NCBI RefSeq assembly: GCF_000319575.2
Contig: NC_021291.1
Coordinates: 1 to 64,000 of the forward strand
Length of the DNA stretch: 64,000 nt
Source of the DNA: Spiribacter salinus M19-40
GTDB taxonomy: Bacteria > Pseudomonadota > Gammaproteobacteria > Nitrococcales > Nitrococcaceae
Direction: 5' to 3'
Shown here: positions 1 through 64,000 of the stretch, piece after piece
Layout of the letters: every line of letters starts with the position of its first letter
Position numbering within the stretch: position 1 is the first letter of the stretch
Position numbers and translations under genes: made by a program
The notes under the pieces: generated by a model
The model's database searches: none
What the model saw: the letters and a program-made list of their open reading frames with translations, nothing else
Told to the model about the DNA's origin: nothing

Positions 1-100
1 TCTGGCGCGACTTCCAGCCAGCGGTTAGACTCGGCAGCATCTTTACGGGCACTGGCATAAACGGTGTCTCCATCCCTCGGGATCCGGAGGAACAGCATCT

Positions 101-1438
101 TTGGCCGAACGACTCTGGCAAGGTTGTCTACAGCGGCTGGAACGGGAACTCCCCGATCAGCAGCTGAACACCTGGATTCGCCCGCTTCAGGCTGAAGAGC
201 ACGGCGACCAGCTGCGGCTGTTCGCGCCAAATCGATTTGTTCTGGACTGGGTGCGAGAGCATTTCTCAGAGCGCATTGAAGAACTCCTGGCAAGCCAGCG
301 CCCGGATGCGCCACCCAAGCTGGCGCTTGAAATCGGCGGCCATGCACCGAGAGCGCCTCGCCCCGTTACACAGCCCCACACGGACAGCCCCACGAGCGCG
401 CCGGCCACGGCCCCGCACAATGCCAACCTGAACCGCGATTTTACTTTCGATACCTTCGTCGAAGGCAAATCCAATCAGTTGGCACGGGCGGCGAGCCTCC
501 AGGTCGTGAATAATCCCGGCGAGGCCTACAACCCTCTGTTTATCTATGGCGGTGTGGGCCTTGGCAAAACCCATCTGATGCATGCCATCGGCAATGCCCT
601 GCTCGCGGTGCGCCCGGATGCCCGAGTGCTCTACCTGCATTCCGAGCGTTTTGTCGCCGACATGATCAAGGCGCTCCAGCACAATGCGATTAACGAGTTC
701 AAACGGCATTATCGGGGCGTCGATGCCCTGCTCATTGATGACATCCAGTTCTTCGCTGGCAAAGAGCGCTCGCAGGAGGAGTTTTTCCACACCTTCAACG
801 CCCTGCTCGAAGGTCATCAGCAGGTGGTAATGAGCTGCGACCGTTACCCCAAAGAGGTAAATGGTCTTGAAGAGCGCCTCAAAAGCCGGTTTGGCTGGGG
901 GTTAACCATCGCCATCGAGCCGCCTGAACTCGAGACACGGGTGGCGATCCTGATGAGTAAAGCCGAGCAAACGGGCGTTCACCTGCCTCCGGAAGTCGCC
1001 TTCTTTATCGCCAAGCGGATCCGCTCGAACATCCGCGAACTCGAGGGCGCCTTGCGACGCGTTATCGCCAATGCGCACTTCACTGGGGCGGATATTACGG
1101 TTGATTTTACCAAGGGTGCACTGCGGGACTTGCTCGCTCTGCAGGATAAGCTCGTTACCAACGAGAACATCCAGAAAACGGTGGCCGAATACTACAAAAT
1201 CCGGGTATCTGATCTGTTATCGAAGAGCCGCAGTCGCTCCATTACCCGACCGCGGCAGATGGCCATGGCGCTTGCCAAAGAACTCACTAGCCATAGCCTG
1301 CCGGAGATCGGGGAGGCGTTTGGTGGTCGGGATCACACCACCGTGATGCACGCTTGCCGCAAAGTGCAGTCATTGCGCGAATCAGATAGTCGCTTCGATG
1401 AGGACTATCACAACCTGTCGAGAACCCTATCATCATGA
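101..1438 (+). CDS. dnaA: Chromosomal replication initiator DnaA
   Basis: DnaA binds DnaA boxes at oriC, melts the origin and loads the DnaB helicase; it also controls its own transcription. The 445-residue product has the N-terminal DnaB/DiaA-interaction domain, a variable Pro/Ala/Thr-rich linker at about residues 85-105, an AAA+ core with Walker [10 protein letters not shown] and Walker [10 protein letters not shown], and the C-terminal DnaA signature [12 protein letters not shown]. The start is a TTG at 101 preceded by GGAGG at 86-90 with 10-base spacing; no in-frame ATG fits the family N-terminus better. It opens the dnaA-dnaN-recF-gyrB order. Only 100 bases lie upstream and I see no convincing promoter there. 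Confidence 0.98.
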
Positions 1439-1620
1439 TGTGGATAACGTGTGGGCAAAAGCAGACTCGAAATTCATCCACAGGTTGTGCAGAGATCACC
1501 CCCAGTCAAAAGGCGCGTGGCGCACAGTTTCTTATTGGCAATAATGTAAATAAAATCAGACAGATAAAAGGCTTATCCCCCATTCAGGGCCTGCCTTGCT
1601 ATTACAACTATCTTTAATAC
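1439..1620. other. oriC: Candidate replication origin (oriC) between dnaA and dnaN
   Basis: The 217-base dnaA-dnaN gap holds a perfect DnaA box on the minus strand (TGTGGATAA, 1439-1447) immediately after the dnaA stop, a second box with one mismatch (TCATCCACA, 1474-1482), and a markedly AT-rich stretch at about 1529-1575 in an otherwise GC-rich window, a plausible unwinding element. Origins next to dnaA are common in gammaproteobacteria outside the enterics. Two boxes are few for a full origin, so this could be only part of oriC or an autoregulatory region; sequence upstream of position 1 is not visible. Confidence 0.55.
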
Positions 1621-1655
1621 AGACTTTAGAGATATAGAGCACAACGGAAGTCATC

Positions 1656-2756
1656 ATGCAGTTTGAAATTGATCGGGATGCGCTCCTTCGCCCACTCCAA
1701 GCCGTAATTGGTGTCGTTGAGCGTCGCCAGACGCTACCAGTGCTCGCGAATGTTTTGATCGAGTGCCAAGACAACCGGTTGTTGCTCACCGCGACGGATC
1801 TTGAGGTTGAGCTCCGAGCAGATGTCAACCTGGAAGGTGGAGAGCCAGGCCGCCTGACGGTGCCGGCGCGCAAATTGATGGACATCGTTCGCAACCTACC
1901 CGATGACAACCCCATCAAGGTGAGTCAGGAGCAGGACAAGGTCGTCGTGCGCGCAGGACGGAGCCGGTTTAGCCTGACCAGCCTCCCGGCAGATGACTTC
2001 CCGACAGTGGATGAGGTGGAGGCCAGCCATCGCGTATCCCTGCCACAAGCCCAACTGCGCTGGCTGATCGAGAAAACCCACTTCGCCATGGCGTTGCAGG
2101 ACGTTCGGTATTATCTGAATGGCTTGTTAATTGAGCTAGAACCCCAGCATCTTCGAGCGGTCGCGACGGATGGTCACCGGCTGGCGCTCTCTGAGCTCTC
2201 ACCGGAACTCAAATTGGAAGAATCGACGCAGGTGATTGTGCCGCGCAAGGGGATTCAGGAGATGTTGCGACTCCTGGAAGAGTCCGAGGAATCTGTCGAG
2301 GTTGTCCTGGGAACGGGGCATGTTCAGGTGACGCTGCCTGAGATTCGCTTCACTTCAAAACTGATTGATGGTCGTTTTCCAGACTACCAGCGGGTGATCC
2401 CGGCGGAAGAAGGTCCAGCGGCCGTGGTGGATCGTGAGACATTGCGAAAGGCGTTGGTTCGCGCGTCGATTCTGTCGAATGAAAAATACCGGGGCGTTCG
2501 ATTCGCATTTGATGCAGAACAGTTGCGCATCCAGTCGAACAATCCCGAACAAGAAGAGGCCCAGGAGGAGATTCCGGCCAGCTACGATGGCGAGGCCGTT
2601 GAAATTGGTTTTAACGCGAGCTACATGCTGGATGCGCTGGCTGCGATTGAAGAGGAAACGGTTCGGATTTTCATTCGTGATGCCAATAGCAGTGCGCTGG
2701 TCGTGGGCGAGAGCAGCCGCGATGCTCGCTATGTCGTTATGCCCATGCGGCTGTAG
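1656..2756 (+). CDS. dnaN: DNA polymerase III beta sliding clamp
   Basis: The beta clamp is a ring-shaped dimer that tethers DNA polymerase III and many repair proteins to DNA. At 366 residues it has the family length, with three repeated clamp domains and the conserved C-terminus YVVMPMRL. The start ATG at 1656 is preceded by GGAAG. It follows dnaA across the candidate origin and ends two bases before recF, so dnaN and recF are almost certainly co-transcribed. Confidence 0.98.
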   Translation: MQFEIDRDALLRPLQAVIGVVERRQTLPVLANVLIECQDNRLLLTATDLEVELRADVNLEGGEPGRLTVPARKLMDIVRNLPDDNPIKVSQEQDKVVVRAGRSRFSLTSLPADDFPTVDEVEASHRVSLPQAQLRWLIEKTHFAMALQDVRYYLNGLLIELEPQHLRAVATDGHRLALSELSPELKLEESTQVIVPRKGIQEMLRLLEESEESVEVVLGTGHVQVTLPEIRFTSKLIDGRFPDYQRVIPAEEGPAAVVDRETLRKALVRASILSNEKYRGVRFAFDAEQLRIQSNNPEQEEAQEEIPASYDGEAVEIGFNASYMLDALAAIEEETVRIFIRDANSSALVVGESSRDARYVVMPMRL

Positions 2757-2758
2757 TC

Positions 2759-3856
2759 ATGGCAGATGGGCGCAGCGCCCAGGGGCTGGTTGAATTCGGG
2801 GTCCAGGGATTTCGGCATCTCGCGCCCACTACGCTGGCATTTAGCACAGACTTCAATGTCATCCACGGCCGCAACGCGGCCGGTAAAACCTCTCTGCTTG
2901 AAGCCATTTATTTCCTTGCCCGCTCTCGGAGTTTCATCACACCCCGCTCAGGTCGGATGGTGGCGTCTGATGATCATCGCGTCGTTGTGCACGGGCGGAT
3001 CCTTGCCCAGGGTCGAACGCATCGGTTGGGTGTCCAGTATCAAAAAGGACAGACCCGAGTTCGGCTTGATGAGCGGGATGTCCAAGCGCTTTCTGAGTCG
3101 GCGTGGCTGTTGCCGATCCAGGTCCTGAATACCGAAGCACAGCGGCTACTGACGGATGGGCCGGTATCACGACGGGCGTTCGTTAATTGGGGCGTGTTCC
3201 ACGTGGAACATGGTTACCGTGAGCGCTGGCGACGCTACCAGCGGGCTTTGAAACAACGGAACGTGGCGTTACGACGCGGTGATCACCAACTGGCTGCAGC
3301 GTGGGAGCCAGAAATGGCTGAAGCGGGGGACGTGGTGGATGGTCAGCGTCGGGCTTTTCTCAACCAGTTAATGCCGGCGGCTATGGAAATGGCGACGGCC
3401 TGGTTGCCGGATGCGCAGCTGGCGTGGCGGTTTCGTTCGGGGTGGCCAAAAGAGGAATCCTTACGCGATGCCTTGGCACGCGGTCGGGGGAACGAGCTCG
3501 CCCAAGGGTTCGGGGTTTACGGGCCGCATCGCGGTGATTTGCGGTTACTGGCTGGCGGTGAGGACGCCGCCGCTCGGTTAAGTCGAGGCCAGCAGAAACT
3601 CCTGGTAGCGGCATTACGGATCGCGCTTGTGGAGCATTGGGCGGCGCAGGGCCAGGAACGGCCGGTCGTCTTGGTGGATGATTTACCCGCAGAGCTGGAT
3701 GAATCGCACCGCATGGCATTGGTCAGTCGGTTAGGGCAATCCGCCGCCCAGCTGTTTCTCACCACGATTGAGCCGAGTCAGATTCCTGGCGCGAAAGACG
3801 CGCAATGGTTCCACGTGGAACAGGGCCAGGTGAGGGCAACCACTGATCACGGCTGA
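2759..3856 (+). CDS. recF: DNA replication and repair protein RecF
   Basis: RecF is an SMC-like ATPase that with RecO and RecR loads RecA at gapped DNA and helps stalled forks restart. The 365-residue protein has Walker A GRNAAGKTSLLEAI near the N-terminus, the ABC-type signature LSRGQQKL and Walker B PVVLVDDLPAELD near the C-terminus. It begins two bases after dnaN. Two stretches reading Phe-His-Val-Glu are encoded by parS-like palindromes (3195-3210 and 3807-3822), so part of the codon choice may be constrained by chromosome-partition function. Confidence 0.97.
   Translation: MADGRSAQGLVEFGVQGFRHLAPTTLAFSTDFNVIHGRNAAGKTSLLEAIYFLARSRSFITPRSGRMVASDDHRVVVHGRILAQGRTHRLGVQYQKGQTRVRLDERDVQALSESAWLLPIQVLNTEAQRLLTDGPVSRRAFVNWGVFHVEHGYRERWRRYQRALKQRNVALRRGDHQLAAAWEPEMAEAGDVVDGQRRAFLNQLMPAAMEMATAWLPDAQLAWRFRSGWPKEESLRDALARGRGNELAQGFGVYGPHRGDLRLLAGGEDAAARLSRGQQKLLVAALRIALVEHWAAQGQERPVVLVDDLPAELDESHRMALVSRLGQSAAQLFLTTIEPSQIPGAKDAQWFHVEQGQVRATTDHG
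3195..3210. other. parS: parS-like centromere site 1, inside recF
   Basis: TGTTCCACGTGGAACA is a perfect 16-base palindrome that fits the ParB-binding parS consensus and is almost identical to Pseudomonas parS sites. It codes for Phe-His-Val-Glu-His in RecF. Location within 3.5 kb of dnaA is where bacterial parS sites cluster. The ParAB genes are outside the window, so binding is inferred. Confidence 0.8.
3807..3822. other. parS: parS-like centromere site 2, inside recF
   Basis: GGTTCCACGTGGAACA differs from site 1 only at its first base; read on the minus strand it is TGTTCCACGTGGAACC, a known Pseudomonas-type parS sequence. It encodes Phe-His-Val-Glu near the RecF C-terminus, 612 bases from site 1. 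I found no third copy elsewhere in the window. Confidence 0.75.
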
Positions 3857-3859
3857 TCA

Positions 3860-3890
3860 CCCCGTTGTTTAGTTATTTCGGGTATAATTA
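3860..3890 (+). promoter_or_regulatory. Probable gyrB promoter
   Basis: A perfect TATAAT at 3883-3888 lies in a short AT-rich patch between recF and gyrB, 28 bases before the gyrB start. No strong -35 hexamer sits at the usual spacing, so it may be weak or depend on activation. It would let gyrB be transcribed separately from dnaN-recF. Confidence 0.5.
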
Positions 3891-3891
3891 G

Positions 3892-7084
<3,193 letters not shown>

Positions 7085-7088
<4 letters not shown>

Positions 7089-7300
7089 AATGGCTCGCCC
7101 ACTGCCGCACGCGGCGCCGTGAGCGCACCAACGGCAGTCACCAGGTTATCGAAGACGGGCACGTGCGCAAAAGCGGCGTCGCGCGCCAGCGCCTTCAGGC
7201 TACCGGGAAGGGGCTGCCATTGGTCAGGCGTCAGGATGGCATCCGGCGAATCCGCGTTGATGACGCCATCTCGATCAAGCAGGACGAGCGCCGGCCACAC
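7085..7300 (-). pseudogene. gmhB: gmhB remnant with a large in-frame internal deletion
   Basis: The 71-codon frame begins like D-glycero-beta-D-manno-heptose-1,7-bisphosphate 7-phosphatase: LLDRDGVINADS (HAD motif I with the Asp nucleophile) and WQPLPGSLKALA. It then jumps to a GmhB-like C-terminal tail, PVFDNLVTAVGAL. About 100-110 residues carrying HAD motifs II-IV and the zinc-binding Cys/His loop are missing, yet the frame is open. It starts with GTG three bases after the glyS stop and ends in an ATGA overlap with plsC, exactly the position of intact gmhB in Pseudomonas-like genomes. It cannot be an active phosphatase; it may survive only as a coupling leader for plsC. Confidence 0.8.
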
Positions 7301-7303
7301 GGC

Positions 7304-9394
7304 TCACACCGACTCGGGCAGTGCAGAGACGTCCGCAATCGCCAGGAACAGCCCTTGCAAGCGCTGTAGCAAGGCCAGTCGGTTGGCCTGGCGCGCCGGG
7401 TCGTCGCTCATGACCATGACCTCGTCAAAAAACCGATCCACAGGTGCCTTCAGCTCGGCGAGCTGGGCCAGGGCCTGGCTGTACTCTCCGCCTTCGATAT
7501 GCCGCTGAACGTCGCCTTGCCGTGCCTCGATGGCCTCATAGAGCTCACGCTCCGCCGTGTCGTTCAGCCGGTTAGCGTCGACCACGGCCTCGGGTAGTGC
7601 CTCAGCGCGCCGCAGGATATTGCGAATGCGCTTATTGGCCCCTGCCAGGCTGCCGGCGGCGGGGAGCTGGGAGAAGTCTTTGCAGGCATGGATGCGCCGA
7701 TCAAAGTCGAGTGGCTCGAAGTCGTTGACATCGAGTACGGAGCGCACGGCCTCAAACAGCTCCGCAGCGAAGCCTGCTTCCAGATAAATGGCACGCAGAC
7801 GCTCCAGGCAGAACGCCGTTAGCGCGGGGACCTGCTCGGCGGCATTTAGCCCGGGTGGCTGGGCGGCCCCCGCCTCGCTAAAGAGCGCGTGCAGGTTGAT
7901 GGCATGCTCACCCTCGATGAGCGTGCGAAGTAGCCCCACCGCGGCGCGCCGCAGAGCGAAGGGGTCTTTGGCACCGGTCGGTGCCTTGCCGATCGCGAAA
8001 ATACCGATGAGGGTATCCGCTCGGTCAACCACGGCCATGAGTTGGCCAAGCGGCGTTGCCGCAATGGCATCACCCGCCTGGCGGGGCCGATAGATCTCCT
8101 CAAGGGCGTCGGCGACCGCCTCGGCCTCGCCATCCTCGTGTGCGTAATACCGGCCCATGACCCCCTGCAGATCCGGAAACTCACCCACCATTTCGGTAAG
8201 CAGGTCGGCTTTCGAGAGTGCGGCGGCCCGCTCGCCAAGCGCTGGCGTGGTCCCCATCTGGGTGGCGAAGCGCGAGGCAAGCTGCGCCACGCGCTGGGCC
8301 TTGTCTTGAACACTACCGAGTGATTTCTGAAAGACCACGGCGCGCAGTCCATCCTGACGCTCGGCGAGGGGTCGGGCCCGGTCCTGGTCCCAAAAAAACG
8401 CCGCATCGGCCAGCCGGGGTCGAATGACGCGCTCATTGCCGGCAATCACGCGCTGCGGATCCCGGCTTTCAATGTTGGCAACCGTGATAAAGCGCGGCAG
8501 CAGTTTTCCGTCCGCATCGCGGACGGGGAAATAGCGTTGGTGCTCCTGCATGCTGGAGACAAGCGCCTCCGGTGGTACACGGAGGAAATCCGCATCGAAG
8601 CTTCCCGAAAGCACCACGGGCCATTCCACCAGCGCATTGACCTCGTCAATCAGCGCGGTCTCCATCACGGCATGCCCGCCCAGGCGCTCGCCTTCTGCGC
8701 GGACGCCTTCGATGATCATGTCTCGACGTTCGGTCATCTCAACGGCCACATAGGCCGCGCGCAGACGGGCCTCGTAGTCATCAGCTCGAGCAATTTCCAC
8801 CGGGTCGGGGTGGTGGAACCGGTGACCCCGACTCTGGCGGCTGCTGTCCACACCGAAGAACGTCGCTGGCACCACCGCATCGCCCAGGAGCAGCACCACC
8901 CAGTGCACGGGCCGGACAAATTCCGCGCTCTGGCTGCCCCAGCGCATGCGTTTTGGCACAGGGAGCCCCGTCAGGGCCTGCTCGATGATGCCCGGGAGTA
9001 GCTCGGCCGTGGACTGGCCGGTTTCCACCCCGCGGTGAACCAGCCAGGCACCTTCCGCCGTCTCAAGCTGCGCCAGTGCTGCGACGTCAACACCGCAGCT
9101 GCGGGCAAAGCCCTCGGCGGCCTGAGTGGGTGCCCCGGATTCATCGAACGCCACGTTGATGGCGGGTCCGCGTTTTTCGAATGGGCGATCAGGTTGTTGA
9201 ACGGCCACATCGGCAATGCGCACCGCCAGTCGTCGAGGCGCACCGAGGCCAGTGGCTTTGCCATGGGGGATGCCGGCCTTTTCGAGGCCGGCGACCAGGT
9301 TGTTGGTCAGCGCATCACTGAGGGAGGCCAGCGCCCCGGGCGGGAGTTCCTCCATACCCAGCTCGAACAGCAGCGTTTCAGCGGCTTGGCTCAT
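7304..9394 (-). CDS. glyS: Glycine-tRNA ligase beta subunit
   Basis: GlyS is the beta subunit of the alpha2beta2 bacterial glycyl-tRNA synthetase, carrying tRNA recognition and anticodon-binding domains. The 696-residue product opens with [15 protein letters not shown], the family N-terminus, and ends with the DALR-like anticodon-binding region containing FFDEVMVM. Its ATG overlaps the glyQ stop (ATGA), coupling the two subunits. The broken gmhB follows three bases later. Confidence 0.98.
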
Positions 9395-10296
9395 GCAACG
9401 CTCCTGCGTGATGCGTTATCCCGACACAGCGGAAATCCGAGCGCTTCCCGCGCCTCGTAATACGCCTTCGCAGCGCTTCGCGCCATGGTGCGAACGCGCA
9501 GGATGTAGCCCTGGCGTTCAGTGACGGAAATCGCATGGCGGGCATCCAGCAGATTGAAGGTATGGGAGGCCTTCATGGTCATTTCGTACGCGGGTAATGG
9601 CAGCTCGGCCTCCACCAGGCGCAGGGCCTCGCGTTCGCAGGTGTCAAACCAGGCAAAGAGGCTGTCGACATCCGCTTCTTCAAAGTTATAGCGAGACTGT
9701 TCGCGCTCGTTTTGCAGGTAGACATCGCCGTAGGTCACCGGCCCGTCCGGGCCATCGGTCCAGATGAGGTCGTAGACGCTTTCGACCTCCTGGAGGTACA
9801 TCGCGATGCGCTCGAGCCCGTAGGTGATCTCCCCCATCACCGGATGGCAGTCGAGCCCGCCGGCCTGCTGGAAGTACGTGAACTGGGTGATTTCCATGCC
9901 ATTGAGCCAGATTTCCCAACCCAGACCCCATGCCCCCAGGGTCGGTGACTCCCAGTTATCTTCGACAAAGCGGATATCGTGGATGAGCGGGTCGATACCG
10001 AGCGACTCGAGCGAGCCCAGATACAGTTCCTGAAAGTCCGCGGGTGACGGTTTGAGGACCACCTGGAACTGGTAGTAGTGCTGCAGCCGATTGGGATTCT
10101 CGCCATAGCGTCCGTCCGTCGGCCGTCGCGAGGGCTGAACGTAGGCGGCGCGCCAAGGCTCCGGGCCAATGGCCTTCAGGAAGGTCGCCGGGTGAAACGT
10201 CCCGGCACCGACTTCCATATCCAGCGGCTGCATGACGACGCAACCGCGCTGCGCCCAATAGGTCTGAAGGGCGAGAATGAGTTCCTGAAAGGTCAT
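9391..10296 (-). CDS. glyQ: Glycine-tRNA ligase alpha subunit
   Basis: GlyQ is the catalytic alpha subunit that forms glycyl-adenylate. The start is placed at the ATG at 10296, giving 301 residues beginning [14 protein letters not shown] with GGAG just upstream; a longer open frame to 10443 lacks family similarity and would run into the glnA control region. Conserved blocks include [31 protein letters not shown] and [14 protein letters not shown]. It leads the glyQ-glyS-(gmhB)-plsC operon and is divergent from glnA. Confidence 0.97.
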
Positions 10297-10408
10297 TGAT
10301 TCTCCGAAGAATCCGCGAAATGCCAGGCAGTATAGCTCGCCGGGCTGGCGGCTGTCAGGGTGCGGCGCGCCCGTGTTTGCACCATAATGAGACTGTAATG
10401 CGGGTATC

Positions 10409-10425
10409 TGCACCGTTAAGGTGCA
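10409..10425. promoter_or_regulatory. NtrC-binding site (enhancer) upstream of glnA
   Basis: TGCACCGTTAAGGTGCA is a perfect 17-base dyad matching the NtrC consensus. It lies roughly 100 bases upstream of the predicted sigma-54 start site, the usual enhancer distance. A weak half-site-like sequence (TGCACC at 10378) sits further upstream. Confidence 0.85.
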
Positions 10426-10459
10426 GTTTCGGGTGTCGGCCAATCGGCGGCGGGATTAA

Positions 10460-10476
10460 TGGCCCGTTTTGGTGCG
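10460..10476. promoter_or_regulatory. Second, weaker NtrC-like site upstream of glnA
   Basis: TGGCCCGTTTTGGTGCG keeps the right half-site GGTGC and has a degenerate left half. It is centred 51 bases downstream of the perfect site, about five helical turns, and just above the sigma-54 promoter. Paired strong and weak NtrC sites are typical of glnA promoters. Confidence 0.55.
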
Positions 10477-10487
10477 TTCTACCCAAT

Positions 10488-10505
10488 TTGGCACGGAACA
10501 TGCTT
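10488..10505 (+). promoter_or_regulatory. Sigma-54 promoter of glnA
   Basis: TTGGCACGGAACATGCTT matches the -24/-12 consensus (TGGCACG, four bases, TTGCW) with one change. The invariant GG (10490-10491) and GC (10502-10503) are separated by the required 10 bases. Transcription would start near 10515, leaving a leader of about 40 bases before glnA. NtrC sites upstream and ntrBC downstream support it. Confidence 0.88.
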
Positions 10506-10554
10506 CCTCCGCGGGGGCAAAACTTTTTGATTGAACAAGACTGGAGGCCGAACC

Positions 10555-11970
10555 ATGGCAATGTCCGCCGACGACGTACTCAAGATGATCAAGGAGCACG
10601 AGGTCCGCTTTGTGGATCTGCGCTTCACCGACCCGAAAGGCAAATCACAGCACGTGACGCTGCCCGCCCATGCCATTGATGCGGACGCGTTTGCGGAAGG
10701 CAAAATGTTCGATGGCTCCTCGATCGAGGGCTGGAAGGGCATTAACGAGTCGGACATGATCCTGATGCCGGATCCCGATACGGCGGTGCTGGATCCGTTC
10801 TTTGATGACGCCACGCTGATTCTGATCTGCAACATCATCGAGCCGAATACCATGCAGGGTTACGGCCGCGATCCGCGTTCCATCGCTGAGCGCGCCGAGG
10901 CCTATCTGCAGTCCACCGGCATTGGCGACGTGGCCTATTTCGGCCCGGAGAACGAGTTCTTCGTATTCGATGACGTCCGTTACGGCACGAACATGAGCGG
11001 GTCGTTCTACAAGATCGACTCCGAAGAGGCCGACTGGAACACCGAGAAGGTCTACCCCGACGGGAACATGGGCCACCGCCCGGGCGTGAAGGGTGGCTAC
11101 TTCCCCGTTCCGCCGGTGGACAGCCTCCATGACATGCGCTCGGCCATGTGTGAGTGCCTCACCGAGATGGGCCTCGAGACCGAGGTTCACCATCACGAGG
11201 TTGCCACTGCCGGCCAGTGTGAGATTGGCGTCGGGTTTAACACCCTGGTGCGCAAGGCCGATGAGGTCCAGGCGCTGAAGTACGTCGTGCACAACGTAGC
11301 GGCCGCCTACGGCAAAACGGCGACGTTTATGCCGAAGCCGGTGGTGGGCGATAACGGTAGTGGCATGCACGTGCATCAGTCCATTGGCAAGACCGGTGAG
11401 ATGCTGTTCGCGGGCGATCAGTACGGTGGCCTGTCCGAGACGGCGCTGTATTACATCGGTGGCATCATCAAGCACGCCAAGGCCATCAACGCCTTCGCCA
11501 ACGCCTCCACCAACTCTTACAAGCGCCTGGTGCCAGGCTTCGAGGCCCCCGTGCTGCTCGCCTACTCGGCGCGCAACCGCTCGGCCTCGGTCCGGATCCC
11601 ATGGGTTGCCAATCCCAAGGCCCGGCGCGTGGAAATCCGCTTCCCGGATAGCACAGCCAATCCGTATCTCTGCTTTGCCGCGATGCTCATGGCCGGCCTT
11701 GACGGCATCCAGAACAAGATCCATCCCGGCGATGCCATGGACAAGGATCTATACGACCTGCCGCCCGAGGAAGAGGCCGAGATCGCAAAAGTCGCCTTCT
11801 CGCTCGAAGAGGCGCTGGATGCTCTCGATGCAGACCGCGAGTTCCTGAAGGTTGGCGGTGTGTTCACGGATGACGCCATCGATGGCTACATCGACCTGAA
11901 GCGCGAAGAAGTCCTGCAGCTGCGGATGACCACGCATCCGGTCGAGTTCGACCTTTACTACAGCGTCTAA
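10555..11970 (+). CDS. glnA: Glutamine synthetase, type I
   Basis: GlnA makes glutamine from glutamate, ammonia and ATP as a dodecamer. From the ATG at 10555 (GGAGG at 10543-10547) the product is 471 residues, the type I-beta length; a longer TTG start at 10531 would cover the ribosome site. Conserved signatures are FDGSSIEGW, the ammonia/glutamate site region [12 protein letters not shown] and the ATP site [18 protein letters not shown]. The adenylylation-site region [10 protein letters not shown] follows downstream, with the regulatory Tyr in DLYDLPPEE. Expression is predicted from the sigma-54/NtrC promoter. Confidence 0.99.
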
Positions 11971-12006
11971 AGCGCGCTACGCGGCGACCCCTGCTTTGGT
12001 GGGGGT

Positions 12007-12208
12007 TGCCGCTTCCGGGCACTTCCACCCTGCTCCCCTATCCGCTGCACGGCTAGAGGTCGCAGGGTAAAAGTACCCGAAATCGGCAACGCCCCGATGG
12101 GCTTGATTCGCTGAGCGGCCCAGGTTTGCCGATTTCGATGGCTTATCCCGTGCGACCTCTAACCGCGTAGCGGGTAGGGGAGCTCGGGAGAAGTCATCGG
12201 AAGCGGCA
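12007..12208. repeat. 202-bp imperfect inverted repeat between glnA and ntrB
   Basis: Two 83-base arms (12007-12089 and 12126-12208) are reverse complements at 65 of 83 positions without any gap, separated by a 36-base loop. Both arms contain CGACCTCTA and TAGGGGAGC on the same strand when folded. The element fills most of the 378-base glnA-ntrB gap and no credible gene lies in it. It could be a MITE-like element, a pair of repeats in opposite orientation, or a transcribed hairpin that limits read-through from glnA into ntrBC. There is no T-run for a classical terminator. Confidence 0.85.
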
Positions 12209-12249
12209 CTGCACCGCACTGCCTATCAGACCCTAACGCACAACGGGCT

Positions 12250-12266
12250 CGCACCAAAATGGTGCG
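12250..12266. promoter_or_regulatory. NtrC-binding site at the ntrBC promoter
   Basis: CGCACCAAAATGGTGCG is a perfect dyad whose core GCACCAAAATGGTGC equals the classical enterobacterial NtrC operator. It overlaps the expected -35 position of the TATACT -10 element at 12285, the arrangement that lets NtrC repress glnL (ntrB) transcription in enterics. Confidence 0.88.
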
Positions 12267-12284
12267 CCCACCCACCCTGAGGTT

Positions 12285-12290
12285 TATACT
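12285..12290 (+). promoter_or_regulatory. Possible -10 element of ntrBC
   Basis: TATACT lies about 59 bases before the chosen ntrB start. The -35 position 17 bases upstream falls inside the NtrC dyad and does not resemble TTGACA, so the promoter would be weak and directly occluded by bound NtrC. Confidence 0.4.
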
Positions 12291-12348
12291 GAATGCGCCA
12301 TCAAAGCCGTTCAGTGCGCTGGCGCGGTTCTTGCTACATCTCAGTGCA

Positions 12349-13410
12349 ATGATGAGAGAGCCCGTGAAAGACGCCACCCACGAAGTCCTCGACAACCTCA
12401 CCCGCGCAGTGGTCGTGGTCGATGCGCAGTGCCGTATCCAGCTGCTCAATGCGGCCGCAGAGACCCTGTTTCAGCTGAGCAGTCGTCAGGCCCTTGGCGA
12501 GACGCTCACGACGCTCTTTCCTGGTGTTGCCGTATTGAATGACGCGATTGGCCATGCACTCGACGAGGGCGCGAGCTATGCCGAGCGGGAGATCCGGATC
12601 CATCTCGGTGGCGAGCGTACCGCGACGGTCGATTGCGCCATCACCCCCCTACCTGAGACCCGGCTTTTGTTGGAGTTTGAGCAGATTGACCGGCATTTGC
12701 GCATTTCTCGGGAAAACCGCCTGATCGCCCAGAACCAGGCGGTTCGGGAACTGATTCGCGGTCTGGCCCACGAGATTAAAAATCCGCTGGGGGGTCTGCG
12801 TGGGGCCGCCCAATTGCTGGAGGCCGAGCTGGCCGAGCCCGAACACCGTGAATACACGCAGATCATCATTAACGAGGCGGACCGCCTGCGCACCCTGGTC
12901 AATGGCCTGTTGGGGCCGGAAAACCGGCCCGACCGGCAGCTGACCAATCTCCATGAGGTGCTCGAGCGTGTGCGTCACCTGGCGGTTGCCGAGGCGCCCG
13001 CGGGTGTCACGATCGCGCGGGATTATGATCCCAGTATCCCGAGCCTGCCCGCCGCTGGCGATCAGCTGATTCAGGCCTTGCTCAACCTGGTGCGCAATGC
13101 ATTGCAGGCCCTGGGTGATGAAGGGGAGATCACGATTCAGTCCCGCACGCAGCGGCGTTTTACGATCGGCCACAAACAGCACCGTCTCGTCGCGCGTATC
13201 GATATACGGGATAACGGCCCCGGTATCCCGCCATCCCTGCAGGACCAAATTTTCTACCCGATGGTGACCGGCCGCGCCGAGGGCAGCGGTATTGGTCTGC
13301 CGATGGCCCAAACCCTGGTGAACCAGCATGGCGGGCTGATCGAGTGCAGCAGCGAGCCCGGCTGCACGGTGTTCACCGTCTGGTTGCCCCTGGAGGAGTC
13401 TCATGGCTGA
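12349..13410 (+). CDS. ntrB: Nitrogen regulation histidine kinase NtrB (GlnL)
   Basis: NtrB phosphorylates NtrC under nitrogen limitation and dephosphorylates it when bound by PII. The product has an N-terminal PAS domain (about residues 10-115), a dimerisation domain with the phospho-acceptor His in GLAHEIKNPLGG (near residue 141), and an ATPase domain with NLVRNALQAL, DNGPGIPP and GSGIGLPMA. It is soluble, with no membrane segment. The start is uncertain: ATG 12349 (353 residues) or GTG 12364, both with weak ribosome sites; upstream frame to 12259 would include the operator. It overlaps ntrC by 8 bases. Confidence 0.95.
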   Translation: MMREPVKDATHEVLDNLTRAVVVVDAQCRIQLLNAAAETLFQLSSRQALGETLTTLFPGVAVLNDAIGHALDEGASYAEREIRIHLGGERTATVDCAITPLPETRLLLEFEQIDRHLRISRENRLIAQNQAVRELIRGLAHEIKNPLGGLRGAAQLLEAELAEPEHREYTQIIINEADRLRTLVNGLLGPENRPDRQLTNLHEVLERVRHLAVAEAPAGVTIARDYDPSIPSLPAAGDQLIQALLNLVRNALQALGDEGEITIQSRTQRRFTIGHKQHRLVARIDIRDNGPGIPPSLQDQIFYPMVTGRAEGSGIGLPMAQTLVNQHGGLIECSSEPGCTVFTVWLPLEESHG

Positions 13411-14800
13411 AACAACGAGCGTCTGGATTGTCGATGACGATCGCTCGATTCGCTGGGTGCTGAAAAAAGCCCTTGAGCGCGCTGGCATGGCGGCGGTGGA
13501 TTTTGAAACCGGTGAAGAGGCGCTGGCCGCGCTTGAGCGTGAAACCCCGGATGTCCTGATCACCGACATTCGCATGCCGCGGCTCGACGGGTTAACGCTG
13601 ATGCAGCGTTTTCATGCCCAGAATCCGGCGATGCCGGTGATCGTGATCACCGCCCATTCCGATCTGGATGCCGCGGTCTCCGCCTATGAAGGCGGTGCGT
13701 TCGAGTATCTCCCGAAACCCTTCGATGTTGAGGAGGCGGTCGAGCTGGTCCGACGTGCGGCGGCAGCGGCCCAAAGCAGCGCGCCGCCCGAGGCCCGTCG
13801 CGAGGACCTGCCCGAGATCATCGGTGAGGCACCGGCCATGCAGGAGGTGTTTCGGGCCATCGGCCGACTGTCGCGCTCGAACATCACGGTCTTGATTAAT
13901 GGCGAATCCGGCACCGGTAAAGAACTCGTCGCCGGCTCCTTGCACCGGCATAGCCCGCGCGCCGAAAAGCCGTTTATTGCCCTGAACATGGCGGCCATTC
14001 CCCGAGACCTGATGGAATCCGAGCTCTTTGGGCATGAAAAAGGCGCATTTACCGGCGCCCACCAGGTTCGTCGGGGCCGATTCGAGCAAGCCGATGGGGG
14101 CACGCTGTTTCTCGATGAAATCGGCGACATGCCGGCAGAACTGCAGACGCGCCTGCTGCGTGTGCTTGCCGATGGGGAGTTCTATCGCGTGGGGGCGCAT
14201 ACGCCGATGCGCGTCGATGTCCGCATCATTGCAGCGACCCACCAGAACCTTGAGCACCTCGTCGAGGAAGGCCGCTTTCGGGAAGACCTCTTCCATCGCC
14301 TGAATGTTATCCGCATCCATTGCCCGGCTTTGCGCGAGCGGCAGGCGGATATTCCGGCCCTCGCGGATCATTTCCTTCAGCGTGCCGCGCGGGAGCTGAA
14401 TGTCGAGCCCAAGCAGCTCACCCCGGATGTGCAGCAGCGTTTCCGGCAATTGCCCTGGCCGGGGAATGTGCGGGAGCTCGAGAACACCTGTCGCTGGTTA
14501 ACGGTGATGGCCAGCGGTCGAGACGTCCAAATGGATGACCTGCCGCAGGAGATCGCCCACGCCCAGCCCGAAGAGGAATCGGCGGTGGACTGGGAGAGCG
14601 CGCTGGCCCGATGGGCCGATCACAAGGCCGCGGGCCAGAGTGTGGGGGCATTGTCCGAGGCGCAGGAGCGGCTTGAGCGTATCCTGATCGAGGCGGCCCT
14701 GCGGCGCACGGGTGGCCGGCGCCAGGATGCCGCCCGTCTACTTGGCTGGGGCCGCAATACGCTCACACGAAAGATTCGGGATCTGCAGATGCAGGTATGA
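13403..14800 (+). CDS. ntrC: Nitrogen regulation response regulator NtrC (GlnG)
   Basis: NtrC is the sigma-54 enhancer-binding activator of nitrogen-limitation genes. The 465-residue protein has a receiver domain (DDD cluster near residue 11, phospho-Asp about 55 in LITDIRMP), an AAA+ domain with Walker A GESGTGKE and the sigma-54 contact loop GAFTGA, and a Fis-type helix-turn-helix at the C-terminus ([21 protein letters not shown]). The start ATG lies inside the end of ntrB with GGAG upstream. Three predicted target sites occur within 4 kb upstream of the gene. Confidence 0.98.
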
Positions 14801-14807
14801 TGTGGGG

Positions 14808-15275
14808 ATGCGCCTGCATGTCGTCCTGCACAGCCCGGAAATCCCGCCCAACACCGGCAATGTCATCCGCCTGTGTGCCAACAGTGGCGCTCGGCTGCAT
14901 CTGATCCGGCCCCTCGGGTTTGCGCTGGATGATGCCCGCATGCGCCGCGCCGGGCTGGATTACCACGAACTGGCCACGCTGCAGGTACACGACGATCTGG
15001 CTGCATTCTGTCACACGATGCAGCCGGATCGGCTGTGGGCCTTCACAACGCGCGGTTCGAGCCGCTTCGATGCGCCGACTTATCGCAGCGGTGATGCCTT
15101 GCTTTTTGGTAGCGAAACGGCGGGGCTACCGGCGGACATCCTGGCCTCGATAGCGCCAGAGGCCCGGCTGCGTTTGCCGATGCGACCCGGTAACCGGAGT
15201 CTCAACTTGTCGAACAGTGTGGCCGTTGCGGTGTATGAGGCCTGGCGGCAGTTGGGCTACGCCGGCTCGGTCTAG
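14808..15275 (+). CDS. trmL: tRNA (cytidine/uridine-34 2'-O)-methyltransferase
   Basis: TrmL is a SPOUT methyltransferase that modifies the wobble base of certain tRNA-Leu species using S-adenosylmethionine. The 155-residue protein starts [18 protein letters not shown] and has the SPOUT motifs [11 protein letters not shown] and [16 protein letters not shown], which form the knot. The ATG at 14808 is 8 bases after ntrC, so it probably rides on the ntrBC transcript. A longer frame from 14712 overlaps ntrC and lacks family similarity. Confidence 0.94.
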
Positions 15276-15282
15276 GCCAGGG

Positions 15283-16284
15283 TCAGTCCGGCCCGAACTC
15301 CGATTTTGGTGCGCGTTGCATGAGGGCGCTGGCGGCCGCTCGCGGTGAGGTCTCGCCGCTGACGACCTGGTGGACGGCGTGGCTGATCGGCATGTCCACG
15401 CCTCGGGTTGTGGCGAGCGCCTCCAGCTCTCCAGCGGTTCGGATGCCTTCAACGACCTGGCCGATCGACTGGGCGGCATCGTCTACTGACTCACCCCGGC
15501 CAAGGGCAAGGCCCAGACGGCGATTGCGAGACTGATCATCGGTACAGGTCAGGATGAGATCGCCCATGCCGGCCAGGCCGGTGAGTGTGGTGTCCTGCGC
15601 GCCCATCTTGACCCCAAGGCGGCGGACCTCGGCGAGTCCGCGGGTGATCAGACCAGCGCGGGCGTTCGCGCCAAAGCCCAGTCCGTCAGCGATGCCGGTG
15701 GCGATGGCCAGGACGTTTTTCACCGCACCGCCCAGCTCGACGCCCACCACATCCGTCGACGTGTACACCCGAAAGCGGCCGTCATGGAATGCGCTGGCGA
15801 GTTGCTCAGCACAGTCGCCGGGCTCACTGGCCAAGGCAACCGCCGTCGGCAGGCCCCGGGCCACTTCGCCGGCAAAGCTGGGCCCGGAGAGAACCCCTAA
15901 CGGATGACCAGGCAAGGCGCTGGCGGCCAGGGTGTGCAGCAGCCCGCCGCCAGCCGCGTCCAGGCCCTTGGTGGCCCAGACCACCGGTGTCCCCGGTGTG
16001 ATCACGCGCGCTAGCTGCTGGATGACGGCGTGGAAGGCTCCGCTCGGGACAACGACCAGTATCGCCTGCGCCCCACGGACAGCGGCTGCCAGGTCGGGTT
16101 GCGGCTCGATGCTGTCGGGTAATGGCACATCGGGTAGGTAGCGCTGATTACAGCCTGCTTGGGCCATCTGCTGGATGGCCTCCGGGTTGTGCCCCCACAG
16201 CCTCACGGCATGGCCATTGCGGGCCAGGACGAGGGCGAGGGCGGTACCCCACGAACCGCTGCCGAGCACCGCGAACGGCTGCAT
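15283..16284 (-). CDS. gpsA: NAD(P)-dependent glycerol-3-phosphate dehydrogenase
   Basis: GpsA reduces dihydroxyacetone phosphate to sn-glycerol 3-phosphate for phospholipid synthesis. The 333-residue product has the N-terminal Rossmann motif GSGSWGTALA, the conserved ATKGLD and LSGPSFAGEV blocks and the catalytic Lys region LGGAVKNVLAIATGI. It sits six bases downstream of secB in the conserved secB-gpsA pair and is convergent with trmL. Confidence 0.97.
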   Translation of the reverse strand: MQPFAVLGSGSWGTALALVLARNGHAVRLWGHNPEAIQQMAQAGCNQRYLPDVPLPDSIEPQPDLAAAVRGAQAILVVVPSGAFHAVIQQLARVITPGTPVVWATKGLDAAGGGLLHTLAASALPGHPLGVLSGPSFAGEVARGLPTAVALASEPGDCAEQLASAFHDGRFRVYTSTDVVGVELGGAVKNVLAIATGIADGLGFGANARAGLITRGLAEVRRLGVKMGAQDTTLTGLAGMGDLILTCTDDQSRNRRLGLALGRGESVDDAAQSIGQVVEGIRTAGELEALATTRGVDMPISHAVHQVVSGETSPRAAASALMQRAPKSEFGPD

Positions 16285-16289
16285 GCGGG

Positions 16290-16790
16290 CTAGCCGTCGC
16301 TGCGCTCTTCCCCGGATGAGCGCCGGCGAGCATAAAGCGCGTCGAAGTTGACCGGGGAGAGGGTCATGGGGGGAAATCCGGCCTTGGCGGTCAAATCCGT
16401 GACCGCCTCGCGGGCATAAGGAAACAGCACGCTGGGGCAGTAGGCACCGAGCAGCTGATCGCGCACCGTGTCCTCAAAGCCGGTTACGGTAAAGACGCCG
16501 GCCTGATGGACTTCGCACAAGTAGACGGTCTTTTCTTCCATTTGCGCGGTGACCGTGACGGTGACGACGACCTCATGCAGGTTCTCGTCAATCGCCTGGT
16601 GACGCGTGTTGAGCTCGACTTTGGCCTCGGGCTTCCAGGACTGGCGAAACACCTCTGGCGTGCCGGGTGTCTCCAGTGAGCCGTCCTTAAGATAGATTTT
16701 CTGGATGGCGAACTGCTGTTGGTCGGCCTCGCTGGCCGCACCGGCGTTATCGGGCTGGGTGGCGCCATTGCCGTTGGGGGTCTCTGCCAT
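16290..16790 (-). CDS. secB: Protein-export chaperone SecB
   Basis: SecB is a cytoplasmic tetramer that keeps preproteins unfolded and hands them to SecA. The 166-residue protein has a short Gly/Asn/Ala-rich N-terminal extension, then FAIQKIYLKDGSLETP and the C-terminal GFPPMTLSPVNFDALY. A Arg/Ser/Glu-rich tail of about 12 residues follows. Unlike the enteric order there is no grxC between the rhodanese gene and secB; only 43 bases separate them. Confidence 0.97.
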   Translation of the reverse strand: MAETPNGNGATQPDNAGAASEADQQQFAIQKIYLKDGSLETPGTPEVFRQSWKPEAKVELNTRHQAIDENLHEVVVTVTVTAQMEEKTVYLCEVHQAGVFTVTGFEDTVRDQLLGAYCPSVLFPYAREAVTDLTAKAGFPPMTLSPVNFDALYARRRSSGEERSDG

Positions 16791-16833
16791 GTTAAGCCTC
16801 AGTGTCGGGTGAACAGATCAGTTTAAAACGCGG

Positions 16834-17262
16834 TTACCTGCGGCCTTGCGTGGGCATGCTCGCTTCGCGCCAGGCGTTGAGCCCACCGCGAAGCTGATGG
16901 ACTTCCGGCCACCCGAGCGCTTTGAGCGCATTAACTGCCTTGAGCGTGCGCTGGCCGTTGTCGCAATAAACGACAATACTGCGGTCTTTGAAGCGCTTTA
17001 GCCGGTCTTGGCGCTGGTCGAGATATTCCATGGGAATATTGACCGCGCCCGGCAGGTGGCTGGTTTGGTAAGCGTTTTCATTGCGGATGTCGACAAAGAC
17101 GGCCTCGTCCCGGTTGTACAGTCGGGTGGCCTCCACGACATCAAGCGCATTGCGACTGCGCCGAAAGTTCATGATCTCATTGGCCACCAGGGCGGCCAGC
17201 ACCACGACGAGCGCGGCGATGAGCAAGGGGTGGTTCACACTGAATTCGATAACTCTTTCCAT
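16834..17262 (-). CDS. Membrane-anchored rhodanese-like protein (YibN type)
   Basis: The 142-residue protein has one N-terminal membrane segment (about residues 12-30) and a single rhodanese domain with the active-loop Cys in VVYCDNGQR and the HLPGAVNIP and GGLNAW motifs. In enteric bacteria the orthologue YibN lies upstream of grxC-secB-gpsA; its role is not firmly established, though a link to membrane protein handling or sulfur transfer has been suggested. It is divergent from envC. Confidence 0.9.
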   Translation of the reverse strand: MERVIEFSVNHPLLIAALVVVLAALVANEIMNFRRSRNALDVVEATRLYNRDEAVFVDIRNENAYQTSHLPGAVNIPMEYLDQRQDRLKRFKDRSIVVYCDNGQRTLKAVNALKALGWPEVHQLRGGLNAWREASMPTQGRR

Positions 17263-17323
17263 GACCCGGCGCTGTTAGCATTGAATGATGGAGCGGGAGT
17301 ATACCAGCCGAAATGAACAGCCG

Positions 17324-18475
17324 ATGATGCGTTGGTGTTGGATTGTGGCCGTCATGGTTTTCTCTACGGCGCTCGGCAACGAGCCGGCGTCTCTTGACGA
17401 GCGCCAGGCGCGGCTTGAGACCCTGCATGAGGAGATCGGTGAGATCGGCGAGCGGATCGCCGCCGAGCGTGACCGTGCGGGGGGTGTCGAGGCTGAGCTC
17501 GCTCGCCTTGAGCAGCGGATCGGTGACGAGCGCCGGGCCCTGGCAGGGTTGGATGAGCAAATTCAGGCGAATGCCGCGGAAGTCGCCGAGCTCGAGTCAG
17601 CAGTGGCGCGCGAAACGGCCGAGGCGCAGCAGCATCGGGCCTTTCTGGCCGCCACCATTCGCTCGGCCTATCGCCGTGGTCAGGCCGATATGCTGCGGCT
17701 GCTGCTCGGCGAAAACGATCCTGCCGAGGTCCAGCGCCTGCTGGTCTACCAGCGCCACCTCGGCGCCGCCCGGGCCCATCGGCTCACCCAGGCGCAGGAC
17801 GCTTTGCAGTCTCTGCAGGCACGGCGTGCGGCGTTGTCTGAGGCGCTGGCCCGTCAGCGCACGGATCGTGAAGCCCGCGCGGTGGCGCTGGCCACTTTGC
17901 AATCCAGTTTGGGTGAGCGTGAGGCGCTGCTGGCGGATATCGAAGACCGGATTGAGCGGGGTGATGCCCAAATTGCCTCGCGCCGCGAGGAAGCGGCCAG
18001 TCTGGCCAGCCTGATCGAGGAGATTGAGGCGCGCCTTGGCGAGGAGCGCCTCGGAGCCGAACCGCCGGATCTGCCGGCGCGTCAGGGTGAACTGGACTGG
18101 CCATTGGAAGGCCCGCTGCTGGCGCGTTATGGCAGCCAGCGCGCGGACGATCTGCAGTGGACCGGGCTGCTGATTGGCGCGGAGGCGGGCACGGAGGTCA
18201 CCGCGCCGGCTGCCGGCCGGGTTGTTTTCTCTGATTGGTTGCGCGGCATGGGGTTGCTGCTCATTATTGATCACGGCAACGGGTTCATGAGCCTGTATGG
18301 ACGCAACCAGGCCCTGTACTTTGAGGTCGGAGAGGCGGTCAGGGCCGGTGATGTCATTGCCACGGTGGGCCGCAGCGGTGGCCGCCATGAAACCGCCCTG
18401 TACTTCGAGCTCCGCGCCGACGGTGAGCCGATCGACCCCGTCGCCTGGTTGCAAACAGGCGGTCATCAGACCTGA
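17324..18475 (+). CDS. envC: Murein hydrolase activator EnvC
   Basis: EnvC is a periplasmic coiled-coil protein that activates amidases AmiA/AmiB at the division site under FtsEX control. From the ATG at 17324 it has a signal peptide (MMRWCWIVAVMVFSTALG), a long coiled coil rich in Glu/Arg/Ala to about residue 245, and a C-terminal LytM domain. The LytM domain is degenerate: it reads DHGNGFMSLYGRNQAL and ALYFELR, lacking the zinc ligands of active M23 peptidases, as in EnvC. In-frame ATGs at 17285/17288 would add 13 polar residues. The gene is followed by ctpA 11 bases later. Confidence 0.92.
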   Translation: MMRWCWIVAVMVFSTALGNEPASLDERQARLETLHEEIGEIGERIAAERDRAGGVEAELARLEQRIGDERRALAGLDEQIQANAAEVAELESAVARETAEAQQHRAFLAATIRSAYRRGQADMLRLLLGENDPAEVQRLLVYQRHLGAARAHRLTQAQDALQSLQARRAALSEALARQRTDREARAVALATLQSSLGEREALLADIEDRIERGDAQIASRREEAASLASLIEEIEARLGEERLGAEPPDLPARQGELDWPLEGPLLARYGSQRADDLQWTGLLIGAEAGTEVTAPAAGRVVFSDWLRGMGLLLIIDHGNGFMSLYGRNQALYFEVGEAVRAGDVIATVGRSGGRHETALYFELRADGEPIDPVAWLQTGGHQT

Positions 18476-18486
18476 GGATACGGATC

Positions 18487-19782
18487 ATGCGCTTTCCCCG
18501 ACTGCTTTACGGCCTGACCGCACTCACGCTGCTGGGGCTGTTGCTGGTGAACACCCAGGGCGTCATTGCCCAGCAGACGGCTGGGGAAGACGTACCACTT
18601 GAGGAACTGCGCGGTTTTGCCGAGGTGTACGAGCGCATTCAGCGTAATTACGTCGAGTCCGTCGACGATGAAACCCTTGTGCGCAATGCCATTCGCGGCA
18701 TGCTCGAGCGACTCGATCCGCACTCGGCCTATTTGGATGCCAGCGAGTATCAGCAGCTGCAGGAGGGTACCCGGGGTGAGTTTGGTGGCCTGGGTCTGGA
18801 AGTGGGTACACGCGATGGTTTCGTCGAGGTGATTGCGCCCATTGATGGCACGCCGGCCGACGCCGCCGGGATACAGCCCGGTGATCTGATCATTCGGCTG
18901 GACGATCAGTCGGTGAAAGGGCTGGGTCTGCAGGAGGCGGTGTCGCAGATGCGCGGCGACCCGGGCACCGAGATTACCCTCAGCATTCTGCACGAAGGCG
19001 AAGACACGCCGCGGGAGATCACCCTCGAGCGTGCGGTGATCCAGGTGGACAGTGTGCGGACCCGCATGCTGGAGCCAGGCTTTGGGTATCTGCGCATTAG
19101 TCAGTTCCAGTCGCGTACCGGCGAGGATGTGCTGGAAGCGCTAAGCGATCTGAACGAAGAATCGGGCGGCCTTGAGGGGCTGGTGCTGGACTTGCGCAAT
19201 AACCCGGGCGGCGTACTGGATGCCGCGGTGGATGTCTCGGATGCGTTTTTGAGCACCGGCGAGATCGTCTCGACCCGGGGTCGGCTCGAGCGGGCGAGCA
19301 GTCGCTTCACGGCGACGCCCAACGATGCCCTGAATGGGGCGCCACTGGTGGTGCTGGTGAACGCCGGCTCGGCGTCGGCCGCGGAAATCGTGGCCGGGGC
19401 GCTGCAGGATCATCGCCGGGCTGTGATTATGGGCGAGCAGACCTTCGGCAAGGGCTCGGTGCAGACGATTATGCCGCTGCGCAGTGGGAATGCGGTCAAA
19501 CTCACCACAGCGCGTTATTACACCCCGGATGGCCGGTCGATTCAGGCCGATGGCATTGCCCCGGATGTGGAGATCGCCAACGTGACCGTCAGCGAGCGGG
19601 ACGGGCGGGATGCCCGCACGCGTGAGTCCGATCTCCCCGGCCATCTGCAGCGCGAAGGTCGGCCGGAAGACGGTGAGGGTCCCGAGGCAACGGATGTGCC
19701 TGCCTCGAGCCTGGCATCACAGGATTTCGCCCTGGCCGAGGCCCTGAACCTGCTCAAGGGGCTCTCTATTCTCGGGCGCTAG
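18487..19782 (+). CDS. ctpA: C-terminal processing peptidase, family S41
   Basis: S41 peptidases cleave periplasmic proteins, including peptidoglycan hydrolases and lipoproteins. The 431-residue product has an N-terminal signal/anchor (about residues 7-28), a PDZ domain ([11 protein letters not shown] to about residue 190), and the protease core with the catalytic Ser in [10 protein letters not shown] and Lys in FGKGSVQT. The C-terminal 50 residues are acidic and low in order. It follows envC closely, the common envC-ctpA pair, and its stop overlaps that of convergent ubiB. Confidence 0.95.
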
Positions 19783-21446
19783 CGCCGCGGCCAGGCCGCG
19801 AGCCAGATCAGCCCGCCCAGGCTGCCGATGATCCAGCTGATCATGGGCGCGTCGCCGAGCATCATCGGGCTGCGCCCATCCAGACCGGCGATCACGAACG
19901 CCGAGATCACCAGCGCTGCACCGACGGCGCCGGCAAAGTTGCGCCGACCGTTCTGGTGGACCGCGTCTCGTAATGCCTTGAGCTCTGCCTGCTGTTCGCT
20001 CAACTGGGCTCGCGTTTGGCTCACTTCGCCGATCGCCTCGTCGACGCGTCGGGGTAGCGCCGGCAGGATTTCACCAAGGCGCGGCAGCTCTCGGCGCAGA
20101 TGCTTGACCACGGCCTGTGCACCGACCTGTTCTTTCATCCAGCGCTCGAGGTAGGGCTTGCCGGTGTCCCAGAGGTCGAGCTCTGGGTAGAGCTGTCGCC
20201 CCAGCCCTTCAATGGCGAGGAGGGTCTTTTGCAATAGCACCAGCTGTGGCTGGATCTCCATGTCAAAACGCCGACCGGTCTGGAACAGGCGCATCAGCAG
20301 GGCACCCAGGGAGATTTCGCCCAAGGGCCGCTCGAAAATCGGCTCGCAGACCGTGCGCATGGCCGCCTCGAATTCATCGACCCGGGTATCGGCTGGGACC
20401 CAACCGGACGCCACATGCAGCTCGGCGACACGGCGGTAGTCGCGATTGAAAAACGCGAGGAAGTTGTCGGCGAGGTAGCGATGATCGACCGGGCTCAGCG
20501 AGCCCATGATCCCGAAATCCACGGCGATATAACGCGGGTTGGCAGGATCCGTGACATCCACGAACACATTGCCCGGGTGCATGTCGGCATGAAAAAAGCT
20601 GTCGCGAAAGACCTGGGTGAAAAAGATCTCGGTACCGCGCTCGGCCAGGGCCTTCATGTCGACGCCCGCTCGCTTCAAGCCCTCGACATCGGAGATTTGC
20701 AGGCCGTGGATGCGCTCCATGACCATGACGCTGCGCCGGGTCCCTGGCCAGTAAATCTCGGGGACGTAGAGCAAGTCCGAATCGCGGAAATTGCGCTTGA
20801 GCTGGGTGGCGCTTGCCGCCTCGCGCATCAGATCGAGTTCGTCGTGCAGCGTGGTATCGAACTCGTGAACGACCTCCACCGGGCGCAAGCGATGGCCTTC
20901 GCTCCAGTAGCGCTGCGCTAGCCGAGCAAAGGTGTAAAGCACCCGAAGATCCCGGGCGATGGCGCGCTCAATGCCCGGTCGGACCACTTTAACGATGACG
21001 TCGCGGCCATCATGCAGGCGCGCGGCATGGACCTGGGCGATGGAGGCCGAGGCCATGGGTTCGGTGTCGAAGTGGGCAAACCAGCCATCGATCGCGTCTT
21101 CGTATTCCGCCTCGATGATCGCGCGGGCTTCTTCTCCAGGAAAAGGCGGCACGCGGTCCTGCAGACGCGAGAGCTCTTCTGCGATATCCGGTGGCAACAA
21201 GTCGCGACGGGTCGAGATGATCTGCCCGAACTTGACGAAGATCGGCCCGAGGTCTTCCAGCGCAAGCCGGATCCGCTCGCCGCGACGGCGCTGCTGGTGC
21301 CGAAACCAGGTCCAGGGCATAAAAACGCGCAAAAAGCGGAAGGGCCGGAACCAGCGCGTGGCGAACAGGACCTCGTCCAGACCGTAGCGCAAAAGGACCA
21401 GGTTGATCTGGGCCAGGCGCCAGAGCAGTCGGGGAGAGGGCATCAT
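19779..21446 (-). CDS. ubiB: Ubiquinone biosynthesis protein kinase-like ATPase UbiB
   Basis: UbiB is a membrane-bound atypical kinase/ATPase of the ABC1/ADCK family needed for coenzyme Q synthesis. The 555-residue protein has the N-terminal KFGQ motif (in [15 protein letters not shown]), the ABC1 kinase-like core with SIAQVHAA and the metal-binding region [22 protein letters not shown], and two C-terminal hydrophobic helices in the last 50 residues. It is last in the ubiE-ubiJ-ubiB run, starting in an ATGA-type overlap with ubiJ. Confidence 0.97.
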
Positions 21447-22072
21447 GCCGAATCGCCTCGTTGCTCCAGCCGCCGCAGCCGGGCCTCAAGCCGGTCAAAC
21501 TCCTCACGCAGGGTATCGACGTCTTCCAGGAAGTGCGCGACCTCCGCGGCGGGCGGGAGCCAGCGGCGTTCCTCAGTGGCCAGTTCCGCGGCATTGCGCC
21601 CCAGGGTCTCAACGCTGCGCTGTCCCCAGGCCCAACCCGCGCGGGCCCCCTGCGCGGCACGCTGCGCGCTCGCCTCACCGACCATTCGCGCCAGCTGCGC
21701 TTCCAGATCGACATCCAGATCGGCAAATAGGGCGCGAACTTCCTGGATCGTGCCGATATCTCCACGAAACGCCACATCCCGACTGCGGCGGCCACGGGAC
21801 AGGACCAATCCGGTCAGGCCGGCCACGGTCGCCTCCAGCAGGACATCACAGTCGCTCATGTCGGTGTTGTCGTGCATCAGCGCGATGCCGTCATCCGCAA
21901 AGCACACCCGCAGCGCCAGACTGCTGTCGGTTACACGCAAACCGAGCTCGCGGCCACTGAGCGGTGCGAGGCGTGCCTCGCTGTTGGGGTCGAGCGCCAG
22001 GATACGATTGACCCCCTGCTCGAACGGTGTGAGTGGCAGCCAATCAGTAGACATGGCCGTGGTGGAGGGCAA
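21443..22072 (-). CDS. ubiJ: Ubiquinone biosynthesis accessory factor UbiJ (SCP2 domain)
   Basis: UbiJ is a lipid-binding SCP2-domain protein that organises the ubiquinone-synthesis complex. The product has the SCP2 domain in its first half and a C-terminal coiled coil ending [15 protein letters not shown]. Start choice: a TTG at 22072 has a strong GGAGGG five bases away (209 residues, overlapping ubiE by 29 bases); an ATG at 22054 lacks a ribosome site. The ubiE-ubiJ-ubiB order is conserved in gammaproteobacteria. Confidence 0.9.
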
Positions 22073-22793
22073 CGATCCCTCCGCTCAAGTTGATATAGCC
22101 GCAGTCTTCAAAGCCCGCTTCTTCCATCATGGACTGCAAGGTCTCCTGGTCTGGGTGGAGCCGAATGGATTCGGCCAGATACCGATAGCTGTCGGCGTCG
22201 CTTGCGACGAGGCGACCCATCAGCGGGAGCAGCTGGAAGGAATACAGGTCATACAGGGGCCGCAGCGAGGCCACGTAGAGTTGCGAGAACTCCAGCACCA
22301 CCAGCTGACCACCGGGCCGCAGCGCTGCCCGGATTGCTGCCAGGGCGCGGGGAATGCGGGTGACGTTACGCAGCCCAAAGGCCATGCTGATCCGGTCAAA
22401 CTGGCGAGGCGGAAACGGCAATTGCTCGGCATCGGCAAGAACATACGCCAGATTGCCTGTCAGGCCCTCGTTCACCATTCGATCCCGCCCTTCATTGAGC
22501 ATGGCGGCGTTAATGTCTGAGACCACCACCTGACCGTTGCGGCCGACCGCCTTGGCCAGGCCGATGCTGAGGTCACCGGTGCCCGCGGCGAGATCCAGCA
22601 CGCGCTGGCCAGGCCGGGCATTGATGAGTCGCAGGGCCTGCTGCTTCCAGAGCCGGTGCAGCCCCACGGACATCAGGTCGTTCATGAGGTCGTAGCGGCT
22701 CGCTACCGAACTGAACACCTCGCCCACGCGGTGGACTTTCTCGTCAGCCGGGATTCGCTCGTAGCCGAAGTCGACTTCTTCGCTGGCGCTCAT
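22044..22793 (-). CDS. ubiE: Ubiquinone/menaquinone C-methyltransferase UbiE
   Basis: UbiE methylates the quinone ring carbon in ubiquinone (and menaquinone) synthesis with S-adenosylmethionine. The 249-residue protein has the class I methyltransferase motif VLDLAAGTGDLS, the UbiE signatures YDLMNDLMSVGLHR and RISMAFGLRNV, and a C-terminus [12 protein letters not shown] close to the family ending. Its ATG overlaps the stop of the DUF971 gene. Confidence 0.97.
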   Translation of the reverse strand: MSASEEVDFGYERIPADEKVHRVGEVFSSVASRYDLMNDLMSVGLHRLWKQQALRLINARPGQRVLDLAAGTGDLSIGLAKAVGRNGQVVVSDINAAMLNEGRDRMVNEGLTGNLAYVLADAEQLPFPPRQFDRISMAFGLRNVTRIPRALAAIRAALRPGGQLVVLEFSQLYVASLRPLYDLYSFQLLPLMGRLVASDADSYRYLAESIRLHPDQETLQSMMEEAGFEDCGYINLSGGIVALHHGHVY

Positions 22794-23182
22794 GTCGCTG
22801 TCCCTCCCTCACGCTGGTAGCCGGCCTCGGCGAGTGAGTCGAGGTAATCCTGCCAGTACTGCGATTGGTTTTCGCCCAGATCATAGAGCAGATCCCAGGA
22901 GTACAGGCCCGTGTTATGGCCGTCATCGAAATGGATCCGCAGGGCGTAGTGGCCCACCGGCTCGATGCGCGTGATGCCAACGGCGGTCTTGCCCACCTGG
23001 AGAACCGCCTGGCCTGGGCCGTGACCTCGGACCTCGGCTGAGGGTGAGTAGACCCGCAGGTATTCCGCCGAGAGCACAAAAGTCTGGCCGTCATCATAGT
23101 GCAGCTCAAGGGTTTTCGAGCCGCGATGCAGATGGATGTCGGTGGGCGTGTGCCCCGTGTCCCGGCGCTCGGGTCGTTTCAT
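22790..23182 (-). CDS. DUF971 domain protein
   Basis: The 130-residue protein consists of the DUF971 domain, also found at the N-terminus of gamma-butyrobetaine hydroxylase. Recognisable blocks are LELHYDDGQTFVLSAEYLRV, RIHFDDGHNTGLYSW and the ending YWQDYLDSL. Proteins of this kind sit next to hslVU and ubiE in many gammaproteobacteria; a role in iron-sulfur or iron handling has been proposed for relatives but is not shown by this sequence. It lies 7 bases from hslU and overlaps ubiE. Confidence 0.9.
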   Translation of the reverse strand: MKRPERRDTGHTPTDIHLHRGSKTLELHYDDGQTFVLSAEYLRVYSPSAEVRGHGPGQAVLQVGKTAVGITRIEPVGHYALRIHFDDGHNTGLYSWDLLYDLGENQSQYWQDYLDSLAEAGYQREGGTAT

Positions 23183-23189
23183 GACAGCC

Positions 23190-24515
23190 TCACAGGATGT
23201 AGCGACTCAGGTCCTCGTTATCGGCGAGGTCTGAGAGCTGGCGATCGACATAGGCGGCGTCCACGGTCACGGTCTGTTCACTGCGATCGGGGGCGGTGTA
23301 GGAGATCTCCTCGAGCAATCGCTCCATTACCGTGTGCAGGCGCCGGGCGCCGATGTTTTCCGTGCGCTCGTTTACCGCCCAGGCCACCTCCGCAATGCGG
23401 GCGACGCCATCGTCGGTGAACGTCAGCGTGACCCCCTCGGTGGCCAGTAGCGACTGGTACTGGCGAACCAGCGAGGCATCCGGCTCGGTGAGGATGCTGA
23501 CGAAGTCGCTGACGACCAGCGAGTCGAGTTCGACGCGAATGGGCAGGCGGCCCTGCAGTTCCGGGATCAAGTCCGAGGGCTTGGACAGATGAAACGCCCC
23601 GGAGGCGATGAACAGGATGTGATCGGTGTTGACCATGCCGTGCCGCGTGGACACCGTGCTGCCCTCTACCAGCGGCAGCAGATCGCGCTGGACCCCCTCG
23701 CGCGAGACGTCTCCGCCCGCACCCTGCTCGGCCCGCTTCGCGACCTTGTCGATTTCGTCGACAAACACGATTCCGCTCTGCTCGACGGCCTCGATGGCCT
23801 GTTGCTTGATTTCGTCATCGTTCACCAGCTTCGCGGCCTCTTCTTCGCGAAGCACCCGCCAGGCATCCGCAATGCGCAGGCGCTGACGCTGGCTCTGCTG
23901 GCCGCCCAGGTTCTGGAACATGCCCTGCAGCTGGCTGGTGAGCTGCTCCATGCCGGGCGGCGCCATGATGTCCATGCCAGCGGACTGGCCGCGGATGTCG
24001 ATTTCGATCTCGCGCTCGTCAAGCTCACCTTCGCGCAGTTTCTTGCGCATTTTCTGGCGCGTTGCATCCAGGCTGTCATCGGCTTCGCCGCCGCTGCGGG
24101 CCTGGGGCAGCAGCGCATCCAGGATGCGATCCTCGGCGGCGTCTTCTGCGCGATTGGCCTGGCGGGCCATCGCCTGCTCGCGCACCATTTTCAGGGCGTT
24201 GTCGGTCAGATCCCGGATGACCGATTCGACGTCGCGGCCGACGTAGCCGACTTCCGTAAACTTGGTGGCCTCGATCTTGATGAACGGGGCATTGGCGAGC
24301 CGCGCAAGGCGCCGGGCAATCTCGGTTTTGCCCACACCGGTCGGGCCAATCATGAGGATGTTCTTGGGCGTGATCTCCGGGCGCAGGCTCTCATCCACCT
24401 GCAGCCGGCGCCAGCGATTGCGCAATGCGTTGGCCACGGCGCGCTTGGCGTCACCTTGGCCGATAATGTGCTTGTCCAGCTCCTGGACAATCTCGCGGGG
24501 TGTCATTTCGCTCAT
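23190..24515 (-). CDS. hslU: ATP-dependent protease ATPase subunit HslU
   Basis: HslU is the hexameric AAA+ unfoldase that feeds proteins to the HslV peptidase. The 441-residue product has Walker [16 protein letters not shown], the pore motif GYVGRD, the I-domain in the middle, Walker [11 protein letters not shown] and the C-terminal tail EDLSRYIL that docks into HslV. It overlaps the hslV stop by an ATGA. Confidence 0.98.
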
Positions 24516-25063
24516 GAGCCTGCCTCGTCCCCCAGCGTTTCAATCGTCAGCGTGTGGTTGGTGTAGATGCAGATATCGGCGGCGATCCCCAGCGCCCGGC
24601 TGACGACCGCCTCGGCGCCCAGGTCGGTGTCGGCGACCAGGGCTTGTGCGGCGGCCTGGGCATAGCCCGCACCGGAGCCGATCGCCATGAGTTCCCGTTC
24701 GGGCTCCACGACATCGCCATTGCCAGACAGCATCAACAGTGCATTCTGGTCGGCGACCATCAGCAGGGCCTCTAGCCGGCGCAGGGCCCGATCCGAGCGC
24801 CAGTCCTTGGCCATTTCCACCGCGGCGCGGGTTAAATTGCCGCGGTGGCGCTCAAGCTGGCCTTCAAACCGCTCGAATAGCGTGAAGGCGTCGGCAGTTC
24901 CGCCGGCGAAACCCGCAAGGACCTGCTCGTGATACAGGCGCCGGACCTTGCGCGCGTTGCCCTTCATCACCGTATCGCCCAGGGTGACCTGACCGTCACC
25001 CCCCAGCGCGACCTGCCCGTGGCGACGGACGGCCAGAATGGTGGTGCCCTCGAATTGCTGCAC
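24512..25063 (-). CDS. hslV: ATP-dependent protease peptidase subunit HslV
   Basis: HslV is the proteasome-like dodecameric peptidase partner of HslU. The start is a GTG at 25063 with GGGAG six bases upstream, giving 183 residues; a longer frame to 25339 runs antisense-like into xerC and is unrelated. The catalytic Thr follows a six-residue propeptide (VQQFEG then TTILAVRR), so autoprocessing would be needed. GGDGQVTLG and AIGSGAGYA are family motifs. A TAGAAT sequence about 28 bases upstream could be part of a promoter separate from xerC. Confidence 0.96.
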
Positions 25064-25118
25064 GGTTGTCTCCCGGCCTGAGTGGACCCGTATTCTAACG
25101 TAGCCGAAGCGGGTGGCG

Positions 25119-26042
25119 TTATCGGCGTCGGGCTCGCGGATGGGCCTGATCGTAGACCTCGGCCAGATGCTGGAAATCCAGATGGGTATAGATCTGCGTG
25201 GTACTGATATCAGCGTGGCCCAGGAGTTCCTGAACGGCCCGCAGATCACCACTGGATTCGAGTAGATGCGTGGCAAAGGCATGCCGCAGCATATGCGGAT
25301 GCACGGGCTGGTCGAGGCCTTGCCGGGTGGCCAGGGCATTGAGGCGTTGCTGGATCGCTCGGTGCGAGAGCCGTCGCCCGCGGCGGCTCACAAACAGCGC
25401 GGGCTCGTGCGCGGCGGCAAGCGTTGGCCGAACGGCGAGCCACTGCTGGATGGCTTCCCGAGCCTGTCGGCCCACCGGCACCACTCGCGTTCGCGCGCCT
25501 TTGCCCGTGACCCGCAGCGTCTGCGGTACGCCGCTCAACTCCGCGGCATCCAGGGCCGCGACTTCAGCAAGCCGCAGCCCCGAGCCATAAATAAGCTCAA
25601 AAAGGGCCTGATCGCGGCACGCGAGGCCAGCGTCGTTGCTATCCGATGCCGGCGCGGCGGGGGCATTGAGCAGTTGCGCGGTGGTGTCGACATCCAGCGT
25701 GGTGGGCAGCCGGCGGTGCTGGCGCGGCGCGCTGATGTCGGCCGCCGGGTCCAGGTTGGCTCGGCCTTCGCGCTGCAAGTAGCGGTACAGACCGCGCACC
25801 GCTGACAGCCGGCGTTGCAGCGAGCGCGGCCGCAACCCGCGTCGATGCCCCTGGGCGACCCACTGGCGGACGTGATCGGCGCGCACGTCACGCCAGTCAC
25901 TGATGCCCGTGCGGCTCAGCCAGTCAGCGAAGGCGTTGAGATCGCGCGCGTAATGTTGACGGGTGAGTGTGGCGAGGCGGCGTTCATCGCGCAGATGCGC
26001 CAGATAGTCATCAAGGACAGAGGCGAGCGACTCGGCGCTCAA
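25119..26042 (-). CDS. xerC: Tyrosine recombinase XerC
   Basis: XerC with XerD resolves chromosome dimers at dif. The 307-residue protein has the N-terminal SAM-like core-binding domain and the catalytic domain with Arg in [10 protein letters not shown], the [12 protein letters not shown] box, His in LGHADIS and the nucleophile Tyr in TTQIYTH. The start is a TTG at 26042 overlapping the DUF484 stop, with GGGGAG upstream. The dapF-DUF484-xerC order is the standard gammaproteobacterial one. Confidence 0.95.
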
Positions 26043-26749
26043 GCGCGCTCCCCAGGCAGGGCGCGACGAAGCACCCGCGCCACCAAAGCACCGAGCTGGC
26101 CGAGAAAGATGGTGCCCTGCTCGTCGTGATAGCGCTCGGGGTCGCGGCTGCCAATTGCAATAAAGCCCCGCAGCGGGGGTTCATCCAACGGGATCACGGC
26201 CACCGAGGCCAGGCCTTCGGCCTGGTCACCAAAGATCAGGCCAAAGCGGTCGACATCGAAATGTCCGAGCACCGGGGTGCTGCCGGGGAAGTGTTCTTCC
26301 AGCTGGAGGGCCTCAGGATCGTCAGCGGCCAATACGGGGACGCCGGCCGCGGCGAGGTCATTGCCGATTAACAGCACCTGGACCACGTCGGCTCGAAAGT
26401 CCTGCCGCAGCCCGTCCCGAAGCGCGACCAGAGCCCCCTCGAGGTCATCCGCGGCCAGCAGCTCCAGCGTGAATCGGTGCAGCTGTTCGGCGACCCGGTC
26501 ATTGTCGCGGGCGATGTACAGCAAATGGTCGAGGCGCTGAGAGAGTTCGCGCGCCTCTTCGCGCAGAATGGCCACCTGGTATTCGATCAGCGAAACAGCG
26601 CCCTCACCTGACTGATGAGGAACATCCAGTGCGGCGAGCACATCCTGGTGGCGGCGCAGCAAATCCGGGTGGGCGCGCAGATAGTCCAGTACCTGCTGCT
26701 CGTCGAGTGTCGCGCCCGTGGGGGCGGATTCTGGTGTTTGACTGCTCAT
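26039..26749 (-). CDS. DUF484 family GAF-like protein
   Basis: The 236-residue protein has the DUF484 N-terminus (VLDYLRAHPDLLRRHQDVLAAL), a coiled-coil segment around residues 60-90 and a GAF-like C-terminal half with IGSRDPERYHDEQGTIFLGQLG. The family lies between dapF and xerC in gammaproteobacteria (yigA position in E. coli) and has no firm function. Overlaps with both neighbours suggest coupled translation. Confidence 0.92.
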   Translation of the reverse strand: MSSQTPESAPTGATLDEQQVLDYLRAHPDLLRRHQDVLAALDVPHQSGEGAVSLIEYQVAILREEARELSQRLDHLLYIARDNDRVAEQLHRFTLELLAADDLEGALVALRDGLRQDFRADVVQVLLIGNDLAAAGVPVLAADDPEALQLEEHFPGSTPVLGHFDVDRFGLIFGDQAEGLASVAVIPLDEPPLRGFIAIGSRDPERYHDEQGTIFLGQLGALVARVLRRALPGERA

Positions 26750-27585
26750 GCCTCTCCTGCCGGTAGCCTGCCATCAAAGACCGTCTCGGCCGGGCCGGTC
26801 ATCCACAGCGATTGGTCCTTGCCTGGCCAGTGTACCACCAGCTGGCCGCCCGTCAGGTCGACCTGCACACGGGGCTCGAGCCAGCCATTGATGATGCCGA
26901 CGGCGACCGCGGCACAGGCGCCGGTACCGCAGGCCAGCGTCTCGCCGGCGCCGCGTTCGTAGACGCGCAGCTGGATGTGGTCGCGGCCCATGATGGCCAT
27001 AAACCCGACATTGGCGCGATTGGGAAACGCCGGGTGATGTTCGATGACCGGGCCAAGGCGGCTGACTGGCGCCGTCGTCACCGCATCGACACGCAGCACG
27101 GCGTGCGGATTGCCCATGGAGACAACGCCGAGCTGGACGGTCTCGCCCTCGACCACCAGCGGATAGAGCGGCGCGGGTGCCTCGGCCTGAAACGGCACGG
27201 CAGCGGGCTCAAGCACCGGAATGCCCATGTCCACCTGCATCAGCCCCTCGTCTGTTGGGGTGACGCGGGTGAGCCCCGAGACGGTCTCTAACGTGATCGT
27301 GGCGGCTGGTGCAAGGCCGCGGTCGATAAGAAAACGTGCCAGGCAGCGGACCCCGTTGCCGCAATGCTCTACTTCCTCGCCATCCCGGTTCCAGATCCGG
27401 TAGCGAAAGTCGGCGGTGGTGCCGAGCGCGGGTTCCGCGACCAGGACCTGGTCGCAGCCCACGCCATACCGCCGGTCGGCAATCTGCCGGACGCGCTCGG
27501 CATCCAGGTGGACCGGCGTGCTGATCCCGTCGATGACCACAAAGTCGTTGCCAAGCCCCTGCATCTTGGTAAACGTGAGGCTCAT
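26746..27585 (-). CDS. dapF: Diaminopimelate epimerase
   Basis: DapF converts LL- to meso-diaminopimelate for lysine and peptidoglycan synthesis. The 279-residue product begins MSLTFTKMQGLGNDFVVIDG; the two catalytic cysteines are in HCGNGVRCLARF and in LACGTGACAA. The ATG overlaps the lysA stop (ATGA) and is preceded by GGAGG. lysA and dapF therefore form a coupled end of the lysine pathway. Confidence 0.97.
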   Translation of the reverse strand: MSLTFTKMQGLGNDFVVIDGISTPVHLDAERVRQIADRRYGVGCDQVLVAEPALGTTADFRYRIWNRDGEEVEHCGNGVRCLARFLIDRGLAPAATITLETVSGLTRVTPTDEGLMQVDMGIPVLEPAAVPFQAEAPAPLYPLVVEGETVQLGVVSMGNPHAVLRVDAVTTAPVSRLGPVIEHHPAFPNRANVGFMAIMGRDHIQLRVYERGAGETLACGTGACAAVAVGIINGWLEPRVQVDLTGGQLVVHWPGKDQSLWMTGPAETVFDGRLPAGEA

Positions 27586-28826
27586 GGCGCCTCCAGGAGG
27601 TGCTCGCCGCGCCAGAGGTCATCCACGCGCTCGCGCGCTCGGATCAGATGGGCCTCGGCGCCGTCGACCAGCACCTCGGCCGGGCGGGGCCGGGCGTTGT
27701 ATTGCGAGGCCATCACAAACCCGTAGGCACCGGCATCGAAGATAGCGACCAGGGCACCCGGGCTCAGGGCAAGCGCGCGCTCGCGCCCAAGGACATCCGC
27801 GGTCTCGCACACGGGGCCGACCACGTCATACAGCCGGGTTTCATCGGCGGTCGTGTTGACGGCTTCGATGCGCTGCCAGGCGTCGTAGAGCGCCGGGCGC
27901 AACAGGTCCGTCATGGCGGCATCGACAATGGCGAAATCCCGGTGCCCAGGCTTGAGGTACTCCACCCTGGAGACGAGCAGGCCCGCTGCGCCAACGATGG
28001 CGCGGCCCGGCTCCATCAGTACACGCTGCGGCCGGTCCTTGAGCAGTGCGCCGAGTGACTCGGCCAGGGCGGCGGGGCTCGGTGGCGTCTCGTTTTCGTA
28101 GCGAATGCCCAGCCCCCCACCAATATCGAGGTGCTTGAGTGGCAAGCCCTGCTCGGCCAGCCGATCGACGAGGGCCAGGCTGCGAGACAGGGCATCGGCC
28201 AGGGGTTCAAGTTCGGTGAGCTGCGAGCCGATGTGGAAGTCGAGTCCCTCCACGCGCAGGCCCGGTCGCTCCGCCGCCCGGGTATACACGGCCTCGGCGG
28301 CATGAATGTCGATGCCGAACTTGTTATCGCGCAGTCCCGTTGAAATATAGGGATGCGTACGGGCATCGACATCGGGGTTGACGCGCAGAGAGACGGGCGC
28401 CTCGCGGCCAAGCCGCGTCGCGACCTCACTCAGGCGCTCGAGCTCGGATTCCGACTCCACGTTAAAGGCCAGAATGCCCACCTCAAGCGCGCGCTCGATC
28501 TCTGCCGTTGTCTTGCCAACGCCAGAGAACACCACGCGACCCGGGTCGCCACCGGCTTGGAGGACCCGCTCGAGCTCGCCCCCCGAGACGATGTCAAAGC
28601 CGCTGCCGAGGCGGGCAAGGAGCTGGAGGATAGCCAGGCTGCCGTTGGCCTTCACGGCATAGCAAATCAGGTGGTCGCGGTCGGCGAAGGCGGCATCGTA
28701 AGCGCGCCAGGCCGATTCGATCGCCGCGCGGGAGTAAACGTACAAAGGCGTGCCAAAGCGCGCGGCCAGGTCATCGACCGCGCAGTCTTCAACGGTGAGC
28801 GTGCCGTGCTGGCGCGAAAAGCTCAC
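27582..28826 (-). CDS. lysA: Diaminopimelate decarboxylase
   Basis: LysA decarboxylates meso-diaminopimelate to lysine with pyridoxal phosphate. The 414-residue protein has the PLP Lys in CYAVKANGSLAIL, the glycine-rich phosphate-binding region HLDIGGGLGI and the substrate/PLP motif GPVCETADVLG. It starts with GTG at 28826, overlapping the lptM stop (GTGA), and has GGAGGG just upstream. Confidence 0.97.
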   Translation of the reverse strand: MSFSRQHGTLTVEDCAVDDLAARFGTPLYVYSRAAIESAWRAYDAAFADRDHLICYAVKANGSLAILQLLARLGSGFDIVSGGELERVLQAGGDPGRVVFSGVGKTTAEIERALEVGILAFNVESESELERLSEVATRLGREAPVSLRVNPDVDARTHPYISTGLRDNKFGIDIHAAEAVYTRAAERPGLRVEGLDFHIGSQLTELEPLADALSRSLALVDRLAEQGLPLKHLDIGGGLGIRYENETPPSPAALAESLGALLKDRPQRVLMEPGRAIVGAAGLLVSRVEYLKPGHRDFAIVDAAMTDLLRPALYDAWQRIEAVNTTADETRLYDVVGPVCETADVLGRERALALSPGALVAIFDAGAYGFVMASQYNARPRPAEVLVDGAEAHLIRARERVDDLWRGEHLLEAP

Positions 28827-28948
28827 TGGCCCTCCGCGGTGTCTTCACTCGCCTGGTCGTCGGGTAGAAATAGATCACCCTTGACGCCGCAGCCAGCCAG
28901 GCTGAGCAGCAGAATGAAAAGCAGTGTGCCCAGTGCACGATGGATCAT
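28823..28948 (-). CDS. lptM: LPS-assembly lipoprotein LptM (YifL)
   Basis: This 41-residue lipoprotein has a signal peptide with lipobox LAGC and then the family core CGVKGDLFLP, followed by an acidic tail. LptM binds and helps oxidative maturation of the LptD/E outer-membrane translocon. It sits directly upstream of lysA-dapF, where yifL lies in enterics, and its stop overlaps the lysA GTG. The length and lipobox are diagnostic despite the small size. Confidence 0.88.
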   Translation of the reverse strand: MIHRALGTLLFILLLSLAGCGVKGDLFLPDDQASEDTAEGQ

Positions 28949-29031
28949 GGCGGACTCCGGTACAGCCGATTCCACAGTATAACGGCTGTGGGCGACGTTT
29001 TCGGCCCCTGTGCGTTACGCTATGCTGCATC

Positions 29032-29703
29032 ATGACCGATTCAAAACTTCAAACGGTGGAGGTTGGCCCGGCTGGAGCCAAGGCCAGTGTGCTCTGGCTG
29101 CACGGCCTGGGGGCCAGTGGGCACGACTTCGAGCCCATTGTCCCGGAGCTTGGTCTACCCGCGGACGCGCCGGTCCGGTTTGTCTTTCCGCATGCCCCGG
29201 AGCGGCCCGTTACGCTTAATGGCGGCATGGTGATGCCCGCGTGGTATGACATCTACGGACTGACCGCCGGCACCCCGCAGGACGAACAGGGCCTGGACGA
29301 GGCGGCCGGGTGGATCGCGGCGCTGATCGAGCGGGAGGCCGAACGGGGCGTACCGGCTGAACGGCTGGTGCTGGCCGGGTTCTCCCAGGGCGGTGCCGTC
29401 GCGTTGCACGCGGGGCTGCGCTTTGCTGGCGGGCTTGCCGGCATCATGGGCCTGTCCACGTATCTGCCGCTGGCAGATCACTTGTCCCAGGCGCGTGCGG
29501 CGGCCCACCGTGATACCCCGATTTTCCTTGCCCATGGCGAGTATGACGGGGTCCTGGGGATCGAGCTGGGCACGGCGTCGCGGGACGCGCTGGCGGGCCT
29601 TGGCTATCCCGTTGAATGGCACGCCTATCCCATGGAGCACCAGGTGTGCCTGGAAGAGATTCAGGCGATCGGCGTCTGGTTGCGACAGGTGCTGGCGCTT
29701 TAG
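29032..29703 (+). CDS. Alpha/beta-hydrolase carboxylesterase (acyl-protein thioesterase-like)
   Basis: The 223-residue cytoplasmic hydrolase matches the carboxylesterase 2/phospholipase family: [13 protein letters not shown], the nucleophile Ser in [10 protein letters not shown], Asp in AHGEYDGVL and His in PMEHQVC. Physiological substrates are not known. The ATG at 29032 follows TATGCT (29021-29026) by about five bases and has no ribosome site, so the message may be leaderless. A longer frame to 28924 crosses the divergent lptM start and is unlikely. Confidence 0.9.
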
Positions 29704-31094
29704 TCGCCGGCCAGTCGGGCGCGTGCGGCTGCCACCTGCTGATGGACCTGGGCGGGCGCGGTGCCGCCGAGGTGATCGCGGGCGGCCATTGAGCCGTCCA
29801 CCGTCAGCACCGCGTACACGTCGCTCGCAATATGCTCGCTGAAGCCCTGCAGGGTCTCCAGAGAGAGGTCTGACAAGTCCTCCCCGTGCTGGACGCCGTA
29901 GGCAACCGCTTCGCCAACAATCGCGTGAGCATCCCGAAAGGGCACACCCTTGCGGACCAGATAGTCCGCCAGGTCGGTGGCCGTGGCAAAGCCCGCCCGG
30001 GCGGCCTGCCGTGTCCGTTCACGATTGACGCTCAGGGCAGGCACCATGTCGCCGAATGCGCGCAGGCTGTCATGCAGCGCGTCCGCGGCATCAAACAACG
30101 GCTCCTTGTCTTCCTGATTGTCGCGGTTGTACGCGAGGGGCTGGCCTTTCATCAGGGTGAGCAGTGTGTTGAGGGCGCCATGGACGCGGGCGGATTTGCC
30201 ACGGACCAGTTCGGCGACATCCGGATTTTTCTTTTGCGGCATGATCGAGCTGCCGGTACAGAAGCGATCGGGTAGCTCAATGAAGCCGGTCAGCGGCGAA
30301 GCCCACAGGACGAGCTCTTCGGCCATCCGGGAGAGATGCGTCATTGTCAGCGCAGCCGCCGAGACAAACTCGATGGCAAAGTCGCGATCCGACACCGCAT
30401 CCAGGGAGTTGCGGGTGGGCGCCTCGAAACCCAGTTCTGCGCAGGTCTGCTCGCGGTCAATGGCGAAGGTGGTGCCCGCCAGGGCCGCCGAGCCCAGTGG
30501 CGACTGATTGACCCGCACCCGGGCGTCGGCAAGCCGCGCCTCGTCGCGCACCAGCATTTCGTACCAGGCCAGCATGTGGTGGCCAAAGCTCACCGGCTGA
30601 GCGACCTGCAGGTGGGTAAAGCCGGGCATGACGGTGTCGGCCTCGCGCTCGGCCAGATTCACCAGGCCCGCCTGAAAATGCCGCAGCAGGTGGGTCGCCT
30701 CATCGATCGCTTCCCGAAGCCACAGCCGCACGTCCGTCGCGATCTGGTCATTGCGTGAGCGGCCGGTATGCAAGCGCTTGCCGGCATCCCCGATGCGCGC
30801 GGTCAGGCGCGCTTCGATGTTCATGTGCACGTCTTCAAGGGCGGGGTCCCAGGGGAACTCGCCGGCCTCGATCTCGGCGGCAATCGCCGCCAGGCCGTCG
30901 ATGATGGCGGTCGCATCCGCTTCGCTGAGCACACCGCAGCGGGCGAGCATGCGGGCATGGGCCTGGGAGCCCCGGATGTCCTGCCGGTAGAGCCGCCGAT
31001 CGTAGTGTTCCGAGGCCGTGAAGGCCGCGACGAAGTCATCGGTTGCTTCGCTAAAGCGCCCGCCCCACATCCCTTTGCTGTCTGCCTTGCTCAT
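29700..31094 (-). CDS. argH: Argininosuccinate lyase
   Basis: ArgH splits argininosuccinate into arginine and fumarate. The 464-residue product has the fumarase/ASL signature [12 protein letters not shown] with the catalytic Ser, plus [16 protein letters not shown] at the N-terminus and [18 protein letters not shown]. The ATG at 31094 is preferred over a TTG one codon upstream. It is divergent from the LytTR regulator and hemC genes, the arrangement seen in Pseudomonas (argH / algZ-algR-hemC), and its stop overlaps that of the convergent esterase. Confidence 0.97.
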
Positions 31095-31274
31095 CAACGC
31101 GTTCCGACGTGTCTGCTCGATGCCGGCAGTATACCAGCCGGCCTGGCGTATCGCCGGATGCCGCGGGTGTGAACCGTTTGGCGTTTATTTGCGGCGCGCT
31201 TGCGCATATTAGGCGCCTCACGCCGCCGCCCGGCGGTTTGCATTCCACCGCTTTAGAACGAAAGAGGCCGATTG

Positions 31275-32012
31275 ATGAAGATTGTGATTGCCTGTAGCAA
31301 CGACGCGCTGCGTCACCGCCTTGCCCGACTGGTTGCGACGGGCCCGATGGGCCGGGTGACCGCGGTGCTCGACGAGCCTGAGGACGCTATCGAGCGCCAC
31401 CAGGCCGACCCCGCCGCCGTCATTTTGCTGGGCATGTTCGAAGAGGCCGACCTGCAGATCGCGCTGGCGCTAAGCCAGACACCGGTGCCCCCGGCGATTC
31501 TGCCGGCGACGTCATTGCAGGCGCCGGTCCTCAGCACCCTGGAAGAGGCTGGTATCGACCATATCCTTGACTATGTTCAGCCGGAGCGCCTGGCGGCGGC
31601 GCTGAATCAGGCCGAGCCGTTGACTCGGGGTCAGGTGGCCGCGCTACAGGGCGGCCGGCATGCCAGTCATCGCCGGCATATTCTCTGTCGGCGGCGGGCG
31701 GGCCTTGGTCTCATCCCCGTCAACGACGTGCGCTACTTCATGGCAGACCACAAATACGTCACCGTCCAGCATGATGACGGCGAGGACCTGATTGAGGACT
31801 CACTGTGTCAGCTCGAAGCGGAATTCGGCCCGCGCTTTCTGCGCGTACACCGCAGCGCCCTGGTGGCGCGTGACAGCCTGCGAGGCCTCGAAAAGGACCT
31901 CTACGGCCAGACCCACGCGCTGATTGACGGGATGGCGACCCGTGTTCCGGTCAGTCGGCGCCGGCTACCGGCCGTACGCCGCTGGCTACGCGAGGCGTCC
32001 ACCCCCAGCTGA
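31275..32012 (+). CDS. AlgR-like LytTR regulator with degenerate receiver domain
   Basis: The C-terminal half is a LytTR DNA-binding domain close to AlgR: FMADHKYVTVQHDDGE and RVHRSALVARDSL. The N-terminal half aligns with a receiver domain but has lost its chemistry: the acidic pair is Cys7-Ser8, the phospho-Asp position is Gly53 (in VILLGMFEEA), and the Lys-Pro switch is Asp-Tyr (near 99). It occupies the algR position before hemC, but the kinase gene algZ normally between argH and algR is absent. AAAGAGG precedes the ATG at 31275. It likely acts without phosphorylation; targets are unknown. Confidence 0.88.
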   Translation: MKIVIACSNDALRHRLARLVATGPMGRVTAVLDEPEDAIERHQADPAAVILLGMFEEADLQIALALSQTPVPPAILPATSLQAPVLSTLEEAGIDHILDYVQPERLAAALNQAEPLTRGQVAALQGGRHASHRRHILCRRRAGLGLIPVNDVRYFMADHKYVTVQHDDGEDLIEDSLCQLEAEFGPRFLRVHRSALVARDSLRGLEKDLYGQTHALIDGMATRVPVSRRRLPAVRRWLREASTPS

Positions 32013-32098
32013 ACGTTGGCCGGGCGGCGTCGGCACGGTATGGTTGCGGCAGATCCACTCGGGCCCGCCGCGGCCGCCGACCTAAACAGCACGATGCC

Positions 32099-33022
32099 AT
32101 GTCAATTGATCACCTGCGTATTGCGACGCGTCGCAGTCCCCTCGCGCTCTGGCAGGCCGAGCACGTCGCCGAGCGGCTGCGTCAGCACCACCCCGGGCTC
32201 CATGTCGAGTTGGTGGGCATGTCCACCCGTGGTGACGAGATCACCGACCGGCCGTTAATGGCCGTGGGTGGCAAGGCCTTGTTCGTCAAAGCTCTGGAAG
32301 AGGGCATGCTCGAAGGTCGCGCCGATATTGCCGTGCACTCCATGAAAGATGTGCCCGCCGTGGTGCCAGACGCCTTTCGTCTGCCGGTTATCCTCGATCG
32401 GGATGACCCCTGTGATGCCTTCATTTCCACGCACTATGCCGATGTCAGCGAGCTACCGGCCGGCGCTCGGGTCGGCACCGCGAGCCTGCGACGGGAATGC
32501 CAGTTACGGGAGCGCCGGCCCGATCTTCAAATCGAATCCCTGCGCGGTAATGTCCAGACACGCCTGGGCCGTCTCGAGTCGGGCGACTTTGATGCCATCG
32601 TGCTTGCGGCCTCGGGTTTGCGCCGCCTGGGCATGGCAGAGCGGATCACCCGCATCATGCCCCCGGCGGACAGCCTGCCGGCGGTCGGCCAGGGGGCGCT
32701 TGGCATCGAGTGCCGCGCGGGCGATGCCGAGGTCGAAGCCCTGATTACCGCGTTGGACGACCGCGACACCCATGACCGCGTCGCCGCAGAGCGCGCCGTT
32801 AACACCCGCCTGGAGGGCAGTTGTCATGTGCCGCTGGCCGCGTATGCGGAGCTGGCGGGCGATTCGCTGTGGCTGCGGGCCCTGGTCTCGAGCCGGGACG
32901 GGCAGCGGGTGCTTCGGGCCGAGGGCCGCGCACCGCGGGCCGAGGGACCGGCCCTGGGGCTCTCTCTGGCGGAAGATTTGCTGGCACGGGGCGCTGGCGA
33001 GATTCTGGCAGAAGTGCATTGA
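32099..33022 (+). CDS. hemC: Porphobilinogen deaminase
   Basis: HemC joins four porphobilinogens into hydroxymethylbilane. The 307-residue product begins with LRIATRRSPLALWQA and has VHSMKDVP, GTASLRRECQL and the Cys that carries the dipyrromethane cofactor in LEGSCHVPL. It is followed by hemD in a TTGA overlap, so hemC-hemD-hemX-hemY form one translationally coupled unit. Confidence 0.97.
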   Translation: MSIDHLRIATRRSPLALWQAEHVAERLRQHHPGLHVELVGMSTRGDEITDRPLMAVGGKALFVKALEEGMLEGRADIAVHSMKDVPAVVPDAFRLPVILDRDDPCDAFISTHYADVSELPAGARVGTASLRRECQLRERRPDLQIESLRGNVQTRLGRLESGDFDAIVLAASGLRRLGMAERITRIMPPADSLPAVGQGALGIECRAGDAEVEALITALDDRDTHDRVAAERAVNTRLEGSCHVPLAAYAELAGDSLWLRALVSSRDGQRVLRAEGRAPRAEGPALGLSLAEDLLARGAGEILAEVH

Positions 33023-33777
33023 CTCGAGATTTGACGGGCCGGCGTGTGCTCGTGACCCGACCCGCTGGGCAGGGTGAGGGGCTGGCGCAGCAGCTCGAGG
33101 CGCTTGGCGCTGAGGTGCTTCAGCGTCCCGCGCTGGCCATTGAGCCACGGACGCCGGCGGACTGGCCACCGGCTGAGCCGGTGGACTGGTTCGTCTTTAC
33201 CAGTCCCAACGCTGTGCAATGGGCCCTGCCGTGGCTGGACTCGATTGATCGCTCGCGTGCGCAGATCGCGGCGGTGGGCCCGGGCACAGCGGCACGGGCC
33301 CAGGCCGACGGGTTGCCCGTTGCCGTCGCGCCGCGGGCCGGTGGGGGCGTCGATGAGCTGTTGGCAGAGCCTGACTTTGCGCCGGCCGCCGGAGAGCGCG
33401 TGCTGATCTTCCGGGGCGAAGGGGGTCGCGAGCGACTGCAGCAAGTATTGCGCGAAGGCCAGGTCATTGTCGTGGAGGTGGATGTTTATCGGCGGGTCCC
33501 CGCCGCCGCAGCGTTGGATGTGCCGCCGGCATGGCGATCGGCCCCCCTGGATGCGACGGTCGTGACGAGCCGGGCTGGGTTGGACGCGTTGCTCGGCATG
33601 ACAGGCCAACCCGCGCTACAGTGGCTACAAGCCAGCCGTCTGATCACAGTCAGTGATCGGGTGGCGGCATATGCCCGCGCGATGGGGTTTGTCGACCCTG
33701 TTGTCGCTGCCGGGGTCGCGGATGCCGATTTGTCCGCCGCCGTTGTCCAGGCCTTGCAGAGAGAAGGCAATGACTGA
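33019..33777 (+). CDS. hemD: Uroporphyrinogen-III synthase
   Basis: HemD closes hydroxymethylbilane to uroporphyrinogen III. The best start is a TTG at 33019 overlapping the hemC stop, giving 252 residues beginning LTGRRVLVTRPAGQGEGL a few residues in. An upstream extension in this frame would be antisense-like Gly/Arg/Ala coding over hemC. Sequence is divergent, as usual in this family, but TSPNAVQWAL and VVTSRAGLDALLGM are typical. It overlaps hemX by 8 bases. Confidence 0.9.
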   Translation: MTRDLTGRRVLVTRPAGQGEGLAQQLEALGAEVLQRPALAIEPRTPADWPPAEPVDWFVFTSPNAVQWALPWLDSIDRSRAQIAAVGPGTAARAQADGLPVAVAPRAGGGVDELLAEPDFAPAAGERVLIFRGEGGRERLQQVLREGQVIVVEVDVYRRVPAAAALDVPPAWRSAPLDATVVTSRAGLDALLGMTGQPALQWLQASRLITVSDRVAAYARAMGFVDPVVAAGVADADLSAAVVQALQREGND

Positions 33778-34969
33778 AAAGAACACCGACAAGCCAAACA
33801 CTGATAAGCCGGATGCCGAACCGCCGCCGAAGTCCGCGTCCAAGCCGGCTCGGGCAACCAAAGCGGCCTCGGCTAAGACAGCGAAGTCGGCGCCATCGGA
33901 GTCGTCGGATCAATCGACGAAGACGCCGCCGCCACCGCCACCGCGTCGAAGCGTCACCGGCGTCATCGCCCTGGTGGGCGTCTTGGTGATTGGTGGCCTG
34001 GGGGGTGCAGGCGGCTGGTTTCTCTACGAGCGCGTGGCGTCCTTAAGCGCTGAGCAAGCCGGGTTTGCGGACCAATCGGCCCTGGCAACGCTGCGATCCG
34101 AGCAAAGTGAGCGACTGGGCGAGCTTCAGGGCCGGCTGAATGGGTTGAGCGACAACCTGGATAATCGCCTGGAGTCCATGGCGCGACTCGAAAACCGGTT
34201 CGAAGATCAGGTGGAAGCGCGTGACGCCCTCGCGGATCGGGTGGATCAACTCTTCCGGCGCATGCAGTCGGAGACGGATGACTGGCGAGAGGCTGAGGCT
34301 GCTTACTTGGCCGGTATTGCCGTCAATCGCGTGCGTTTCAATCGCGACATCCCCGGGGCGCTTGAGGCGCTTGAGGCTGCTGATCGGCTGCTGGCCGGGC
34401 TTGGTGGTGCGGGCATTGATGGCCGGGAGGCGATCGCGCGGGCGACTGATCGCCTGCTCGACGCGGAGCGGGCAGACACCGCGGCCATCATGACTGGCCT
34501 GAGCCGCACCGCGGACCGGCTGGCCGATCTGCCGCTGGCCGAGGGGATTGAGCGCCGCCAGGCCCGTGAGGCGGATGACCCGGCACCCCGCGAGACGACG
34601 GGCTGGCGCGGCCGTCTGGAGCGGGCTTGGACGCAGCTGCGCGCGGGCCTGGAGGGTCTGGTGACGGTCAGTCGGGATCGCCAGGTCGAGCCGCTGCCGG
34701 ATCCCGAGGCGCGATTCCTCCTGCAGCAGAATCTGACCCTGCAGATTGAATCCGCTCGCCTGGCGGCGCTGCGCGGCAATGCCGATGTCTACCGGGACGC
34801 AGTGGCGCGAATTGACGGGTGGATTGCGGCGTATTTTGATTCCGCCTCCGAGCGCGTGACAGACGTGCGCGCCACGTTGGCGGAGCTGCGGGGTCTGCGC
34901 GTGGATTCGGCGCGCCCGGCCATTGCGGATGACCTCGAGCCGTTGCTGGAGAGCGGAGGCCAGCCATGA
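33770..34969 (+). CDS. hemX: HemX-like membrane protein
   Basis: The 399-residue protein has a cytoplasmic Lys/Ala/Pro/Ser-rich N-terminus (about residues 1-60, ending PPPPPPRR), one membrane helix (about 62-85) and a periplasmic helical domain with coiled-coil features. The family is annotated as an uroporphyrinogen-III C-methyltransferase because of its neighbours, but it lacks methyltransferase motifs. Its place between hemD and hemY is conserved; function is unproven. Confidence 0.88.
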   Translation: MTEKNTDKPNTDKPDAEPPPKSASKPARATKAASAKTAKSAPSESSDQSTKTPPPPPPRRSVTGVIALVGVLVIGGLGGAGGWFLYERVASLSAEQAGFADQSALATLRSEQSERLGELQGRLNGLSDNLDNRLESMARLENRFEDQVEARDALADRVDQLFRRMQSETDDWREAEAAYLAGIAVNRVRFNRDIPGALEALEAADRLLAGLGGAGIDGREAIARATDRLLDAERADTAAIMTGLSRTADRLADLPLAEGIERRQAREADDPAPRETTGWRGRLERAWTQLRAGLEGLVTVSRDRQVEPLPDPEARFLLQQNLTLQIESARLAALRGNADVYRDAVARIDGWIAAYFDSASERVTDVRATLAELRGLRVDSARPAIADDLEPLLESGGQP

Positions 34970-36177
34970 TGCGGCGCACGCTCAGTCTGCTGGTGTTGTT
35001 GCTGCTCAGCGTGGGTGGCGCCCTCTGGTTCGAGCGCCAGAGCGGCTTTGTGATGGTCCGAGTGGGTGACCTGACCCTGCAGAGCAGTCTGTTTGTGGCG
35101 CTCGCCGCGGTGGTGGTGGTCTGGGTGCTCGCGGCGGTGGTCGCCTCGCTGGTCCGGCGCTTGCGCCACGTACCCTACCGAATCCGCGGCCGGCTAGGGC
35201 AGCGTCGCGGCATTCGTGCCCGCCATGAACTGGTTGAGGGCTTGATTGAGCTCGCGGAGGGCCGTTATGCCCTGGCGGAAAAACGGCTGGAGAGCAGTGC
35301 CGGTGCTGCACGTCTGCCCGTGTTCAATCACCTGCTCTCAGCCCTGGCCGCCCAGCGTCGGGGGGATTGGAAGCGCCGGGATGATTTGCTGGCTGAGGCG
35401 GATGCCGCCGAGCCGCGGGCGCGACTGGCGGTTGGCCTGGTGCAGGCACGCCTTCAAGTGGAGGCCGCACAGTGGGAACAGGCCCTGGCGACCCTGGGAT
35501 GGCTGCGCAAGGAGGCGCCCCGCAATCATCGTCTCCTCGCGCTGATGGCGCGGGCCCTGCAAGCACTGGAGGATGAGGCCGGCCTGGAGGCTCTGCTGCC
35601 CGATCTGCGTCGGGAGGCGGTCCTGCCGGACGATGAAATGACCGCGCTCGAGGCCCGGCTGCTGGAGCGCCGGCTGACCGCACTGGGGCCGAATGCCGGG
35701 GCGGATGCCCTGGCGCAGGTCTGGAAGGCATTACCGCGAGCGCGTCAGCGCGACCCTGAACTGCGAGCCCGTTACGCGCGCGCGCTTATTGAGGCGGATT
35801 GTCCGGCGACGGCCGAGCGGCAATTGCGGCGCTGGCTCAAAGATCGGTGGGCGAGCGAGCTCGTGGAAGTCTATGGCGAGCTCGAAATGGATCCGCCCCA
35901 ACGAGCCTACAAACCGCTGACCGATTGGCTCAAGGAGCGTCCGGAGGATCCGACACTGCTTCACGCGGCCGCTCGGCAGGCCATCCGCTGCGCCTTGTGG
36001 GGTCAGGCGCGCAGCTATCTGGAAGCCGCAACGGCACGCGCGAGCGATCCGGCCATTGATCGACTTCTGGCCGAGCTCTACGAGCGCCTGGATGAACCAG
36101 AAAAAGCGCGCCTGGCCTACCGCCGGGCCCTGGGCCTTGCGCCGACGCTCGCTCTCGAGGGTCCGGTCAGGCAATAA
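34966..36177 (+). CDS. hemY: HemY-like inner-membrane TPR protein
   Basis: The 403-residue protein has two N-terminal membrane helices (about residues 5-22 and 41-63) followed by helical TPR-like repeats with LAEGRYALAEKRLE and RLLAELYERLDEPEKARLAYRRALGLAP. It is the HemY of the proteobacterial hemCDXY operon, not the Bacillus protoporphyrinogen oxidase of the same name; its role in late heme synthesis is not settled. It starts in an ATGATG overlap with hemX and overlaps convergent qor by 11 bases. Confidence 0.92.
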   Translation: MMRRTLSLLVLLLLSVGGALWFERQSGFVMVRVGDLTLQSSLFVALAAVVVVWVLAAVVASLVRRLRHVPYRIRGRLGQRRGIRARHELVEGLIELAEGRYALAEKRLESSAGAARLPVFNHLLSALAAQRRGDWKRRDDLLAEADAAEPRARLAVGLVQARLQVEAAQWEQALATLGWLRKEAPRNHRLLALMARALQALEDEAGLEALLPDLRREAVLPDDEMTALEARLLERRLTALGPNAGADALAQVWKALPRARQRDPELRARYARALIEADCPATAERQLRRWLKDRWASELVEVYGELEMDPPQRAYKPLTDWLKERPEDPTLLHAAARQAIRCALWGQARSYLEAATARASDPAIDRLLAELYERLDEPEKARLAYRRALGLAPTLALEGPVRQ

Positions 36178-37144
36178 GCACCGTGGAGCCAGTGGTTTCG
36201 CGTGCCTCCAAGGCACGGTGGGCTTCAGCCGCGTTAGCCAGCGGCAGCCGCTGACCAACCTGAACCGTTACGGCGCCGCGCTCAATCACGTCGAACAGGG
36301 CCTCGGCGCTGTGCTGCAAGTCCGCGGCGGTGCCGATGTAATCGAAAAGGGTCGGCCGGGTAAGAAACAGCGACCCACCGGCGGCCAGTTGTCCAACCTC
36401 GATGGCCGGCGGCTTGCCGGAAGACTGGCCGAAGCTCACCAGCAGGCCGCGCTTGGCCAGGCAATCCATGGACGTCATCAAGGTATCCGCACCCACGGAG
36501 TCGTAAACCACGGCGACGCCTTCTCCACCCGTGAAATGCCGCACACGCTCAGTAATGTCTTCGCGGCGGTACAGAATGGGATGATCACAGCCATGGGCCT
36601 GCGCGAGCTCGGCCTTTTCTTCGCTGCCCACGGTGCCGATCACCGTGGCACCGAGTTGTTTAGCCCACTGACAGGCGATCAGGCCAACGCCGCCGGCCGC
36701 CGCATGAATCAGGATCGGTTCGCCAGGCTGCACGGCATGGATCTGGGCCAGCAACATGTGCGCGGTCATCCCTTTGAGCATCATGGCGGCCGCCTGCTCG
36801 TTATGGATGGCATCTGGCAGGGGGACCAGTCGATCTGCGGGAATAATCCGCTCCTCGGCATAGGCCCCCGGTGGTCTTGCCGCATAGGCGATACGCTGAC
36901 CCGGCTGCAAGCCAGTCACGGCGTCACCCACCGCCACAACCTCCCCGGCCGCCTCAACGCCAGGGGTAAAGGGCATGGCCGCTGGCGGGTACAGGCCCGT
37001 GCGGAAGTAGACATCGATGTAATTCACCCCAATGTGGGTGTGCCGTACCCGGACCTCGTTCGGCCCGGGAGCCGGTACATCGACCGACTCGAACTGCAAG
37101 GTCTCGGGCCCGCCGAACGCGTGAATGCAAATCGCCTGGGTCAT
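36167..37144 (-). CDS. qor: NADPH:quinone oxidoreductase (zinc-independent MDR family)
   Basis: The 325-residue protein belongs to the quinone oxidoreductase branch of medium-chain dehydrogenases: VGVNYIDVYFRTGLYP, FTPGVEAAGEVVAVG, and the NADPH-binding AAAGGVGLIACQWAKQLGA. It lacks the zinc-binding cysteines of alcohol dehydrogenases. It reduces quinones with NADPH by one electron in characterised relatives. It is last in the aceE-to-qor run, three bases after maeB. Confidence 0.94.
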   Translation of the reverse strand: MTQAICIHAFGGPETLQFESVDVPAPGPNEVRVRHTHIGVNYIDVYFRTGLYPPAAMPFTPGVEAAGEVVAVGDAVTGLQPGQRIAYAARPPGAYAEERIIPADRLVPLPDAIHNEQAAAMMLKGMTAHMLLAQIHAVQPGEPILIHAAAGGVGLIACQWAKQLGATVIGTVGSEEKAELAQAHGCDHPILYRREDITERVRHFTGGEGVAVVYDSVGADTLMTSMDCLAKRGLLVSFGQSSGKPPAIEVGQLAAGGSLFLTRPTLFDYIGTAADLQHSAEALFDVIERGAVTVQVGQRLPLANAAEAHRALEARETTGSTVLIA

Positions 37145-37147
37145 GGT

Positions 37148-39433
37148 TCAGCTCTCCTTGTCGCTGGCCGCCATGGCGGCTTCAACGCCGGCCAGCGCGG
37201 TCAGATTGACGATGCCACGCACGGTCACCGAGGGCGTGAGGATATGCGCGGGCTTCGACATGCCCAGAATGATGGGCCCGATGGACACGGCATCGGTCAC
37301 CGTCTTGAGCAGATTAAAGGCAATGTTCGCCGAATCGAGCGTGGGCATGATCAGCAGATTGGCCTGCCCTTCCATGCGCGAGTTCGGGAAGATTCGGCTT
37401 CGAATCGACTCGTTGAGGGCGGCGTCGCCGTGCATCTCGCCCTCCACCTCCAGCGCCGGATCGCGATCTTCGAGGAGTTGCAGCGTCTCGCGCATCTTGA
37501 TTGCCTCCGGCGCGTCCGACGTCCCGAAGTTGCTGTGAGACAACAGCGCGACCTTGGGCACCATACCGAAGCGGCGGATTTCGTCGGCGGCGAGCACGGT
37601 CATCTCGGCGAGCTGATGGGCGGTCGGGTTCTGATTGACGTAGGTGTCACACAGAAAAAGCGTGCCCTTGGGCGTAATGATCGCGTTCATGGCGGCGAGA
37701 TTACGAACCCCCGTGCGCCGGCCGAGCACTTCGTTCACATAATCAAGCTGGCGGTGATACTTGCCGACAGCACCGGAGAGCATCGCATCCGCCTCGCCCC
37801 GTCGCACCATCAGCGCGGCGATCACGGTGTTGCGTGTGCGAACGATCTGGCGGGCCCGGTCCGGCGTGATGCCCCGGCGCTCCATGAGCGAGTGATAGAG
37901 CTGCCAGTATTCCCGGAAGCGCGGATCATCTTCCGGGTCGACCAGCTCAAAATCCTCGTCGATGGTGAGCCGCAGGCCAAGCCGCTCGATCCGCATTTTG
38001 ACCACGCGTCGGCGGCCAATGATGATCGGCTGGGCGAGGCTGTCGTCCACCACCAGCTGCACGGCCTGGAGGATGCGCTGATCCTCGCCATCGCCGTAGA
38101 CCACCCGTTTCGGGTTCTGGCTGGCCCGCTCGAAGATGGGTTTCATCAGCAAGCCCGACTGGAAGACGTAATCGGAGAGACGCCGGCGATAGGCGGCGAA
38201 ATCCTCGATCGGGCGGGTCGCGACGCCGCTTTCCATGGCCGCGCGGGCCACTTCTGGTGCAATGCGGGTAATGAGCCGCGGGTCGAACGGCTTGGGAATC
38301 AGATACTCCGGCCCGAAAGACAGCGGTTTGCCACCATAGGCCGCAACGACCACGTCCGAGGACTCCATGGTCGCCAGGTCCGCAATCGCGCGCACGCAGG
38401 CCTTTTTCATCTCATCATTGATCGTCGTCGCGCCGACATCCAAAGCGCCGCGGAAGATGAACGGAAAGCAGAGGACGTTGTTGACCTGGTTGGGGTAATC
38501 CGACCGACCGGTCGAGATGATCGCATCCGAGCGTGCCTCAAATACGTCCTCGGGCCAGATCTCCGGCGTGGGGTTCGCCAGGGCCATGATCATGGGTTTG
38601 TCCGCCATGCGCTTGACCATGTCCTGATCCAGGACACCGGGCGCGGACAGCCCCAGGAAGATATCGGCCCCCTCAATGGCTTCTGCCAGTGTGCGCGCCT
38701 TGCTACTCGTGGCATAGACGCCCTTGCGATCGTCCATGTACTCCTTGCGGCCCTGGTAGATCACGCCCTGACGGTCGGTGGCGATGACGTTCTCGGGTTT
38801 GAGTCCCATGGACACGAGTAGGTCCAGGCAGGCGATGGCTGAGGCGCCGGCGCCGGAGGTGACGAGTTTCACGTCCTCGAAGCGCTTGCCGACGAGTCGC
38901 AGACCGTTGTAGATCGCCGCCGCGGCGGTGATCGCGGTGCCGTGCTGGTCGTCATGGAACACCGGAATGTTCATGCGAGCCCGCAGCTTCTCCTCGACCT
39001 CAAAGCACTCCGGTGCCTTGATGTCTTCCAGGTTGATGCCGCCGAAGGTGGGCTCCAGCCGAGCGATGGTCTCCACGAGCTGATCGGCATCGGTTTCATC
39101 GATCTCGATATCGAACACATCGATCCCGGCGAACTTCTTGAAGAGCACGCCCTTGCCTTCCATAACCGGTTTGGAGGCCAGCGGGCCGATGGCACCCAGT
39201 CCCAGAACGGCGGTGCCATTGGTGATGACGCCTACCAGGTTACCGCGCGCCGTGACATTGGCGGCCTCGCGTTCATCCTCGGAAATCGCCTCGCAGGCCG
39301 CAGCAACGCCGGGGCTATAGGCGAGTGCCAGGTCGCGCTGGTTGGCCAGCGGCTTGGTGGGGGCCACCTCGATTTTCCCGGGGGTCGGGTAGCGGTGGTA
39401 TTCGAGGGCGCTTTGCTTGAAGTCCTCAGCCAT
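37148..39433 (-). CDS. maeB: NADP-dependent malic enzyme with phosphotransacetylase-like domain
   Basis: MaeB oxidatively decarboxylates malate to pyruvate and CO2. The 761-residue product has the malic enzyme domain (catalytic Tyr in [14 protein letters not shown], metal-binding [11 protein letters not shown](P)-binding [16 protein letters not shown]) over the first 430 residues, then a regulatory domain related to phosphotransacetylase, as in E. coli MaeB. Acetyl-CoA usually inhibits this form. Its position with pyruvate dehydrogenase and glutamate dehydrogenase suggests a feed of C4 acids into acetyl-CoA. Confidence 0.97.
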
Positions 39434-39448
39434 GGGGGTTTCCTTGGG

Positions 39449-40243
39449 TCATTTCAGTGGTTCAGGGTTCAGAAATTCGGTGAGATGCTCGGTAAACGGC
39501 CCGGGTGCCTCGGCGTGAACCCAGTGTCCGACACCGGGTAGCCCGATCACGCGGGCCTGCGGAAAAACGCGGTGGATGGCAGCCGTACCGGCCGGCGTGA
39601 CATATCCGGAGGCCTCGCCGTGGATAAACAGCGCCGGGCCGCTCCACGTCGGGGTGCTGTCCAGCGGCCAGCCCTGAATGACGGGCAATTGATCCGCCAG
39701 AATGTCCAGCGGGATGCGCCACTGCCAGGTGCGGCCCTCGCGTTGTAGGTTAGTCAGCAGAAACTGCCGAACCAGATCAGACGGGATCGCGGGCGCCAGG
39801 GCGGCATCGGCGTCCGCGCGACGGCTGATGGCCTGCAGATCGACTTGCTGCAAGGCGGCAATGATGCCGCCGTGTTCTGCGCCGTGGTCATAGGCGACGG
39901 GCGCGATGTCGACCACCACCAGCCGCTCAACGCGGGCGGGATGACACAGCGCCATCGTCATGGCGACCTTGCCCCCCATGCTGTGGCCAACGAGTCGAGC
40001 CCGTTCAAGGCCCTGGCGGTCCATCAGAGCGATGACGTCGTCTGCCAGGCGCCGGTAATCCATATCGGGATGGGCTGGCGATTGGCCATGGCCGCGCAGG
40101 TCGGGCAGCAGTACGGTGTGGCTGTCCTCGAAAGCCCGCGCGATACCCCGCCAGTTGGCCCCGGAGCCATAGAGCCCGTGCAGCATAATCAACGGTGGGC
40201 CTGAGCCGGATTCGTTGACGGCGAGTTCGAGTGGCGGTTTCAA
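39449..40243 (-). CDS. Alpha/beta hydrolase (YbfF-type esterase)
   Basis: The 264-residue hydrolase has the oxyanion block MLHGLYGSGANWRGIA, nucleophile Ser in GHSMGGKVAM, and His in GVGHWVHAEAP near the C-terminus. It resembles E. coli YbfF, an acyl-CoA/malonyl-ester hydrolase in vitro; the natural substrate is unknown. It overlaps the gdh stop by four bases and lies 15 bases before maeB, so it is translated from the same message. Confidence 0.9.
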   Translation of the reverse strand: MKPPLELAVNESGSGPPLIMLHGLYGSGANWRGIARAFEDSHTVLLPDLRGHGQSPAHPDMDYRRLADDVIALMDRQGLERARLVGHSMGGKVAMTMALCHPARVERLVVVDIAPVAYDHGAEHGGIIAALQQVDLQAISRRADADAALAPAIPSDLVRQFLLTNLQREGRTWQWRIPLDILADQLPVIQGWPLDSTPTWSGPALFIHGEASGYVTPAGTAAIHRVFPQARVIGLPGVGHWVHAEAPGPFTEHLTEFLNPEPLK

Positions 40244-43200
40244 GCGGGGCGCTCCTCATGATCGGTGCTGAGCGCTCGGAGCTCCTGCATGGCCACCCCC
40301 AGCATGGCGCTTTCCGGCTGCGGAACGCCGCTGATCTGATCAACGCTCTGGCGGAAGGTCGTCAATCGATCGCCGTTGTCGGTCATCCATTGCTCGATCC
40401 GCTCGGCTGCCGGATCAGCCGCTGTCTCCGCCAGGATAGTCTCGGTCAGGCGGCGCTGTTCGTCGTGCAGGCCCTCCAGCAGCCCGCCGCGGAAGCGAAC
40501 CTGCCAGTCGTCCACTGCGATAAAGGCATGGATCGCCTCACGCAGGGTCTCAAGGCCCAGGGCATGGGCCGCGCCGAAATGGATCCGGGCGGTGTCCTCC
40601 AGCGTCGCGTCGCGGTTGGCCGCCGCTGCGGCGATGTCGAGCGCGTCATAGAGCGTTGGCAGACGGCTGATCCGCTGGGCAAGGGCATCGGGCGCCCCGG
40701 CGTCAATATGGTGCTGGCGACGGGCCTCGAGGCGTTCGAATTCGGGCTCGGCCAGCAGCTCGGGCAGGCCCTGCTCGAGGGTGTTGATGGTCTGACTGGC
40801 GCGGTCCAGCCAGTCGCTCATGCCATTGGCCGGCAGGCTCCGCCGCAGCATCCAGATGGTGGCGCGCTCCTGGAGATCACAGAGCGCATGGAGCATGGCG
40901 TGCTGGTGATCGGCGCTGATTTGATGATCCAGGGCATCGATGTCATGCCAGAGCGTGCGCAATCCGTAGAGTTCACGGGCGGCGACAAAGGCCCGGGCGG
41001 CGTCCGCAGTATCGGCACCGGTCACCGCGGTCACGCGCATCAGGAAGGTGGCGCCCATGCGGTTGAGGATGTGATTGACCAGATTGGTGGCAATAATCTC
41101 GCGGCGCAGAGGGTGCTGGTCGATTCGGCGGCTGCAGCGGGTTTGCAGGGGGGCCGGGAAGTAGGCAATCAGGTCTGGCAGGTATTCCTCGCCCTGCACC
41201 AGTTCGGTCTGCAGCAAAGCTTCGTAACTGCGGATTTTGGTGTAGGCGAGCAGGATGGACAGCTCAGGTCGGGTCAGGCCGAGGCCTTGTTGCTGGCGGT
41301 CGGTCAGCGTCTCGTCGTCCGGCAGCTCCTCGACCACTCGGTCCAGCCGGCCCTCTCGCTCGAGGGTGCGCATCGCCCGGGCGTGCTCATCCAACCGCTC
41401 TGCCGCGCGATCCTGCATCAGGCTCAAGCCCTGTGTCTGACGGTAGTTGTTGGCCAGCACGTGGTCGGCCACCGCCTCGGTCATATCCGCCAGCAGCCGG
41501 TTACGCTGCTTGACCGTGAGCTCGCCGTCATCGACGACGCCGTTCACCAGGATTTTGATGTTCACCTCATGGTCGGAGCAGTCGACGCCGCCGGAGTTAT
41601 CAATGGCGTCGCTGTTGACCCGGCCGCCTGCGAGCGCAAAGGCGACCCGCCCGAGGGCAGTGATCCCGAGGTTGCCGCCTTCACCGATGACCTGGCAACG
41701 CAGGTTCTCGGCGTCGACCCGGACCGCGTCGTTACCCTTATCGCCGACGTCGGCGTCGCTTTCATCCTCGGCTTTGATGTAGGTGCCGATGCCGCCATTC
41801 CACAGCAGGTCGACCGGTGCCTTCAGGATCGCCTGAATGAGCTCGTTAGGCGTCAGCTGCTCGGCGCTGATGCCGAGTGCCGCACGGGCGGGTTCACTCA
41901 GCGCAATGGATTTCGCGGTGCGTGGCCACACACCCCCACCGGTGGCAATGCGGGCACGGTCATAGTCATCCCAGGTGGAGCGCGTTAGGCCAAACAGCCG
42001 CTCACGCTCGGCGAAGGCGGCGTCTGCATCCGGGTCGGGGTCAATGAAGATGTGGCGGTGATCGAAAGCCGCAATGAGGCGAAGGGTGCGGGACTGCAGC
42101 ATGCCATTCCCAAAGACATCGCCCGACATATCGCCGACGCCAACGGCTGTGACCGGGGTGCGCTGGATATCTCGGCCCATCTCCCGGAAGTGGCGCTGAA
42201 CGGCCACCCAGGCCCCGCGCGCGGTGATGCCCATTTTTTTGTGGTCATAGCCGGTCGAGCCGCCGGAGGCAAAGGCATCATGCAGCCAGAAGTCATAGGC
42301 CTCGGCGATGGCGTTGGCATCGTCCGAGAAGGTGGCGGTGCCTTTGTCGGCGGCCACCACAAGGTACGGGTCGTCGTCGTCATAGCGCACCACGCCGGGC
42401 GGCGGCTGGATCTGGTCATCGACGATGTTGTCGGTCACATCCAGCAGTCCACGAATGAACATCTGGTAGCAGGCGAGCACTTCATCGGCTTGCTCGGCCC
42501 GCGATTTGGGAAGTTGCTTGCAGACAAACCCCCCTTTCGCGCCCACGGGCACGATGACGGCGTTCTTCACCATCTGCGCCTTCATCAGGCCGAGTACTTC
42601 TGTGCGGTAGTCCTCACGCCGGTCCGACCAGCGCAGGCCACCCCGCGCGACCTGACCGCCGCGCAGGTGCACGCCCTCGACGCGCGGTGAGCTCACGAAA
42701 ATCTCGAACGCAGGGACGGGCTTGGGGACACCGGGGATGTCGCCTGGGCGAAGCTTCAGGGCCAGATAATCCCGCGGAGCGCCGCAGTCATCCTGACGGT
42801 AGCGATTAGTGCGCAGCGTGGCCTGTATGGCGGCGAGCATCCGTCGGAGAATGCGGTCTTCATCGAGGCTGGAGACCTCGTCCAGACCGGCCTCGATGGT
42901 CGCTGCCAGGTCCTCGGCACGCTGCGCATCGCCTCGCTCGGGATCAAATCGGGCCTCGAACAAGGCGACCAGGTTGGCTGCGATGGTCGGGTTGGCGGCC
43001 AGCGTTTCTTCGATGTAGGGCTGGCTGTAAGGCGTGCCGGCCTGGCGCAGGTATTGGGCATAGGCCCGGAGAATGGTGATTTCCTGCCAACTGAGGCCAG
43101 CCGAGAGAATCAGCCCGTTAAAGCCGTCATCATCGGTCTCGCCCCGCCAGATGGCGGCAAACGCCGCCTGGAAATGATCGCGCAGGGTGCCGGCGTCGAG

Positions 43201-45069
43201 CTCGCGGCCTGGATCGTGTTGCAGGCCGAAGTCGTGTATCCACCGAGGCGCCCGGTCTTTGGGGTAGATCCCGTAGGGGCGCTCATCCATGACCTGCACG
43301 CCCATGTGCTCGAGCACGGGTAGCACCGCGGACAGGCTGATGGGCTCGCCCGTGTGATACAGCTTCAGGCGCAGGCTGCCAGCGGGGGCCTCGAGTGGCC
43401 GGTAGAGGCTGATCGCCAGGCCGTTCTGCTGATCCAGGCTCTCCAGCCGGTTGATGTCCTGAGCCGCCGTGCGCGGACTGGTGTCCTCGCGATAGGCGGC
43501 ACTGACGGCATCGCCGTAGGCCTGATGCAGCCGGGTACCCCGCGCTTCACCGTCGTGCTCGAGCAAGGCCTGACCAAGATCATCCGACCACGACCGGGTG
43601 GTGGCGGCGATCTGGGCTTCTACCGCTTCATGATCCACATCCTCAACCGGCTCACCGCCGAGATGGATAACGAAGTGAATGCGAGCGAGGACCGCTTCGG
43701 AGAGCTGCACGGTGAACTCGGAATGCTCGCCGCCGAACGCATGCATCAGGATGGCCTGCATGCGTTGGCGGATTTCAGTGTCGTAGCGGTCGCGGGGCGC
43801 GTAGATCAGACAGGAGACGAAGCGTCCGAAGCGGTCATGGCGCACGAACAGGCGCACGCGCTGGCGCTCCTGGAGCTCCAGGATGCCCAGTGCCGTCTCA
43901 CGCAGCGTGGGGATGTCGGTCTGGAAGAGCTCATCCCGGGGGTAGTTTTCGAGAATATGGGCGAGCGCCTTGCCGGCATGGCTGTTGTCGCGCAGCCCGG
44001 CACCGGCGAGGATGGCCGCGACACGTCGGCGCAGCAGGGGAATGTTGCGGGGGCTGCGACTATAGGCCGCCGAGGTGTACAGGCCCAGAAACCGGTGTTC
44101 GCCCACGACCTCACCGCGGGCGTTGAAGCGCTTCACGCTGATACTGTCCATGTAGCCCCGGCGGTGCACGGTGGCTCGATGGCTTGATTTCGTCAGTAGC
44201 AAGGGGTCGGGGTCGGTCGCCTGCTCGCGCAGGGACGGTGGCAACAGCTCGAAGCTGCTCGAGGCGTGGTCATCATTGTCGGTCTCTCGAAGCAGGCCAA
44301 GCCCCGTGCCAGCGATGGCGCACAGTGCCAGGTCGCCGCGCCGGTGGCGCAGGTCGTACCGACGGTAGCCGAGAAACGTAAAATGATCATCCAGCACCCA
44401 TTCGAGAAAGGCGATGATCTCGTCGAGATAGTCGTCATCAACCGCGGGTGAATGGCGGCGTAGACCGCGGATCGCCCGTTGGGCGGCCTGGCGCATGGGC
44501 TGCCAGTCGGCCACGGTGACCGCGACATCATGCAAGGCGGCTTCGACCGCTTTTTCGATGGCCTCAAGCTGGCTGGTCTCGCTTTGGCGATCCACCTCGA
44601 ACTGTATCCAGGCCTCGGCCTGGCCCGGTTCGCTGGGTTCAGCGCCGACCGACTGAATCATGGCGTGGTCATCCCGGGCGACCTGGAGCACCGGATGCAC
44701 GATGAGGTGGATGATCAGCCCGAGCTCGTTCAGGGCCATTGAGACGGAGTCCACCAGGAACGGCTGGTCGTCGGTGACGATCTGCACCACGGTGTGGGTG
44801 GACTCCCAGCCGTTTTGCTCGGGGTCGGGGTTGTAGGCCTGGACTCGGGCGCGGCCAGCGGTGCGGGTCTGGGCCAGTGCCCAGTGGGAGAGTGCCGCGC
44901 CGTAGAGATTCTGGGTGTCGCGCTCGTTCAGATCGCGGGTGGAGACCGCACCATGATAGTGCTTGAGGAAAGTCTGAATCAGGCGCTGCTGAGCCGCCGG
45001 CCAGCGGGACTCCACCCGTGCCAGCAGCTCCTCGATCCGGCGTGCTCGCATGGCGCTCGCCTGATGCAT
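40240..45069 (-). CDS. gdhB: Large NAD-specific glutamate dehydrogenase
   Basis: This 1609-residue enzyme is the 180-kDa class of NAD-dependent glutamate dehydrogenase that deaminates glutamate to 2-oxoglutarate for catabolism. It has the long N-terminal regulatory region, the catalytic core with [20 protein letters not shown] and [14 protein letters not shown], the nucleotide-binding region [16 protein letters not shown], and a long C-terminal helical region. The start ATG has AGGAG upstream. It lies within the pyruvate dehydrogenase to malic enzyme run, so glutamate breakdown may be coordinated with acetyl-CoA supply. Confidence 0.96.
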   Translation of the reverse strand: [1609 protein letters not shown]

Positions 45070-45083
45070 GACCTACTCCTCTC

Positions 45084-46079
45084 CTAGAATCGCACGGCCA
45101 CACCGGCCATGTTGTAGCCCACACCCGAGCCCACCAGCGTCACCAGATCCCCTGGGCCAATCTGTTGGCGCTCGAGCAGGTGATCGAGGGCAATCGGCAC
45201 GCAGGCCGAGCCGGTGTAGCCGTACTGGTCCATCAGTTTGGGCGCTTTGTCTTTTTTAATGCCCAACGCCGTGCAGGTTGTGTCGATGGTAGCGGCATTG
45301 ACCTGGGTGAAGATAGCCGCCGCAATATCACTCGGCGCGAATTCGCCCTGTTGCGCGAGCCTTCGCACCACCTTTGGCCAGCCGTTTTCATTGATCTCGG
45401 GTGGATAGCGCTTGGACAAACGGACCTGGGTGCGCCCCGCTTCGACGGCAGCCTCGCTTGCGGGCTCGGCGGTGCCGCCCGCGGCGATGCCCCAGTGATC
45501 GGCGTAATGCCCATCGGCAATGAAAGCACTGGCACAAACGCCGCCGGTCGTGCCCCGCTCGAGCAGCGCCGCGCCGGCGCCGTCGCCATAAAAGAACACC
45601 ATCGGATCAGTGGGATCCGCGAGGCGCTGCATGAGATAGGCGCCCACCACCAGCACCGAGCGAATCCCCGGGTTGGTGGCCATCAGCCCCGCCGCGGTGG
45701 CCATGGCACTGGGGAAGGCCGCGCACGCGCAGCTGATGTCAAACGTGCCAGCGCCGGTCGCGCCAAGCTTGGCCTGCAAGATCACGCTGGTGGCGGGGGT
45801 GATGTGATCTGGCGTATCCGTGCCCAGCAAAATCAGGTCGAGCTCGGCGGCCCGCCGGCCAGCCCGAGCCAGCGCCTGGCGGGCGGCTTCGAGAGCCAGA
45901 TCCGAGGTGGTTTGCTCGGGATGCGCCCAGTAGCGCTGGAGAATGCCGGAGTTGGCCTCGAAGCGGTCGATCACATCCGCACGCTCATGGCCCGCGAACT
46001 GCTGTCGCAGCTCGTCGTTGGTCACAAGGCGCTCCGGTAGGTAGCGCCCGGTGGCAACGACGTTGGCAGCGACGGTCAT
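45084..46079 (-). CDS. KASIII (FabH)-like protein with altered catalytic triad
   Basis: The 331-residue protein has the thiolase fold of ketoacyl-ACP synthase III: N-terminal ATGRYLPERLVTN, GDGAGAALLE and the C-terminal GSGVGYNMAGVAVRF. The nucleophile Cys is kept (Cys119 in DISCACAAF). The catalytic His of the HQAN motif is Thr258 (TQVN) and the catalytic Asn of GNTS is Tyr288 (GYTGS). So decarboxylative condensation as in FabH is doubtful; an acyltransfer or a different Claisen reaction is possible. It sits between lpdA (6 bases) and gdh (14 bases). Confidence 0.85.
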   Translation of the reverse strand: MTVAANVVATGRYLPERLVTNDELRQQFAGHERADVIDRFEANSGILQRYWAHPEQTTSDLALEAARQALARAGRRAAELDLILLGTDTPDHITPATSVILQAKLGATGAGTFDISCACAAFPSAMATAAGLMATNPGIRSVLVVGAYLMQRLADPTDPMVFFYGDGAGAALLERGTTGGVCASAFIADGHYADHWGIAAGGTAEPASEAAVEAGRTQVRLSKRYPPEINENGWPKVVRRLAQQGEFAPSDIAAAIFTQVNAATIDTTCTALGIKKDKAPKLMDQYGYTGSACVPIALDHLLERQQIGPGDLVTLVGSGVGYNMAGVAVRF

Positions 46080-46085
46080 GGCGAT

Positions 46086-47855
46086 TCAGCGTTTCTTTTT
46101 GGGGATATAAAGGTCCGTTAATGTGCCGGCGGCGGCCTCAGCAGCCATGCCCACGGTCTCCGAGATGGTCGGGTGTGGGTGAATGGTCAGGCCGATGTCG
46201 TGCATATCGGCGCCCATCTCAATGGCCAGCCCCACTTCGGCGATCAAGTCGCCGGCGTTGGGCCCGACGATACCCGCGCCGATGACGCGTTCGGTATTTC
46301 GCTCGAAAATCAGTTTGGTGATGCCCTCGTCACGCCCGAGCGACAGCGACCGGCCATTGGCGGCCCAGGGGAAATTGCCGATGTCCACGTCCATCCCCTC
46401 GGCCTTCGCCTGCTCCTGCGTCACGCCCACCCAGGCGACCTCGGGGTCGGTGTAGGCCACCGAGGGAATCACGCGGGCATCAAAGGCACTCTTCTCGCCG
46501 GCGGCGACCTCGGCGGCGACTTTGCCCTCGTGAACGGCCTTGTGTGCCAGCATGGGTTGGCCGATCAGATCGCCGATGGCAAAGAGATGCGGCACCGCCG
46601 TGCGCATCTGCTCGTCGGCCTCGATACAGCCGTTGTCTTGCAGTTTGACGCCGGTCGCCTCGATATTCAGCCCATCGGTGTTGGGCCGACGGCCCACCGA
46701 CACGAGGACCCGGTCAAAGCGATCCTCGGCCGGCGCCTTGTCGCCTTCGAGTTTGACGGTGACGCCGTCGTCGTCCGCCTCGAGCCCGGCCACCTTGGTA
46801 TTCAGGAAGATGTTGGCATAGCGCTTGTCGATGATCTTGCGGAACGGCTTGACGATGTCCGGATCGGCGCCGGCCATCAGCCGGTCGGCCAGTTCGACCA
46901 CGGTAATCTCGCTGCCGAGCGCGTGGTACACCGACGCCATTTCCAGTCCGATGATGCCGCCGCCCACCACCAGCATGCGCTTCGGGACTTCCTCGAGCTT
47001 CAGGGCATCGGTGGAGTCCATGATGCGCGGGTGGTCCAGGTCGAAGCCCGGTGGCGCGATTGGCCGGGAGCCCGCGGCAATGATGCCGTTTTTAAAGCTG
47101 ATCGTGCGCTCGCCATCCGCCGTTGCCACGCGCACATGGTGGTCATCGACGAACTGTGCGGCGCCGGTGACCACCTCCACCTGGCGTTGCTTGGCCAGGC
47201 CGACGAGCCCGCCGGTGAGCTTGCCGACCACGCTGGATTTCCATGACTCGAGCTTCTCGAGGTTGATCTCCGGCTTGCCGAACTGAATGCCGTGATCAGC
47301 GAAGAACTCGGCCTCATCGATCACCTTGGCGGCATGCAGCAGGGCCTTGGAGGGGATGCAGCCGACGTTAAGGCAAACACCACCCAGGCTGGCATACCGC
47401 TCGATCAGGATGGTGCGCAGCCCAAGGTCAGCGGCCCGGAAGGCGGCACTGTATCCGCCGGGTCCGGCGCCGATTACCAGCACGTCGCAGTCCGTTTCCG
47501 CAGGCGCCGCGCTGGCGGCAGGCTGGGTCGCCGGCTCACTCGGCGTCGAGGCGGTCTCGGGTTCCGGCGTGCTCTCAGCGGGCGCCGCCTCGGCCGCGGT
47601 TTCCGCCGCCGCTTCAGCGGGTTGGGCGGTACCGATGACATCGCCCTCGGCCACCTTGTCACCGACGCTGACGCTGATCGACTCGATGGTGCCGTCGAAC
47701 GGGGCCGGCACCTCCATGGTGGCCTTGTCGCTCTCCAGCGTGATCAGCGAGGCCTCAGCCTCGATCGGATCTCCGGGGCTGACCAGGACCTCAATGATTT
47801 CGACGGCGTCAAAGTCGCCAATATCGGGGACGCGGATTTCCTTGGCTTCTGACAT
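46086..47855 (-). CDS. lpdA: Dihydrolipoyl dehydrogenase with N-terminal lipoyl domain
   Basis: LpdA (E3) re-oxidises dihydrolipoamide with NAD in the pyruvate dehydrogenase complex. From the ATG at 47855 the 589-residue protein has a lipoyl domain (lipoyl Lys in [14 protein letters not shown]), an Ala/Glu/Pro linker (about residues 80-118), then the FAD enzyme with the redox disulfide [16 protein letters not shown]-binding [10 protein letters not shown] and the C-terminal HPHPTISE. E3s carrying a lipoyl domain occur in Neisseria and some other proteobacteria. A longer frame to 48020 overlaps aceF and is rejected. Confidence 0.96.
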
Positions 47856-47875
47856 GGGGCGCAGTCCTTGAGGCG

Positions 47876-49234
47876 TTAGAGAATGAGCCGGCGCAGATCG
47901 CCGAGCACACCGGCCAGATAGGCGGTGAAGCGGGCGGCAGACGCACCGTCGATCACGCGATGATCGTAAGACAGGCTGAGCGGCAGCATCAGGCGAGGCG
48001 CGAACTCGCTGCCATTCCATACCGGTTTCATGGCTGACTTCGACACACCGAGGATCGCGACCTCTGGGGCGTTCACGATCGGGGTGAAGGCGGTGCCGCC
48101 AATGCCACCCAGACTTGAGACACTGAACGTTCCGCCCTGCATGTCACCGGGCCCGAGTTTGCCATCGCGGGCCTTGACCGATAGGTCACCCAGATCGGCG
48201 GCAATCGCATGCACCCCTTTCTGGTCCGCATCCTTGATCACGGGCACCACCAGGCCCTGGGGGGTGTCCACAGCGACGCCGATATTGACGTAGTGCTTGC
48301 GAATGAGCGCGGCGCCATCGCTGCGCAGGGAGCTGTTGAAATCCGGGAATTCCGTCAGTGCCCGGGCGGATGCCTTGACCAGAAACGCGAGTGGCGTGAG
48401 CTTGACCCCGGCCTTCTCGGCGGCGGCCTTCTCGGCCTTGCGGAAGGCCTCCAGTTCCGTGATGTCCGCCTCATCGAACTGCGTGACATGCGGGATATTG
48501 AGCCAGCTGCGATGCAGATGCGGGCCGGATAGCCGCTTGATGCGGGGCAAATCGACTTCTTCGACTTCGCCGAAGCGGCTGAAGTCGACCTCGGGAATTG
48601 GTGGAATGCCGGATCCGCCAGCCGGGGCACCGGCGGCCGGGGCCGCTGCCGCGCCGCCTTCCATGACGGACTTCACAAAGGCCTGCACGTCCTCGTGCGT
48701 GATACGGCCTTTGTGGCCACTGCCGGTGACCTGATCCAGCGGCACCCCCAGTTCCCGGGCAAACCGCCGCACGGACGGGCCGGCATGGGCCAGGCGCTGC
48801 GTCTCGGCATGAACGGGCTGCTCGGTTGCGGCGGGCGCCGCCGGCTCGGGCGCAGGGGCCGCCTTGGGGGCTTCAGCCGGGGCCGGCGAGGCCGACGGCG
48901 CGGGTTCCTCCGCCGCCGGTGCCGTCTCGCCAGCGGGTTCCTCGGAGTCGGCAGCCGGTGCCGCCGAGTCGTCGCTGCCCGCCGCGCCGTCTTCGGCCAC
49001 CTCGGCCTTGGCCACGGCCGTGCCCTCGGCGACCTTGTCCCCGGGCTTGATCATCACCTCGGTGATCTTGCCGGCAAATGGCGCTGGCACCTCCATGGTG
49101 GCCTTGTCGCTTTCCAGTGTGATCAGCGAGTCTTCGGCCTCAACGGTGTCGCCAACACTGACGAGCACCTCAATGACATCCACGGCATCGAAGTCGCCGA
49201 TGTCGGGGACGGTGATTTCCTTGACGTCTGCCAC
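47876..49234 (-). CDS. aceF: Pyruvate dehydrogenase E2, dihydrolipoyl acetyltransferase
   Basis: AceF forms the core of the pyruvate dehydrogenase complex and transfers acetyl to CoA. The 452-residue protein has one lipoyl domain (Lys in [14 protein letters not shown]), a long Ala/Pro/Glu linker, a peripheral-subunit binding domain ([20 protein letters not shown]), and the catalytic domain ending with [10 protein letters not shown] (His and Asp). E. coli AceF has three lipoyl domains; here the second copy is on LpdA. The start is GTG with AGGAGG eight bases upstream. Confidence 0.97.
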
Positions 49235-49259
49235 GCAAATTCCTCCTGCGCCCGAGGCC

Positions 49260-51941
49260 CTAGACCGTGATCGGATTCGGGGCGTCTGGATCGATGTTGT
49301 ACTGCTTGATCGCCTTGCTGACCTGGTCAGCCTGGATGGTGCCTTCGTCGGCGAGGGCCTTCAGCGCGGCGACCGTGACGTAATAGCGATCCACTTCGAA
49401 GAAGCGGCGCAGGTTCTCCCGGGTGTCAGAACGCCCGTAGCCGTCGGTGCCGAGCACCACGAATCGCCGGTCGAGATAGGGCCGGATCTGGTCGGCGAAG
49501 GCCCGCATGTAGTCGGTGGAGGCAATGACAGGCCCATCGTGCTTCTCGAGGCACTCCCGCACATAGGCTGTGCGCGGCTTGGCTTCGGGGTGCAGCAGGT
49601 TGTGGCGCTCGCAGTCGATGCCATCCCGCCGCAACTCAGTGAAGGAGGGGCAGCTCCAGACATCGCTGTCGATGCCCCAGTCCGCCTTGAGCAAGTCGGC
49701 TGCGGCGAGCACCTCCATCAAAATGGTGCCCGAGCCCATCAGCTGGACGCGTTTCTTGCCGCGGCCACCCTTTTGCAGCAGGTACATGCCCCGGCGGATC
49801 CCGTCCTCGGCACCCTTGGGCATGGCCGGCTGGTGGTAGTTCTCGTTCATCATCGTGATGTAGTAGAAGACCGACTCCTGGTCCCGGTACATCCGCTTCA
49901 TGCCGTCCTGGATGATCACGGCCATCTCATAGGCGAAAGTCGGGTCATAGGACACGCAGTTTGGAATGGCCGCGGTCATCAGGTGGCTGTGGCCGTCCTC
50001 ATGCTGCAGGCCTTCGCCGTTCAGGGTCGTGCGCCCGGCGGTGCCACCCATCAGGAAGCCCTTGGCCTGCATGTCGCCAGCGGCCCACCACAAATCGCCG
50101 GTGCGCTGATAGCCAAACATCGAGTAGTAAGCGAAGAACGGGATCATTTCCACGCCGTGGTTGGCGTAGGCCGTCGCTGCGGCGATCCAGCTCGACATGG
50201 CGCCCGCTTCGTTGATGCCCTCCTGCAGGATCTGGCCTTTCTGATCCTCGCGGTAGTACATCAGCTGATCGGCATCCTGCGGCTCATAGAGCTGACCCCG
50301 CGGGGCGTAAATCCCGATCTGCCGGAACAGGCCTTCCATGCCGAACGTGCGGGCCTCGTCCGGCACGATGGGGACCAGACGCGAGGCGAGGCCCTTGTCC
50401 CGAGCGATAATCGAGAGCGCGCGCACGAACGCCATAGTGGTGGACATCTCCCGCTCGCCGCTGTCCTTGAGCAAGACATCAAAGGCGTCCAGGTCAGGCA
50501 CTTCCAGCGGCTCGGAGATCACCTCGCGCTTGGGCAAATGCCCGCCAAGCGCCTCGCGGCGCTCACGAAGGTACTGGATCTCGGGTGAATCCTCGGCGGG
50601 TTTGTAGAACGGCGCATCCGCTACCTGCTCGTCGGGCACCGGAATGTGGAAACGATCCCGGAATTCCTTGAGCGCGGTTTCCGCCATCTTCTTTTGCTGG
50701 TGGGTGATGTTCTGGCCTTCGCCAGCCTCGCCCATGCCGTAGCCTTTGACGGTTTTGGCAAGGATAACGGTGGGCTGGCCTTCGTGTTCCGTCGCCGCCC
50801 GATAGGCGTTATAGACCTTGGCCGAGTCGTGGCCACCGCGGTTGAGCCCCCAGATGTCCTCGTCGGACATGTTGGCCACCATGGCCTTGAGCTCGGGGTA
50901 CTTCCCGAAAAAATGTTCGCGGGTGTAGGCGCCACCCTTGGCCTTGAAGTTCTGGTACTCGCCGTCGACGGCCTCTTCCATGCGCTGGCGCAGCAGGCCG
51001 TGGGTGTCCTTGGCCAGCAATGGATCCCAGCGCGATCCCCAAATGACCTTGAGCACGTTCCAGCCGGCACCCCGGAACTCCCCTTCGAGCTCCTGGATGA
51101 TCTTGCCGTTACCGCGGACCGGGCCATCGAGGCGCTGCAGGTTGCAGTTGACCACGAAAATCAGGTTGTCGAGGCCCTCTCGGGCGGCCACGCCAATGGC
51201 ACCCAGGCTCTCGGGCTCATCCATTTCGCCGTCACCACAGAACACCCAGACCTTGCGGTTGGACGTATCGACGATGCCGCGGTTGTGGAGGTACTTGAGA
51301 AAGCGCGCCTGGTACACGCCCATGATCGGGCCAAGGCCCATGGAGACCGTCGGTAGCTGCCAGAAGTCCGGCATGAGCCAGGGGTGCGGGTACGACGACA
51401 GCGGTTTACCGGATTTGGCGAGATCCGCGCGGAAATTGTGCAGATCTTCCTCGGTCAGACGGCCCTCGAGAAAGGCGCGGGCATAGATACCAGGTGCCGA
51501 GTGGCCCTGTATGAACACCAGGTCGCCGCCGTGATCCTCGGTGGGGGCATGCCAGAAATGATTGAAGCCGACCTCGTAGAGCGTGGCGGAGGAGGCGAAT
51601 GAGGCGATATGTCCGCCGATGCCATCGCGGTCACGGTTGGCCTGGACCACCATGGCCATGGCGTTCCAGCGGATGATGGAGCGAATGCGCGACTCCAGGG
51701 CGCGGTCGCCCGGGTGCGGCGCTTCGTGTTGCGTTGGAATCGTGTTCTGGTAGGCCGTGGTCGCCTTGAAGGGGAGCTGGCCGCCGCTGCGCCTCGCCTT
51801 GTCCACGAGCTGCTCGAGCAGGAACTGCGCCCGCTCCGGTCCCTCGTATTCGAGAACGGATTCGATGGCCTCGAGCCACTCCTGAGTCTCCTGCGGATCG
51901 GGATCGCCGGGGATCGGCATGGGCTTCATTCTTGCTGCCAT
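49260..51941 (-). CDS. aceE: Pyruvate dehydrogenase E1, homodimeric type
   Basis: AceE decarboxylates pyruvate with thiamine diphosphate and acetylates the lipoyl groups. The 893-residue product is the homodimeric type, with [21 protein letters not shown], the TPP motif [16 protein letters not shown] and the transketolase-like C-terminal half. AGGAGG precedes the ATG. It heads the 15.8-kb minus-strand run through aceF, lpdA, the KASIII-like gene, gdh, a hydrolase, maeB and qor; gaps are 25 bases or less and often overlaps. Confidence 0.98.
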
Positions 51942-52063
51942 CGCTCACCTCCTGGATGTCTATCCTGCCCTCAGCCTAGCGTTGCCTGATCCTGATGACC
52001 AGCCGGGTGAGGCCTGTAGGTTATTGTTGCGCTGCGGAAAAATTCAGTTAGCAGAACACCTGA

Positions 52064-52103
52064 GGGGCGACACGCTAACCCAGTGACGGATCGGTGTCGC
52101 CCC
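52064..52103. terminator. Perfect 10-bp stem hairpin between hemF and aceE
   Basis: GGGGCGACAC (52064-52073) and GTGTCGCCCC (52094-52103) are perfect inverted repeats around a 20-base loop. The element lies 62 bases past the hemF stop and 122 bases before aceE. It may stop hemF transcription or be a regulator-binding dyad for the aceE operon; neither side has a proper T-run on the minus strand, so the terminator label is tentative. The remaining 51942-52165 sequence shows only the aceE ribosome site. Confidence 0.4.
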
Positions 52104-52165
52104 GTTATTTGAGAAATTGCGGCACAAATAATGTGACGGTGTCGTTACCGGCGCTTATTCGCGAT

Positions 52166-53637
<1,472 letters not shown>

Positions 53638-53640
53638 GAT

Positions 53641-54663
53641 ATGCCGGGCGTTGTCACCGACCAGATGGATCGACCGCTCCGGGATCTGCGTATTTCCCTG
53701 ACCGACCGCTGTAACTTTCGCTGTGGCTACTGCATGCCGAAGGCGCTGTTCGGGGCGAATCATGCCTTCATGCCCCGCGCGGCGCTGCTGACGTTTGAGG
53801 AGATCGCGCGCATCGCTGGCGTGTTTACAGCGCTCGGCGTACGCAAGCTACGCCTGACCGGCGGTGAGCCGCTCATTCGGCGCGATATCGATGTGCTGGT
53901 GGGCATGCTGGCGCGGGTGCCGGACATTGAGGACATCAGCCTGACCACCAATGCCTCGCTGCTGACCCTCGATAAGGCCCGGGCCCTGAAGCAGGCCGGG
54001 CTCAATCGCATCACCGTGAGTCTGGATGGCATGGATGATGCGACCTTTCAGGCAATGAACGACGTCGGCTTTCCGGTGGCCAAGGTGCTTGAGGGCATTG
54101 ATAACGCGGAGCAGGCCGGGCTGGCCCCGATCAAGATCAACATGGTGGTCCAACGTGGGGTGAACGACCACGACATCGTCGCGATGGCCGAGCACTTTCG
54201 GGGCACACCGCACATCGTGCGCTTTATCGAGTACATGGACGTTGGCAACAGCAATGGCTGGCGCCTTGATGAGGTCGTGCCATCCCGGGAAGTGGTCGAG
54301 CGGATTAGCGCCCATTGGCCCATCGAGCCCGCCGCGCCGAATTATCGTGGCGAGGTGGCGGCGCGCTATCGCTACACCGATGGCGGGGGTGAGATCGGCA
54401 TGATCAGTTCGGTGACTCAGCCGTTTTGTGGGGATTGCAGCCGCGCCCGGTTATCGGCCGAGGGCAAGCTGTTTACGTGTCTGTTTGCGAGTGCCGGCCA
54501 CGAGGTACGGGATCGCATGCGCGCCGGGGACAGCGACGCCGCGCTGTACGACTACCTGGCCGGGATCTGGACCCGCCGTGCCGATCGCTACTCCGAGTTG
54601 CGCACCCACGAGACCAAGCCGATCGACACGCGCAAGATCGAGATGTCCTACATCGGCGGGTGA
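53641..54663 (+). CDS. moaA: GTP 3',8-cyclase MoaA (radical SAM)
   Basis: MoaA starts molybdenum-cofactor synthesis by radical rearrangement of GTP. The 340-residue product has the radical SAM cluster CNFRCGYC, LRLTGGEPLIRRDI, the second cluster region FCGDCSRARLSAEGKLFTC, and the C-terminal Gly-Gly (SYIGG) needed for activity. moaC, its usual partner, is not in the window. Confidence 0.97.
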   Translation: MPGVVTDQMDRPLRDLRISLTDRCNFRCGYCMPKALFGANHAFMPRAALLTFEEIARIAGVFTALGVRKLRLTGGEPLIRRDIDVLVGMLARVPDIEDISLTTNASLLTLDKARALKQAGLNRITVSLDGMDDATFQAMNDVGFPVAKVLEGIDNAEQAGLAPIKINMVVQRGVNDHDIVAMAEHFRGTPHIVRFIEYMDVGNSNGWRLDEVVPSREVVERISAHWPIEPAAPNYRGEVAARYRYTDGGGEIGMISSVTQPFCGDCSRARLSAEGKLFTCLFASAGHEVRDRMRAGDSDAALYDYLAGIWTRRADRYSELRTHETKPIDTRKIEMSYIGG

Positions 54664-54684
54664 CCGGCCCGCCGAGGCAAGCGC

Positions 54685-56496
54685 CTAGCGGATGGGGCGG
54701 CCAAAGGGCTCAACACTTACCCAGTCGCCTGGCTCAACGTCGCCCTGATCCGCTGGCAGCACGATGAAGCAGTTCGCCGCACTCATTGATCGGAGCATGC
54801 CCGAGCCCTGCCGGCCGACGCTCTCGACCTGCATCGACCCGTCCGCATCCGTGACGATGCGCCCACGCTGAAACTCCTGGCGACCGGGCTTTTTACGCAG
54901 CGGGGTTCGACAGACCATCTGAAAACGCGGTGCCGGCTCGGCCTGCTCGCCACTCAAGTGACGCAGGGCGGGCGTGACCACCTGGGTGAAAGTGGCCATC
55001 ACGGACACGGGATTACCCGGTAGGCCGAAATACCAGGCCTGGTCGTAGCGCCCGAAGGTGAGCGGCCGGCCCGGTTTCATGGCAATACTCCAGAAATGGG
55101 CCTCGCCGTGACGTTGCAGAATCTCGCCCATGTAATCGGCCTCGCCAACCGACACCCCACCGGAGGTCAAAATGACATCTGCCTGGCTTGCTGCCTCCGC
55201 AAGCGCGGCTTGCAAGGCGGTCGGATCATCCGGGACCACGCCGCCATCCAGCATATCGACGCCCAAGTGCTGGAGCATGCCGTAGAGGGTATAGCGGTTG
55301 CTGTCGTAAATTTCACCGGGCCCCAGGGGCTGGCCGAGACCGCGCAGCTCATCACCCGTGGAGAAAAACGCCACACGCAGTGGGCGCAGCACCGCGACCT
55401 CAGCGCGCCCCATGGAGGCAATGACCCCCAGATCAGCGGCGGTTAGTCGCCGGCCGGCCTCCAGGACGACGGCGCCCGCTTCCAGGTCTTCTCCGGCCCG
55501 GCGGATGTTCTCACCCGGCGCTGGCCAGTGCGTGACCTGAATGTCCGTGTCCGTCGCCTCGACATGCTCCTGCATGACCACGGCCTCGGTGCCGGCTGGG
55601 ACAACGCCGCCCGTCATGATGCGCACGCACTCCCCGGGCGCGAGATAGCCGGTATAAGGGTGCCCGGCGAATGCCGAGCCAACACAGACGAGCGTGGCCT
55701 CTCGCGGCGACCCGTTAGAGATGGCGTACCCGTCCATGGCGGCGTTGTCGTGTGCCGGCACGGGTTCGCTGGCAGTGATCGGCTCGGCGAGGACGCGATC
55801 AAGCGCGCTGCGCAGCGCCAGCTGCTGGCGACCGGTGATGGGCTCGAGTGCCGCCATCACCCGCGCCAATGCCTCGGCCAAAGGAAGCGATGGGCTGTCG
55901 TGGCCGCATTCAGGTGGGGTAACGGCATCGGTCATGGCGGCGAGTTGCTCGGGTGTGTTGACGTTCACGAACAGATCCTGGCGGTCTGACAGGTCGGCTG
56001 TCCGGGTATCCAGCGTGGCATACCACTGGTCGATCTTGCGGCCGCCGTCAGCCAGAAAGGCCTCGAGGCTCGGCAAACAGCGGCGGCGCAGCAGGGCATG
56101 CACAGGCTGGAGGCGCTCGCCGTCATGGGCAACCGCGACATCGCCATCACCAAGCGCAGCCTGCAGGCGCTCAGCCAGATCCGCGGGGACGCGCGGGCCG
56201 TCACAGGGCAGCGTGAGCAAACACTCGGCTGGACACCAGGCCAGTCCAGCGGCCATCCCGGCGAGCGGACCGGGATAGTCGGCCAGCTGATCTTGCAGCA
56301 CGCGCAGGCCGAGCGCGGCGTAGGCATCCAGGCTACGGTTGGCGTTGATCGCCAGTGCGTCCACCTGGGGGCGAACGGCATCGATCACATGGGCAATCAT
56401 CGGCCGGCCGGCGAGCGGGATGAGGCCTTTATCCCGGCCATCCATTCGGGTGGCGCGGCCGCCGGCCAGGATGATGGCAGCCAGTGCATCGGTCAT
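54685..56496 (-). CDS. MobA-MoeA fusion: Mo-cofactor guanylyltransferase and molybdenum transferase
   Basis: The 603-residue protein joins two steps of cofactor synthesis. Residues 1 to about 190 are MobA (nucleotide site LAGGRATRMDGRDKGL, then DQLADYPGPLAGM and FVNVNTPEQL). Residues about 203-603 are MoeA (ALRSALDRVLAEPI, AMDGYAI, FSTGDEL and TSGGVSVGEADY), which inserts molybdate. No stop or frameshift separates them; the linker is about 15 residues. The ATG at 56496 is used; the upstream frame overlaps moaD. Physical fusion would channel molybdopterin-Mo to GMP transfer. Confidence 0.9.
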   Translation of the reverse strand: MTDALAAIILAGGRATRMDGRDKGLIPLAGRPMIAHVIDAVRPQVDALAINANRSLDAYAALGLRVLQDQLADYPGPLAGMAAGLAWCPAECLLTLPCDGPRVPADLAERLQAALGDGDVAVAHDGERLQPVHALLRRRCLPSLEAFLADGGRKIDQWYATLDTRTADLSDRQDLFVNVNTPEQLAAMTDAVTPPECGHDSPSLPLAEALARVMAALEPITGRQQLALRSALDRVLAEPITASEPVPAHDNAAMDGYAISNGSPREATLVCVGSAFAGHPYTGYLAPGECVRIMTGGVVPAGTEAVVMQEHVEATDTDIQVTHWPAPGENIRRAGEDLEAGAVVLEAGRRLTAADLGVIASMGRAEVAVLRPLRVAFFSTGDELRGLGQPLGPGEIYDSNRYTLYGMLQHLGVDMLDGGVVPDDPTALQAALAEAASQADVILTSGGVSVGEADYMGEILQRHGEAHFWSIAMKPGRPLTFGRYDQAWYFGLPGNPVSVMATFTQVVTPALRHLSGEQAEPAPRFQMVCRTPLRKKPGRQEFQRGRIVTDADGSMQVESVGRQGSGMLRSMSAANCFIVLPADQGDVEPGDWVSVEPFGRPIR

Positions 56497-56500
56497 CGGC

Positions 56501-56779
56501 CTAGCCGCCCGCCACCGAGGGCACAATCGTCATACGCCGGTAGCCGGCAAGCGGTGTCTCGAGGCCGGCAAGGGCGCGCACATCATCCTCATCCAGGAAG
56601 ATATTCACGTGCTCGCGCAGGGCGCCGCCTCGCGTCAGGATACGCTGACCAACCGCCAGATGACGGGCCTGGAGCGCTGCCAGCGCATCGCCGACCGACG
56701 TCCCGTCCAGCGCCATCACGGCAGCGCCATCGGCCAGCGGTTGCAGTGCGGCCGGCAGTTCCACTTGAATCGTGCTCAT
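56501..56779 (-). CDS. MoaD/ThiS-family sulfur carrier (ubiquitin-like)
   Basis: The 92-residue ubiquitin-like protein ends in Gly-Gly (TIVPSVAGG), as needed for thiocarboxylate formation, and has REHVNIFLDEDDVRAL followed by GLETPLAGYRR. This is the MoaD/ThiS branch often found beside BNR-repeat proteins rather than the classical E. coli moaD beside moaE. It could still be the MoaE partner here, since no other moaD is in view. It is four bases upstream of mobA-moeA and six downstream of yqeC. Confidence 0.88.
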   Translation of the reverse strand: MSTIQVELPAALQPLADGAAVMALDGTSVGDALAALQARHLAVGQRILTRGGALREHVNIFLDEDDVRALAGLETPLAGYRRMTIVPSVAGG

Positions 56780-56785
56780 AACCGA

Positions 56786-57559
56786 TTAGTCTGCCGCGTT
56801 CCGGGCTGACTCGACAACGTCAACCAGCGGCTCGGATGCCGTCATGGCGCTCAGCACTACGCGGGCGGGTGGGCACGCGCCTGCCATGGCCTGCCGCGCC
56901 GCCTGCCGGGCGAGCGTGCGCTGCGCATCACCGTCGACCTGATTGATCAGCCCGATCAGTGTGGCCTGGCCGATGTGTTGCGCGGCGCCTGCCGGGTCGC
57001 TGAGGAGGTGACCGACGTGCTCGGCACACACGGTGTCACCTGGAGTCAGGCCCAGTAGCTGCGTGAGTTCCGGCACGCGATGCGCAATGCGCTCGTTGAG
57101 GGGTTGGCCGATCACGGCCGCCGACACCACAAAAATGACGGTCCGGGTGCCGGGCACGATCAGTGGCTCATTGCTTCGCGGTGCCTTGATGCCGCGCATG
57201 CGCGCACCATCCGCTTTCACCAGGGTCACCTCAAAGCCGGCAGCCTCATGAATATGCGCCACGCGGGCGGGCGGCAGACCAGCGCAGCGGCCGGACTTTT
57301 CGCTTGGACACGCAAAGCCAACCCGGCGATGGGTGGCCGCGGCGCGGGGTACCGTCTGGACGAGCGCGGCGGCGTCGTCAAACAGCCGAGTGTCGAGATA
57401 ACGCGATGGCGGTGGCTTGGTCATGGCGGTCGCGGTCAGCCCGACTCGGCCTGGATGGGTGTCCAGTACGCGGTACAACGTGGATTTCTTGCCACCGGCA
57501 CCGACGGCACAAACGATACCGGCGCGGGCGCCCAGGGCATCGATCAAGGCATCGCTCAT
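56786..57559 (-). CDS. yqeC: YqeC-like molybdenum hydroxylase accessory protein
   Basis: The 257-residue protein matches the putative selenium-dependent hydroxylase accessory protein YqeC. It has a P-loop-like GAGGKKSTL near residue 21, ATAMTKPP, VKADGARMRGIKAP and EPLIVPGTRTVIFVVS. The family is proposed to help maturation of molybdenum hydroxylases; the mechanism is unknown. It starts in an ATGA overlap with the propeller gene, so it is translated with it. No hydroxylase gene lies in the window. Confidence 0.82.
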   Translation of the reverse strand: MSDALIDALGARAGIVCAVGAGGKKSTLYRVLDTHPGRVGLTATAMTKPPPSRYLDTRLFDDAAALVQTVPRAAATHRRVGFACPSEKSGRCAGLPPARVAHIHEAAGFEVTLVKADGARMRGIKAPRSNEPLIVPGTRTVIFVVSAAVIGQPLNERIAHRVPELTQLLGLTPGDTVCAEHVGHLLSDPAGAAQHIGQATLIGLINQVDGDAQRTLARQAARQAMAGACPPARVVLSAMTASEPLVDVVESARNAAD

Positions 57560-58677
57560 CGGTCGGTCCGCTCCATCACCGTGGCCCGCACACACAGGAT
57601 GCCGGGCAGGTAGCCGGCCAGGGACGTCCAATGATCGCCGCCATCCGCGCTCGCGAACAAATGCCCGCTGGTGGTGCCCAGGTAAAGGCCAAGCGGGTCA
57701 AGGCCGTCACTCTCGAGGCCATCGCGGAATACGGTGACGAACACGTTTTCTTGCGGCAGCCCGTTGGTCAGCGCCTCCCAGTGCGCGCCGGCATCGCGGC
57801 TTCGATAGACCCGCAAGCGGCCATCGACGGTGGCGCGGAACTGGCTACTGTCCTCTGGCACGCAGACAATCACATCGGGGTCGTGTGGATCAGTTGCCAG
57901 GGCGTAGCCAAAGTCGCTGGGCAGACCCGCGCTGATCTCGTGCCAGTGCTCACCTCCATCGTCGCTCATGTACAGGCCGTGATGGCTTTGCTGATAGCAA
58001 CGTCCGGCGCGTGCCGGATGAACGAGCAGGCGGTGGACGCAATGACCGCAGTGGGGTTGGGCGCCAGCGAGGTACGGGGCGCGGATGCCTTGATTCAAGG
58101 CTCGCCAGGTGACACCGGTATCGTCCGAGCGATAAACGCCGCCCGCAGACAGGGCGGCGTAGCATCGTTGCGGGTTCTGGGGATCGACCTGGACCGAGTG
58201 CACGGCCAGGCCGCCTTTGGCCGGCGACCAGTGGATGCGGTCCGGGTGGGCGTTAAAGCCTGACAGGGGCCGCCAGGCGCGGCCGCCATCGTCGCTGATA
58301 AACAGCCCCGGTGGCTCGATACCGGCCAGCAGGCGGCCGGGCTGATCGGCGGGTCCCGGCGCAAGGCTCCAGATCATTTGCAGGCTATCGGGGCCATCAT
58401 CGGCACCGTGCCGCGGGACCTCGTCCAGCGGCGTCCAGGTTTTGCCCGCGTCGCTCGTTTCGTAGAGGTGCACGCCCCACACCGGGTGGTGGGCCGCTGC
58501 CCAACCTCGGGTTGGCTGACGGGGGTCCAGCAGAGCCGACTGGATTTCATAGCCGGGCATGTGCGGCCCGTCGATCGCCCAATGGGTTCGATGCGCGTCG
58601 CTGCGGGCAATGAACAGCCCCTTGCGAGTGCCGATGAGAACGGCCACATGGGGCGTAGAGGGGCTGCGCTGGGTCAT
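57556..58677 (-). CDS. BNR/Asp-box beta-propeller protein, sialidase-like fold
   Basis: The 373-residue protein has six Asp-box motifs of the S-x-D-x-G-x-x-W type: SDAGKTW (75), SDDGGRAW (128), SDDTGVTW (184), SDDGGEHW (238), SRDAGAHW (293) and SADGGDHW (343), about 50-57 residues apart, predicting a six-bladed propeller. There is no signal peptide and it lacks a sialidase catalytic set that I can identify, so exo-sialidase labels are probably wrong. It is coupled to yqeC and moaD-like genes, suggesting a role linked to cofactor or sulfur-carrier work. Confidence 0.85.
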   Translation of the reverse strand: MTQRSPSTPHVAVLIGTRKGLFIARSDAHRTHWAIDGPHMPGYEIQSALLDPRQPTRGWAAAHHPVWGVHLYETSDAGKTWTPLDEVPRHGADDGPDSLQMIWSLAPGPADQPGRLLAGIEPPGLFISDDGGRAWRPLSGFNAHPDRIHWSPAKGGLAVHSVQVDPQNPQRCYAALSAGGVYRSDDTGVTWRALNQGIRAPYLAGAQPHCGHCVHRLLVHPARAGRCYQQSHHGLYMSDDGGEHWHEISAGLPSDFGYALATDPHDPDVIVCVPEDSSQFRATVDGRLRVYRSRDAGAHWEALTNGLPQENVFVTVFRDGLESDGLDPLGLYLGTTSGHLFASADGGDHWTSLAGYLPGILCVRATVMERTDR

Positions 58678-58695
58678 CTGGTGCGCTGGCGCCGT

Positions 58696-59271
58696 TTAGG
58701 GGCCTGCCGCCGGGCGAAGGATCCGTCCGGTGCCGGCCTCTCTGATTTCGGAGGGCCCGCGCTGCCCGCCAAGTGGCCCGGGGAGCTGCCAGTCCAGGCG
58801 GCGACCAAAGTGCCGCTGGACTTGCCATGGCCGTCGACAGGCGGGCCGACCACTGGCGTTCGCACTGGTGGATACCAGCGCCATACCGGCCGCGGTGCAG
58901 AGTTCGATGACGGGGCGATGGGCCGTGACGCGCACGGCAATCGTATCCCGCCCACCGGTCAGCAGCGCGGGCAGCGTCGGTGCGGCGGGCATGACCCAGG
59001 TCACTGGTCCGGGCCAGCTCGCCAGGATTGCCGATCGAGCCGCGGGGTCATTGGGCCACTCAACCAGTCCCTCGAGCTGACCCGGATGGGCGGCGATAAC
59101 GATCAGGCCTTTTTCGGTGCCGCGCCCTTTCAGTGCAATCAATCGGGCCAGAGCGTCTTCGTTGAGGGGGTCGCAGCCGAGCCCGTAAACGCCTTCGGTG
59201 GGATACGCGCCAAGACCGCCGGCGAGAACTTGATCGCGGATGCGACGCAGTCGCGGCGATGGCCCGGCCAT
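58696..59271 (-). CDS. tsaC: Threonylcarbamoyl-AMP synthase (TsaC/YrdC family)
   Basis: TsaC makes threonylcarbamoyl-AMP from threonine, bicarbonate and ATP for the t6A37 tRNA modification. The 191-residue product has AYPTEGVYGLGCDP, the Lys/Arg pair in ALKGRGTEKGLIV, PGPVTWVM and ALVSTSANASG. Its start is two bases after the topA stop, in the conserved topA-tsaC vicinity beside smg and dprA. Confidence 0.94.
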   Translation of the reverse strand: MAGPSPRLRRIRDQVLAGGLGAYPTEGVYGLGCDPLNEDALARLIALKGRGTEKGLIVIAAHPGQLEGLVEWPNDPAARSAILASWPGPVTWVMPAAPTLPALLTGGRDTIAVRVTAHRPVIELCTAAGMALVSTSANASGRPACRRPWQVQRHFGRRLDWQLPGPLGGQRGPSEIREAGTGRILRPAAGP

Positions 59272-59273
59272 GC

Positions 59274-61685
59274 TCAGCTGCCGGATGATCGCTTGCGGCC
59301 GCCTTTGCCCGAGGCGGAGCTGCCCGACGTGGTCTTGCGCTTGCTGCCGCCGCGGCCCTTCGGCTCCGGGGCCTCATCGATGAGCGACTGGCACTCATCC
59401 CGGGTTAGCGACTCCGCCTCACGGTCCTTCGGGACGCGTGCCCGTTTGCGCCCATCGGTGATGTACGGCCCGAAGCGCCCTTTCATGACCGTCAGTGCAC
59501 CGTCATCAAATGTCTGAATCGTGCGCTTGGCGATGTTCTCTTTTTTCTCTTCGACACGCTGCAAGGCGGTTTCGCGGTCGATGGAATAGGGGTCATCGTC
59601 TTTTTTGAGCGAGGCGAACTGATCACCGAAGCGGACATAGGGGCCAAAGCGGCCGATGTTGACGCTGAGCGGCAGGCCATCGGGCGTGGTGCCGAGATCC
59701 CGCGGTAGCGTGAACAAGGCGAGTGCCTCATCCAGCGTAATGGTCTCGATGCTCTGACCCGGTCGCAGGCTCGCAAACTTCGGCTTTTCCTCGTCATCCC
59801 GGGTGCCGATCTGGGCGAACGGGCCATAGCGCCCGAGTCGCGCCGCCACGGGTCGCCCGCTTTTCGGGTCCGTGCCCAACTCGCGGGCTTTCATGACATC
59901 CGCGCGGGAGACTTGCTGTTTTTCTTCAACGCGTTCGTGGAAGGGCTCCCAGAATTCTCGCAGCAGCGGCACCCAGTCGCGCTCGCCGGCGGCCACCGAG
60001 TCGAGTCGGTCTTCCAGGCGCGCGGTGAATTCGTAATCGACGTAGCGATCGAAATGCTCGGTCAGGAATTTCGTAACGACCCGCCCGGTGTCGGTTGGCT
60101 TGAACCGACGGTTGTCCAGCTCGGCATAATTCCGCGCTTGGAGCGTGGAAATGATGGCCGCGTAAGTGGACGGCCGACCAATGCCGTACTCCTCAAGCGC
60201 GCGCACAAGACTGGCCTCGGAGTAGCGCGGCGGCGGCTCCGTGAAATGCTGTTCAGGACGCAGGGCGAGCAGCGGCACGCGGTCGCCTTCGGCGAGCGGT
60301 GGCAGGAGCTTGTCGTTGGCATCCGCCGTGCTGTCGTCCTGGCCCTCCTGATACACCGCCATAAAGCCCGGATCACGCACGGTGGAGCCGCTCGCGCGGA
60401 ACAGCGCCACCTCACCGGCCGCGAGGTCTACGGACACCGTATCGATCGTGGCGTGAATCATCTGACAGGCCACCGTGCGCTTCCAGACCAGATCGTAGAG
60501 TCGGAACTGATCCTCGGAGAGGTAGCTTTTGATCTGCTCGGGACGCCGGCTCGGATCAGTCGGCCGGATGCCTTCGTGGGCCTCCTGGGCGTTTTTTGCG
60601 CGGGTCCGATACTGGTGTGGCTGGTCCGGTAGCTTCTCGTTGCCAAAGCGCTCCGCGATCACGGCGCGCAGCCCCTGAATGGACTCCTGCGAGAGGTTGA
60701 CCGAGTCGGTTCGCATGTAAGTAATCAGGCCGACGGTGCCGTTACCGACATCCACACCCTCATACAGCTGCTGGGCGATGCGCATGGTCTGTTGTGCGGA
60801 AAAGCGCAGCTTGCGGGAGGCTTCCTGTTGCAGTGTCGAGGTAATGAACGGGGCCGAGGGGTTGCGACGGCGCTGCTTTTTCTCAACGCGCGTGACCGAA
60901 AGCTCACCCTGTCCCTGTTCGGACAGGGGCTCACCAAGGGGTGTATCGGCGCTGGCGCCAGCGGCGGTCAGGATGCGCCGCGTGGCCGATTCGGCCGTGT
61001 CGCCATTCGTAATGGTGAACTGCTCGACCTTCGCGCCCTCGAGCTGCTGGAGACGGCCCACAAAGGGCTGATTCTCCCGCGTGAGGTCGGCCTCCACGCT
61101 CCAGTATTCCTGGGGCACAAACGCCTCAATCTCCTGCTCACGCTCCACAATCATGCGCAAGGCCGGCGATTGCACGCGGCCGGCGGATAGCCCGCTCGTG
61201 ATCTTGCGCCAGAGCAGCGGCGAGAGGTTGAAGCCGACGAGATAGTCCAGCGCCCGCCGGGCCTGCTGGGCATTCACGAGGTCACTCGACAGACCGCGGG
61301 GATGCTCAATGGCCTCCTGGATGGCGCTCTTGGTGATTTCGTAGAACACCACGCGATGGACGGGCTTATCGTCCAGTACGTTGCGCTCGCGCAGCAGCTC
61401 ATGGAGGTGCCAGGAAATGGCCTCGCCCTCGCGATCGGGGTCTGTTGCCAGATATACCGCGTCGGCCTTGCGGGTGGCCTTGGCAATGGCGTCCACGTGT
61501 TTGGCGTTGCGCTCGACCACCGCGTAATGCATCTCGAAGTCATGGGCCGTGTCCACGGCCCCTTCTTTGGCGACGAGGTCTCGCACATGGCCGTAGGAGG
61601 CCATGACTTCGAAGTCACTGCCGAGGTACTTGTTGATGGTTTTCGCCTTGGCGGGCGACTCCACGATGACGAGCTTGCTGGCCAT
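59274..61685 (-). CDS. topA: DNA topoisomerase I
   Basis: TopA relaxes negative supercoils. The 803-residue protein has the TOPRIM domain (VIVESPAKAKTI, ATDPDREGEAISWHL), the active Tyr in ITYMRTDSVNLS, and a C-terminus of GRFGPYV/GRFGPYI repeats with a basic Lys/Ser/Gly tail. The four-cysteine zinc ribbons of E. coli TopA are absent; almost no cysteines occur in the C-terminal third. This repeat-type tail is known in other lineages. It is six bases downstream of smg. Confidence 0.97.
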   Translation of the reverse strand: MASKLVIVESPAKAKTINKYLGSDFEVMASYGHVRDLVAKEGAVDTAHDFEMHYAVVERNAKHVDAIAKATRKADAVYLATDPDREGEAISWHLHELLRERNVLDDKPVHRVVFYEITKSAIQEAIEHPRGLSSDLVNAQQARRALDYLVGFNLSPLLWRKITSGLSAGRVQSPALRMIVEREQEIEAFVPQEYWSVEADLTRENQPFVGRLQQLEGAKVEQFTITNGDTAESATRRILTAAGASADTPLGEPLSEQGQGELSVTRVEKKQRRRNPSAPFITSTLQQEASRKLRFSAQQTMRIAQQLYEGVDVGNGTVGLITYMRTDSVNLSQESIQGLRAVIAERFGNEKLPDQPHQYRTRAKNAQEAHEGIRPTDPSRRPEQIKSYLSEDQFRLYDLVWKRTVACQMIHATIDTVSVDLAAGEVALFRASGSTVRDPGFMAVYQEGQDDSTADANDKLLPPLAEGDRVPLLALRPEQHFTEPPPRYSEASLVRALEEYGIGRPSTYAAIISTLQARNYAELDNRRFKPTDTGRVVTKFLTEHFDRYVDYEFTARLEDRLDSVAAGERDWVPLLREFWEPFHERVEEKQQVSRADVMKARELGTDPKSGRPVAARLGRYGPFAQIGTRDDEEKPKFASLRPGQSIETITLDEALALFTLPRDLGTTPDGLPLSVNIGRFGPYVRFGDQFASLKKDDDPYSIDRETALQRVEEKKENIAKRTIQTFDDGALTVMKGRFGPYITDGRKRARVPKDREAESLTRDECQSLIDEAPEPKGRGGSKRKTTSGSSASGKGGRKRSSGS

Positions 61686-61691
61686 GATGTC

Positions 61692-62165
61692 TCAGTGCGT
61701 GAGGCGTTGGGGGCTGTCGAACAGCAGATTCTCCATCCAGGCACAGGCCTCTTCCTGACCCGGCCGGCTGAACAGCACCATCAGGACGACCCATTTGAGG
61801 ACCTCGAGGTCGATGTCGCCATCATCCAGGGCCATGAGCCGGTCGATCACCACTTCCCGATTGGTCGGGGTCAGGATGCCGCCCTGTTCCAGAAACAGCA
61901 GAAAGCCGCGGCAATCGGTATCGAGACGGGCCGCCTCGGCCGGTGTGAAAATCCGCATCGCGGTGGGGTGGTCGCTGCCCGCAGGCAACTCACGGCTCTG
62001 GGCGAGCTCATCGATCCAGGTGAGCGCCTTCTGGATTTCGGTTCGGGTGAACCCGGCTTCGAGCAGATCGGCTTCGATCTGACCGCGATCGGGGTCAATG
62101 TCGACAGTGTCCTGAAAGTAGTGCTCGAACAGGTACATCAGGATGTCGAAAACGTTTTCTTTCAT
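61692..62165 (-). CDS. smg: Smg family protein (DUF494)
   Basis: The 157-residue acidic protein has the Smg/DUF494 pattern: KENVFDILMYLFEHYF at the N-terminus, GFTRTEIQKALTWID, and a C-terminal EVLKWVVLMVLFSRPGQEEACAWMENLL cut by family-typical hydrophobics. Its function is unknown; it lies between dprA and topA across gammaproteobacteria. Its ATG overlaps the dprA stop (ATGA). Confidence 0.93.
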   Translation of the reverse strand: MKENVFDILMYLFEHYFQDTVDIDPDRGQIEADLLEAGFTRTEIQKALTWIDELAQSRELPAGSDHPTAMRIFTPAEAARLDTDCRGFLLFLEQGGILTPTNREVVIDRLMALDDGDIDLEVLKWVVLMVLFSRPGQEEACAWMENLLFDSPQRLTH

Positions 62166-63292
62166 CCGCCTGTCCGATTGTCAGTTCTCATGTATCGACC
62201 ACCGTGGCAGGGCTTTACGAGGCCCTTCAGTTCTAGGCTCAGGAGCATGGAGGAAAGGATATCGGGCGTCAACGCGAGTTGCTCGGCGAGCCAGTCAAAG
62301 CGCACCGGATCGTATCCCATGCGCGCCAGAACCGCGTGATAGTCCGCATCGAGGGGGTCTTCTGACGTGTCTGGTGCCGGCTTGGTGGCGGTGGGGTTGA
62401 GCGGTCCGGTCAGACCCCGAAGTTCTTCGATCACATCCTCGGCGGTTTCCACCAATCGCGCGCCTTCCCGGATGAGCCGATGGCAGCCGCGAGCCACCGG
62501 GTTGTGAATCGACCCCGGGATGGCCATGACCTCACGATTGTGTTCCAGGGCGGTGTGAGCGGTATTCATCGCGCCGCTCTTGGCACTGGCTTCCACAACG
62601 AGCACACCGAGCGCCAGGCCGCTGATCAGGCGGTTACGTCGTGGGAACAGGCCGCGTTTGACGGGCGTGCCCGTCGCCATTTCGGTGATCAGCGCGCCGT
62701 TATCGACAATCTCCCGGGCCAGCGCCTCGTGCTCACGCGGATAGAGCCGATCCGGGCCGGTGGCCATCACCCCGATCGTTTGCCCGCCCGCTGCCAATGC
62801 ACCTTGATGCGCCTCGGCATCAATCCCCAGGGCAAGGCCACTGGTGATCACCAGCCCGGCGGCCGCCAGATGCGCGGAGAAGTCGGCGGCGCTGTGCAGG
62901 CCGCCGGGCGTGGCATGACGTGAACCGACGATACCCAACTGAGGTGCGCTCAGGCACGCCAGATCGCCCCGCACAAACAGCACGGGGGGCGGGTCGGGAA
63001 TGGCGCGCAGCGCGTCCGGGTAGCGCGGGTCTGTCTGGGTGAGCAAGTAGCGGTTGTCCTCGGCGTCCAGCCAGCGCAGATCGGCGTCCACGCCTGAGTT
63101 GAGGCGATGCGCATCGCTGGCGGCCTGGACGACTTTGGGAGGTATGCCGTGGTGGCGACGATCGGCCTGGCTTGCCGCCAGAAAGGCGCTGGGCGTTTCG
63201 TAGGCGTCGAGTATCTGGCGATAAACCCCGGGCCCGACGCCCTCCAGTCGCCAGACGGTCAGCCAGTCACGCAAGGCGGCCTCAGTCATCAT
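62162..63292 (-). CDS. dprA: DNA-processing protein DprA (Smf)
   Basis: DprA binds single-stranded DNA taken up in transformation and loads RecA. The 376-residue protein has an N-terminal SAM-like part (RLEGVGPGVYRQIL), the Rossmann core with LGIVGSRHATPGG, SGLALGIDAEAHQGAL and FPRRNRLISGLA, and a C-terminal winged-helix domain. The start is one of two adjacent ATGs (63292/63289) within the end of the upstream envelope-protein gene. A longer frame to 63391 is unrelated. Confidence 0.95.
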   Translation of the reverse strand: MMTEAALRDWLTVWRLEGVGPGVYRQILDAYETPSAFLAASQADRRHHGIPPKVVQAASDAHRLNSGVDADLRWLDAEDNRYLLTQTDPRYPDALRAIPDPPPVLFVRGDLACLSAPQLGIVGSRHATPGGLHSAADFSAHLAAAGLVITSGLALGIDAEAHQGALAAGGQTIGVMATGPDRLYPREHEALAREIVDNGALITEMATGTPVKRGLFPRRNRLISGLALGVLVVEASAKSGAMNTAHTALEHNREVMAIPGSIHNPVARGCHRLIREGARLVETAEDVIEELRGLTGPLNPTATKPAPDTSEDPLDADYHAVLARMGYDPVRFDWLAEQLALTPDILSSMLLSLELKGLVKPCHGGRYMRTDNRTGG

Positions 63293-63689
63293 GCGGATGG
63301 TCTGCTCCTGTGTCGGCCACCAGGTAGTCCCCCGGGCGGATCTCCCGGTCGGCGCGTTGGATACGGAGTATGGCCGGGCGCCGGGTTTCAATCACAACGG
63401 CCTCGCCGAGCACCCGGGCCGTTTGGCTGGCGGCGGTGGGATCGGGTCGCAGGACATGATAACGCCGGGCATCCCGACCCTCGAGGCCATCGGCCAGAAA
63501 GGTATCACCGGGGCCCAGCAGCACGCGGTTGTCGGTGCCACCGAGCACGCGCGGCAGTGTCGACTGGCTGGAAAAGTGCACCACCGCGCCAAGCTCGGCG
63601 GCCGGGCTGGGCGGTGTTAGCCAAGCCAGCAGCAGGCACAGCCCGACCGCGCTCAGGGTGGATGGTCGGCGGCGGTCGCGTCGGGTCAT
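63282..63689 (-). CDS. Small exported protein, dprA-linked LysM-protein remnant lacking LysM
   Basis: From the ATG at 63689 (AGGAGG upstream) the 135-residue protein has a signal peptide (about residues 1-31, ending SPAAE) and then a segment like the post-LysM part of the peptidoglycan-binding proteins normally found upstream of dprA: DNRVLLGPGDTFLADGL, LGEAVVIE and REIRPGDYLVAD. The LysM domain itself and the C-terminal part are missing. It may be a shortened but expressed envelope protein. It overlaps dprA and is divergent from def. Confidence 0.7.
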   Translation of the reverse strand: MTRRDRRRPSTLSAVGLCLLLAWLTPPSPAAELGAVVHFSSQSTLPRVLGGTDNRVLLGPGDTFLADGLEGRDARRYHVLRPDPTAASQTARVLGEAVVIETRRPAILRIQRADREIRPGDYLVADTGADHPHDD

Positions 63690-63741
63690 GGCACCTCCTG
63701 GGCTTTCATTGACTGACTGGCCGGTGATTACCGGCATTCGG

Positions 63742-63747
63742 TATAAT
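63742..63747 (+). promoter_or_regulatory. Probable -10 element of the def promoter
   Basis: TATAAT lies 57 bases before the def start in the divergent gap with the small envelope-protein gene. No strong -35 sits 16-18 bases upstream; TTGACT at 63709 is 27 bases away, too far for standard spacing. Confidence 0.5.
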
Positions 63748-63803
63748 TCAGGGACGAAAGACGTTAATTGAGGTCGCAAGCCGCGACCCAGCACGGAAGT
63801 ACC

Positions 63804-64000
63804 ATGGCAAAGCGCGACATTCTTCAGTATCCCGACCCGCGGCTACGAACCCCCGCTCGGGCGGTTGAGGTGATCGACGCGCGGATTCACACCTTGATCG
63901 AGGACATGTTCGAGACCATGTACGACGCACCCGGCATTGGCCTGGCGGCGACGCAGATCGATGTGCATGAACAGGTCGTGGTGATGGACCTCAGCGAATC
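63804..64000 (+). CDS. def: Peptide deformylase, 5' part (cut by window end)
   Basis: Def removes the formyl group from nascent proteins. The 65 visible codons read [18 protein letters not shown] and carry motif [11 protein letters not shown]; the metal-binding EGCLS and HEXXH motifs lie beyond the window. The ATG at 63804 has GGAAG upstream. It is divergent from dprA, the usual def/dprA arrangement, with fmt expected next. Confidence 0.95.

Follow-up and report, generated by a model that had tools for sequence, protein, structure and literature searches.

A predicted pseudo-receiver in the AlgR of Spiribacter, a genus with no AlgZ-type kinase match in 14 genomes

The window analyzed here is the first 64 kb (64,000 nucleotides) of the 1,739,487-base, single-contig genome of Spiribacter salinus M19-40, a member of a halophilic genus. 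It contains a gene for an AlgR-type regulator, and the features of this locus are the following (window coordinates).

29700 to 31094, minus strand: argH, argininosuccinate lyase (TIGR00838), divergent neighbor of algR
31128 to 31133, minus strand: TATACT, a candidate and likely the -10 element of the divergent argH promoter, judged from its conservation
31168 to 31183, plus strand: conserved 16-base box TGTGAACCGTTTGGCG upstream of algR, common to 14 congeners
31205 to 31210, plus strand: CATATT, a -10-like hexamer 21 bp after the box
31275 to 32012, plus strand: algR, 245 amino acids, predicted pseudo-receiver and LytTR DNA-binding domain
31275 to 31622, plus strand: receiver-derived domain of algR, amino acids 1-116, active site lost in the alignment
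31293 to 31298, plus strand: codons for Cys7 and Ser8, the canonical Asp-Asp pair
31431 to 31433, plus strand: codon for Gly53, the canonical phospho-Asp
31569 to 31571, plus strand: codon for Asp99, the canonical Lys (Asp or Glu in 12/14 congeners, His in 2/14)
31668 to 31994, plus strand: LytTR DNA-binding region, amino acids 132-240 (Pfam match at amino acids 146-238)
32037 to 32049, plus strand: GGTATGGTTGCGG block in the algR-hemC gap after the algR stop, with small changes across congeners; its conservation hints that it is perhaps the hemC promoter
32099 to 33022, plus strand: hemC, hydroxymethylbilane synthase (TIGR00212), downstream of algR

The algR frame has an alternative start, TTG at 31272, in frame with the one given. 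The argH-algR-hemC neighborhood of Spiribacter is shared with Pseudomonas aeruginosa, in which we take this to be the gene order (in part from PMC8787478). By this gene order and a full-length alignment to canonical AlgR, the Spiribacter gene is classed as an AlgR orthologue. Here, "14 congeners" denotes the window protein and 13 others of the genus, from genomes of which 9/14 are at least 90% complete. The divergent argH and algR starts are 143-208 bases apart in 13 of the 14; in the exception, G015 (L013), argH lies ~1.1 kb from algR. A 326-codon frame on the opposite strand sits between these two genes in G015 and is absent from the other 13 congeners.

To read the receiver active site, we aligned the 14 congeners with 8 orthologues belonging to other genera of the family, plus 1 distant record. 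In all nine of the non-genus records, D7, D8, D53, T79, K99, and P100 were found at their positions. D7, D8, D53, and K99 are missing in 14/14 congeners, whereas they are intact in 8/8 family orthologues of other genera. A sequence-only reading of this gene had claimed that the acidic pair, the phospho-Asp, and the conserved Lys are all replaced, and the alignment bears this out directly, with Cys7, Ser8, Gly53, and Asp99 of the window protein at the canonical D7, D8, D53, and K99 positions. That reading had also asked whether the loss is clade-wide, and it is, occurring in 14/14 congeners and 0/8 other-genus orthologues. Because the pattern extends across the whole clade, sequencing error as the source of these losses is ruled out.

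The replacements follow a pattern within the genus. Position 7 is Cys in 12 and Ser in 2 (G013 and G015) of the congeners, and position 53 is Gly in 12 and His in the same 2. Glu occupies position 8 in 11 (Ser in the window species, Ala in G014, and Arg in G017), and position 99 is Asp in 6, Glu in 6, and His in 2. Thus, in the same 12/14 congeners Cys7 and Gly53 are invariant and Lys99 has become Asp or Glu. The region between beta3 and alpha3 is two residues shorter than in canonical AlgR in 12 congeners, including the window species. Not every active-site residue is lost, since Thr79 is retained in 4/14 congeners, the window protein among them.

In Pfam searches, the LytTR domain (PF04397) was matched in 14/14 congeners, with an E-value of 3.7e-18 for the window protein. 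The Response_reg profile had no match to the window protein up to an E-value of 10, in a search whose HMMER filters drop most matches above 0.1, and matched 1/14 congeners (E-value 0.0021). Elsewhere, this profile scored 4.6e-25 or better in three canonical relatives and 8.6e-12 in G128, a class genome considered below. By these comparisons, the Spiribacter AlgR is of the pseudo-receiver (ALR) type, i.e. a receiver homolog that has no phospho-Asp.

The receiver fold may be retained. An AlphaFold2 model made with three sequences has fair confidence at residues 1-80 and low confidence beyond, the prediction of full-length AlgR being poor (pLDDT 55.5). The top PDB matches from Foldseek are mostly receiver domains, none of them below an E-value of 0.001. 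At canonical hydrophobic positions 84% of the genus residues are hydrophobic, compared with 26% at polar positions. The model and the hydrophobic pattern support, without proving, a retained receiver fold.

The second claim of the earlier reading was that the algZ gene expected between argH and algR is gone. In the window argH flanks algR directly, and a profile search of the whole genome with PF06580, the AlgZ-type kinase family, found no match; an algZ homolog elsewhere in the genome was looked for with the same profile and not found. Across the congeneric genomes (completeness of at least 90% in 9), the PF06580 search likewise gave 0/14 matches. In the other genomes of the family, a PF06580 match adjoins algR in 8 of 9, and the ninth, G007 (an assembly of ~660 contigs), yielded neither algR nor the kinase gene. 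Three genomes of another genus in the family (G003, G004, and G005) carry second LytTR frame pieces (L023, L024, L026, and L028), some with stops, ~0.7-1.7 kb from algR; these are perhaps a decaying duplicate.

We also considered another kinase of the window genome as the input to AlgR. This candidate was rejected on the grounds that PF06580 has no match there; input from another type of kinase, with the 11 PF02518 (HATPase_c) matches of this genome as candidates (a family that also includes non-kinases), is improbable, there being no Asp53 to phosphorylate. The profile searches of the window genome gave 9 receiver matches alongside these 11 HATPase_c matches. Kinase-receiver neighbors are found near 13 kb (window 13060-13750), and a further kinase-receiver pair is located just outside the window (C1:68946-69652, 68.9-69.7 kb). 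The S. salinus genome paper, in contrast, reports only two two-component systems (PMC3832224).

The association between AlgR and an AlgZ-type kinase was then followed across the class, in a sample of 369 genomes; AlgR is present in 221 of them at a cutoff of E 1e-30 or better. A PF06580 match is present somewhere in the genome in 218 of these 221; one of them, G338, is counted as kinase-bearing with a PF06580 score of only 6.8e-4 and its algR at a contig end, and one of the 227 genomes in the PF06580 tally falls below the cutoff. Nine further genomes have a PF06580 match and no AlgR match at E 1e-30 (G030, G056, G074, G161, G196, G201, G224, G230, and G369). The three AlgR genomes without a PF06580 match are the window genome, G179, and G128. 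As a further kinase-less case G179 was set aside, its AlgR being canonical and beginning 294 bases from a contig end. G128 is a 2.0-Mb single-contig genome in which argH lies directly beside algR and PF06580 has no match.

Receivers were read in 176 of the 219 class genomes that have AlgR, other than G000 and G001 (43 were left out); 12 of these 176, with scores no higher than 135 bits, are possible LytTR paralogs. The active site is canonical in 174/176, with D-D-D-T-K-P in 171 and E-D-D-T-K-P in 3, and the receiver of G206 (1/176) is cut before residue 59. The sole altered receiver among the 176 is that of G128 (L076), which has a Glu-Gln acidic pair and keeps Asp53, Thr79, and Lys99. None of the 173 readable receivers from genomes with PF06580 is damaged. 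As kinase-less Spiribacter and G128 are both altered and the 173 kinase-bearing receivers are intact, receiver loss tracks kinase loss; the chance of two altered cases among the 3 kinase-less of 176, calculated by hand, is 3/15400 (~2e-4). The receiver is damaged in each of the two lineages whose locus is well assembled and lacks algZ; these are two events only.

By its sequence, G128 is an independent and milder case of algZ absence with an altered receiver. It suggests that loss of the metal-binding pair can precede that of the phospho-Asp, and it is a possible half-way stage. The sequence-only reading had proposed that the loss of the kinase together with the phosphorylation site implies a switch to phosphate-independent control. 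The joint loss was upheld and extended, being clade-wide in Spiribacter with a second, milder case in G128; because it is seen twice independently, phosphate-independent control follows as a natural inference, which is the standing that this part of the proposal retains.

We asked how selection has acted on the two halves of the protein. Using the Nei-Gojobori method, mean dN/dS in the 12 main congeners is 0.28 for the receiver (65/66 pairs usable) and 0.12 for the LytTR domain (60/66), compared with 0.17 and 0.20, respectively, in the 8 canonical orthologues (28 pairs); these values are rough, as the median dS is ~1.0-1.3 and the unusable pairs have saturated dS. The genus is monophyletic in both the receiver tree and the LytTR tree, and the length of its subtree is 5.34 for the receiver versus 1.73 for the LytTR domain (1.92 versus 2.35 in the rest of the tree). 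The LytTR dN/dS of 0.12, the subtree length of 1.73, and the Pfam match in 14/14 congeners agree with the earlier statement that this domain stays well conserved. The LytTR domain is under strong constraint, and the receiver evolves faster, yet the gene is no pseudogene: its length is 244-249 amino acids in the congeners, the frame is intact in 14/14 of these small genomes, and together with the dN/dS values this rules out a pseudogene. A slower decay could be imagined, in which algR, having lost its kinase, is gradually disappearing and regulates nothing of note. The raised receiver dN/dS is what such decay would give, as is the receiver's rate of evolution within the genus, roughly threefold that of the LytTR domain. 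Set against the 14/14 intact frames, the near-constant length, the LytTR dN/dS of 0.12, a top pairwise receiver dN/dS of 0.60, and the conserved upstream box, we consider slow decay highly improbable.

One part of the receiver departs from this general relaxation. Helix alpha-1 has 7/13 invariant positions in the 12 main congeners compared with 4/13 in the canonical set (hypergeometric p 0.004, ~0.04 after correction for ten segments), and in no other receiver segment does the genus exceed the canonical set in invariant positions, its overall number being lower. In receivers, helix alpha-1 is the face that docks the kinase. Because this normally kinase-docking surface is conserved here, a fair guess is that it serves a surface role, in contact with another partner or in a dimer.

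It is possible, although we think it unlikely, that the receiver is now its own sensor and takes the place of AlgZ, either with Cys7 as a redox switch or with a small molecule or protein partner bound at the remodeled pocket and helix alpha-1. Such a sensor would fit the joint invariance of Cys7 and Gly53 in 12/14 congeners with Lys99 changed to Asp or Glu in the same 12, the Cys7 invariance itself being consistent with redox or structural use, and the enrichment in helix alpha-1, for which the p of 0.004 is the value before correction for 10 segments. Precedents with a redox Cys or bound ligands (RitR, Hp1021, and ShkA) are described in a review (PMC12632262). However, G013 and G015 have Ser in place of Cys7 and His in place of Gly53, conservation is mostly lost outside beta-1/alpha-1, and much of the structure model, on which any judgment of a pocket would depend, is of low confidence. 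The related proposal that the inert receiver was rebuilt as an input domain, in which alpha-1 and Cys7, along with the altered charges (Asp53 to Gly, Lys99 to Asp/Glu), would sense a partner, a ligand, or redox state, strikes us as rather doubtful. If it were true, the rebuilding of a receiver after loss of its kinase would be a repeatable route, and G128 would stand at an early step of it.

The region between argH and algR contains a conserved element, the box upstream of algR. The box has the consensus TGTGAACSNKTYSGCG over the 14 congeners, and a CAnnnT hexamer follows it after 21 bp in 13/14 genomes and after 22 bp in one. This spacing is fixed, whereas the start codon lies at a variable distance of 57 to 96 bp. 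Were the hexamer the -10 element, the box would span -49 to -34, where class II CRP sites, centered near -41.5, are located. The helix SREM(V/A)GRVL, which we take to resemble that of Vfr, is found in a CRP-family protein of 13/14 congeners (near 360 kb on C1 in G000), and the exception is a genome that is 74% complete. The left half of the box is TGTGA in 14/14, within a TGTGAAC that is invariant in 14/14, and the right half is TGGCG in most, CGGCG, or TCGCG; the box therefore departs from the TGTGA-N6-TCACA dyad of class II CRP/Vfr promoters, its right half deviating from TCACA. Measured against the Vfr consensus given in PMC8787478 (left half TGNGAWNY, right half TCACA), the left half of the window box fits, and the right half is unlike TCACA.

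G008, of another genus and with algZ present, has a one-mismatch copy of the box that lies 22 bp from a CATGCT and precedes the probable start of algZ by ~55 bp, as counted by eye. The position of this copy before algZ suggests that the deletion of algZ left algR behind the algZ promoter. The other 7 family orthologues have weak box matches only, with 2-3 mismatches; the argH-algZ gap is readable in 3/8 canonical family genomes, and that of G001 holds a three-mismatch match. A search of 20 class genomes for a TGNGA site upstream of algZ with the spacing of the box was negative (14 of them gave an algZ start motif and 5 an argH). With weak matches in the family and none in these 20 genomes, the box as an ancient feature of AlgZR is unsupported.

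In each of the 14 genomes an exact match to TGTGAACSNKTYSGCG is found only upstream of algR, the consensus having been drawn from those sites. One-mismatch matches number 31 over the 14 genomes compared with 21 for a reversed control pattern; the 16 of these 31 that were examined all fall in frames of 215-1005 codons without a stop, although in DNA rich in G+C such open frames are no proof of coding. A regulon reached through the box was rejected on these counts. A single exact site in each genome is equally compatible with a global regulator and with one dedicated to this locus.

This distribution bears on the idea that AlgR governs its own abundance by binding the argH-algR box, strong sites elsewhere being few or absent. 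The one exact place per genome in 14 genomes and the 31 one-mismatch versus 21 reversed-control matches are in keeping with autoregulation, as is the finding that AlgR is the only LytTR protein in 13/14 congeneric genomes. The sole LytTR protein besides AlgR across these genomes is encoded in G010 (C1:950714-950956). Further, CCGTTTGGC inside the boxes of the window and G014 equals fimU-ABS1, an AlgR site of P. aeruginosa. However, this 9-mer occurs in just 2/14 boxes, and the TGTGAAC common to 14/14 is a CRP-type half-site that lies outside the AlgR consensus, leaving autoregulation an unlikely explanation.

The reading that we lean toward, with modest confidence, is that AlgR of Spiribacter is an orphan, phosphate-independent regulator controlled mainly by its amount, with the receiver as a scaffold and the box as the likely control point. 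The loss of the partner sensor and of the switching site, with the DNA-binding half kept, indicates that AlgR is probably now controlled otherwise. In this history the kinase of an ancestral AlgZ-AlgR pair would have disappeared in a single event at the root of the genus, and the deletion of algZ would have placed algR behind the promoter region that formerly served algZ. The receiver, no longer phosphorylated, would have lost its active site and stayed a folded scaffold for dimerization or partner docking, and the LytTR domain would have kept its DNA-binding job. AlgR would bind DNA in the form without phosphate only, and its output would be set mainly by the quantity made. The activator-type box, at a predicted class II CRP position and with one Vfr half-site, is the likely control point, the activator being presumably of this family. 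As to its targets, the S. salinus genome paper reports few regulators and no motility (PMC3832224), which lowers the odds of a pilus programme. The analysis gave no sign that hemC is a target.

The Spiribacter protein resembles AlgR of the P. aeruginosa AlgZR (FimS-AlgR) system in its LytTR output and receiver-derived N-terminal half. Unlike that system, it has no PF06580 kinase match (14 genomes) and no phosphorylation site. In P. aeruginosa, AlgR acts without AlgZ in alginate production, according to PMC8787478. Like the Vfr/CRP-activated algZ promoter of P. aeruginosa, the Spiribacter locus has an activator-type site between argH and the alg genes, with one half-site matched, and a Vfr-like protein is present in 13/14 congeners. 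It differs from that promoter in that the TCACA half is unmatched, there is one site, and the site is predicted to drive algR directly.

Orphan regulators with a pseudo-receiver are a known kind. Like the ALR regulators RitR, Hp1021, and FrzS, Spiribacter AlgR is an orphan and has no phospho-Asp, its phosphate independence being predicted from sequence. Unlike them, it has a LytTR output, and its loss follows kinase loss genus-wide, with a second, partial case. In the open-access literature we found no description of an orphan pseudo-receiver in an AlgR/LytTR setting; the words LytTR and AlgR are absent from the main texts of PMC12632262 and PMC4395418. A 2025 review calls the mechanisms of bacterial pseudo-receivers a mystery and their functional convergence not clear (PMC12632262). 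In the present case one regulator can be traced from the intact pair of most class genomes with AlgR, through G128 as a possible half-way stage, to a fully inert receiver in a cultivated organism for which very few regulators are reported. Because of this series from intact through G128 to inert, the order of kinase loss and receiver loss, and what replaced phosphorylation, would be directly testable.
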